DNA of 33,565 nucleotides from Microcaldota archaeon (lineage in GTDB: Archaea > Micrarchaeota > Micrarchaeia > Micrarchaeales > Micrarchaeaceae): the NCBI GenBank assembly GCA_021790455.1, contig JAJYDY010000007.1, positions 1 through 33,565 of the forward strand, written 5' to 3'. The translations under genes and the position numbers were made by a program. The notes under the pieces were generated by a model. That model did not search any database, had not been told where the DNA came from, and saw only the letters and a list, made by a program, of their open reading frames with translations. Shown here one piece after another: positions 1 to 33,565 of the stretch. The first letter of the stretch is position 1. Every line of letters starts with the position of its first letter.

Positions 1-1
1 T

Positions 2-1063
2 TCTGCATCGCTCGTAACAATAATACTCGGCATAGAGCTCATGTCCCTGCCGACCGCATTCATGATAATGATCAATGGCAAGAAGTTCATAGAAGCGGCC
101 GTCAAGCTGTTCGTTCTCGCTGCGCTCTCTATTGCGATATTCGCGTTCTCGCTCGCTCTCCTGTTCCCTTACGATCCATCTCTCGCGCTGACTGCGCTCA
201 CGTCTAACGCTGGGATAGCTGGAGGGACAATAGTGCTCCTCGCGTTGCTGCTGTTCATAGCTGCCCTCTCATTTGATGCCTCCCTCTTCCCCTTCAATCT
301 ATGGATCCCGGATGTCTATGAAGGCGCGCCTGCTAATATCACCGCGATGCTTGCAGGGGTGAACAAGAAGGTCGCGTTCGTCGCCCTTTTCGAGGTCCTT
401 TTCGTTGTGCTCCTGCCACTCAGCGCAGTGTTCTCCCTTGTCTTCCAAGTCCTTGCGATAGTCACCATGTTCTTCGGCAACATTGTCGCGCTTGTGCAGA
501 CGAACGTGAAGAGGCTTTTCGCCTATTCCGCAATCTCGCAGGCCGGTTACATAGCGATCGGCTTTTCAGCAGCAAGCCTTTACGGGATTGAAGCAAGCAT
601 ATACCAGATATTCGCGCATGCGTTCATGATAATCGGGACATTTGCGATAATCCTCTGGCTGGAGTCAAAGAACATAAGGACGATAGACGACTATGCAGGC
701 CTCGGGAGCAGGAACCGGATTGCCGCCTTCTCGCTAACCATATTCATGCTGTCCATGATAGGGATTCCGCCGCTCATGGGATTCGTTGGGAAGTTCCTGT
801 TGTTCACAAGCGCGATAGGCAAGGGCCTGCTGCTGCTTGCGATAATAGCAATATTCAACAGCTTCCTCTCGATCTATTATTATGCGAAGGTGATGCTCTC
901 GATGTACTCAAAGAGGGAGAAGCCAGTGCTACAAATAGATTGGGCGGTTTTCGCAGTGGCAACGTTCTGCACAATCGCGGTTATCATCTTGGGAATCTAT
1001 CCACAGCCGCTTATAAGTCTGGCTCAGCTGGCCGGGAACTCGCTGTCACTCCTGCCAATATGA
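2..1063 (+). CDS. nuoN: NADH-quinone oxidoreductase subunit N-like (NuoN), 5' truncated by window edge
   Basis: This is the C-terminal part of an antiporter-like membrane subunit of respiratory complex I, which couples quinone reduction to proton pumping. The frame is open from base 2 and already reads as a transmembrane helix followed by ELMSLPTAFM, typical of the interior of NuoN, so the true start lies outside the window; the ATG at 41 is internal. About ten hydrophobic helices follow. Family-typical segments are FPFNLWIPDVYEGAP, the conserved lysine in KKVAF, the block RLFAYSAISQAGYIAIG, and the histidine in IYQIFAHAFM. NuoN is usually the last gene of a nuo operon, so the remaining subunits probably lie upstream. 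The 3' end overlaps the convergent gene ending at 1024 by 40 bases. NuoL and NuoM are related, but length after the conserved block and motif order favour NuoN. Confidence 0.88.
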   Translation, partial: SASLVTIILGIELMSLPTAFMIMINGKKFIEAAVKLFVLAALSIAIFAFSLALLFPYDPSLALTALTSNAGIAGGTIVLLALLLFIAALSFDASLFPFNLWIPDVYEGAPANITAMLAGVNKKVAFVALFEVLFVVLLPLSAVFSLVFQVLAIVTMFFGNIVALVQTNVKRLFAYSAISQAGYIAIGFSAASLYGIEASIYQIFAHAFMIIGTFAIILWLESKNIRTIDDYAGLGSRNRIAAFSLTIFMLSMIGIPPLMGFVGKFLLFTSAIGKGLLLLAIIAIFNSFLSIYYYAKVMLSMYSKREKPVLQIDWAVFAVATFCTIAVIILGIYPQPLISLAQLAGNSLSLLPI

Positions 1064-1821
1064 TATGATACAGCAGCTCCTTCATGCCTAAGGAGCCTCC
1101 TTTCCACAGGCTCCCTTTCTTTCAAAGCCCTTGCCTTCAGCTCCTTGAGCGACTCTTCGATTCCACTCGTATCTACATAAGGCCTGCTCCCATGACCTGA
1201 CTTCTCTATCTCCAATATTTGTTCTGTGTCCTCTATATTTATCCTTATGACAGGATCGAGTCCCATAAACAGCACCTCAAAAAAGAGCCTCTCCAGCCGC
1301 TCATTCAGTGCAGCCTTCCTCGCCTCAATATTTGGTTTTGCAAGCTCATCGGAAAGGTAGCTTATCCTTTCCTTGACCTCCCCGAGCAGCCACTTTGCTA
1401 TCACCTTCCTCTTTATCGGATTTAAGTGCCCGAGGCATTCGTCGACAGGGAGCTGCTTCCTGGAAGCGCCTTCCAGGATTGTTTTTATCTCAAACACGTC
1501 CCTCAGCGTCACAGCAGCCGGTTTACTATCCTGCAGTCCGTAGAACACGAGATTAATATCAACACTCTTCAACTGCTCGCCAAATTCCATGCTGGAAATC
1601 GAGCGTGCCCCCCTCTTCTTCAGCTCGAACAAGGCACTCTCAATTTCATTGATGACTGTGCACTGTGCCATGGCGTCTGAATTACCTTCCTTGAGCACTC
1701 TCTTAAAGAGCAGGTCCACCATGCTCGGAGTCAGCCTATTTTCGAAGCGAGCAATCTCTACCTCTCCTACGGCTTGCGCAATCTTGGCTAAAGGCGCCAT
1801 GTCCAGACCATTGCGTTCCAT
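1024..1821 (-). CDS. Hypothetical soluble protein, helical and charged
   Basis: I do not recognise this protein of about 265 residues. It has no signal peptide or transmembrane helix and is rich in Glu, Lys, Arg and Leu, with long predicted helices such as RKAALNERLERLFFEVLF and ESLKELKARALKEREPVERR. I place the start at the ATG at 1821. A TTG at 1851 would add ten residues; a purine-rich stretch (GAGAAGGAG) precedes the ATG, and an AT box (CTTTAAGTATC) lies around 1881-1892. The 3' end overlaps the convergent nuoN by 40 bases. Nothing in the context points to a function. Confidence 0.7.
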   Translation of the reverse strand: MERNGLDMAPLAKIAQAVGEVEIARFENRLTPSMVDLLFKRVLKEGNSDAMAQCTVINEIESALFELKKRGARSISSMEFGEQLKSVDINLVFYGLQDSKPAAVTLRDVFEIKTILEGASRKQLPVDECLGHLNPIKRKVIAKWLLGEVKERISYLSDELAKPNIEARKAALNERLERLFFEVLFMGLDPVIRINIEDTEQILEIEKSGHGSRPYVDTSGIEESLKELKARALKEREPVERRLLRHEGAAVSYHIGRSDSEFPAS

Positions 1822-1880
1822 GTTAAATCCACTATCGCTGCTCCTTCTCAATTACTCACAAATTTTAATTTACCCTCCAA

Positions 1881-1892
1881 GATACTTAAAGA
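1881..1892 (-). promoter_or_regulatory. Probable TATA box for the 1024-1821 gene
   Basis: On the minus strand this reads as an AT-rich box (TTTAAGTATC) about 30 bases upstream of the TTG at 1851. A start of transcription near 1860 would serve either the TTG or the downstream ATG at 1821. Confidence 0.4.
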
Positions 1893-1926
1893 GTGCGGTT
1901 TTCGCAAAAATGGCAGAGCGTTTTTG

Positions 1927-3036
1927 CTACTTTGACATGCCTCTCAGGAAGAATCTTTTCATCATGAGCGACGGCTTGTCCATATCCCCGTACTTACTGA
2001 AGAACTGCTCAAATCCTGCGAGCTTTGCGGCCTTTATCGCAATCGCGAATCCACGGTCGCCCATTCTCGAGTAATAGCCATGCAGCATCCTGTGCATCTT
2101 AAGATCCAATCCGAACCTCTTCCTCCACATCTTCTCATATGACAAAAGAGGCGCTCCATTCCTGACATTTTCTATTATTGCGCCTGCTGCCACGCCAGCG
2201 CACGCCGCACCGAATATTATCCCTCCTCCTGTGGTGGCTTTGACCTGCCCTGCCGCATCGCCCACCAGTAGGACATTGTCAATCACGGTCTTCTTTCTTG
2301 CGTTGAGCGGTATAATGCTGGCATATCCTGCTGTCTTCTTTGCGCTGGAGATATGGTTTTTGATGAAGGTGCTTTCCAGGAATTCGTTGAAGGCTGCGGT
2401 ACTGGTCTTCTTCGAGAGGCTACTTATTCCTATGCCGACCTCCATCTTCGTCCTAGAATAAGGTACGGTCCACCCGAAGAATCGCTTTGCAATCTTGTTT
2501 GAGAAGAAGAGCTCAACTCTGTGCGGGTCAGGCACCTGAGCTCCCTCGTATTCTGCCTTGTAAGTCAGGATGTGCTCCCCTATAGGTGGGAAGCCGACCG
2601 CACTCGCAACCATGGATACGGCGCCGTCCGCCCCTACTATTATGTTATTGGCGTCCTTCTTCATCTCAAGTATCTGTTCCTTTGGCAGCCGCTTTCCGAG
2701 AACGATCCCTGCCCCTGCTTCACACGCCTCCTTTGCACAGAGCTCTACGAATTTCCCCCTTTCCAGGACATAAGCCTTGTCACCAGCGGTCTCGACCCTG
2801 AAGCTCTCACCTCCTGCGAATATTGTGGCGCCATTGAGTGTTGTTACTAGCGCCCCCCTCCAACCAACATCCAGCCTTGACAGTCCATCCTTAGAGAATA
2901 TCCCTGATGCCTTCGCGGCGTTGTCAGACACCCTCCTCTTTGACTCATATACTGTTGTGTCTATCCCATCCCTCGCCAGCCTCTTCGCTAGCAAAAGGCC
3001 AATCACGCCTGCGCCTACTATTATTACCCTTTTCAT
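1927..3036 (-). CDS. Geranylgeranyl reductase-family FAD-dependent oxidoreductase
   Basis: This 369-residue flavoprotein probably saturates the isoprenoid chains of archaeal membrane lipids. The N-terminus is a Rossmann dinucleotide-binding motif (VIIVGAGVIGLLLAKRLA), followed by YESKRRVS where the FAD ribose is bound. A GADG element lies mid-protein. The second FAD motif, LLVGDAAGQVKATTGGGIIF, near residues 255-275 is the signature of digeranylgeranylglycerophospholipid reductases and their relatives. The length is slightly short for the family (often 390-450 residues), with the shortage towards the C-terminus. The start is ATG at 3036, placing the glycine motif close to the N-terminus as usual. 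An AT box (TTTTTAATAATTAG) at about 3070-3085 is the likely promoter. A different flavin monooxygenase-type substrate cannot be excluded. Confidence 0.85.
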   Translation of the reverse strand: MKRVIIVGAGVIGLLLAKRLARDGIDTTVYESKRRVSDNAAKASGIFSKDGLSRLDVGWRGALVTTLNGATIFAGGESFRVETAGDKAYVLERGKFVELCAKEACEAGAGIVLGKRLPKEQILEMKKDANNIIVGADGAVSMVASAVGFPPIGEHILTYKAEYEGAQVPDPHRVELFFSNKIAKRFFGWTVPYSRTKMEVGIGISSLSKKTSTAAFNEFLESTFIKNHISSAKKTAGYASIIPLNARKKTVIDNVLLVGDAAGQVKATTGGGIIFGAACAGVAAGAIIENVRNGAPLLSYEKMWRKRFGLDLKMHRMLHGYYSRMGDRGFAIAIKAAKLAGFEQFFSKYGDMDKPSLMMKRFFLRGMSK

Positions 3037-3069
3037 GCAATCAAAAACGAGTATTAACGATATCGTCGC

Positions 3070-3085
3070 TAATTATTAAAAACGC
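3070..3085 (-). promoter_or_regulatory. Probable TATA box for the geranylgeranyl reductase gene
   Basis: The minus strand reads TTTTTAATAATTAG about 40 bases upstream of the ATG at 3036, implying a short leader of 10-15 bases. Confidence 0.45.
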
Positions 3086-3250
3086 TTCCTGCATCAGCGC
3101 CTTAGTAGTTTTGTCTTTGTCTTGGTCTCAACGAACATCTCTGCATATGTTGTATAGAATTCGCTGCATGCTCTTCTTCATTGTATCCTAAGGGCTCGCC
3201 CTCCTTCAGATATATAATAGATTTGCAGCAGTTATTTAGGAGGGGGAGGA
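3086..3250 (-). pseudogene. Possible small or frame-broken gene in the GGR-TBP gap
   Basis: The gap of about 300 bases between the reductase and TBP genes has no long intact frame. On the minus strand, one frame reads KEGEPLGYNEEEHA and, after a one-base shift near 3165-3175, another continues ACSEFYTTYAEMFVETKTK to a stop after LLRR. Both halves look protein-like, and an AT box (ATTATATATC) lies at about 3209-3218. A third frame would give only a 17-codon peptide from the ATG at 3181. This could be a small gene with a frameshift (real or sequencing error), a remnant, or chance. No family is recognised. Confidence 0.25.
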
Positions 3251-3257
3251 TAAATAG

Positions 3258-3285
3258 TATTTAAAGCTTTCTGTTTTAAATATAC
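3258..3285 (+). promoter_or_regulatory. TATA region for the TBP gene
   Basis: Two AT boxes lie in tandem: TATTTAAAG at about 3259 and TTTTAAATATAC at about 3274-3285. The second would place the transcription start near 3305, giving a leader of about 40 bases before the ATG at 3343. Confidence 0.5.
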
Positions 3286-3342
3286 TCTATCGGTGATTGA
3301 ACGGCGAAAAAGGCAAGCAAGGCTAAGACAACCGCGAAAGTC

Positions 3343-3708
3343 ATGAAAGGCGGGGGAGACTCAATTCCTATTCCTTCGATAAAGATACAGAACATAGTTG
3401 TCAGCGCTGATCTGCACGCAGTGATAGATCTCTATGCGCTGTCAAAGGAGGTAAAGGCTGTGGACTACGAGCCAGAGCAGTTCCCTGGGGCCATATTCAA
3501 GATAGCAGAGCCAAAGGCCGTGATAATCCTCTTCAAGAACGGGAAGATGATATGCACAGGCACTAACACGGAGGCAAATATAAGGAGAGTGCTAGAGTAC
3601 GCATCAAAGGTAATCTCAAAATATGTAATTGAGCTGACGCCGGTGCTGACAGCCGCGCAACAAAAGGCAGCAGCTGCGCAAAAAGCTGCAGCTCAGTCGA
3701 AGAAATAA
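3343..3708 (+). CDS. tbp: TATA-binding protein with a single TBP repeat
   Basis: TBP recruits TFB and RNA polymerase by bending the TATA box. Archaeal TBPs are normally about 180-200 residues, a saddle of two repeats. This protein is 121 residues and holds only one. Residues 10-95 carry the complete fold: IKIQNIVVSADL, then YEPEQFPGAIFKI, then the EPKAVIILFKNGKMICTG strand-turn, then the closing helix. Both intercalating phenylalanines of a repeat (in EQFPG and ILF) are present. Motif spelling resembles the second, C-terminal repeat of normal TBPs. The tail is Ala/Gln/Lys-rich (AAQKAAAQSKK). The frame stays open upstream of the ATG for 14 Lys/Ala-rich codons without a standard start, then meets TGA at 3298, so no first repeat is hidden upstream. 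A homodimer would restore the saddle; that is inference. Confidence 0.88.
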   Translation: MKGGGDSIPIPSIKIQNIVVSADLHAVIDLYALSKEVKAVDYEPEQFPGAIFKIAEPKAVIILFKNGKMICTGTNTEANIRRVLEYASKVISKYVIELTPVLTAAQQKAAAAQKAAAQSKK

Positions 3709-3710
3709 TC

Positions 3711-3733
3711 CCTCTTTCTCGAAGGAGGTTTTT
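3711..3733 (+). terminator. Hairpin plus T-run terminator after TBP
   Basis: Just after the TBP stop, CCTCTTTC and GAAGGAGG form a stem (7-8 pairs, one G-T) with a tight loop, followed at once by five T residues at 3729-3733. This resembles an intrinsic terminator and separates TBP from the surface-protein gene. Confidence 0.5.
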
Positions 3734-3783
3734 CCGAAAGATAGCAGCCGCCTTTTAAAACACTTTTCCGAACAAACGCGATA

Positions 3784-3795
3784 CCTTTAAATAGC
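3784..3795 (+). promoter_or_regulatory. Probable TATA box for the large surface protein gene
   Basis: CCTTTAAATAGC lies 45-55 bases upstream of the ATG at 3839. A second AT stretch (GTAAATAAAG, about 3814-3823) is nearer the start, so the exact transcription start is uncertain. Confidence 0.45.
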
Positions 3796-3838
3796 GTCTA
3801 AACTAGCAAACTATGTAAATAAAGTTTAAAGTGAGCTT

Positions 3839-6367
3839 ATGGACAATGGGAAACACTATTTTGCGATAATGTTCACAGTGATAGCATTATTCGGACTGAC
3901 GGGAAGCACAATCGCGGCTATAAACACCGTAAACACAAGTGTGATATCTGCTGTGACTACAATGGTGCCAACCTCCATCCCAGCCAGCTCAGTGGTTATG
4001 CCCCAGCCAACTAATATCTTCCAGCAGATAATAAACTTCTTTGAAGGCCTATTCAGCATTGGGGGGCATACTTCACCGCCTCCTTGCGTTGACTGCAACA
4101 CGGTAACGACAATACCTTATACTACTACAGTATGTCCTCCGGGGACAGCAGGCTGCCCGATTCGCGTAACCACAACAACTTCTGTTTCGACTACAACTAT
4201 ATCATATGGGACATCGTGTGTTGCAGCGCTTGGCATCCTCTGCGAAAGCCCAGTGCTTACAAACGGAACGCTTTCATTGACCTTCGGCCAGAATACAGGG
4301 GCGACCATGTACTATCCCAAGCTCGCCTGCTCCTCAACATCGTTGGTTCCATCAACATTCTACCCGATCTTCGGGAATAACCCGTTGCAGAGCGGTTCCG
4401 CGATATACACAAACATACCGTGCCAACTAAGTCCTGCGGAAAACACAACTGCAGGGGTCAATGCATATCTCTGGCTCAGCTACCAAACAGCTCCAAGTGG
4501 ACCAACAGTCTATATGCTCGCAGCTAAAATGACACTAACTGGTTCTGGTGGAGTCAACGGTACAGGAGGCGGCAACTATTCATACACGGGAGTTTACAAT
4601 GGTACGAACCTGGCGCTTACATGGGTGCCAAACCACACCATCGAGAACTTATCTGATGCGAGGCTCGTCGGCGTGATAACAAGCTTCCAGACAGCAAACC
4701 CGTACTACTCCTGCCTGAACGGAGTGAGCATGAACGTATGGAGCGCACCAAACGAGTACCCTGGAGTGCTTGTAGTCCACAACGGACTGCAGGGACATCA
4801 GTGCGCCTACATCACTGCGACATTCGTTCCACTCGGATCAGGGGGTGGAAACAAGTTCCCTAACCCGTACAATTATACATATTCAGGAAGCTATGAAGGG
4901 ACTGGAGAGACATTCTCATGGGTGCCAAACCACACCATCGAGAACGACAGCGGAGCAGCATTGGTCGGAACAATTGCGAACTTCTACACAGCAAACCCGT
5001 ACTACTCCTGCCTGAACGGCGAGAGCATAAATGTATGGACCGATCCGAACTACCCGAATGAGTATGTGATACACAACGGACTGCAGGGACCGCAGTGCAC
5101 CTACATCACCGAAGTCTTCAGTTCAGGCAGCGCCCGCGGGTCCACGCCAATAATGACTATTACAGTAACCCACCCGCAGAATATGCCACAAGGTACGAAT
5201 TTCGAAACGAATATGAGCTGGACAAACCTCACTTCCTACAGCGCTGTCTACAACTGCAACTTTATCTTCCAGACAACCGGTGGCATGGTCGTGTCAAACT
5301 ACACCGAATATTGTGGACTCGCCGATCCTGAACTAGGATGGAACTATAGCGGGGTGAGAATGCAGCCTGGCGGCAACTACTACGTAAAGGCGATAGGCGG
5401 CAACAGGACAACAGGCAGATACGTAAGCATGAGCAATATGGGATACGTGGCGGTGCCATCTAGCAGTGGCACACCGCTATCTGCACGAATGAACCTGACG
5501 ATTAGGCAAACAGGCACGCAGTCATATCCAGTTATCTTGGACATGATGGGAATTGCAACAGGCGGAAGCGGGCCGTACACATACACATATCAAGTAAGGA
5601 ACATGTCGCAGCTCTACTACCACACGCTATACACGTCGCCACAGACAACCTCAAGCGAATGGACATACGGCTTCTACAACAATACAGTAGCACCAAGCCT
5701 TGTACCGGGCACTGCCTATTCTGCAGTGGTTACAGTCATGGATTCACAGGGTCACACTGCATCTTCGCAGCCGCAATCATTTACAATACCAGGAAACCTA
5801 CCTCCAAACCCACACAATAACACATACACTGGTTCGTGGGAAGGTTCGCAGGTAACTTCGCCTAGCACGATTCAGTGGGTGCCAAACCACACCATCGAGA
5901 ACGACAGCGGTGCCGTTCTGGTTGGCACACTTATGAACTTCTACACAGCAAACCCATCCTACTCCTGCCTGAACGGCGAGAGCATAAATGTATGGACCGA
6001 TCCGAACTACCCGAATGAGTATGTGATACACAACGGACTGCAGGGACCGCAGTGCGCCTACATAACGCTTGAGATGCAGTACATAACCAACAACCAGATT
6101 GTCTATGTGGGCCAAAATGTGACCTCATCGCCGTATACTGTAGAACTGACCGACCTTGCGCAGGCAAGCAACCAGACTGGCGGAATGGCACCGGCATCCA
6201 TATCGATCTACTACAACGGCGCACTGGCAAACATGAGCCAGATAAATCCGAACAGCGTTGGAACTTTCAAGGTGCATGGAGAGACGTTGTACGTCTTCGT
6301 TCACAACACCTTCGCAGGGCTATATGCATACCAGAGATGGGCAAACATGTCGATTACATTCCCGTAG
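3839..6367 (+). CDS. Large secreted surface protein with three repeated domains
   Basis: This 842-residue protein is probably exported to the cell surface. Residues 1-28 form a signal peptide or anchor (core FAIMFTVIALFGLTGSTIAA). A short amphipathic stretch (IINFFEGLFSIGG) and a Thr-rich linker (about 84-125) follow. Three copies of a domain of about 85 residues occupy roughly 246-330, 345-430 and 660-746. Each carries WVPNHTIEN, YSCLNG and a second cysteine in QCxYIT, so one disulfide per copy is likely. Between copies 2 and 3 lie two Ig/PKD-like segments. The C-terminal 95 residues end YQRWANMSITFP, similar to the end of the next gene. Asn-X-Ser/Thr sequons are abundant, suggesting N-glycosylation. 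An S-layer, adhesin or host-contact role is possible; no enzyme motif is visible. Confidence 0.8.
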   Translation: MDNGKHYFAIMFTVIALFGLTGSTIAAINTVNTSVISAVTTMVPTSIPASSVVMPQPTNIFQQIINFFEGLFSIGGHTSPPPCVDCNTVTTIPYTTTVCPPGTAGCPIRVTTTTSVSTTTISYGTSCVAALGILCESPVLTNGTLSLTFGQNTGATMYYPKLACSSTSLVPSTFYPIFGNNPLQSGSAIYTNIPCQLSPAENTTAGVNAYLWLSYQTAPSGPTVYMLAAKMTLTGSGGVNGTGGGNYSYTGVYNGTNLALTWVPNHTIENLSDARLVGVITSFQTANPYYSCLNGVSMNVWSAPNEYPGVLVVHNGLQGHQCAYITATFVPLGSGGGNKFPNPYNYTYSGSYEGTGETFSWVPNHTIENDSGAALVGTIANFYTANPYYSCLNGESINVWTDPNYPNEYVIHNGLQGPQCTYITEVFSSGSARGSTPIMTITVTHPQNMPQGTNFETNMSWTNLTSYSAVYNCNFIFQTTGGMVVSNYTEYCGLADPELGWNYSGVRMQPGGNYYVKAIGGNRTTGRYVSMSNMGYVAVPSSSGTPLSARMNLTIRQTGTQSYPVILDMMGIATGGSGPYTYTYQVRNMSQLYYHTLYTSPQTTSSEWTYGFYNNTVAPSLVPGTAYSAVVTVMDSQGHTASSQPQSFTIPGNLPPNPHNNTYTGSWEGSQVTSPSTIQWVPNHTIENDSGAVLVGTLMNFYTANPSYSCLNGESINVWTDPNYPNEYVIHNGLQGPQCAYITLEMQYITNNQIVYVGQNVTSSPYTVELTDLAQASNQTGGMAPASISIYYNGALANMSQINPNSVGTFKVHGETLYVFVHNTFAGLYAYQRWANMSITFP
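4574..4828 (+). repeat. Surface-protein repeat copy 1
   Basis: First copy of the domain of about 85 residues (NYSYTGVYNG to ITATF). It shares WVPNHTIEN, ANPYYSCLNG and HNGLQG with the other copies but is the most diverged, and it lacks the NYPNEY segment. Confidence 0.8.
4871..5119 (+). repeat. Surface-protein repeat copy 2
   Basis: Second copy (NYTYSGSYEG to ITEVF). Bases 5002-5098 are identical to 5959-6055 in copy 3 over 97 bases, pointing to recent duplication or gene conversion within the gene. Confidence 0.85.
5816..6077 (+). repeat. Surface-protein repeat copy 3
   Basis: Third copy (NNTYTGSWEG to ITLEM), separated from copy 2 by two Ig/PKD-like segments and directly followed by the C-terminal domain. 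Its core is nucleotide-identical to copy 2. Confidence 0.85.
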
Positions 6368-6380
6368 GTTTCCAAGCGTA

Positions 6381-6392
6381 ATTTAAATATTC
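6381..6392 (+). promoter_or_regulatory. TATA box deciding the start of the 6411 gene
   Basis: ATTTAAATATTC is centred 25-26 bases upstream of the ATG at 6411. Transcription should begin at that ATG, making the mRNA leaderless and excluding the upstream ATG at 6399. Confidence 0.65.
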
Positions 6393-6410
6393 GCTTGAAT
6401 GTATAACTAC

Positions 6411-7136
6411 ATGAAAGCGCTGGCAGCAGTTTCGTTGATTCTTTTTTCTTCATTTATAGCAGTAGCCGCAACTTCTTCTTCACAACCACCGCTGAACATC
6501 ACACTTCCTTCAATCAATATGAGCGGCATATCCAGCAGCATAGGCGGCATCGGCAACATCGGCAACATAGTAAGCGAGATAGCGGCTTTCTTCAGAAATC
6601 TGCTTGCAGCGTTGTTGGGTGCGACCACGACTAGCACTACAACCACAACGACCGCTATGACCACGAGCATAATATCCACGACCGTGCACTATACGACCTC
6701 CGCCCAGACCACCACTTATGCCACAACAATGAGCACGACGGTCAAGACAACCAGCATCCCAACAACCACTTCCATATCAACAACGTCCATTGCTACGACC
6801 TCGGTATCCACGACGTCTGTTCCGCCAAGCGGAATGGTGCTATGCCACAACGACACCTTCCTTAGGGTGAACCAGACGGAGAACTGCTCTCCCGTATCCA
6901 TACTGCTTGTCGATGTGGGAGTAGGGAACACCAGATACGAAATAGCGAATGCGATAGTCAACATATACCTGAACAACCAGCTGGAGTTCTCCAATGAATC
7001 GCTGTTGCAGAACTTCACGACCCCATACCAGTTCAACTTCAGCAACGGCCATATAGTGCAGGTGCAGGTCTACGTTGCGCACTGGGACCAGTATCCAATC
7101 TACAGGTATGCCAACATATCGGTTAACTATAGGTGA
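6411..7136 (+). CDS. Secreted Thr-rich surface protein
   Basis: This protein of about 241 residues has a clean signal peptide (MKALAAVSLILFSSFIAVAA) when started at the ATG at 6411, which the TATA spacing also supports; an ATG at 6399 would add four residues. After the signal come a Ser/Gly/Ile segment (MSGISSSIGGIGNIGNI), an amphipathic patch (IAAFFRNLLAALLG), a mucin-like linker of about 70 residues made mostly of Thr, and a globular C-terminal domain of about 100 residues with two cysteines. It ends IYRYANISVNYR, echoing YQRWANMSITFP at the end of the upstream surface protein. The order signal, hydrophobic patch, Thr linker and globular end matches its neighbour, suggesting paralogous envelope proteins. 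The linker is a likely O-glycosylation zone. Confidence 0.8.
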   Translation: MKALAAVSLILFSSFIAVAATSSSQPPLNITLPSINMSGISSSIGGIGNIGNIVSEIAAFFRNLLAALLGATTTSTTTTTTAMTTSIISTTVHYTTSAQTTTYATTMSTTVKTTSIPTTTSISTTSIATTSVSTTSVPPSGMVLCHNDTFLRVNQTENCSPVSILLVDVGVGNTRYEIANAIVNIYLNNQLEFSNESLLQNFTTPYQFNFSNGHIVQVQVYVAHWDQYPIYRYANISVNYR

Positions 7137-7150
7137 GGTCAATCCATTTC

Positions 7151-8293
7151 CTACTTCTTCGCAACCTTTGCAAGCTCCCTGTCCATTACATTGAAGAAGT
7201 TGTCCCAGGAATAGTGCTTCTTGATCCGTGCGCTGCCCCTCTTCCCCATCTCCTTTGCGATTGACGGGTGCTCTGCTACATACACCATCTTCTTCGCCAT
7301 CTCCGGCACGTTATTAACCAGGAAACCTGTCTCGTTATCCAGAATAGTTTCCTTCGGCCCACCAAGGTTTATTGCGATCACTGGCTTTCCGCTCGCCATG
7401 CTCTCCAATGGAACAAGCCCAAGGTCCTCGTCAACGGGTGGATGCAATACTGCTGTGCACCTCGAATACAAGTCGAGCCATCTGTCGTCCGGAGGGTTGA
7501 CCAATACCATGACGTCTCTCACCTCTTTCGCCTTCCTCACAACCCTGTCATAGTACTCCGATAGAAATCTGTCCTTCGAAACCGATCCGGCCAGCACCAG
7601 CTTGTAAGTCTTCTTTCCCCTATAGAGGTGCTTGAACCTGGCAAATGCCTCTATTGCGCTGAGCTGGTCCTTGTTCTGCGAGTACCTTGCCGGGTAATAG
7701 AAATAGTGATCGTCACCCCTGTTCGAGAAGCGCTCATAATCTATCCCTGAGGGAAGGACAGTGGCATCCTTCCTCCCGAAGAACTTGGCAATCCTGCCCT
7801 TCGTGTTAGCACTGTTAGCAATTATCCCATCCATTTTCTTTACTATCGACTTGTCTATCCTCCTTATGACTGCAGCGCCAGCCATATGTATTGGTTTCTG
7901 GTAGAGCCTCTTGCGCTTCATCCTGTATTTGTATAAGTCCCACACTTCCCTGAGCGGGGTGTGGCAGTACCAGAGCACTCTCTCGTTGTTCTTCTTTATC
8001 CAATGAGACGGGGCGATGTGCGCATTGATCACGTCGTAATCCTCCTCTATCTTCATTCCGTAGAACCCAAGCCCATAGTGGAGGCCCTGCACAGCCCTGC
8101 CATACGGCAGCATCCTGTACAACGGGTTCATCTTTATGACATTTATGTCCAGCTCCTCGAACTCAGGAAGGGTGGTGTCCTTATTGTACTCGCCTGTATA
8201 AATCGTAGCATCGTAGTGCTGTGCAATCTTGAGCACGACCCTTTCGGCGCCGCCTGTAACTGTGAGGTTTGATTGGGTCATTATTACCTTCAA
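7151..8293 (-). CDS. Glycosyltransferase family 4 (GT-B fold)
   Basis: This 380-residue enzyme probably transfers a sugar from a nucleotide donor to a glycan or lipid carrier on the cytoplasmic face of the membrane. The N-terminus has the GT4 acceptor-side motif (TVTGGAERVVLKIA). The C-terminal half has the donor-binding region: RYSQNKDQLSAIEAF, then LVLAGS, then DEDLGLVPLESMASGKPVI, which contains the E-x7-E signature, and GGPKETILDNETGFLV. The chosen start is TTG at 8293 because it restores the first strand (KVIMTQ) of the Rossmann domain; an ATG at 8281 would cut into it. It faces SRP54 divergently and converges with the surface-protein gene, whose sequons and Thr linkers could be its indirect clients. 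That link is inference from position only. Confidence 0.85.
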   Translation of the reverse strand: MKVIMTQSNLTVTGGAERVVLKIAQHYDATIYTGEYNKDTTLPEFEELDINVIKMNPLYRMLPYGRAVQGLHYGLGFYGMKIEEDYDVINAHIAPSHWIKKNNERVLWYCHTPLREVWDLYKYRMKRKRLYQKPIHMAGAAVIRRIDKSIVKKMDGIIANSANTKGRIAKFFGRKDATVLPSGIDYERFSNRGDDHYFYYPARYSQNKDQLSAIEAFARFKHLYRGKKTYKLVLAGSVSKDRFLSEYYDRVVRKAKEVRDVMVLVNPPDDRWLDLYSRCTAVLHPPVDEDLGLVPLESMASGKPVIAINLGGPKETILDNETGFLVNNVPEMAKKMVYVAEHPSIAKEMGKRGSARIKKHYSWDNFFNVMDRELAKVAKK

Positions 8294-8328
8294 GGAAGCA
8301 CCAAAAGTATATTATTACTGACGAAAGT

Positions 8329-8342
8329 TAATTATAAATACC
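8329..8342 (+). promoter_or_regulatory. TATA box for the SRP54-DRG operon
   Basis: AATTATAAATACC lies about 48 bases upstream of the SRP54 ATG and predicts a transcription start near 8361. A purine-rich ribosome-binding site (AAGGAG) is at about 8374-8379, so this mRNA is led rather than leaderless. Confidence 0.5.
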
Positions 8343-8383
8343 TGGGAAAGAAAGGTAATTAACCTATTTGTATAAGGAGTTTT

Positions 8384-9679
8384 ATGGACTTAGGCGAAGG
8401 ATTGAGGCAGGCTCTTGCAAAGCTTACCCGGTCGACAATAATTGACGCAAAGACGATAAAGGAGTTCAACAAGGAGCTCCAGAAGACTCTTCTCAGCGCA
8501 GACGTAGAGGTAGAGCTCGTCCTCAAGTTCACGAAGGACATAGAGGAAAAAGCCCTAAAGAGCAAGCCACCAGAGGGGGTGGCGCCGAGGGACTACATAA
8601 CGAACCTTGTCTACGATGAGCTTGTCAAGCTCATGGGTAAGACTTATACTCCGAAAATACAGAAGCAGAGAGTCCTGCTGATGGGTTTGTACGGATCGGG
8701 AAAGACGACCAGCGCCGCGAAGCTCGCGAAATACTACCAGGACAGGGGACTGAGCGCGGCGGTCGTCTGTTGCGACGTGTCAAGGCCTGCGGCATACGAG
8801 CAGCTCGAGACGCTTGCGAAGAACGCCAACGTCGCATTCTACGGAGAGAAGGGAGAGAAGGATCCGGCAAAGATAATCAGGAATGGACTTGAGAAGTTCA
8901 AGGACAGGCACGTTGTCATATGCGACACAAGCGGAAGGAGCGCGCTCGACGGTGCGCTGATAGAGGAGCTGAAGAGGGTGTCGAATGCATTCAATCCTGA
9001 GGAAAAGATACTCGTCATCAGTGCAGACATAGGTCAGGTCGCAGGGAGGCAGGCTCGCGAGTTCGACAATGCGGTCAAACTCTCCGGGGTCGTCGTCACG
9101 AAGATGGATGGGTCCGGGAAGGGAGGCGGGGCACTCAGCGCGACAAACGCAGCAAAGACATCTGTGATGTTCATAGGAACGGGAGAGAAGCTGAACAATA
9201 TAGAGCCTTACGATGCCAACAAGTTCATAGGCGGCCTTCTCGGAATGCCCGACATCGCATCGCTCGTCGCGACAGTACAGGAGGCAATCAAGGAGGCGAA
9301 CATAAGGCCAGAAGAAATGGAGATGAACGAGCTCAACTTCGACAGCTTCTACGCACAGCTAAAGACAATGGGGAAGATGGGCTCGATGAAGAGCGTGTTT
9401 GGAATGATGGGTGCGCCAGACGTGCCCAAGGAGGCGATGGAGCAGAGTGAGGACAAGCTGAAGAAGTACAAGACGATAATAGGTTCCATGACAAAAGGCG
9501 AGAGGCAGAACGAGCGGCTGCTTCACGAGCATGGTAGGATAGCGAGGATAGCGAAGGGCAGCGGCGTCACAGAGAAGGACGTCCATGGCCTTATCTCTGA
9601 CTTCAACAAGATGAAAAAGATGTTCAATACTCTCAAGAATGACAGGAACTTCAAGAAGAAGTTCGCGAAATTCATGTAA
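8384..9679 (+). CDS. ffh: Signal recognition particle protein SRP54
   Basis: SRP54 is the GTPase that binds signal sequences and 7S RNA and delivers ribosomes to the membrane receptor FtsY. The 431 residues cover the full family layout: N-domain helices (about 1-90), the G domain with P-loop GLYGSGKTTSAAKLA near residue 101, the CDVSRPAAYEQL and DTSGR elements, TKMDGSGKGGGALS, and a methionine-rich M domain from about 295 (MEMNEL, KTMGKMGSMKSVFGMMG). The ATG at 8384 is preceded by a good ribosome-binding site. The DRG GTPase gene follows after 12 bases, indicating cotranscription. Confidence 0.97.
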   Translation: MDLGEGLRQALAKLTRSTIIDAKTIKEFNKELQKTLLSADVEVELVLKFTKDIEEKALKSKPPEGVAPRDYITNLVYDELVKLMGKTYTPKIQKQRVLLMGLYGSGKTTSAAKLAKYYQDRGLSAAVVCCDVSRPAAYEQLETLAKNANVAFYGEKGEKDPAKIIRNGLEKFKDRHVVICDTSGRSALDGALIEELKRVSNAFNPEEKILVISADIGQVAGRQAREFDNAVKLSGVVVTKMDGSGKGGGALSATNAAKTSVMFIGTGEKLNNIEPYDANKFIGGLLGMPDIASLVATVQEAIKEANIRPEEMEMNELNFDSFYAQLKTMGKMGSMKSVFGMMGAPDVPKEAMEQSEDKLKKYKTIIGSMTKGERQNERLLHEHGRIARIAKGSGVTEKDVHGLISDFNKMKKMFNTLKNDRNFKKKFAKFM

Positions 9680-9691
9680 GCGTGGCTTTTT

Positions 9692-10795
9692 ATGGTGCAG
9701 GACAAAGAAACCCTTGAGAAGAAAATACAGGAGCTAAAGGAAGAGTATTCGAAGACAAAGGAGAATAAGAAGACCAACTACCACATAGGACTAATTCGAA
9801 TGAAGATCGCGCAGGCGAAGCGCGACCTTGTAGTAGCAAGCAAGAAGATCCATAGGGAGGGGTTCTTCGTTAAGAAGATGGGCGATGCAACGGTGGCGCT
9901 CGTCGGCTTCCCGAGCGCTGGGAAATCCTCCCTTATAAATGTGATCGCAAACACGAAGAACAAGACTGCAGCGTACGCTTTCACGACCACGAAGATAATC
10001 CCAGGAACTATGATCCACAAGGATTCGCACATACAAGTATTCGACATGCCAGGTCTTATCGAAGACGCGCACCTCGGGAAAGGAGGAGGGAGGATGGTAA
10101 TCAGCGCGGCGAAGGTCGCTGACCTGATCGTATTTGTGATTGACATAAACCAGACGCAGCAGTTTGAGAAGCTTATGAAAGAACTCAACTCCCTCGAGAT
10201 CCACATAAACAAGGAGAAACCTTACATACAGATAAACGAGCAGGAAATGGGAGGGATAAGGATAGAGGTCAACAAGTCGGGTCTCCCGGAAGAGGACATA
10301 AAGGAGATACTGATGGGGCTCGGGATCCACAATACGCTGATATCGATATGGGGCAGGGTTTCAGACGACGAGCTTATCTCGATAATCTCCGGGAGGGCGA
10401 TTTACATGAGGGCAATCATGGCGCTAAACAAGATCGACACCAATAGGGATTACAAGAAGATAGCTGAGGAGCTGTCTAAGAAATACAGCATAGAGGTAAT
10501 TCCGATAAGCGCGACAAACCAGACTAACACCAACCTCCTCAAGGACAAGATTTATGAGAACCTTGGCATAATCACAGTCTACCTAAAGCACAGGATGGAG
10601 GAGGAGCGCATGCCAATGGTGCTTGGAAAGGGCGCGACTGTAGGGGATGCTGCGAAGAAGTTCCACACAAACATAATAGACGAGCTGAACTGCGCCATGA
10701 TAACCGGACCGAGCTCGAAGTTTCCGAACCAAAGGGTTGGGATAGCGCACGTCCTCGCAGAAGGGGACGTGATAACTTTCATAAAGAACAAATGA
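9692..10795 (+). CDS. DRG/OBG-type GTPase with TGS domain
   Basis: This 367-residue GTPase matches archaeal homologues of eukaryotic DRG (developmentally regulated GTP-binding) proteins, which act with ribosomes during translation. A basic N-terminal helical region precedes the G domain. G1 is GFPSAGKSSLIN near residue 72, G3 is FDMPGLIEDAHLGKGGG, and G4 is ALNKIDT. The conserved insert with HINKEKP and ILMGLGIHN is present. The C-terminal TGS domain (about 290-366) reads ITVYLKHR to GDVITFIK. It starts 12 bases after the SRP54 stop, so both are probably on one mRNA, joining two translation-linked GTPases. It abuts the convergent peptidase gene with two bases between stops. Confidence 0.92.
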   Translation: MVQDKETLEKKIQELKEEYSKTKENKKTNYHIGLIRMKIAQAKRDLVVASKKIHREGFFVKKMGDATVALVGFPSAGKSSLINVIANTKNKTAAYAFTTTKIIPGTMIHKDSHIQVFDMPGLIEDAHLGKGGGRMVISAAKVADLIVFVIDINQTQQFEKLMKELNSLEIHINKEKPYIQINEQEMGGIRIEVNKSGLPEEDIKEILMGLGIHNTLISIWGRVSDDELISIISGRAIYMRAIMALNKIDTNRDYKKIAEELSKKYSIEVIPISATNQTNTNLLKDKIYENLGIITVYLKHRMEEERMPMVLGKGATVGDAAKKFHTNIIDELNCAMITGPSSKFPNQRVGIAHVLAEGDVITFIKNK

Positions 10796-10797
10796 CA

Positions 10798-11994
10798 CTA
10801 TACGAAGAGCCCTGCGAAGACCTTTGCGTCGTCGACCATGTTCTTTATCACAAGGAACTCATTCGGCTGGTGTGCTATGTCATCGCATGTGAACCAGACC
10901 GCTGATTCGAATCCAGCCCGCCTGAAGAATCCAGCGCAGGTGCCTCCGCCTATCCCTATCGGGCCTGCGTCTATACCGCGCTGCTCCTTCACCACCTTCT
11001 TCAGCAGTTGAACTATCTCCGCATTTTCGCTTGTAGGCGGAGCCGCCTCCTCTCTCTGCACAGCCTCGAACGATATCTTTACCTTTTTGAAGTCGGGGCC
11101 ATCAGCGATTCCGGATATGTCCTTCATCACGTCGTCCAGCTTGTATTGCGGCAGGACTCTGCAGTCTAGATAGCACACCTCAATCCCTGGTATTATGTTT
11201 ATGCTGTCGACATTCTTCTCGTGCTTCGTCATCTCGAAGGTCGAACTCACCGGCCTGAATGTCGCATTGTTCGCGCTGTACTTTTCGTGCAGGAAGTCGT
11301 ACGCCCTTGAAAGAAACATTATCGAGTATCTGTATGCATTCACACCATCGTCCGGAGTGCTGGCGTGCACCTGCTGTCCGTTGACAGTGACCTTCAGCCA
11401 CATTATGCTCTTCTCGGCCACCTCTATCATCTTCCCGTCAGGAGTCCCCCAGTCAGGCACAAGGAACATGTCGCTCTTCTTGAAGATACGTTCCTCAAGC
11501 AACTTCTGTATCCCGTATTTGCTGCCTACCTCTTCATCTGCTACAAGCACGAGCCCGAAGTTGTACTTGAGCGCAGCTCCGGATTCCTTCAGCGCCTTAA
11601 GCGCATAGATGCTGCCTATAGCGGACTGCCCGTCGTCGACGGTTCCCCTTCCATAGATCTTCCCGTCCCTGACAGTTGCCCTGAATGGATCGCTGTTCCA
11701 GAGGTTCAGGTCTCCTTCTGAAACCGTGTCTATGTGCGATACGATCCATATAGTCCTTTCTGCATTCCCATATTTTACAACAAGGTTTGACCTGATTGCA
11801 CCGCTGTCGTCTTTGTAATCATAACGCACAACCGGGAAGCCCATTGATTTCAGCAGCGATTCAAGGAAATCCGCGCGCTCCTTTTCTCCGGTTCCGCCGC
11901 TGACCGGTGATATCGACCTTATCGCAATCATTTCTGACATAGTGCCTATCATGTCCTTCTCGTAGTCATCTATGACGCTGTTCAGGTCCACCAT
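10798..11994 (-). CDS. M20-family metallopeptidase (ArgE/DapE/CPG2-like)
   Basis: This 398-residue zinc-dependent peptidase or deacylase is probably cytoplasmic, acting on small peptides or N-acyl amino acids. Metal ligands appear in family order: the histidine in VSHIDTVSEGD, the bridging aspartate in GRGTVDDGQSA, the catalytic and ligand glutamates in ADEEVGSKYG, the aspartate in VPDWGTPDGK, and the last histidine in IAHQPNE. The dimerisation domain between (WLKVTVNGQQVHASTPDDG) is intact. ATG at 11994 is the start; an AT box (TTTTTAATCC) centred near 12019 lies 25 bases upstream, so the mRNA is probably leaderless. The exact substrate cannot be read; DapE itself is one possibility but no lysine-pathway neighbours are seen. 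Confidence 0.9.
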   Translation of the reverse strand: MVDLNSVIDDYEKDMIGTMSEMIAIRSISPVSGGTGEKERADFLESLLKSMGFPVVRYDYKDDSGAIRSNLVVKYGNAERTIWIVSHIDTVSEGDLNLWNSDPFRATVRDGKIYGRGTVDDGQSAIGSIYALKALKESGAALKYNFGLVLVADEEVGSKYGIQKLLEERIFKKSDMFLVPDWGTPDGKMIEVAEKSIMWLKVTVNGQQVHASTPDDGVNAYRYSIMFLSRAYDFLHEKYSANNATFRPVSSTFEMTKHEKNVDSINIIPGIEVCYLDCRVLPQYKLDDVMKDISGIADGPDFKKVKISFEAVQREEAAPPTSENAEIVQLLKKVVKEQRGIDAGPIGIGGGTCAGFFRRAGFESAVWFTCDDIAHQPNEFLVIKNMVDDAKVFAGLFV

Positions 11995-12013
11995 GATATT
12001 GTATGGCTTGAAA

Positions 12014-12023
12014 GGATTAAAAA
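12014..12023 (-). promoter_or_regulatory. TATA box for the M20 peptidase gene
   Basis: The minus strand reads TTTTTAATCC, centred about 25 bases from the ATG at 11994, which fits leaderless transcription. Confidence 0.55.
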
Positions 12024-12135
12024 TCAGCTGTGCAAGCTAGCCTTTTTTCCGCATGCTCATTACCTGGTTTTCCGGATTTTTGGAATAGGGATTAATAACT
12101 TTTATCCCAATTAGGTATTGCGACCGGTGAAGATC

Positions 12136-12582
12136 ATGGCCATAAAGTACTGGGAGTTCGAGGATGCTCCGCTAAAGGAAAAACTGAAGAACGTCAACGT
12201 CAAGGATGTTGCAAAGGTCTTCTTCGACAACGAGACAGAGGCTTACAGGTTCTCGCTGCTGTTGACAGAAGTCAAGAAGAAGGGGCAGCTCCGTCTCAAG
12301 GAGGTGCCCGAATCGATACCTATAGCCACAGCAAAAAGATATCTCGACTATGCTGTGCAGATAGGTCTGCTAAAGCACGAGGACAATGCTTATTCCCTTA
12401 CAGACAGGTTCTCGAAGCCTTTCAGGAACATCGCCACCTACATAAAGGCGTGGATGGACAGCCAGCAGGCAGAGGATCTATCGGTGCAGTTCGCAACAGC
12501 GAACATGAACAAGCAGATGAAAAGGGGAGGCAGAGTTTCTGCTCCTTCCACTCCAGAGCAAAATCTGGATGCGCAGCAGTAA
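12136..12582 (+). CDS. Winged-helix-type DNA-binding protein
   Basis: This protein of about 148 residues looks like a small transcriptional regulator. A helix-turn-helix with wing is suggested by RFSLLLTEVKKKGQLRLKEV, IATAKRYLDYAVQIGLLKH and then EDNAYSLTDR, where the last part resembles the beta hairpin. The C-terminal third is polar and probably flexible (KQMKRGGRVSAPSTPEQ). The start is ATG at 12136, supported by GGTGA at 12126-12130; a TTG at 12118 would add six residues. An AT box (ATTAATAACTTTTAT) lies near 12090-12104. The stop codon abuts the stop of the convergent secreted protein with no spacer. The target is unknown. Confidence 0.7.
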   Translation: MAIKYWEFEDAPLKEKLKNVNVKDVAKVFFDNETEAYRFSLLLTEVKKKGQLRLKEVPESIPIATAKRYLDYAVQIGLLKHEDNAYSLTDRFSKPFRNIATYIKAWMDSQQAEDLSVQFATANMNKQMKRGGRVSAPSTPEQNLDAQQ

Positions 12583-13209
12583 TCACGCGAACTTGAACGC
12601 CAGGTATATCACTACGAACAGTGCTATGATTGCAAGTATCGACAATATCGCAGCCGGGCTCGTCAATGCCGAGCCGTATCCGGATGCGTTGCCGCCAGAC
12701 CCGTATCCGCTACTGCGTGTCGATGTCGTGTACCCTGATGTCGAGTAGGACGTAGGTGCGCTGCTCGACTGGCTTGTGCTGCTTCCCGTTGTCGTAGCTG
12801 TCGATGTTGACGCCTGCGATGTCACTCTCAGCGTATAAGTCGATGGGCTTGACGATGGATCATCTTCAGTTGCGACGAACGTAACGTTGTAGCTTCCAGC
12901 AGCAGTGCTAGCGCTTGTCGAGATTGTCGCAGTGCCAGAGAATGGTGGTTCTCCGCTCGGATTGCTTATGCTTACTGTAATCCCGTCAGACGAGAGAGCC
13001 GCAGAGTCCTGCACGCTCAGCGTTGTGCCCCAAGTATTTCCGGTTGCAAGGCTTACTGTGTAAGCTGTAGAAGCCGATGAGCCGGCCGCCACCGATCCAG
13101 CAGATGGGTTCAGTGATATGGAGGATGTGCCGTAACCGTATTGCGCTGCAAAAGACCCGGCTAGAAGGAAAGGAAGAAGGAGAGAAAGGAGTATTGCATT
13201 GTTGTTCAT
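12583..13209 (-). CDS. Secreted Ig-like protein with Ser/Thr stalk and C-terminal membrane anchor
   Basis: This 208-residue protein is built like a cell-surface protein. It has a signal peptide (AILLSLLLPFLLAGSFAAQ), a beta-rich domain of about 100 residues resembling an Ig or bacterial surface fold (SISLNPSAGSVAAGSSAST, then GSYNVTFVATEDDPSS), a Ser/Thr/Gly-rich stalk from about 130 to 178, and a final transmembrane helix (AAILSILAIIALFVVIYLAF) with a short KFA tail. The stalk and anchor place the folded domain outside the cell. It lies nine bases after the 57-residue membrane protein gene and is probably cotranscribed with it. No enzymatic motif is visible. Confidence 0.8.
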   Translation of the reverse strand: MNNNAILLSLLLPFLLAGSFAAQYGYGTSSISLNPSAGSVAAGSSASTAYTVSLATGNTWGTTLSVQDSAALSSDGITVSISNPSGEPPFSGTATISTSASTAAGSYNVTFVATEDDPSSSPSTYTLRVTSQASTSTATTTGSSTSQSSSAPTSYSTSGYTTSTRSSGYGSGGNASGYGSALTSPAAILSILAIIALFVVIYLAFKFA

Positions 13210-13218
13210 GCAATCGCC

Positions 13219-13392
13219 TTACTTCATCATCCCTATGTCTATCCAGAGCCAGACCAGGTCGGCTATGAATATTATTACACCGAGGGCCAACCATGTCGTG
13301 TCGAAGTAACCAGTGTATGTCCAGTAGATGTCAGCCAGCGCTATTATTATTCCCATCAGGACAGATATCCTGAGCTTCATCGGAACCGCCAT
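13219..13392 (-). CDS. Small two-helix membrane protein (57 residues)
   Basis: This small gene begins with ATG at 13392 and encodes MAVPMKLRISVLMG, a first hydrophobic helix (VLMGIIIALADIYW), a polar turn (TYTGYFDTT), a second helix (WLALGVIIFIADLVWLWI) and the tail DIGMMK. Several tryptophans lie at the helix ends, as in membrane proteins. A TATA box (TTTTTAAACC, centred near 13426) predicts transcription starting about eight bases before the ATG. The secreted Ig-like protein begins nine bases after its stop, so the two probably form an operon and could interact in the membrane. I recognise no family. Confidence 0.7.
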   Translation of the reverse strand: MAVPMKLRISVLMGIIIALADIYWTYTGYFDTTWLALGVIIFIADLVWLWIDIGMMK

Positions 13393-13420
13393 ATTCACAC
13401 CGAATAGCTATGGGAAGAAG

Positions 13421-13430
13421 GGTTTAAAAA
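13421..13430 (-). promoter_or_regulatory. TATA box for the small membrane protein operon
   Basis: The minus strand reads TTTTTAAACC about 34 bases before the ATG at 13392, giving a very short leader that contains GGTG. Confidence 0.55.
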
Positions 13431-13495
13431 CCGAGTTATAATTTCCCTGTTTTTCACGTCAACTTGCGTATACTATGTATCTAATGAGCGGTAAT

Positions 13496-13614
13496 CGGGC
13501 TCGGCGGGATTTGAACCCGCGACCTTCAGCTCTCTTCTTTCACTTCTTGATTAAACTTCTTTCCAAGAAGTTTATTAGAAGGCTGTCGCTCTATCCAAGC
13601 TGAGCTACGAGCCC
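13496..13614 (-). tRNA. tRNA-Arg(UCU) with a 44-base intron
   Basis: On the minus strand the acceptor GGGCTCG (from 13614) pairs with CGAGCCC, with discriminator G at 13496. The D arm (GCTC/GAGC) and T arm (GCGGG-TTCAAAT-CCCGC) are complete. The anticodon loop CTTCTAA gives UCU, arginine. An intron lies at the usual place after position 37, covering 13532-13575. Inside it AAACTTCTT pairs with AAGAAGTTT as a perfect 9-bp hairpin. CTTCT of the loop can pair with AGAAG near the intron 3' end, leaving a three-base AGA bulge, a plausible bulge-helix-bulge for the archaeal splicing endonuclease. Position 27-43 is an A-A mismatch. CCA is not encoded. Confidence 0.93.
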
Positions 13615-13659
13615 ATGCTAAGGTAATGAGTATCAAGATATTTAAAACAACAACAGCAT

Positions 13660-14487
13660 CTAGCCCCTTATGTGCCCGAGCTTCGCCCTCTCTACTTCGA
13701 AGAATTTCTTTGTGTTGTTCGTGAGCATCTCCGCCGCCTTCACGAACGGTATGCCTTTTATGTCAGCAATCATGTGGATAGAGAATTCCACGTCAACGGG
13801 CGTTTTCCCCACAACAGGGCAGTCGCTCTCCGCCATTAGCCTGTCTATCGATACGTCTTTTATCACCTGCTTCCTCTTGCTCGACTCTGTCGGCGGTATG
13901 GATATCATGTAGCCCTTCTTCTCCGCCTCTTTCGCCTGTTGCACGTTTCCCTCGAAGAAGTGCAGGTGCACCTTCCTCATATCCCTCTTTTCCAGTATTT
14001 CCAAAACAGCATCCATCGACTCCCTTGAATGGACGCTTACCGGCAGGCCAAGCTCCTTTGCGAGGTCCAGCATACGCTCGAACACCATTCTCTGCCTGGC
14101 CTTCGTCGCGTCGGTCTTCGCCTTCACGTAATCCAGACCTATTTCCCCTATGGCGACTATCTTGTCTTTGTTCTGCCTTGCAAGCTCCATAATCTGGTTT
14201 ATCTCGTTGTCCAGCGCTTTCCCATCGAGTTTCACTGCTGTCTCAGGGTCTATGCCGATTGCAGGGAATATGTACTTCCTCTCCGATAGCTCCAGGGCCC
14301 TCTTGCTTGTCGCGACATCTATTCCATTCGTGATTATCGTGTGCACTCCGAAGTTTATCGCGTTTATGAGGATTGTCGGGTCGCTTATAAGGTCAAGGTG
14401 GCAGTGCGCGTCTGCGGTCTCCGCCTTCTGCCTCTCCTGCTGCATCTGCGCAATCTCCCTAGATATCTGCTTCACGCTGCCTACCAT
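13660..14487 (-). CDS. tatD: TatD-family metal-dependent hydrolase
   Basis: This 275-residue TIM-barrel amidohydrolase belongs to the TatD DNase family (3'-5' exonuclease or DNA-repair nucleases in characterised members). Ligands occur in order: His-x-His in ADAHCHLDL, the glutamate of AIGEIGLDYVK, VHSRES, LHFFEG, and the aspartate in AESDCPVVG. An N-terminal extension of about 25 polar residues (ISREIAQMQQERQKAET) precedes the barrel. The start is ATG at 14487; only a weak AT box (GTATTTATTCC) is seen upstream. It lies between tRNA-Arg and the divergent DUF929 gene and shows no operon partner. Confidence 0.9.
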   Translation of the reverse strand: MVGSVKQISREIAQMQQERQKAETADAHCHLDLISDPTILINAINFGVHTIITNGIDVATSKRALELSERKYIFPAIGIDPETAVKLDGKALDNEINQIMELARQNKDKIVAIGEIGLDYVKAKTDATKARQRMVFERMLDLAKELGLPVSVHSRESMDAVLEILEKRDMRKVHLHFFEGNVQQAKEAEKKGYMISIPPTESSKRKQVIKDVSIDRLMAESDCPVVGKTPVDVEFSIHMIADIKGIPFVKAAEMLTNNTKKFFEVERAKLGHIRG

Positions 14488-14540
14488 AAGAACACAGGGA
14501 AAAACCTAATCCGAGCAATAGGAATAAATACGCAAAGCTT

Positions 14541-14550
14541 ATTAAATAAG
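14541..14550 (+). promoter_or_regulatory. TATA box for the DUF929 gene
   Basis: ATTAAATAAG is centred about 30 bases upstream of the ATG at 14576, giving a leader of only a few bases. Confidence 0.55.
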
Positions 14551-14575
14551 CTATCTAATACCTCTATCTGCAACG

Positions 14576-15595
14576 ATGGAAAGAACCAGTGAATCTATGC
14601 CAAGGAAAACAAGAGAGTCTATTCTTGAAAGATCAATAAGGGCTAACAGGATCCTAAGCGTAGCTGTCATCGCGCTGATTATAGTGAACGCGTTCATGAT
14701 CTACAGCATATCTAACCTGAAAATAACACAGGTCTCCTCGACAACCACTGTCCAGGCTGCGAACCAGACCACATCCACAGGCACACTCGCCGGAATAAAC
14801 ACTCCGCTGAACGCAAGTGAACTTGCGATTATAAACAATGCACCGCTTCAGTATTATGAGACCGCGGGGGAGAAGCTGCTCAACGGGACTCTGACAGACG
14901 AAGTGCTGGTATCAAATGCACCGCAGGTGACCCCGCTACTGTTCAATGGGAAGCCGAGCATCGTATACATCGGCGCTGATTCCTGCATATACTGCGGTGA
15001 GAACAGGTGGGCGATGGCTCTCGCGCTTGCTAAGTTCGGCTCTTTCAGCGCGCTATACAAGGGATACAGCTCTCTCGGTGACGGGGATGTTCCGACGCTG
15101 TACTGGAAGCAGTACAACCTCACTACCCAGAGCAACGTCTCATTCGGCAGCTACTACTCCAGCAATTACCTCAATTTCATAAGTGCTGATTACGAGAGCC
15201 CGATAACAGGGGGATTCCAGATACAGCCGCTTTCCTTCTTCCTGCAAAAATCCCCAAATGCCACATACACTTCTGCATTAAGCTTCATGAACTCTACAGG
15301 GAAGTTTCAGGGCACGCCGTTCACGCTATGGGGAGGAGCCCTGGTTCCTGGTGCTGACGCAGTAGTGTTCGGCAACACAACGCCGACTGGCGCATCCAAT
15401 CTTCCACTCTCAACCATGTCACACGCCCAGGTGCTGAGCCAGCTCAAAAACTTCAATGACCAGTTTGCCTGGGGCGAATACGCAGCTGCTGACGTCTACA
15501 TCACGTACGCATGCCCTGCGATAAACAATACAGCGCAGGTTTGCCAACTCCCCGCCATCAAGAGGCTGGAGCTTGCCGTCTCGATAGGCAAGTAG
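14576..15595 (+). CDS. DUF929-family membrane-anchored thioredoxin-like protein
   Basis: This 339-residue protein has a basic N-terminus, one transmembrane helix (LSVAVIALIIVNAFMIYSI, about 28-46), a Ser/Thr linker, and an extracytoplasmic domain. The domain carries SIVYIGADSCIYCGENRW with cysteines at 137 and 140, the spacing of a thioredoxin active site, followed by ALAKFGSF, which I recognise as typical of archaeal DUF929 proteins. Two later cysteines (ACPAIN and QVCQLP) may form a second disulfide near the C-terminus. It probably acts in disulfide or thiol chemistry outside the membrane. The neighbouring downstream membrane protein has a Cys-Gly-Cys pair inside a hydrophobic segment and may be a redox partner, though 387 bases separate them. 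Confidence 0.8.
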   Translation: MERTSESMPRKTRESILERSIRANRILSVAVIALIIVNAFMIYSISNLKITQVSSTTTVQAANQTTSTGTLAGINTPLNASELAIINNAPLQYYETAGEKLLNGTLTDEVLVSNAPQVTPLLFNGKPSIVYIGADSCIYCGENRWAMALALAKFGSFSALYKGYSSLGDGDVPTLYWKQYNLTTQSNVSFGSYYSSNYLNFISADYESPITGGFQIQPLSFFLQKSPNATYTSALSFMNSTGKFQGTPFTLWGGALVPGADAVVFGNTTPTGASNLPLSTMSHAQVLSQLKNFNDQFAWGEYAAADVYITYACPAINNTAQVCQLPAIKRLELAVSIGK

Positions 15596-15660
15596 GGTTT
15601 GCCCAATAAATAGGTAAAGACAAGCCTACTCACAGTTAGGTTTGTTCTGGTACTCAGTTC

Positions 15661-15701
15661 ATTACTGCAAATCTGTTCAGGATGTTTATTTTTGCAGTAA
15701 T
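15661..15701. repeat. 11-bp perfect inverted repeat
   Basis: ATTACTGCAAA at 15661-15671 is repeated inverted as TTTGCAGTAAT at 15691-15701, with a 19-base spacer. It could be a terminator-like hairpin after the DUF929 gene, an operator, or the end of a decayed element. Confidence 0.6.
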
Positions 15702-15724
15702 CTCCATTTCAATATTATATTCTT

Positions 15725-15844
15725 TCATCGAAAATATGCTCTCTCCCAACATTCCAATAAAGAGGGTTGAACCAATATCGTAACCACTCTTCCTCTGTTT
15801 ACCAACATACTATTATATTTGTTCCAATTTCGAAGGTCTTTCAT
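15725..15844 (-). pseudogene. Probable IS transposase N-terminal remnant
   Basis: A 39-codon frame from ATG at 15844 contains NWNKYNSMLVNRGRV and then LLECWERAYF. The pattern Asn-Trp-x-x-Tyr-Asn-x-x-Leu-Val-x-Arg-Gly, followed some residues on by a Trp, is what I recognise at the N-terminus of many IS5-type DDE transposases (typically YNxxLVxRG). The frame ends at TGA and no catalytic domain follows, so only a scrap remains. A 9-bp inverted repeat overlaps its start. Chance similarity is possible because the match is short. Confidence 0.4.
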
Positions 15845-15869
15845 ATCGATCGCCAAAAACCGATATGAA
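15840..15869. repeat. 9-bp perfect inverted repeat
   Basis: TTCATATCG at 15840-15848 and CGATATGAA at 15861-15869 form a perfect palindrome with a 12-base spacer. It overlaps the start of the transposase-like remnant. Confidence 0.6.
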
Positions 15870-15927
15870 CTCAGGGGTCAAAATCCCTTGGTTTTAGTGG
15901 AATTATTGGACAAACTCGGCAAGTAAG

Positions 15928-15940
15928 CATTTAAATATCA
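15928..15940 (+). promoter_or_regulatory. TATA box for the Cys-Gly-Cys membrane protein
   Basis: GCATTTAAATATC predicts a transcription start near 15960, about 22 bases before the ATG at 15983. Confidence 0.5.
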
Positions 15941-15982
15941 GGAAATCCCAATTCCCCTAAGTTCATTCTGAAGTGTGCGGGC

Positions 15983-16483
15983 ATGGAAGGAAAAGCAAGC
16001 AGAGTTTATAACACAGTAAGGAGAGTGTACACTCCGAAGTACATACTTCTCAACATGGCCGCAGCCTTCGTCTACTATTTTGTGCTCATATATTTGATAA
16101 GTGTGCAGCAGTACGGTGCGGTGATAATCACGATACCGCTCTACCTTTTCTATGCGCTCGCAATAACAGCGTCTGTAGCGTTCACGATAGCGATATACTC
16201 GCTGTCCAACACGAGGAACAACCGCGCGCACGTCTCTGCCGGGCTGACAGGCACTGTAACTGCCCTTGTAGGCGGGGTTTTCGCAGGATGCGGATGCACG
16301 GCGCCGATCATCTTCAGCCTAACCGCGGTTGGATTCACAACAGCACAGGTTTTTGCACTGAACAATTTCATTTCAAGCAATATCATTCTACTCTTCGCCT
16401 TGATGATAGCTATAAATCTCTTTGTAGTGATATATTACCTGAATAAGCTATCAAATCCGGCGTGCAGAGTAAGGAAAAGGTAA
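15983..16483 (+). CDS. Four-helix membrane protein with intramembrane Cys-Gly-Cys motif
   Basis: This 166-residue integral membrane protein has four predicted helices: about 23-42 (LLNMAAAFVYYFVLIYLI), 46-72, 87-118 and 126-152. The third hydrophobic region contains GGVFAGCGCTAPIIFSL with cysteines at 103 and 105, next to Pro 108. Cysteine pairs inside a membrane hairpin suggest thiol redox chemistry or metal handling. The C-terminus is basic with one more cysteine (NPACRVRKR). It follows the DUF929 thioredoxin-like gene, which has an outward-facing CxxC, so an electron relay across the membrane is a reasonable guess. The start is ATG at 15983. I do not recognise a named family. Confidence 0.7.
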   Translation: MEGKASRVYNTVRRVYTPKYILLNMAAAFVYYFVLIYLISVQQYGAVIITIPLYLFYALAITASVAFTIAIYSLSNTRNNRAHVSAGLTGTVTALVGGVFAGCGCTAPIIFSLTAVGFTTAQVFALNNFISSNIILLFALMIAINLFVVIYYLNKLSNPACRVRKR

Positions 16484-16518
16484 AGGGACTGTAGAGGAAA
16501 ACGGGTTTGATGGCGTAT

Positions 16519-16538
16519 ATGCGATAAGGTTATCGCAT
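16519..16538 (+). promoter_or_regulatory. Perfect palindrome overlapping the start codon at 16537
   Basis: ATGCGATAA at 16519-16527 and TTATCGCAT at 16530-16538 are perfect inverted copies with a two-base centre. In RNA this makes a 7-bp stem with loop AAGGTT that buries the start codon of the next gene. As DNA it is a typical dimeric operator. Either suggests translational or transcriptional control. Confidence 0.55.
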
Positions 16539-17640
16539 GGCGACTAAGAAATGGAACGGGCGCACCGGTTCAACGAAAAAGGCTGACCAAGAGAAAAAGG
16601 GAGGACACGAAAGAAAGGAGAAGGCAGAAAAAGAGAGAACGCGACTCTATAACACTTCAGCCATCAGCGCAGGCGCTGCACAGCCTGTGAATGAGGAGCC
16701 GCAGACCTTCCATGAGATAATAATCAATAACATAGTCAGCAACAGCAAGGGGAGGAACAATGTTCCTGACGAGGCGATGCTTCTTGGTGCTACAATCTCC
16801 TCTCTCAGCAGCGGCATGAGGGAGCTGCGCTACAAGAGCGGGATGAATGTCGGGAAGGCACTCTACAAGCAGTCATCGCTCGACAAGAGCTACATGTTCC
16901 AGGAGGAGTCTGTCCGCAGCCTCGTGAACTTCTTCGATGCCGCAGGCTACAGCAACGTCACATACAGGGCATACCCGGACGACATCGAGATAAAGATTCA
17001 CGAACGCAACAACACAGATGTTGGCGCAAACATACATTCATTCGAGGCGGGGATAATCTCCGGATACCTCAGTGCGATGCAGAAGAAATACACAGCAGTG
17101 CACGAATCCACATGCAGCAACAACGGAGGGAACTGCTGTACTTTCACGATAAAGGGATCGCAGAACAACGGATCCAACAGCGTTCCATCCATGGAGCGGT
17201 TCGCCGCATCAATTTCGGAGAGGGCAAAGGGTCCGAACGCCAACAGACATGCAGCGCATGTGTCAGATGCATACTGCCTGCTTTCCTCATCACGGTTGCT
17301 TGACCAGAGCTACCTGGAGCCGCTCAAGGAGATTGCGGCCCACACAGGAAGGGAGATAAGCGACAAGCTCTTTGAGGGAAAGAGGGCGCAACGCTCCTTC
17401 TTCTCCTATATAGAGAACACGATAAGGCTGCTGAACCTCGGAGAGCCTGAGATAAAGAGCACGAACCCACTCCAGATGGAGGTAAAATTCAATGGGATAG
17501 ACTCCAGGAGTGAGAACGTTGACCTGGCTCTTGCATTCATAGAAGGCCTTATCTCCGACAGATTCGGAAAGGAGTTCGTAGCGTCAGAGCGCACCAACAA
17601 CGGGAAATATGTACTGGATATAAGGGAAGCGAGGAACTGA
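16537..17640 (+). CDS. Tandem V4R-like domain protein
   Basis: This 367-residue cytoplasmic protein starts with a Lys/Glu-rich tail of about 50 residues. Residues about 80-208 resemble the V4R (4-vinyl reductase) small-molecule-binding fold: GMNVGKALYKQS, then FFDAAGYSNVTYRA, then FEAGIISGYLSAM, and finally the Cys-bearing end ESTCSNNGGNCCTFTI. Residues about 240-365 repeat the same order (TGREISDKLFE, IRLLNLGEPEI, LALAFIEGLISDRFGKEF, YVLDI) without the cysteines. V4R domains elsewhere sense hydrocarbons or act in transport complexes. The gene converges on DP2 with one base between the stops. Its start codon lies in a perfect palindrome. It may be cotranscribed with the membrane protein 53 bases upstream. 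The V4R assignment is by pattern, moderately sure. Confidence 0.6.
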   Translation: MATKKWNGRTGSTKKADQEKKGGHERKEKAEKERTRLYNTSAISAGAAQPVNEEPQTFHEIIINNIVSNSKGRNNVPDEAMLLGATISSLSSGMRELRYKSGMNVGKALYKQSSLDKSYMFQEESVRSLVNFFDAAGYSNVTYRAYPDDIEIKIHERNNTDVGANIHSFEAGIISGYLSAMQKKYTAVHESTCSNNGGNCCTFTIKGSQNNGSNSVPSMERFAASISERAKGPNANRHAAHVSDAYCLLSSSRLLDQSYLEPLKEIAAHTGREISDKLFEGKRAQRSFFSYIENTIRLLNLGEPEIKSTNPLQMEVKFNGIDSRSENVDLALAFIEGLISDRFGKEFVASERTNNGKYVLDIREARN

Positions 17641-17641
17641 C

Positions 17642-20600
17642 TCACATATAGTTCGCGAGGTTGAACTGCTTTGTAGGCCTCTCCCCTCCTCCGACCCCTC
17701 CGAAGACTGTTTCTATCTCATCCCTGACGAGCATGAGCCTCTGCTTTATGTAAGGCTCGAGATTGTACCTGTCCGCAAGGTCAGTTGCCATCTGCAGATA
17801 CTTCTCTATCCCACCCTTTGATATAGTTAGGACCAGCTTTCCCTCGCAGCGGGTGCACTTGCCTATCAATGGGACTCTCCTATACTTCGCGTTGCAGGCG
17901 ACGCACCTGAACGTCTGCTTAGAAAAGGAGTGCATATTCCCGATGAGGTCTGGGATGAAGTGGCTGATTATCAATCTTCTCGCAGCATCCGCCCTGTCTA
18001 TGGTGAAAAGCTTGTCCATCAGCTCGAACTGCACGTCTATCTTCTCCTGCATTGACTTTAGCTTCGTGTAGACGCTCTGCGCCGGAGAGCCGTTCAGCGA
18101 ATCCACGCCTGCCGAGTGGGTGAAGTTTATGTTCTGGTAAGCCTCGCGCTTCTTCAGCCTGTTCATCACAATCTCCACCTGCACGTCCCCGGGAGGGAGC
18201 ATTGAGAATGTCTTATCGTAGAAGTCGAGGCCATAGCTATTGAGGGTTTCCATCATATGCACCTCGTCGTCTACATCATCGGGATGCACATTGAGAGTGA
18301 GAATTATCGGTGCATCCATCGTTCCCCCTATCGTCGTAGGAAGGTACCTCTTAGAGAAGTTGATCAACGCATCCATAAGCAGCATCGTGGTGTCTTCATC
18401 CCCATCACAGTTCCTCCTCCTTGCTGTTATGGTGTACGGGTGCGCGAATCCTACGTGCGCGCCGGTCACGCCAACAATCCTTCCCAACACTCCGCATGAG
18501 GTGTGCGGTGAAAGCGTTATCACAAAGTGCCCAATCAGCTGGTCGACAGTCTCGATATTGTAGAACGGCTCCAGCTTGTAGAACCTTACAAGGAGATCAT
18601 CTATGAACTTTGCAGCGTTCAGCATGTACTTAGCACCCCTCTCATTGATTATGAGATCCTGATGCCTCATCTCGACCAGCTGATCATCGCCCTTCAGCTC
18701 ATTCCCGAGATAATCGTGCGTGTAGCCAAGTTCCTTCATCTTCTCGACGCTCACACCCATCTCCTTAGGATAGAAGTGCGTCATCGGCGCATCCGTGGCA
18801 TCAAAGCGAGCTGTGCCATCCTTGAATATGTAGAGGTTGTGCATTGACCTAAGTATTCCCTTCTCGAGCGGTTCTGGAATCTTGTCCCTGCTGACCAGAC
18901 CCCTTACCCCTTTCATGACCTTAGGCAGGTTCTGCACCCCAAGGTTCTTCAGCGCCTCATCTATTACTGTGGAAAGGCTGACCTTTTCGGTGTCATATCC
19001 ATTGGTCTTTATGTTGCACACGCCGCATACGTCTTTGGAGGTTATCCTTCCGCAGTTCCTGCATATCCTCTCTACCACTGCGCGGGATGCATGATGCCTG
19101 CAATACGGAAACATCTGCAGCTCCCTTCCAATCATGCATCTGTAGCGCGCCACCTCTATCTCGGCGAGGCGCTTCCCGAACTTCCTCTTGTCGTCGACAT
19201 ATGATTTGTAGATGTTCCTGTCCTTGCTGCCATAGTCTCCGATCGGGAAGAGCACCTGCGGCGCAGGCTTCATCAGCCTCTCCCTCGCCTTTTCAGGCCT
19301 TCCTATCCTGGCACCGATCCTGGTCGACCTCTTCATCACCTTGAACGGAGCGACAGAATCGACTATATCGAGTGCGGATTTTGTCACTACATAATTGTCA
19401 AGCGCGGCCGCATCAAGGCTTATCCTCTCCCCGCTGCTGAAGCCGAGCGACATGAGCAGGCTCTGCGCGTCGTCGCCCCTTATCAATATCGATGATCCCT
19501 CGTCGAAGTGCGGTATGCAAAGCCTTTCCAGCGCATCCCTCACTATGCTATCCTTCCCGCTTACGGGAATCTCGATCCCAGCCGTAGCGAAGACACTCCT
19601 TTCTCCGTCAGGATTCTCCACATCCGCGCGGAGTACCGCGTTCGCTATTTCAAACAGTTCAGCGCCACTGACATCAGAATAATCGTAAATGTACCTCGGA
19701 TGCATGGGAATCTTGAAGTCCCTGGACAGTTTGTAGGCTGCTGCAAAAGACGGAACGCCCTCAACATGCTCGGGGTATCCTGCTGCCTTCAGCTGCTCGG
19801 CCCAGTACTCCTCCACGTAACTTGTCGGCGCGAGGGGAGTGTTCGACTTCCTGAAATCTCCGTATGTGACAAGTATGTCCCCGACCGAGATGATCTTCTT
19901 TATCTGCCCGAGTACTGCCTTAGCCTGCTCTGCACTGTTTATCCTGATCGCCTCCCCGGAAACAAGCTTGACGAAAGGTCCTTCTATGCTGTCTACGGGC
20001 GTGGCCACGCATCCCTTCCCGGGCTTCTCAACGCGGACCTGTGTGCCGACCGCTATGAACTCATTGAGTACGTACATTGTTGCGGGACTGAAGCCCTTTG
20101 CAGCGATGCCTGTCATCCTTGACCTTCCGTACCTCAGCCTGAAACTTCCGGCGTGCGATGGATAAGCCAGGACGGGCCTGCCTGCGATGAGCTCCTGCAG
20201 GAAGACCGCCTCCTTCTTCTCCTCTTTTACTTGTTTTGCAGGAGACGGTACCGTCCCCTTGTCAACCTTTATCACGTTGTTCAGCCAGCCCCAGTCGAGG
20301 CCGACGGCTTTCGTGTTCTTCAGCACGCTCTTCGCTTTCTGCGCCACTCCCTCGCAGACTACGAGCGCAACCCCTCCTCTTATCTTGTTGGTTATCACCT
20401 GCTCCTTCCCTTCTGCGTCGAGCCTCTTCACGTTGCGGTGTATTCCGACCTCTATCTGCTCTGTCGGGACCCCATCTATGCAGACGGGGAAGTTCTCCAG
20501 GAGGACTCGCATGTCGTCCTCGCTGGGCTTGTACTGCAGCCTCGCTGCTCGCGCGTCATAGATCAGCATCTCCTCTATCGTCCGCTCCACCTCCGTCTGC

Positions 20601-21112
20601 GTTGCCTTGTACGCGCCGACCCCGAGCATCTTCCTTGACAGGTCTGCGAGCGCAACGGAGAGGGCCGCTGCCGTTCCTCCGGCCGCCCTTATAGGCCCTG
20701 CATAGAGGACTGCGATATAGTTTGTCCCATCCTGATTCTTATGGAGCTCCACCCCCTGCATCCCTTCCGTAGGCGCCACAAGCACGGCATCAGTAAGTAT
20801 GGCAAGTCCCACCCTCACAGCAAGCGCTATCCTTTTCGACGTCTCCATCTCGAACCTCTGGTTTGTGCACACCTCTCTTGCCATCTCGAACGCAAGCTCC
20901 TGCCTCGACTTCGATTCCCCCTTACCCTTTATGATATCAGCGATTCCTTCAAGGCCGATCAGCCCTTCTACCCTGGAACCTAGGTCCGGCGCAGCCTTTA
21001 TCTCCACAAACGTTTCGGGATCATAACCTTTCGCCCTTGCCGCAGTAGCTGCAGCGTTCGCTTCGTTGAATCTTTTCGTGAACATCTCAAAATATTCCTC
21101 TATCTCCATCAT
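17642..21112 (-). CDS. polC: DNA polymerase II (family D) large subunit DP2
   Basis: DP2 is the catalytic subunit of archaeal replicative polymerase D. The 1156 residues span the normal family length with no intein. The double-psi barrel active site carries NCDGDEDTTMLLMD near residue 900, with the catalytic aspartates. The conserved block IRAAGGTAAALSVALADLSR is near residue 140. Zinc-binding motifs occur at about 680-700 (CRNCGRITSKDVCGVCN) and 1065-1090 (CVACNAKY and CTRC). The extreme C-terminus reads KQFNLANYM, fitting a PCNA-interacting QxxLxxY pattern. ATG at 21112 overlaps the DP1 stop as ATGA, so translation is coupled to DP1. Confidence 0.98.
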   Translation of the reverse strand: MMEIEEYFEMFTKRFNEANAAATAARAKGYDPETFVEIKAAPDLGSRVEGLIGLEGIADIIKGKGESKSRQELAFEMAREVCTNQRFEMETSKRIALAVRVGLAILTDAVLVAPTEGMQGVELHKNQDGTNYIAVLYAGPIRAAGGTAAALSVALADLSRKMLGVGAYKATQTEVERTIEEMLIYDARAARLQYKPSEDDMRVLLENFPVCIDGVPTEQIEVGIHRNVKRLDAEGKEQVITNKIRGGVALVVCEGVAQKAKSVLKNTKAVGLDWGWLNNVIKVDKGTVPSPAKQVKEEKKEAVFLQELIAGRPVLAYPSHAGSFRLRYGRSRMTGIAAKGFSPATMYVLNEFIAVGTQVRVEKPGKGCVATPVDSIEGPFVKLVSGEAIRINSAEQAKAVLGQIKKIISVGDILVTYGDFRKSNTPLAPTSYVEEYWAEQLKAAGYPEHVEGVPSFAAAYKLSRDFKIPMHPRYIYDYSDVSGAELFEIANAVLRADVENPDGERSVFATAGIEIPVSGKDSIVRDALERLCIPHFDEGSSILIRGDDAQSLLMSLGFSSGERISLDAAALDNYVVTKSALDIVDSVAPFKVMKRSTRIGARIGRPEKARERLMKPAPQVLFPIGDYGSKDRNIYKSYVDDKRKFGKRLAEIEVARYRCMIGRELQMFPYCRHHASRAVVERICRNCGRITSKDVCGVCNIKTNGYDTEKVSLSTVIDEALKNLGVQNLPKVMKGVRGLVSRDKIPEPLEKGILRSMHNLYIFKDGTARFDATDAPMTHFYPKEMGVSVEKMKELGYTHDYLGNELKGDDQLVEMRHQDLIINERGAKYMLNAAKFIDDLLVRFYKLEPFYNIETVDQLIGHFVITLSPHTSCGVLGRIVGVTGAHVGFAHPYTITARRRNCDGDEDTTMLLMDALINFSKRYLPTTIGGTMDAPIILTLNVHPDDVDDEVHMMETLNSYGLDFYDKTFSMLPPGDVQVEIVMNRLKKREAYQNINFTHSAGVDSLNGSPAQSVYTKLKSMQEKIDVQFELMDKLFTIDRADAARRLIISHFIPDLIGNMHSFSKQTFRCVACNAKYRRVPLIGKCTRCEGKLVLTISKGGIEKYLQMATDLADRYNLEPYIKQRLMLVRDEIETVFGGVGGGERPTKQFNLANYM

Positions 21113-22638
21113 TGCCCACCAGCGAAGTTGACGGAAGTAAAGGTATGTCTCTTCATTTCATATATCGGCAGCAGGCACGGAGTTGGAATGTGCCCCTGCT
21201 TTATCTGGTAGTCTGTTCGTGACTGCCACGTGCCGCTGTTAACTATCTCCACACCGTGGTAATTTGATATCCCGTTCTTGTGCACATGACCCATATGGAA
21301 TATGTCTGGAACTTTGTCTATCACCATGTTGTCCTCCTTGCTCGGCACGAATGAGGTGCTCACGTCATTGCCGTATATGGGAGCGATGTGCCTCCTCTTG
21401 AGCAGCTCTATCATCGCCTTCTCCGGCTGCGCGTAGCTCAGGCCGGGGATAGAAGCTATCATCGAGTCTAGCGACTTCCCATGGTAGACGAGGGTATCCA
21501 TTCCGCTGAGCGTTACGACTGCGGGGTTGGAAAGGAAGTGCACGTTATCCTTCTTGAAATCCCCGAGGAGATCTTTCGTCAGCTGCGGCTGCGGCTCAGA
21601 AAGCTGGACCGCGTCGTGGTTGCCGGGCAGCACGAACACATGTATGTAGTCAGGGATTGCATCGATGTAGTTGAAGAGCTCCTGGTACTGCTCGTAGATG
21701 TCGAGTATCGCAAGGTCCCTGTCCTGCCCTGGGTAGATGCCTATGCCGTCGACTACGTCGCCAGCCATCACAATGTACTTTATCTTTCCAGCAAGCTCCT
21801 TGTACCTCGCCTCAGCATTCCCGTTTATCCAATGTACCATGTTCGAGAAGTTCTTCTCCATGAACTTCTTACTGCCTATGTGTATGTCTGACATGAACGC
21901 CACTGCGAAATCCTGCTCAACCTCCTTCTTCTGCCTTATCGGAACATCCGGCCACAGCATCTCGTTCGCGATGACGAAAGGGCCCGATATCTTTCCCTTT
22001 ATCGCGAGGACCTCATCGTTTATTATGCTTGCCGCCTTCTCGAAGAGTTCCCGCGAGGCCTGCGACGTCCCGTTCATGAACATCACCTTGACCTCTGCAG
22101 TCTCGTCCTCCAGCACGACCATTACATTCCCCTTCTTTGTCGTTATCTTGTCCTTGACAAGGCCGACGATGACCACCTCCCTTCCCGCAGTGAAGCTCTT
22201 CAGCACTTCCAGGTTCGGGATAAGGCCGAAGGCGTCACGCCGCGTGTTCTCTATGAGGGATTTTATCCTCCTCAGTCTGCTCCTGAAATAGTTGACGAAG
22301 TCGGTTGCCGTGCCTTCCGTCCTCTCTATCGGCCTGTTCGACACCTTGTAATCTGCATCATATTCCGCGGCAATCGGCTTGAAGTCTGCAGGCCTAGATA
22401 CCTCTATCGGAACGGGCACCTTCTCGACCTTCATCGCCTCTATAATCTTCCTTATCCGCTCCGCATCTACTATGATCAGTGCTGAGTCCGGAGTCTTTTC
22501 CCTCTCATCAAGAATCCTGGAGGCGAGGATGTCGAGGCTTACGCCATTCAACAGCTCAGGCTTGACATCTCCCGATATCACTACACGCGATTGCGAGAGT
22601 ACCTTTACTAGCTCCCTTACAGAATCCTCATCTGCCAT
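21109..22638 (-). CDS. polB: DNA polymerase II (family D) small subunit DP1
   Basis: DP1 is the 3'-5' proofreading exonuclease and assembly subunit of polymerase D. From ATG at 22638 it is 509 residues; a TTG at 22686 would add 16 and overlap UPF0147. The OB domain (VVIVGLVKDKITTKKGNVMV) lies near 155-200. The Mre11-like phosphoesterase domain has all expected metal motifs: MSDIHIGSKKF near 248, AGDVVDG, LPGNHDAVQ near 335, YHGKS, and MGHVHKNG near 450. Proofreading is therefore probably active. It follows UPF0147 by 28 bases and overlaps DP2 by four bases, forming one replication operon. Confidence 0.96.
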   Translation of the reverse strand: MADEDSVRELVKVLSQSRVVISGDVKPELLNGVSLDILASRILDEREKTPDSALIIVDAERIRKIIEAMKVEKVPVPIEVSRPADFKPIAAEYDADYKVSNRPIERTEGTATDFVNYFRSRLRRIKSLIENTRRDAFGLIPNLEVLKSFTAGREVVIVGLVKDKITTKKGNVMVVLEDETAEVKVMFMNGTSQASRELFEKAASIINDEVLAIKGKISGPFVIANEMLWPDVPIRQKKEVEQDFAVAFMSDIHIGSKKFMEKNFSNMVHWINGNAEARYKELAGKIKYIVMAGDVVDGIGIYPGQDRDLAILDIYEQYQELFNYIDAIPDYIHVFVLPGNHDAVQLSEPQPQLTKDLLGDFKKDNVHFLSNPAVVTLSGMDTLVYHGKSLDSMIASIPGLSYAQPEKAMIELLKRRHIAPIYGNDVSTSFVPSKEDNMVIDKVPDIFHMGHVHKNGISNYHGVEIVNSGTWQSRTDYQIKQGHIPTPCLLPIYEMKRHTFTSVNFAGGQ

Positions 22639-22666
22639 GGACACACTGCGCTTTTTGCTATCGCGC

Positions 22667-22936
22667 TCATCCCTTAAGCGCCTCAAGCTTACCCAATATG
22701 TTCCATATGACAGTGCGCGCCTGCGGAGGCAGATTTATGTCGTTGCTTACCTCGTCTATGTTGTATATAGCGCCTGATATCCGCACTGTGTATTCCCCCG
22801 GTGCGTTTAGCTTGGCCTTCGCCTCGCTCACCGCGCTCCTCACGTTCTTCGGAACACTTGTGTCAGCTATGAGCATGTCCATCATCTTGGTGATCTGCTC
22901 AATCTCTCCCACTAACTTGCCATCGTTGCCTTCCAT
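22667..22936 (-). CDS. UPF0147 family protein
   Basis: This 89-residue archaeal protein of unknown function is recognised by the family-typical C-terminal half IDEVSNDINLPPQARTVIWN followed by ILGKLEAL. It is all-helical and has no catalytic motif. ATG at 22936 is preceded by GGTGAT, and an AT box centred near 22962 lies 26 bases away. It opens the operon UPF0147-DP1-DP2, which hints at a replication-linked role, although operon position alone is weak evidence. Confidence 0.9.
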   Translation of the reverse strand: MEGNDGKLVGEIEQITKMMDMLIADTSVPKNVRSAVSEAKAKLNAPGEYTVRISGAIYNIDEVSNDINLPPQARTVIWNILGKLEALKG

Positions 22937-22956
22937 CGCATCACCACTTACAAAAA

Positions 22957-22987
22957 GTTTTTATTTGTCTCCCAAATAGGTTTTGGG
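22957..22987 (-). promoter_or_regulatory. Promoter and palindrome of the polymerase D operon
   Basis: The minus strand has GACAAATAAAAAC (22957-22969) spaced for transcription from the UPF0147 ATG at 22936. Immediately upstream is the inverted repeat CCCAAA-taggt-TTTGGG (22971-22987), placed where a regulator could affect TFB/TBP binding. Confidence 0.45.
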
Positions 22988-23126
22988 TCATTTTATGATG
23001 AATATAAGATGAAAGAAACTATATATAGCTTTCCCAGAACGAGAGCCCAGTTAGCGTAAATATCAGACAATTTCATACAAATCATGATTAGATGGCAGAG
23101 AGAGGGGTTAGGGAAAAGCGGGAACC

Positions 23127-23309
23127 GTGACAGCGCCTGCGCGTGTTGAAGAATTGGCAAGGAGGTCGGTCCTGACAACTTTGCAGGAACACAGCATAAA
23201 CGGCAAGACGAGCAGTGCTGATTTTGAAAGGCTTGTAGCAGACGAACTCCGCAGGCCGAGGGGGAAGAGCGAACCTGCCCTAAATCTTATCCGTCTTGAC
23301 TTGGAATGA
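23127..23309 (+). CDS. Small hypothetical protein, GTG start
   Basis: This 60-residue soluble frame (MTAPARVEELARRSVLTTLQ to LIRLDLE) has coding-like composition and probably two helices. It lies between the divergent polymerase operon and the convergent metal transporter. Its GTG start overlaps the TGA of a 12-codon frame from ATG at 23092 (MAERGVREKREP), which may be a leader peptide. An AT box (CTATATATAGC) at 23018-23028 could drive both. I recognise no family, and chance cannot be excluded. Confidence 0.4.
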   Translation: MTAPARVEELARRSVLTTLQEHSINGKTSSADFERLVADELRRPRGKSEPALNLIRLDLE

Positions 23310-23354
23310 GCGCACGCCGGTGATAAATGGGAGGTTCGACAAGAGAGCCAAGGC

Positions 23355-24074
23355 TCAGACCGGCACGGCTCCAATGAAGTAGCCTATCAGGTATCCGGCG
23401 ACTCCTGCTGCCATGCCTATTATAAGCATCTCGAGTCCGCTCTTCCAGAGGGAGCCTATGGTTACCTTTGCCTCGTAGTAACCGATTACAAATAAGGTTA
23501 TCGCGCTAAGCACTATCGATGCAACTATTCCGCCATGAACGCTTCCGGAGAAGAAGAATGGGAGTATTGGGATGATCGAGCCGAAGACTGTGGCCAGCAG
23601 GACTACGGAGAAGCTCCGCCTCGCCTCATTCTTCCCGACCGGAGACAGATTCAGCTCGTGCGCCATCATGAATTCGAGCCAGGCCTTCCTGTTCTTGCAG
23701 ATCTTTCCAGTCATAAGCTCGAGTTCTTTGCCCTTGTAGCCCCACCTCTTGAATATGGTCCGCACCTCCTCCCGCTCGGCCTGAGGGATTTCCTCCACCT
23801 CGCGCTTCTCCCTCTCCATCTCCTTGAGATAATGCCTCCTTCTTGCAAGAGTGGAAGTGTAGGCAACCGCTCCCATAGATATGGACTCCGCTCCAAGTGC
23901 AGCGAGCGCAGCTACGAAGACGATCCTAAGTTCGCTGGTCGCTGCGCTGACTCCGAGGACTATTCCGAGAACGTTAACTAGCCCGTCCTGGCTGCCAAGG
24001 ATGACGTTCGAGAGCAGCGTTGGCTCTGCATGCCTTTCACCATCTGTCCTGAACGGGTAGTCTGCCTTTTTCAC
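23355..24074 (-). CDS. VIT1/CCC1-family iron or manganese transporter
   Basis: This 239-residue membrane protein matches the VIT family, which moves Fe2+ or Mn2+ by proton exchange. The first helix carries LLSNVILGSQDGLVNVLGIV, the second ALGAESISMGAVAYTS, with the family's glycines and the aspartate and glutamate in place. The cytoplasmic metal-binding helices between (about 85-150) are rich in Glu and include EREEVRTIFKRWGYKG and WLEFMMAHELNLS. Three more helices close the protein. The start is GTG at 24074, with TTTTATAAAG centred 26 bases upstream (leaderless). In prokaryotes such proteins usually export or store metal; direction is not readable. Confidence 0.88.
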   Translation of the reverse strand: MKKADYPFRTDGERHAEPTLLSNVILGSQDGLVNVLGIVLGVSAATSELRIVFVAALAALGAESISMGAVAYTSTLARRRHYLKEMEREKREVEEIPQAEREEVRTIFKRWGYKGKELELMTGKICKNRKAWLEFMMAHELNLSPVGKNEARRSFSVVLLATVFGSIIPILPFFFSGSVHGGIVASIVLSAITLFVIGYYEAKVTIGSLWKSGLEMLIIGMAAGVAGYLIGYFIGAVPV

Positions 24075-24094
24075 ACAAGAAGATGGTTCCCAAT

Positions 24095-24105
24095 CTTTAT
24101 AAAAG
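24095..24105 (-). promoter_or_regulatory. TATA box for the VIT transporter
   Basis: CTTTTATAAAG on the minus strand is centred 26 bases from the GTG at 24074, supporting a leaderless GTG start. Confidence 0.6.
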
Positions 24106-24144
24106 TGAGGGAAGGGAAGCCTCCGCGAATTCGGAAAAAAGAGG

Positions 24145-24155
24145 ATTTAAATATT
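24145..24155 (+). promoter_or_regulatory. TATA box for the 24183 gene
   Basis: ATTTAAATATT predicts transcription from about 24176, a few bases before the ATG. Confidence 0.6.
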
Positions 24156-24182
24156 ATCCAAATCACATGAGTTCTAGATAAC

Positions 24183-24554
24183 ATGGGAAGCATCAGGGTT
24201 GGAGACGCAGGCTCGCACAGGGATAGCGTAGCCGTCTACTCATCGTTGCTTGCAAAAGGGAATGTGGAATACATTGCGGAAAGGCTTGCATATGCCGGAA
24301 GCGGCGTTGCTGTGCTCAAGAACGCGAAAGCGGCTATAGAATCCCACATAAGGGGCCTCCCCATAACGGAGCAGCAGGAGACCATTGCAAAAATACTCAA
24401 CGCGCTGATGGATCTTGAAAAGGATTATGGGGTAGTAGAAGAGCAGTACATCAGGGAGAGGATGGATCGCTTCAAGATCTATCTTTACGTAAGGCTCGGC
24501 AACATAATGCTTGACCATGTCAAGCTAATTCGGGGCAAAACAGGAGGCAACTGA
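24183..24554 (+). CDS. Hypothetical helical protein (123 residues)
   Basis: I do not recognise this protein. It is soluble and mainly helical, with NVEYIAERLAYAGSGVAVLK, a middle helix IAKILNALMDLEKDYGVVEE, and a C-terminal region FKIYLYVRLGNIMLDHVKLI. It has its own strong TATA box and a near-leaderless ATG, so it is very likely expressed. It converges on the M16 peptidase gene with five bases between. No motif suggests a function. Confidence 0.75.
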   Translation: MGSIRVGDAGSHRDSVAVYSSLLAKGNVEYIAERLAYAGSGVAVLKNAKAAIESHIRGLPITEQQETIAKILNALMDLEKDYGVVEEQYIRERMDRFKIYLYVRLGNIMLDHVKLIRGKTGGN

Positions 24555-24559
24555 GCTAA

Positions 24560-25813
24560 TCATTCAGGCTCGACTATCACGCTGACAGCCCTATTGATCT
24601 TTAACAGGTCAGCTGCGGACTTCCTTACGCTGTCAAGATCCACCTTTGCGATGTTCTCGTTGTACGCCTCCCTGTAGCGGGGTATCCCGTTGACATAGAA
24701 AAGCCCGGTCTCTATCACTCTGTTGAAGGCGTCGTTGTTTCCCGAGTCTGATGCCTTCCAAAGCTTCTCCTTCTCCCTGTCTACCCTCTCATTTGTGACC
24801 TCGCCGCCAGCCAGCTTCTCGATCTCTTTTGTTGCGAGGTCGAGCACCTCGTTTGCGTTCTTCGGTGACGAGAGCGTCATCGCATACAGCAGGCCTGCGG
24901 TCTTGGAAGGCGACATCGTAGCACCAGCGCCATAAACGAGTCCTTTCTCAAGCCTGAGCTTGTCGAGCAGCATGCTGTTGAGTATATTCATCATGACTCC
25001 AGATGAAACGAGCGGAAATTCATCGCCCGTTCCCTTCAGTTGCGGAATCTTCATGCCAATTACGGTGGCTGTCTGGGAGATTCCCTTCTTCTTCATCCTC
25101 ACTGTTTCTGGTTTCTGCGCTATCTGTGCGATGGGCAGCTGCACCCTCTCCCTCTTTCCGGAGAATCCGGAAAAGTTCTTTTCAGCGAGTTCGGCGGCGC
25201 GCCTTTCTTCCACAGTCCCCCAGAATATGAGAGCTGCGCCTTCCGGGACGAATTGCTCCCTGTTTACATCGAGCACGTTTTCCCTCATTATCCTATTGAT
25301 GTCCGCCTCCGTGTGTATCCTCTCCCTCCCAAGCGGATGGTCTTTGAAAAGTTCCTGCACAAGCCTCATTGTGGCGACCATCCTTGGGTTGTCATTGTAC
25401 ATCGAATATTCTTCCCTGAACGGCGTGCGCTCCTTCTCAAGCTCAGCTTCGGGGAATATGGAGTTCCGCACCATATCAGAAACTAGGTTTGTCGCGCGTT
25501 CGATATCCTTCGGATGAAAACCCATGACGCACGCCATGCTCTCCTGCATGGTGAATGCATTATACATGAAGAACGAGCGCATCTCGTCCCATATCTGCTT
25601 CTTTGTCCTCGTCTTTGTGCCAGAGAAGAAGAGGTGCTCTATGAAATGCGCAACATCTACATCAAACTGCTTCAGCGCGTGCGCCGTCCCATAAGGAAGC
25701 ACGACTCCAACGCCGACATAGTTCGGAAGTGGATACCTGCAGTTTATTACTGTTAGAGAATTATCCATCTTCTCCAGCGTTACAGATAATCCAGATTTCC
25801 AGGGTGCATCCAT
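24560..25813 (-). CDS. M16-family zinc metallopeptidase (pitrilysin/processing peptidase-like)
   Basis: This protein of about 417 residues has the inverted zinc motif HxxEH as HFIEHLFFSGTKTRTK near residue 56, and the downstream glutamate region FREEYSMYNDNPR supplying the third ligand. The second half is the partner-like M16 domain (LLDKLRLEKGLVYGAGATM, with the Arg/Tyr-type LVYG signature). The length matches single-unit M16 proteins that dimerise, such as bacterial processing-peptidase relatives. The start is ATG at 25813, with GGTGAT just upstream; a frame extension to GTG at 25876 is open but unsupported. No signal peptide is seen, so it acts in the cytoplasm. Confidence 0.85.
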   Translation of the reverse strand: MDAPWKSGLSVTLEKMDNSLTVINCRYPLPNYVGVGVVLPYGTAHALKQFDVDVAHFIEHLFFSGTKTRTKKQIWDEMRSFFMYNAFTMQESMACVMGFHPKDIERATNLVSDMVRNSIFPEAELEKERTPFREEYSMYNDNPRMVATMRLVQELFKDHPLGRERIHTEADINRIMRENVLDVNREQFVPEGAALIFWGTVEERRAAELAEKNFSGFSGKRERVQLPIAQIAQKPETVRMKKKGISQTATVIGMKIPQLKGTGDEFPLVSSGVMMNILNSMLLDKLRLEKGLVYGAGATMSPSKTAGLLYAMTLSSPKNANEVLDLATKEIEKLAGGEVTNERVDREKEKLWKASDSGNNDAFNRVIETGLFYVNGIPRYREAYNENIAKVDLDSVRKSAADLLKINRAVSVIVEPE

Positions 25814-25878
25814 TGCATCACCTATAACAAGTTCATTTTCAAGCCTTAATACCTTTCCTACAAGCAAAACACACAAAC

Positions 25879-25892
25879 CCTTTTTATTTTAA
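25879..25892. promoter_or_regulatory. Shared AT box between M16 and dCTP deaminase genes
   Basis: The A/T run CCTTTTTATTTTAA lies 26 bases upstream of the dcd ATG at 25915 and, read on the other strand (AAAATAAAAAGG), about 70 bases upstream of the M16 start. It is the only AT-rich box between the two divergent genes. Confidence 0.45.
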
Positions 25893-25914
25893 CTACGGAA
25901 TCATATGTGGTTGG

Positions 25915-26451
25915 ATGATACTCTCGGATTTCGACCTTAGGAACTACATAGGCAGCCACAGGCTAGTGGTAAAGCCGTTCGAGGAGGAGCTGGTGAGGGA
26001 GAACGGTCTTGATCTGAGGCTGGGGAATGAGATAGGGATCCACAATCCCGAGCTGAAGGAGGATTTCGTGCTCGATCCGTCGAATGAGGAGCATCTGAAG
26101 CGGGAGTACATTGTAACAAAGGATAACGACAGGCTGGTGATACCGTCTAAGTCGCAGGTCCTCCTCACAACGCAGGAGTTCCTGGAGATGCCAGACAACC
26201 TCATGGGATTCGTCGAGCTGAGGAGCAGCTGGGCGAGGCACGGCCTTTCCATGCCTCCGACAATAATAGACGCCGGCTTCAAAGGAGACGTGACACTAGA
26301 GGTGATAAACCACTCGAACCACGCGATTGCGCTAAAACCAAGCGTAAGATTCGCACATATAATATTTGCGATAACGATGAACAGGGTCAGCAAACAGTAC
26401 TCTGGCAGTTATCTGGGCCAGAGGGGAGTCAGGACTCCAAAGCCGCTCTAA
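25915..26451 (+). CDS. dcd: dCTP deaminase
   Basis: This 178-residue enzyme deaminates dCTP to dUTP (some archaeal forms go on to dUMP), feeding dTTP synthesis. Landmarks are MILSDFDLRNYI at the N-terminus, ENGLDLRLG, the RSSWARHGL nucleotide-binding loop near residue 102, and the catalytic region IDAGFKGDVTLEVIN with its glutamate near residue 130. The C-terminal QYSGSYLGQRG lid is also typical. ATG at 25915 is nearly leaderless. The final four bases overlap the convergent DUF429 gene. Confidence 0.94.
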   Translation: MILSDFDLRNYIGSHRLVVKPFEEELVRENGLDLRLGNEIGIHNPELKEDFVLDPSNEEHLKREYIVTKDNDRLVIPSKSQVLLTTQEFLEMPDNLMGFVELRSSWARHGLSMPPTIIDAGFKGDVTLEVINHSNHAIALKPSVRFAHIIFAITMNRVSKQYSGSYLGQRGVRTPKPL

Positions 26452-27239
26452 AGCTTCTTCTGCGATTTCGGCTCCTCGAGCCTCCTTCTCATCGAATCGG
26501 TTATTGGTGTGAGTATGTAGCCCTCATCAAGATTCCCAAGTACCGCGCATCTGTTCGGATGCGCCCATGCATAGTACGCTATGTATGCGCAGAAAACAGC
26601 GTCCATCTCGTCCTCATAATCCTTCAGCTTCTGCGCCTTCAGATCACCAACCTTTACCTTTGTGATTGAGCCTGGCAGCTTCAACGGCGGGTCTGCGCCA
26701 GCGAGCGCCGACATATGCTTCTGGTATTCCCTGAACGCGGCATACCTCTCCGCATATTCCCTGTTTGGCTTTGCCTTGTAACGGATTATCCTGTTGAGTC
26801 CGAAGAGCACAACCATCGATGGGTGAGGGTACACCTCGAAGAACTTCCTCGTCTGCTCGTGCGCAGAGAGGTTTGGGCTGTGTGCGAATCCCTCCTTCTT
26901 CAGAAGCTCTGTCACTACCTCTCCTCTTATCTTTCCATAGAAGGAGGTCAGGTGGCTCCTGTTTGCGGGATGTGCTCCGGCGTCATACTGCCTGAAGAGG
27001 TCGCCAACTATCACCTCTGCTGTCCTCCTTCCCTTCTCGTTAGGGACAACCAGTGGCGCATCGATTGCGATGAGCGCATTCTCGGTACCTACTTTTTCCC
27101 TGAGGAAGGCCAGTATCTCTTCATCAGAGCGAATCAGCCCTGATGAAACCAGTTTCGCCTTCCTGCCGTCGCCCTCTATCACCGCTATCCCGCTTGCGTT
27201 TTTGGTAGACCAGGCAAGGTCGAGCCCCACAAATAACAT
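26448..27239 (-). CDS. DUF429 protein (predicted RNase H-like fold)
   Basis: This 263-residue protein matches the DUF429 family. The first strand carries MLFVGLDLAWSTKNASGIAV with the conserved aspartate, followed by LIAIDAPLVVPN, a second acidic position, then RRTAEVIVGDLFRQYDAGAH. The latter half contains KVGDLKAQKLKDYEDEMDAV, whose acidic residues could complete a nuclease-like site. Family function is not established, though an RNase H-like fold has been predicted. A TATA box (CTTTATATC) centred near 27263 places transcription at the ATG. Confidence 0.8.
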   Translation of the reverse strand: MLFVGLDLAWSTKNASGIAVIEGDGRKAKLVSSGLIRSDEEILAFLREKVGTENALIAIDAPLVVPNEKGRRTAEVIVGDLFRQYDAGAHPANRSHLTSFYGKIRGEVVTELLKKEGFAHSPNLSAHEQTRKFFEVYPHPSMVVLFGLNRIIRYKAKPNREYAERYAAFREYQKHMSALAGADPPLKLPGSITKVKVGDLKAQKLKDYEDEMDAVFCAYIAYYAWAHPNRCAVLGNLDEGYILTPITDSMRRRLEEPKSQKKL

Positions 27240-27258
27240 AATCCTAGATGGAATCCAA

Positions 27259-27267
27259 GATATAAAG
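27259..27267 (-). promoter_or_regulatory. TATA box for the DUF429 gene
   Basis: CTTTATATC on the minus strand lies about 25 bases from the ATG at 27239, consistent with a leaderless mRNA. Confidence 0.6.
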
Positions 27268-27272
27268 AGCTT

Positions 27273-27542
27273 TCAGCCGAGCAGCGTCTCGGCGTTCGAT
27301 TCTGTGACAGCCGACATGGTCTCTGTGTCTATGAAGTCGGATGAATCGTACAGGAACTTAAGAAGCTTCGCCTCTGAAGGCGCATCGAAGACAAGCACCG
27401 CGTCGTACTTGCCAAGGGTCCAGAATGCAGCCACCATCCTTATGTTGTTCTTCTTCAGGACCGGATCCACCCTCTTGTGCCAGCTGTTTGTAACCTCAAG
27501 CGTAGGCTTCGTCTTGAACTTCGTAAGGGATATGAAGAGCAT
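27273..27542 (-). CDS. GYD-domain protein
   Basis: This 89-residue protein resembles the small GYD-domain family, a dimeric ferredoxin-like fold. The family signature appears as AAFWTLGKYDAVLVFDAPS, with LGKYD in place of the typical xGxYD. Start ATG at 27542 has GGTGA five bases upstream; an upstream frame extension of eight residues is unlikely. An AT box (TTTTAATTC) lies near 27572-27582. Function in the family is unknown, and the distance to DUF429 (33 bases) is too great to claim an operon because DUF429 has its own TATA box. Confidence 0.78.
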   Translation of the reverse strand: MLFISLTKFKTKPTLEVTNSWHKRVDPVLKKNNIRMVAAFWTLGKYDAVLVFDAPSEAKLLKFLYDSSDFIDTETMSAVTESNAETLLG

Positions 27543-27729
27543 TTTTTCACCTGATAAAGCTGCCACGACTAAGAATTAAAAGGTTTCTCATTTGCGGAAG
27601 TTTCTGCCATAATTTCCGCCTTGAAACCGATTCTCCAGGGAATGCTGTTGCAATCCCAGAAACTGGCACGAAAGCAATGGATGGAACCTGATATTTAACT
27701 TTTTCCAGATAATACCAACCATTGATTGC

Positions 27730-28584
27730 TTGATTGCCGCAATATACGAACTGCTCCTTCTGCTGACTGGTTCGGTAGCCGGAGTGGTCGGTGCACTGAG
27801 TGGCCTCGGCGGCGGTGTCGTGCTAGTGCCAATCCTCACGCTGCTCTTCGGAGTGCCGATAGAGTATGCAGCAGGGACAAGCCTTCTCGCGACCATTGCA
27901 ACGTCAAGCAGTGCGGGGAGCGCATTCATCAAGGAAAAGCTGACGAACATAAGGATAGGGATGTCACTGGAGATAGCAACGACCATAGGCGCTATAGCTG
28001 GCGCTCTTGTTGCCGCCATGATCTATGCGCACAATCTTCCGAACCTGATATTCATAGCGTTTGGCGCAGTGCTCTTCCTTTCTGTCATACCATCCGCAGA
28101 AAGGCTTTTCAGAGGCAGATTCAGGCGCAGCAAGCCTGATAGGACCACAAAACTGTTCCAGCTCCACGGCAGATACTATGATATGGCATCGAAGAGGACT
28201 ATAGTCTACAACGGAGTGAGGTGGTACCTTGGCGAGGCAGTCATGTTTTTCGCCGGGATAGTGTCTGGGCTGCTCGGGATAGGCTCCGGTGCGTTGAAGG
28301 TCATCGGCATGGATTGGGGGATGAGGCTCCCCATCAAGGTAAGCACAGCCACAAGCGACTTCATGATAGGCGTCACGGCTGCAGCGAGCACAGCCATCTA
28401 CCTTGCGCTTGGATTCATCCAGCCAGTGAGCGCCGCCCCTGTGGTGATAGGAGTACTGGTCGGTGCATTTGCCGGCGCTAAAATAATGGAGATAACGACG
28501 AGCAACAGGATAAGGCTGTTTTTCATCATCGTACTCGGCCTTGTTGCCCTTGAGATGGTGTTAAGGGGGATTGGTGTAATATGA
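27730..28584 (+). CDS. TauE/SafE (DUF81) family anion exporter
   Basis: This 284-residue membrane protein has about eight helices in two halves. Each half starts with the Gly/Ser-rich family motif: GVVGALSGLGGGVVLVPIL near residues 18-36, and AGIVSGLLGIGSGALKVIG near 174-192. Family members export sulfite, sulfonates or related organic anions. A basic cytoplasmic loop of about 50 residues separates the halves (RLFRGRFRRSKPDRTTK). The start is a TTG at 27730, about ten bases after the transcription start predicted from ATATTTAAC at 27690-27698. The next gene, DUF1634, overlaps by four bases. Confidence 0.85.
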   Translation: MIAAIYELLLLLTGSVAGVVGALSGLGGGVVLVPILTLLFGVPIEYAAGTSLLATIATSSSAGSAFIKEKLTNIRIGMSLEIATTIGAIAGALVAAMIYAHNLPNLIFIAFGAVLFLSVIPSAERLFRGRFRRSKPDRTTKLFQLHGRYYDMASKRTIVYNGVRWYLGEAVMFFAGIVSGLLGIGSGALKVIGMDWGMRLPIKVSTATSDFMIGVTAAASTAIYLALGFIQPVSAAPVVIGVLVGAFAGAKIMEITTSNRIRLFFIIVLGLVALEMVLRGIGVI

Positions 28585-28871
28585 TGGACATAGAGAATAT
28601 CATTGCATTTACGCTCCGGGCAGGCGTTCTCGCCAGCACCGCCTTCCTGGCAGCCGGGCTTGTTTTCATCGGCTTACCGGGATGGCAGGCGGCCGCATCC
28701 GGGATGATAAGCGCCGGCGTGATTTTTCTCCTCGCCACACCGGTGCTTAGGGTACTGCTCTCAATTCTCATGTTCGCCATGGAAAAGAACAGGCTCTATG
28801 TGGCAATCACACTCGTAGTCTTCATGAACCTTCTCATAGCCTTATTTGTGCTTCCAGCATTCCTGCACTGA
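28581..28871 (+). CDS. DUF1634 family small membrane protein
   Basis: This 96-residue protein has three helices (LRAGVLASTAFLAAGLVFIG, MISAGVIFLLATPVLRVLLS, LYVAITLVVFMNLLIALFVL). Length, the TPVLRVLLSI segment and adjacency to TauE/SafE identify it as DUF1634, which commonly accompanies such exporters. ATG at 28581 overlaps the exporter stop as ATGA, so the two are coupled translationally and probably form one transport unit. Confidence 0.82.
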   Translation: MMDIENIIAFTLRAGVLASTAFLAAGLVFIGLPGWQAAASGMISAGVIFLLATPVLRVLLSILMFAMEKNRLYVAITLVVFMNLLIALFVLPAFLH

Positions 28872-28894
28872 AACCGAAGGAAAGGGCGGATGGA

Positions 28895-28903
28895 ATTAAT
28901 AAA
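28895..28903 (+). promoter_or_regulatory. TATA box for the 38-residue microprotein
   Basis: ATTAATAAA is centred 25 bases upstream of the ATG at 28924, the spacing seen at leaderless genes elsewhere in this window. Confidence 0.55.
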
Positions 28904-28923
28904 TCCACAGCTTAATCCTCAAT

Positions 28924-29040
28924 ATGGCAGGAACGCAGCCATTCACTTTCTGCAATCAGGTATATGCGACTGTAAATAACTACCGCTGCACGTGCCCTGA
29001 CCGGGGATGCTTGCGTAATGTCATCGGCTGTAATCTATAA
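28924..29040 (+). CDS. Cys-rich microprotein (38 residues)
   Basis: This small frame runs from ATG at 28924 to TAA at 29038-29040. It reads MAGTQPFTFCNQVYATVNNY followed by RCTCPDRGCLRNVIGCNL. Five of 38 residues are cysteine (positions 10, 22, 24, 29 and 36), arranged C-x11-CxC-x4-C-x6-C, which could bind zinc or an iron-sulfur cluster. The TATA box at 28895-28903 is at leaderless distance, which argues for real expression. It fills an otherwise empty gap between DUF1634 and a convergent gene. I recognise no family. Confidence 0.5.
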   Translation: MAGTQPFTFCNQVYATVNNYRCTCPDRGCLRNVIGCNL

Positions 29041-29059
29041 TGGGCCGCATTCCAGTAAC

Positions 29060-29602
29060 TCAGTCCTCTTCGAGCCTCCTCTTTATCGATCCTATTATCT
29101 CCTCTATCGCTTCGTCGCTCAGCCGCGCGTTCATCGGAGTTTCAGCTGGGTCGTTTGCTATAAGCCCCTCCTCTCCGATGAACCTCCTCCCTCCTCCGAC
29201 AGCTACCATCTGCTCAAGTTTCGGTGAAGATATCCTTATCCTGCTTCCCTCTGCCATGGCATAGAAGTCCTCATCCGTGTCAACGCCGTAAAGCCTTATT
29301 ATCGATTCTGAATCTGATTTAACGAGATATCCCAATGGCCCATACTCCACGTGAATCAGCTTCTGGAAGCAGCCGAGAAGAGCGCTTAACATCTGCCTGC
29401 CAGCGTCGGTATAATCGAGATCGTTTGAGTCAGGATGAGCAGCAAGCAGTTTGCTTTCGAGCACCTTTATCTTATTTATCAGCGGCTCGTCCTCTATGTT
29501 CCTGTAGATCTTCTCTATCTTCTTGGAAGAGGGGTTGACCGCCTCCTTCACAGGCTTGACACCTTCAGGAGTTTTTGCAGGCGGTTCGCTTGGATAAACC
29601 AT
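29060..29602 (-). CDS. Hypothetical acidic soluble protein (180 residues)
   Basis: I do not recognise this protein. The N-terminal 30 residues are Pro/Lys-rich and probably disordered (PSEPPAKTPEGVKPVKEAV). A helical region with INKIKVLESKLLAAHPDSND follows, then a mixed domain (MLSALLGCFQKLIHVEYGPL, then FYAMAEGSRIRIS) and an acidic C-terminus (LSDEAIEEIIGSIKRRLEED). ATG at 29602 is about ten bases after the transcription start predicted from GGATAAATCC near 29633-29642. No motif is informative. Confidence 0.75.
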   Translation of the reverse strand: MVYPSEPPAKTPEGVKPVKEAVNPSSKKIEKIYRNIEDEPLINKIKVLESKLLAAHPDSNDLDYTDAGRQMLSALLGCFQKLIHVEYGPLGYLVKSDSESIIRLYGVDTDEDFYAMAEGSRIRISSPKLEQMVAVGGGRRFIGEEGLIANDPAETPMNARLSDEAIEEIIGSIKRRLEED

Positions 29603-29695
29603 CGAATCAACTGTTAGAGATTCACCGGCGCTGGATTTATCCCTTTAGGTTGAAATCAGTGGATTGAAATTCAAATCATATACCTTGTTTTATAC

Positions 29696-29703
29696 TATTT
29701 AAA
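29696..29703 (+). promoter_or_regulatory. TATA box for the glycosylase-DUF488 pair
   Basis: TATTTAAA is centred 25-26 bases upstream of the ATG at 29725, so the bicistronic mRNA is probably leaderless. Confidence 0.6.
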
Positions 29704-29724
29704 CCTTTATTACAATCTAAACAT

Positions 29725-30240
29725 ATGATAAAATACGTGCTGGCAAGAAATGCAGAGATATTGTTTGTCGGCATCAACCCCCATTACGGTTCGTACAGGC
29801 GTGGTGTTCCTTTCTCTAATAACAAAACATTCTGGTATCTGTTGAACCGTGCAGGCATAATCGACGAGGAAATGGACAGCCTTAGAGCTGATGAAAGCCT
29901 GAAGCGTATATACCAGAATAAATTCAGGCAGATTTACAAACTGAGCTTTACAAACATTATAACTAGACCGTCACGCGATGTGTCTCAGCTGAAACGTGGC
30001 GAAGAGAAAAGTGGAAATAAAAGGGTATTGAAGCTGGTGTTGAAGCTCAAGCCAAAGGTCGTATGCTTTATCGGGAAGATCACGTATTCAAAGTTCGTCG
30101 GGAATAACGACTTTGATTTTGGTTGGCAGAGAAACATAAATGGATCAAAGGTGTATGTGATACACTTTCCAATAAGAGGCTTGGCGCAGGTTAGAATCAA
30201 AGAACTAAAGAAGGTGAAGAGGGTGGCGATTGATGCCTAA
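29725..30240 (+). CDS. Mug/TDG-like DNA glycosylase
   Basis: This 171-residue protein resembles the Mug/TDG branch of the uracil-DNA glycosylase superfamily, which removes mismatched uracil or thymine. Motif A is FVGINPHYGSYRRGVPFSN with Asn at residue 18, the position of the catalytic Asn in Mug; the usual GINPG is GINPH here. NKTFWYLLNRAGI matches the following conserved helix. A central strand (PKVVCFIGKITYSKF) and a late motif (HFPIRGLAQVR) take the place of Mug's insertion loop. The sequence is AT-rich compared with upstream genes. The gene overlaps DUF488 by eight bases. The variant motifs mean substrate choice may differ. Confidence 0.72.
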   Translation: MIKYVLARNAEILFVGINPHYGSYRRGVPFSNNKTFWYLLNRAGIIDEEMDSLRADESLKRIYQNKFRQIYKLSFTNIITRPSRDVSQLKRGEEKSGNKRVLKLVLKLKPKVVCFIGKITYSKFVGNNDFDFGWQRNINGSKVYVIHFPIRGLAQVRIKELKKVKRVAIDA

Positions 30241-30757
30241 AGATAAACCACCAGTTTTCACGCTGGGCCACTCAACACGAAAGCTGAGTGAGTTTATCAG
30301 CATTATCAAAAAATACAAAATAGAAGAGATAGCGGACGTTCGGACAATTCCAAGATCCAGGAAAAATCCTCAGTTCAATGAAATGCATCTCTTCAAGTTT
30401 CTCAAAAAACATGGCATAAAGTACGAGCACATGAAAGGGCTGGGAGGGTTAAGGCGTCCAAATAAGGATTCGCCAAATCTGTACTGGCGAAATGCATCGT
30501 TTCGCGGTTTTGCAGATTACATGCAGGCAAAAGCGTTTAGTGATAGTCTTTCGGCACTAATCAAAGCAGCCAAAAAAAGAAATGTAGCTATCATGTGTGC
30601 AGAGGCGGTGCCATGGCGATGCCATCGATCATTGATTGCAGATGCACTTCTGGTGAAGGGCATAAAAGTAATGCACATTTTCAGCACTACGAACATAAGA
30701 GAGCACACAATGACAAAGAGTGCGAAAGTGAGCAAGGGAAAAGTCACTTATCCTTAG
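30233..30757 (+). CDS. DUF488 family protein
   Basis: This protein of about 174 residues is a clear DUF488 member: FTLGHSTRKLSEFISIIKK at the N-terminus, IADVRTIPRSRKNPQFN, then a GLGG segment, and the hallmark MCAEAVPWRCHRSLIADAL with cysteines and histidine near residues 122-134. The conserved Cys-x-Glu and Cys-His suggest metal binding or catalysis, but biochemical function is unknown. ATG at 30233 is preferred over TTG at 30230; GGTGG precedes it. The eight-base overlap with the glycosylase implies coupled translation and a joint role, possibly in nucleic-acid modification or repair. Confidence 0.88.
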   Translation: MPKDKPPVFTLGHSTRKLSEFISIIKKYKIEEIADVRTIPRSRKNPQFNEMHLFKFLKKHGIKYEHMKGLGGLRRPNKDSPNLYWRNASFRGFADYMQAKAFSDSLSALIKAAKKRNVAIMCAEAVPWRCHRSLIADALLVKGIKVMHIFSTTNIREHTMTKSAKVSKGKVTYP

Positions 30758-30764
30758 CAGAAGA

Positions 30765-30808
30765 TGCCTTGGCCGGGATTCGAACCCGGGTCGCAACCAT
30801 CTTAGCAC
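30765..30808 (-). tRNA. tRNA 3'-end fragment (T arm and acceptor strand only)
   Basis: The minus strand reads a perfect T arm (CCGGG-TTCGAAT-CCCGG) followed by CCAAGGC and discriminator A at 30765. A matching 5' acceptor (GCCTTGG) and D arm are not found nearby; the best upstream candidate (GGCTTGT, about 30864-30870) has two mismatches. A TTGGTA stretch and an 8-bp hairpin (GTAAATTT/AAATTTAC) upstream could mimic an anticodon loop with intron, but the anticodon stem does not pair. The options are an att copy left by integration, a split-tRNA 3' half, or a degenerate tRNA. Confidence 0.6.
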
Positions 30809-30839
30809 TCGTAAATTTTGACATAAATTTACCAACTCT

Positions 30840-30889
30840 CAAGCCTTATCGAACCCACTTGATACAAGCCTTATGAAACTTGAAATCTA
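30840..30889. repeat. Imperfect tandem duplication with 25-base period
   Basis: CAAGCCTTAT occurs at 30840-30849 and again at 30865-30874. The following bases are also related (GAACCCACTTGA versus GAAACTTGA, a three-base gap). It sits directly beside the tRNA fragment. Confidence 0.6.
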
Positions 30890-30927
30890 AATAGGAATCG
30901 GGTGCGATTTTGTATGAAATCGAACCG

Positions 30928-30971
30928 AGTTGAAAGGCCAATAACCGTGTAAGCGGAACGGTCTTTCAACT
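30928..30971 (+). ncRNA. Candidate structured RNA or operator: long interrupted stem
   Basis: AGTTGAAAG (30928-30936) pairs perfectly with CTTTCAACT (30963-30971). Inside, ACCGT (30944-30948) pairs with ACGGT (30958-30962). A seven-base bulge is on one side only and the loop is nine bases. The compact form, with GC-rich inner pairs in an AT-rich gap, looks selected, but transcription is unproven. Confidence 0.35.
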
Positions 30972-30994
30972 TATCTCATCTGTTTTTCCAATCG

Positions 30995-31011
30995 GGTATA
31001 ATACTTATACC
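30995..31011. promoter_or_regulatory. Palindromic operator candidate upstream of the RelE-like gene
   Basis: GGTATAA-tac-TTATACC is a perfect 7-bp inverted repeat lying 30 bases upstream of the TATA box (CTTAAATATT, 31041-31050). Toxin-type genes are often autoregulated at such sites. Confidence 0.45.
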
Positions 31012-31040
31012 TTACTCCATCGATTCCCGCAGAAATAGTG

Positions 31041-31050
31041 CTTAAATATT
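31041..31050 (+). promoter_or_regulatory. TATA box for the RelE-like gene
   Basis: CTTAAATATT predicts transcription from about 31072; the short leader contains GGTGGGGTGA just before the ATG at 31083. Confidence 0.55.
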
Positions 31051-31082
31051 TCCTACGACGTAATATCATATGGGTGGGGTGA

Positions 31083-31520
31083 ATGCCGAAGGCGACGATA
31101 CATTTGGATAACAATTATAGGATAGCGACTCAGAAAGAGAGAGCTGCGGCTACGCAATTGCTTAGAAATAACGAGCCTTCGACTAAACAACTCAGAACAA
31201 ACAAGTTTTCTTCTTTGATTTCAGATGTCCTAGAAGGTGAGCTAATGAAATTGGACGATAATACTCTAGAGAAGGTTGTCAAAAAGATGAAACAGATTGA
31301 AGAGAGACCTTTTGAAATAGGCGAACCCAAATCAGGAAGATTTGCAGGTTTTATGACTGTAAAATTTGATGATCAAAGTTACGTTCTGCTTTATAAAGTT
31401 AATGAAAAAGAGAGTACCGTTGAGTTTTACCGATACGAACATCATAAGTATATCTATCGGAGCGTACCAGACAAGAGCCAGCTCTCCTTCAGATCAATAG
31501 AGGAAGTTTTAGCTGGATGA
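31083..31520 (+). CDS. RelE/ParE-like protein with N-terminal extension
   Basis: This 145-residue protein has a helical N-terminal half and a C-terminal half resembling the RelE/ParE toxin fold. FEIGEPKSGRFAGFMTVKF fits the position of the strand after the toxin's conserved Leu-x-Gly, QSYVLLYKVNEKESTVEFYR matches the next strands, and HHKYIYR matches the usual HRxxVYR ending. RelE-type proteins cut mRNA on ribosomes or poison gyrase. The overlapping convergent acidic gene is not in the classical antitoxin position. A palindrome sits upstream of its promoter. The match is by pattern only. Confidence 0.5.
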   Translation: MPKATIHLDNNYRIATQKERAAATQLLRNNEPSTKQLRTNKFSSLISDVLEGELMKLDDNTLEKVVKKMKQIEERPFEIGEPKSGRFAGFMTVKFDDQSYVLLYKVNEKESTVEFYRYEHHKYIYRSVPDKSQLSFRSIEEVLAG

Positions 31521-32147
31521 TGTGCGATCCTCATATTCCAATCTTTCATGCAGAGCCCGGCGTTTCTTGATGTCATCTACTAGGGTATCGAGATTGATTT
31601 TTCTAAACCCGCTCTCCTCCGCTTCTCGTATGGCGTCAGGATTCAGTTCTTCGCAAACTTCTTCAGGCACACCATCCGATCCGATGTTTACTCCTTCATC
31701 TTTGCTAGTTTCAACCGCGACTTTATCTTCATCGTCTTCCACTGAAGCAAGGTATGCTTCAGTCGATTCAACAATCTTCAAGTCGTCCATTATGTATGGC
31801 GTATTTCCCTCAAGTCTTATAGTAAGCAGCGCATCTACGATAGCTATTGCGTCTTCATCGGTAGGCCGTGTGTCTGCCTTTGTGCGACCTGAGACCTCAG
31901 AATTCAGAGTATTCGATATCTGCGTTTCTGAAGGTAGGTTCCTGCGCTCCAGTTCCTTTATCGCGCGTGCGCATAATTCTACACTATTAGCTATCCTCTC
32001 TGCAGCAGGATTATTTGTTTTGCGTGCAAATGAGCGAAGCTCTTCTTTACCGCCAAATAAACCCTCACCTAAACCCATCGCCGTCTTCTGTTCCCTTAGG
32101 AACTCTCCGACTGTCGTTACGCGTTTACTAGCCTGCTTTTCTGCCAT
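31509..32147 (-). CDS. Acidic hypothetical protein (212 residues)
   Basis: I do not recognise this protein. It is strongly acidic, particularly from about 120 to 185 (ASVEDDEDKVAVETSKDEG), with helical N-terminal (GEFLREQKTAMGLGEGLFGG) and C-terminal segments (INLDTLVDDIKKRRALHERL). Its TATA box (TTTATATATTTG, about 32167-32178) is 25-26 bases from the ATG, so the mRNA is leaderless. The 3' end overlaps the RelE-like gene by 12 bases in convergent orientation. Acidity could allow it to neutralise a basic toxin or mimic nucleic acid, which is speculation. Confidence 0.65.
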   Translation of the reverse strand: MAEKQASKRVTTVGEFLREQKTAMGLGEGLFGGKEELRSFARKTNNPAAERIANSVELCARAIKELERRNLPSETQISNTLNSEVSGRTKADTRPTDEDAIAIVDALLTIRLEGNTPYIMDDLKIVESTEAYLASVEDDEDKVAVETSKDEGVNIGSDGVPEEVCEELNPDAIREAEESGFRKINLDTLVDDIKKRRALHERLEYEDRTSSS

Positions 32148-32157
32148 ATTTTAGGCT

Positions 32158-32391
32158 TTGTTTTTCAAATATATAAAGCACGCTGAAAGCCCATACCTGT
32201 GGAACGATAAAGCTAGGCGTGGCTATGAGATACAGACAACAGCCACTAAAGTCAAGATTCAAGACCATGGAGATAGAGCAGATAAGTATGGATTACCGTT
32301 AACATGGGTTTCTTGGAATCAAGAAGTGCTGGATGCTATAAAGAACTATAGGAAAGGGAAGACAGATGAGTATATGCTGGTGCACATATGA
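32158..32391 (+). CDS. Small hypothetical protein coupled to a nuclease-like gene
   Basis: This frame of at most 77 residues ends KTDEYMLVHI and overlaps the next gene as ATGA. The sequence from YEIQTTATKVKIQDHGDRAD onward looks like real coding sequence, with LPLTWVSWNQEVLDAIKNYR. The start is unclear: TTG at 32158 is the only standard codon, but it lies upstream of the shared TATA box at 32167-32178, whose predicted rightward start (near 32198) would fall inside the frame close to a CTG. The gene may be shorter than given or 5'-eroded. No family is recognised. Confidence 0.5.
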   Translation: MFFKYIKHAESPYLWNDKARRGYEIQTTATKVKIQDHGDRADKYGLPLTWVSWNQEVLDAIKNYRKGKTDEYMLVHI

Positions 32392-32819
32392 CCGAAACAT
32401 ACGACATGAAGCCTATACTTTACAAACTCATCAAAGTCAGTCCATATCAAGAGCACAATGACACTGTAAGCGATATAGAGCGGATATTCAGAGAAGCGGG
32501 CTTCTATACCACGAAGGAATATCCGATATATGCTATGAAGGATAAGAGCGGTAGGTCTGGAAGGATAGACCTAGTAGCTAGGAAAGGTAAGTTCAAGGTT
32601 GCTATTGAATACGACCACAAGTATAACGTGAAATACAAGAGTTTTCAGAAGATAGTGCAGATAAAACCTGATATTGCTATTGGAATCAGTGGGCTAGGTT
32701 ATTTGAATGGCAGTATTTTAAGAGCGAAAGATTATGTTGGAAATATACCTTTGTATGTGATTTCTCTGAAAGAGAACCGATACAAATATCTTGGGAGTTC
32801 AAAAGATTCAGTAGATTAA
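32388..32819 (+). CDS. PD-(D/E)XK-like nuclease domain protein (143 residues)
   Basis: The core reads GRIDLVARKGKFKVAIEYDH, with Asp 61, Glu 74 and Asp 76, giving the strand-turn-strand and Glu-x-Asp pattern found in very-short-patch/DUF559-like members of the PD-(D/E)XK nuclease superfamily. KSFQKIVQIKPDIAIGISG follows as the helix and next strand. Glu 44 in KEYPIY could be an additional acidic residue. ATG at 32388 overlaps the preceding stop, implying coupled expression. The gene converges on the second nuclease-like gene, with no gap. A restriction or element-encoded role is inference. Confidence 0.55.
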   Translation: MTETYDMKPILYKLIKVSPYQEHNDTVSDIERIFREAGFYTTKEYPIYAMKDKSGRSGRIDLVARKGKFKVAIEYDHKYNVKYKSFQKIVQIKPDIAIGISGLGYLNGSILRAKDYVGNIPLYVISLKENRYKYLGSSKDSVD

Positions 32820-33433
32820 GATTTTGCTATCTTTTTGAGCACTGCAACAAAAGAAGATAGCTCTGCATTATTTGTTACATCTACTACCTTATCAATAATA
32901 TCGCCTTCTGCTAAATCAAGCATACATTTTGCATTTCCAGAAGTTGGGCGAACATTAGTTACTACGTAAAAAGGAACGTTAGGATATATTTTCTTAAACT
33001 GATAAGCCTGAGCGATCGCCTTCTTGGCCGTATCAGTTCGCTTTAAAGCCGGACGTTCGCTGACGGCTTCTGAAGAACCTTTTGCTTCAATACCACATAA
33101 CGGAAACTTCTCGTTCATTATTCCAAAATCCAATTTGCCTGCACCAGCCATACATGCCTTCTTCAGTTCTACATTTGTATCTAGCTCTATGCCATTCTGC
33201 TTTATCAAATACCAAAAAGCATATTCGAACATTTCACCAGTTTTTGCTGCACGGGCCTGGTAATTAGTTATGTTCAGCTTTTTTATTATCTCTTCAAAAC
33301 AATCATCAAAGAACTTTTTGATGTTTTTATTGTTTTGAGCGTAGCTGCTCTTGATTATATTATCGAATGGCTCTGGAATATCCATAAGAGGATTCGCGGA
33401 GCGAACATATAATAAGTTGTCGACGCGCGGCAA
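32816..33433 (-). CDS. PD-(D/E)XK restriction-endonuclease-like protein (205 residues)
   Basis: The catalytic signature is clear: Asp 102 in AGAGKLDFGIM, then Glu 116 and Lys 118 in PLCGIEAKGSSEAV, the D-x13-E-x-K spacing of type II restriction enzymes. Glu 69 in TGEMFEYAFWYL is a plausible upstream acidic residue, and KKAIAQAYQFKKIYPNVPFY forms the typical helix and strand after the core. The start is TTG at 33433 by frame and by the AT box at 33469-33479; ATG at 33385 would also keep the domain. No methyltransferase is visible in the window. It faces the other nuclease-like gene tail to tail. Confidence 0.62.
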   Translation of the reverse strand: MPRVDNLLYVRSANPLMDIPEPFDNIIKSSYAQNNKNIKKFFDDCFEEIIKKLNITNYQARAAKTGEMFEYAFWYLIKQNGIELDTNVELKKACMAGAGKLDFGIMNEKFPLCGIEAKGSSEAVSERPALKRTDTAKKAIAQAYQFKKIYPNVPFYVVTNVRPTSGNAKCMLDLAEGDIIDKVVDVTNNAELSSFVAVLKKIAKS

Positions 33434-33468
33434 AGTAATAGCATAGTAAATTGAGGTAGGCTGTTGAA

Positions 33469-33479
33469 TTCTTAAATAC
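33469..33479. promoter_or_regulatory. AT box between the nuclease gene and the window end
   Basis: TTCTTAAATACTCC on the plus strand reads AGTATTTAAGAA on the minus strand. It can serve the minus-strand nuclease gene (start near 33446) and a rightward transcript beginning near 33497-33500. Confidence 0.4.
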
Positions 33480-33496
33480 TCCTACTTCTTATAGAG

Positions 33497-33547
33497 CCTG
33501 GAACGCAGGTTCTCTTTTCTCTTCGACGTAAATCCCCTGCGTCCAGG
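33497..33547 (+). promoter_or_regulatory. Near-perfect 12-bp inverted repeat before a possible truncated gene
   Basis: CCTGGAACGCAGG (33497-33509) is inverted as CCTGCGTCCAGG (33536-33547), one base missing, with a 26-base loop. AGGAGAT (33545-33551) then ATG at 33555 follow, so the stem covers part of a ribosome-binding site for a gene running out of the window. It may be a 5' leader hairpin or an element end. Confidence 0.4.
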
Positions 33548-33565
33548 AGATCAGTATGAATATAA

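Follow-up and report, generated by a model that had tools for sequence, protein, structure and literature searches.

The 33,565-nt stretch of DNA analysed here (the window) is an ordinary piece of archaeal chromosome, with housekeeping genes such as those for SRP54 and for the two PolD subunits. On its forward strand, where all parts of the gene and its leader described below lie, positions 3343–3708 form a stop-free frame of 121 amino acids that begins with ATG and that a sequence-only reading had described as one complete TBP repeat with both intercalating phenylalanines and a Lys/Ala tail. Translation and profile searches bear out this description: the protein matches the Pfam TBP family (PF00352) over profile positions 2–85 of 85 (84 bits against a curated cut-off of 22.9 bits, E = 6.5e-24), the lobe occupies residues 13–94 (3379–3624), and an Ala/Lys tail follows it (3625–3705), poorly conserved and with a predicted strand and helix. 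The stirrup YEPEQFPG (3466–3489), almost invariant in 30 relatives, supplies the first DNA-intercalating phenylalanine, F47, and the strand LFKNGKMICTG (3529–3561) supplies the second, F64. Both phenylalanines are invariant in the alignment of the 30 relatives, and N17, V19 and T72 are invariant or nearly so; FKNGKxICTG is a micrarchaeal signature, and the named relatives belong to Candidatus Micrarchaeota or Micrarchaeaceae. With these motifs intact, the protein is a putative TATA-binding and TATA-bending factor that would recruit TFB, for which the acidic residues of the stirrup are the expected contact.

Structure prediction also places the protein among TBPs. An AlphaFold2 model, built from the 30-sequence alignment, has a mean pLDDT of 91.9, and each of the 44 PDB matches found by Foldseek at E < 0.001 is a TBP or a TBP complex. 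The model superposes on solved TBP lobes mostly within 0.8–1.2 Å over about 83 residues, with a target TM score near 0.45 because half of the saddle is missing in a one-lobed protein, and in phmmer searches of the PDB archaeal and eukaryotic TBPs align with the sequence through either of their lobes. By homology, lobe fold, DNA-contact residues and paired phenylalanines it is thus a member of PF00352, and it is a free-standing protein with one TBP lobe and no more: its 135-residue frame holds a single match, and no second TBP lobe was found anywhere on the contig (C22). Directly downstream (3839–6367) lies a Thr-rich frame of 842 amino acids that has the look of a secreted protein and is without a Pfam match.

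The gene, which we call TBP-A, has a counterpart. When the window's genome (G000; 782,120 bases in 45 contigs, 84% complete) was searched in all six frames, exactly two TBP matches came up, each one-lobed, in frames of 115 and 135 amino acids. The second gene, TBP-B, lies on another contig (C16:32590–32835, minus strand) and encodes a 111-residue protein; all DNA-contact and stirrup motifs are kept in both. The search for a further TBP that the sequence-only reading had proposed therefore returned a one-lobed gene and, in this 84% complete genome, no two-lobed one. It is extremely improbable that a normal two-lobed TBP was lost or split in assembly. The missing sequence and the 45 contigs leave formal room for such a gene, but orthologous one-lobed genes (59–90% identity) occur in about 40 independent assemblies and single-contig genomes lack a two-lobed gene, which contradicts this explanation for the family. 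The related worry that an assembly error had removed the first repeat is ruled out by the same single-contig genomes and the same orthologues, which include genes from complete genomes. The genome also holds one TFB core gene, with two cyclin repeats. In the window's family (f1, Micrarchaeaceae) and its sister family (f2), TFB carries a basic extension of 60–105 residues N-terminal to the zinc ribbon (L005 1186–2358, minus strand; also L298, L291, L292 and L293), which is absent from examples of f5, f6 and f11; an AT-hook-like RGRP motif lies inside it in G000 and G051.

Comparison of leaders alters the likely extent of TBP-A. The in-frame TGA that had been placed 45 bases before the ATG is present (3298–3300, its first base 45 bases before position 3343), but the ATG itself is not conserved in orthologues and is probably not the start. 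Directly after the TGA comes an ACG at 3301. The window reads GGTGATTGA-ACG-GCG and the TBP-B leader reads GGTGTTCGA-ATG-GCA, the ACG occupying the place of the ATG of TBP-B. A Shine–Dalgarno-like GGTG (3292–3295) plus 5 nt precedes the ACG, and a probable TATA box, TATTTAAA (3258–3265), lies about 40 nt 5′ of it, with the same motif at a matching distance upstream in many TBP-A orthologues. Of the 17 A genes from f1 whole-genome loci, 12, that of A_DKE included, have ACG at the start position, as do about 22 of the 41 A loci overall; at several, an in-frame stop directly precedes the ACG and no ATG follows before the lobe. Across 892 kb of f1 DNA, GGTG plus 5–7 nt stands before 25% of the ATGs close to ORF starts but before 2% of those within ORFs; of the 21 GGTG–ACG cases close to ORF starts, 12 are the TBP-A gene itself. 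Because of the conserved ACG at the ATG position of TBP-B and these GGTG statistics, we consider that TBP-A probably runs from ACG 3301 to 3708, with a product of about 135 amino acids, and that initiation there is probably weak, which would keep TBP-A below TBP-B. An ACG start after GGTG is essentially confined to the TBP-A genes of the family (window 3301–3303; L036, L037, L042, L046, L076 and L183), and TBP-B genes and the A genes of f2 start with ATG or TTG. In one A orthologue (L177/L052, in G076), the segment from the upstream stop to the lobe is free of ATG, GTG and TTG, and GCG occupies the start position.

We surveyed 295 genomes of the phylum. A lobe count alone does not tell a pair of genes from a single two-lobed gene; frame lengths and inspected sequences made that distinction. 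At least two lobe matches were present in 30 of the 32 f1 genomes that are at least 90% complete, and no native two-lobed TBP was found among the sequence-inspected members of those 30. Four single-contig f1 genomes, among them the complete genomes ARM-1 (AP024486.1) and A_DKE (Micrarchaeum, NZ_CP060530.1), each contain exactly two separated one-lobed genes. Among incomplete f1 genomes, five show A alone and five B alone, as is expected from gaps; this is no proof of co-dependence. In f2, a single match was found in 11 of the 19 genomes at least 90% complete, and the single-contig genome G020 (771,545 bases) has exactly one one-lobed TBP gene, which indicates that the B type works alone. Genomes of f2 with two matches carry a B type and an A orthologue, except G100, which has a tandem, and G191, whose second match is another B-type copy. 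Since A orthologues thus occur in f2 too, the A/B duplication probably took place in the ancestor of the order, and A was then lost from several f2 genera. A is absent from these genera without visible change in B, which is much alike in genomes with and without A.

Other TBP arrangements turned up in the survey. Of the f1 genomes inspected, only G068 (88% complete) has a two-lobed TBP besides its A and B: a canonical gene without the micrarchaeal signature (L006; C43:2733–3251), present on an 8.4-kb contig through either horizontal transfer or contamination. Genomes of f11 have three one-lobed genes each (L139, L140 and L141 in G054; L142 in G061), some with identical lobes. A one-lobed TBP within the otherwise two-lobed family f6 (L149, in G125) is either a secondary lobe loss or a retained form, and a weak third match in G076 (C3:8789–9031, 40.9 bits) is a diverged lobe.

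The sequence-only reading had likened the retained motifs to those of the second repeat and took this as a sign that the first had been lost. Alignment to two-repeat TBPs did not bear this out: the mean identity of one-lobed micrarchaeal TBPs to canonical N lobes equals that to C lobes (for example, 42.8% and 43.1%). In a tree of 102 lobes and 82 columns, in which the 90 micrarchaeal lobes are the only ones from DPANN, a branch with 99/98 support separates all micrarchaeal lobes from both the N and the C lobes of other archaea. Approximately unbiased (AU) tests placed the micrarchaeal lobes within neither the N nor the C clade and made no choice between them. Given the equal identities, a clade outside both lobes and the undecided AU test, loss of the first repeat is therefore unsupported, as is survival of the window lobe as a C lobe by descent. 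Within the micrarchaeal clade, TBP-A forms a 100/100 group on a long stem (0.52), sister to B plus f2, and the window gene is the derived copy. Two genes with one lobe each do occur within the same genomes, as in a split TBP, but one does not descend from the N lobe and the other from the C lobe: A and B are sisters within one micrarchaeal clade, and a clean split by descent is rejected. The same branch and the same AU result would also suit a relic that predates the lobe duplication rather than a reduced two-lobed TBP. We regard this as rather unlikely: with 82 columns the tree cannot root, it covers Micrarchaeota as its only DPANN phylum, and by profile the majority of micrarchaeal lobes lean slightly towards N.

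What stands of the likeness to the second repeat is a modest difference between the two paralogues. Scored as C minus N bits against profiles of canonical lobes, on which true C lobes reach +40 and true N lobes −38, TBP-A lies at about 0 and B-type lobes at −10 to −12, a shift of about 10 bits, where true lobes differ by about 75. The shift arises mainly from the two columns most diagnostic of N versus C, which are C-type in A (Q in 30 of 40, V in 33 of 40) and N-type in B (E in 28 of 34, A in all 34); other diagnostic columns lack the pattern. Two-lobe NCBIfam models likewise place A mostly on their C half, and the B of the window's genome on their N half in 6 of 10. What might point to N-like and C-like roles is a small, consistent shift at two of several diagnostic columns, which counts as one event on the tree; the C-ward displacement of A relative to B is real but small, and looks secondary. 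It lends weak-to-moderate support to a putative A:B saddle with A on the TFB side.

Where a lineage has a single one-lobed TBP, a homodimeric saddle is all but required, and assembly of the saddle as a dimer of one-lobed TBPs is nearly forced. Dimerisation as proposed from sequence was therefore a sensible expectation; a homodimer of TBP-A as the default was not, because a second one-lobed TBP is present, A is the derived copy and B stands alone elsewhere. Which dimer forms, B:B, A:B or A:A, we infer from sequence alone. On balance we favour a model in which the window gene is one of two one-lobed TBPs, with B:B as the general factor and A:B as an asymmetric saddle. Two lobes would associate through the free edges of their central strands to form the usual saddle on the TATA box, and a single TFB would then recognise that saddle, with direction set by TFB and the BRE. 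B:B would serve generally, as the B type stands alone in sister genera. TBP-A would most likely pair with B and take the C-lobe, TFB-facing place, so that the A:B saddle would regain an N/C-type asymmetry, and its amount would probably be held down by the conserved ACG start.

In support of this model, the window's genome has only two TBP matches, both one-lobed, and one TFB core gene; 30 of the 32 f1 genomes at least 90% complete retain the pair, as do the four single-contig ones; single-match f2 genomes point to a B type that works by itself; and the A:B asymmetry appears in diagnostic columns, profiles and NCBIfam placement. The start codon of TBP-A and the tandem TBPs described below, in which nature has joined the same lobes covalently, fit it too. 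Against it count the smallness of the N/C shift, a single tree event with which other diagnostic columns disagree, the similarity of B with or without A, such that B need not depend on A, and the five A-only and five B-only incomplete f1 genomes. The retention of all DNA-contact and stirrup residues in A, together with the f2 genera that lack A and leave B visibly unchanged, would suit two homodimers, B:B as the general TBP and A:A as an alternative one that serves promoters of its own, much like the multiple TBPs of haloarchaea. This is possible but less probable, as f1 nearly always keeps both genes and the C-like shift of A against an N-like B suggests partnership. Rapid evolution of A (stem, 0.52) and its weak-looking ACG start might instead mark a damping regulator that, as A:B or A:A on TATA DNA, recruits TFB poorly; the intact TFB-facing stirrup YEPEQFPG makes this quite unlikely.

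Elsewhere in the phylum, the TBPs of families f3, f6, f7, f12 and f20 are two-lobed and about 185–220 amino acids long. Both lobes bear the micrarchaeal FKNGK signature, and their N–C identity is 61–81% (52% in f12), compared with 42–54% in other archaea. These proteins look like tandem re-fusions of a one-lobed gene; alternatively, gene conversion may have acted on an old two-lobed gene, with a lobe lost afterwards in other lineages. An AU test of a single origin for all fusions (P = 0.43 and 0.59) chose neither side. In G100 (f2), an in-frame tandem of two lobes (L192, on C39) is cut by the contig end, and its exact in-frame repeat (96 of 96 bases identical) points to a fusion of very recent date or to an artefact of assembly. 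Models of upstream motifs have a palindromic look in micrarchaea (0.72–0.82, versus 0.24 for a haloarchaeal plasmid control), with overlapping bootstrap ranges, a poorly matched control and divergent promoters that mix orientations; promoter symmetry as a sign of a symmetric saddle is a lead only. The models from stretches of G020, G056 and G114 (L214–L273) have this look (AAGnnTTATAAnnCTT-like), with the same caveats. For the phylum as a whole, we offer as a possibility, with somewhat less assurance than for the A:B model, that much of it replaced or never had a two-lobed TBP and that dimers of one-lobed TBPs start transcription, made asymmetric in f1 by A:B pairing with an ACG-throttled paralogue and in other families by tandem fusion.

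TBP marks gene starts in archaea and eukaryotes. In the standard account it is a saddle of two lobes, and the asymmetry within it helps to orient the promoter complex; its proposed ancestral state is a dimer of a single TBP domain. Lineages that live with one-lobed TBPs are a natural experiment on whether such asymmetry is necessary, on how TFB and the BRE alone set direction, and on the proposed ancestral dimer. With homomeric, paralogous-pair and re-fused forms, one phylum would display together the stages proposed for TBP evolution; A_DKE and ARM-1 are relevant complete genomes with the paired form.

The literature already mentions one-lobed TBPs in archaea. The abstract of Brindefalk et al. 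2013 reportedly speaks of some archaea with monopartite TBPs. Ravarani et al. 2020 (PMC7221094) give single-lobe archaeal TBPs one sentence, which names no lineage or mechanism and calls them 'consistent with' Brindefalk et al. 2013 (NAR 41:2832). In the literature searched we found nothing on one-lobed TBPs in Micrarchaeota, and the paired A and B genes, sole-TBP lineages, re-fused forms and ACG start are unreported there. As far as that sentence describes them, TBP-A resembles these proteins in being one lobe as a stand-alone archaeal protein. The N-terminal domain of RNase HIII is likewise a single TBP-type domain, but fused to an enzyme (PMC4132731), and Foldseek matches it (3ASM) at E = 0.36 versus about 1e-7 for TBP. 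The two-lobed TBPs of f3, f6, f7, f12 and f20 are like their one-lobed relatives, with lobes mostly 60–80% identical and a signature common to both, and differ from the window gene in having two lobes in one chain, probably by secondary fusion. With canonical archaeal TBPs (Pyrococcus, 1AIS and 1PCZ; M. jannaschii, 2Z8U; Sulfolobus, 1MP9), TBP-A shares the lobe fold, the stirrup YEPEQFPG, both phenylalanines and the Asn and Thr DNA-contact positions, but its chain carries a single lobe rather than a pair (TMt about 0.45) and, at 85 bits, it falls below the curated NCBIfam TBP cut-offs of 181–347.
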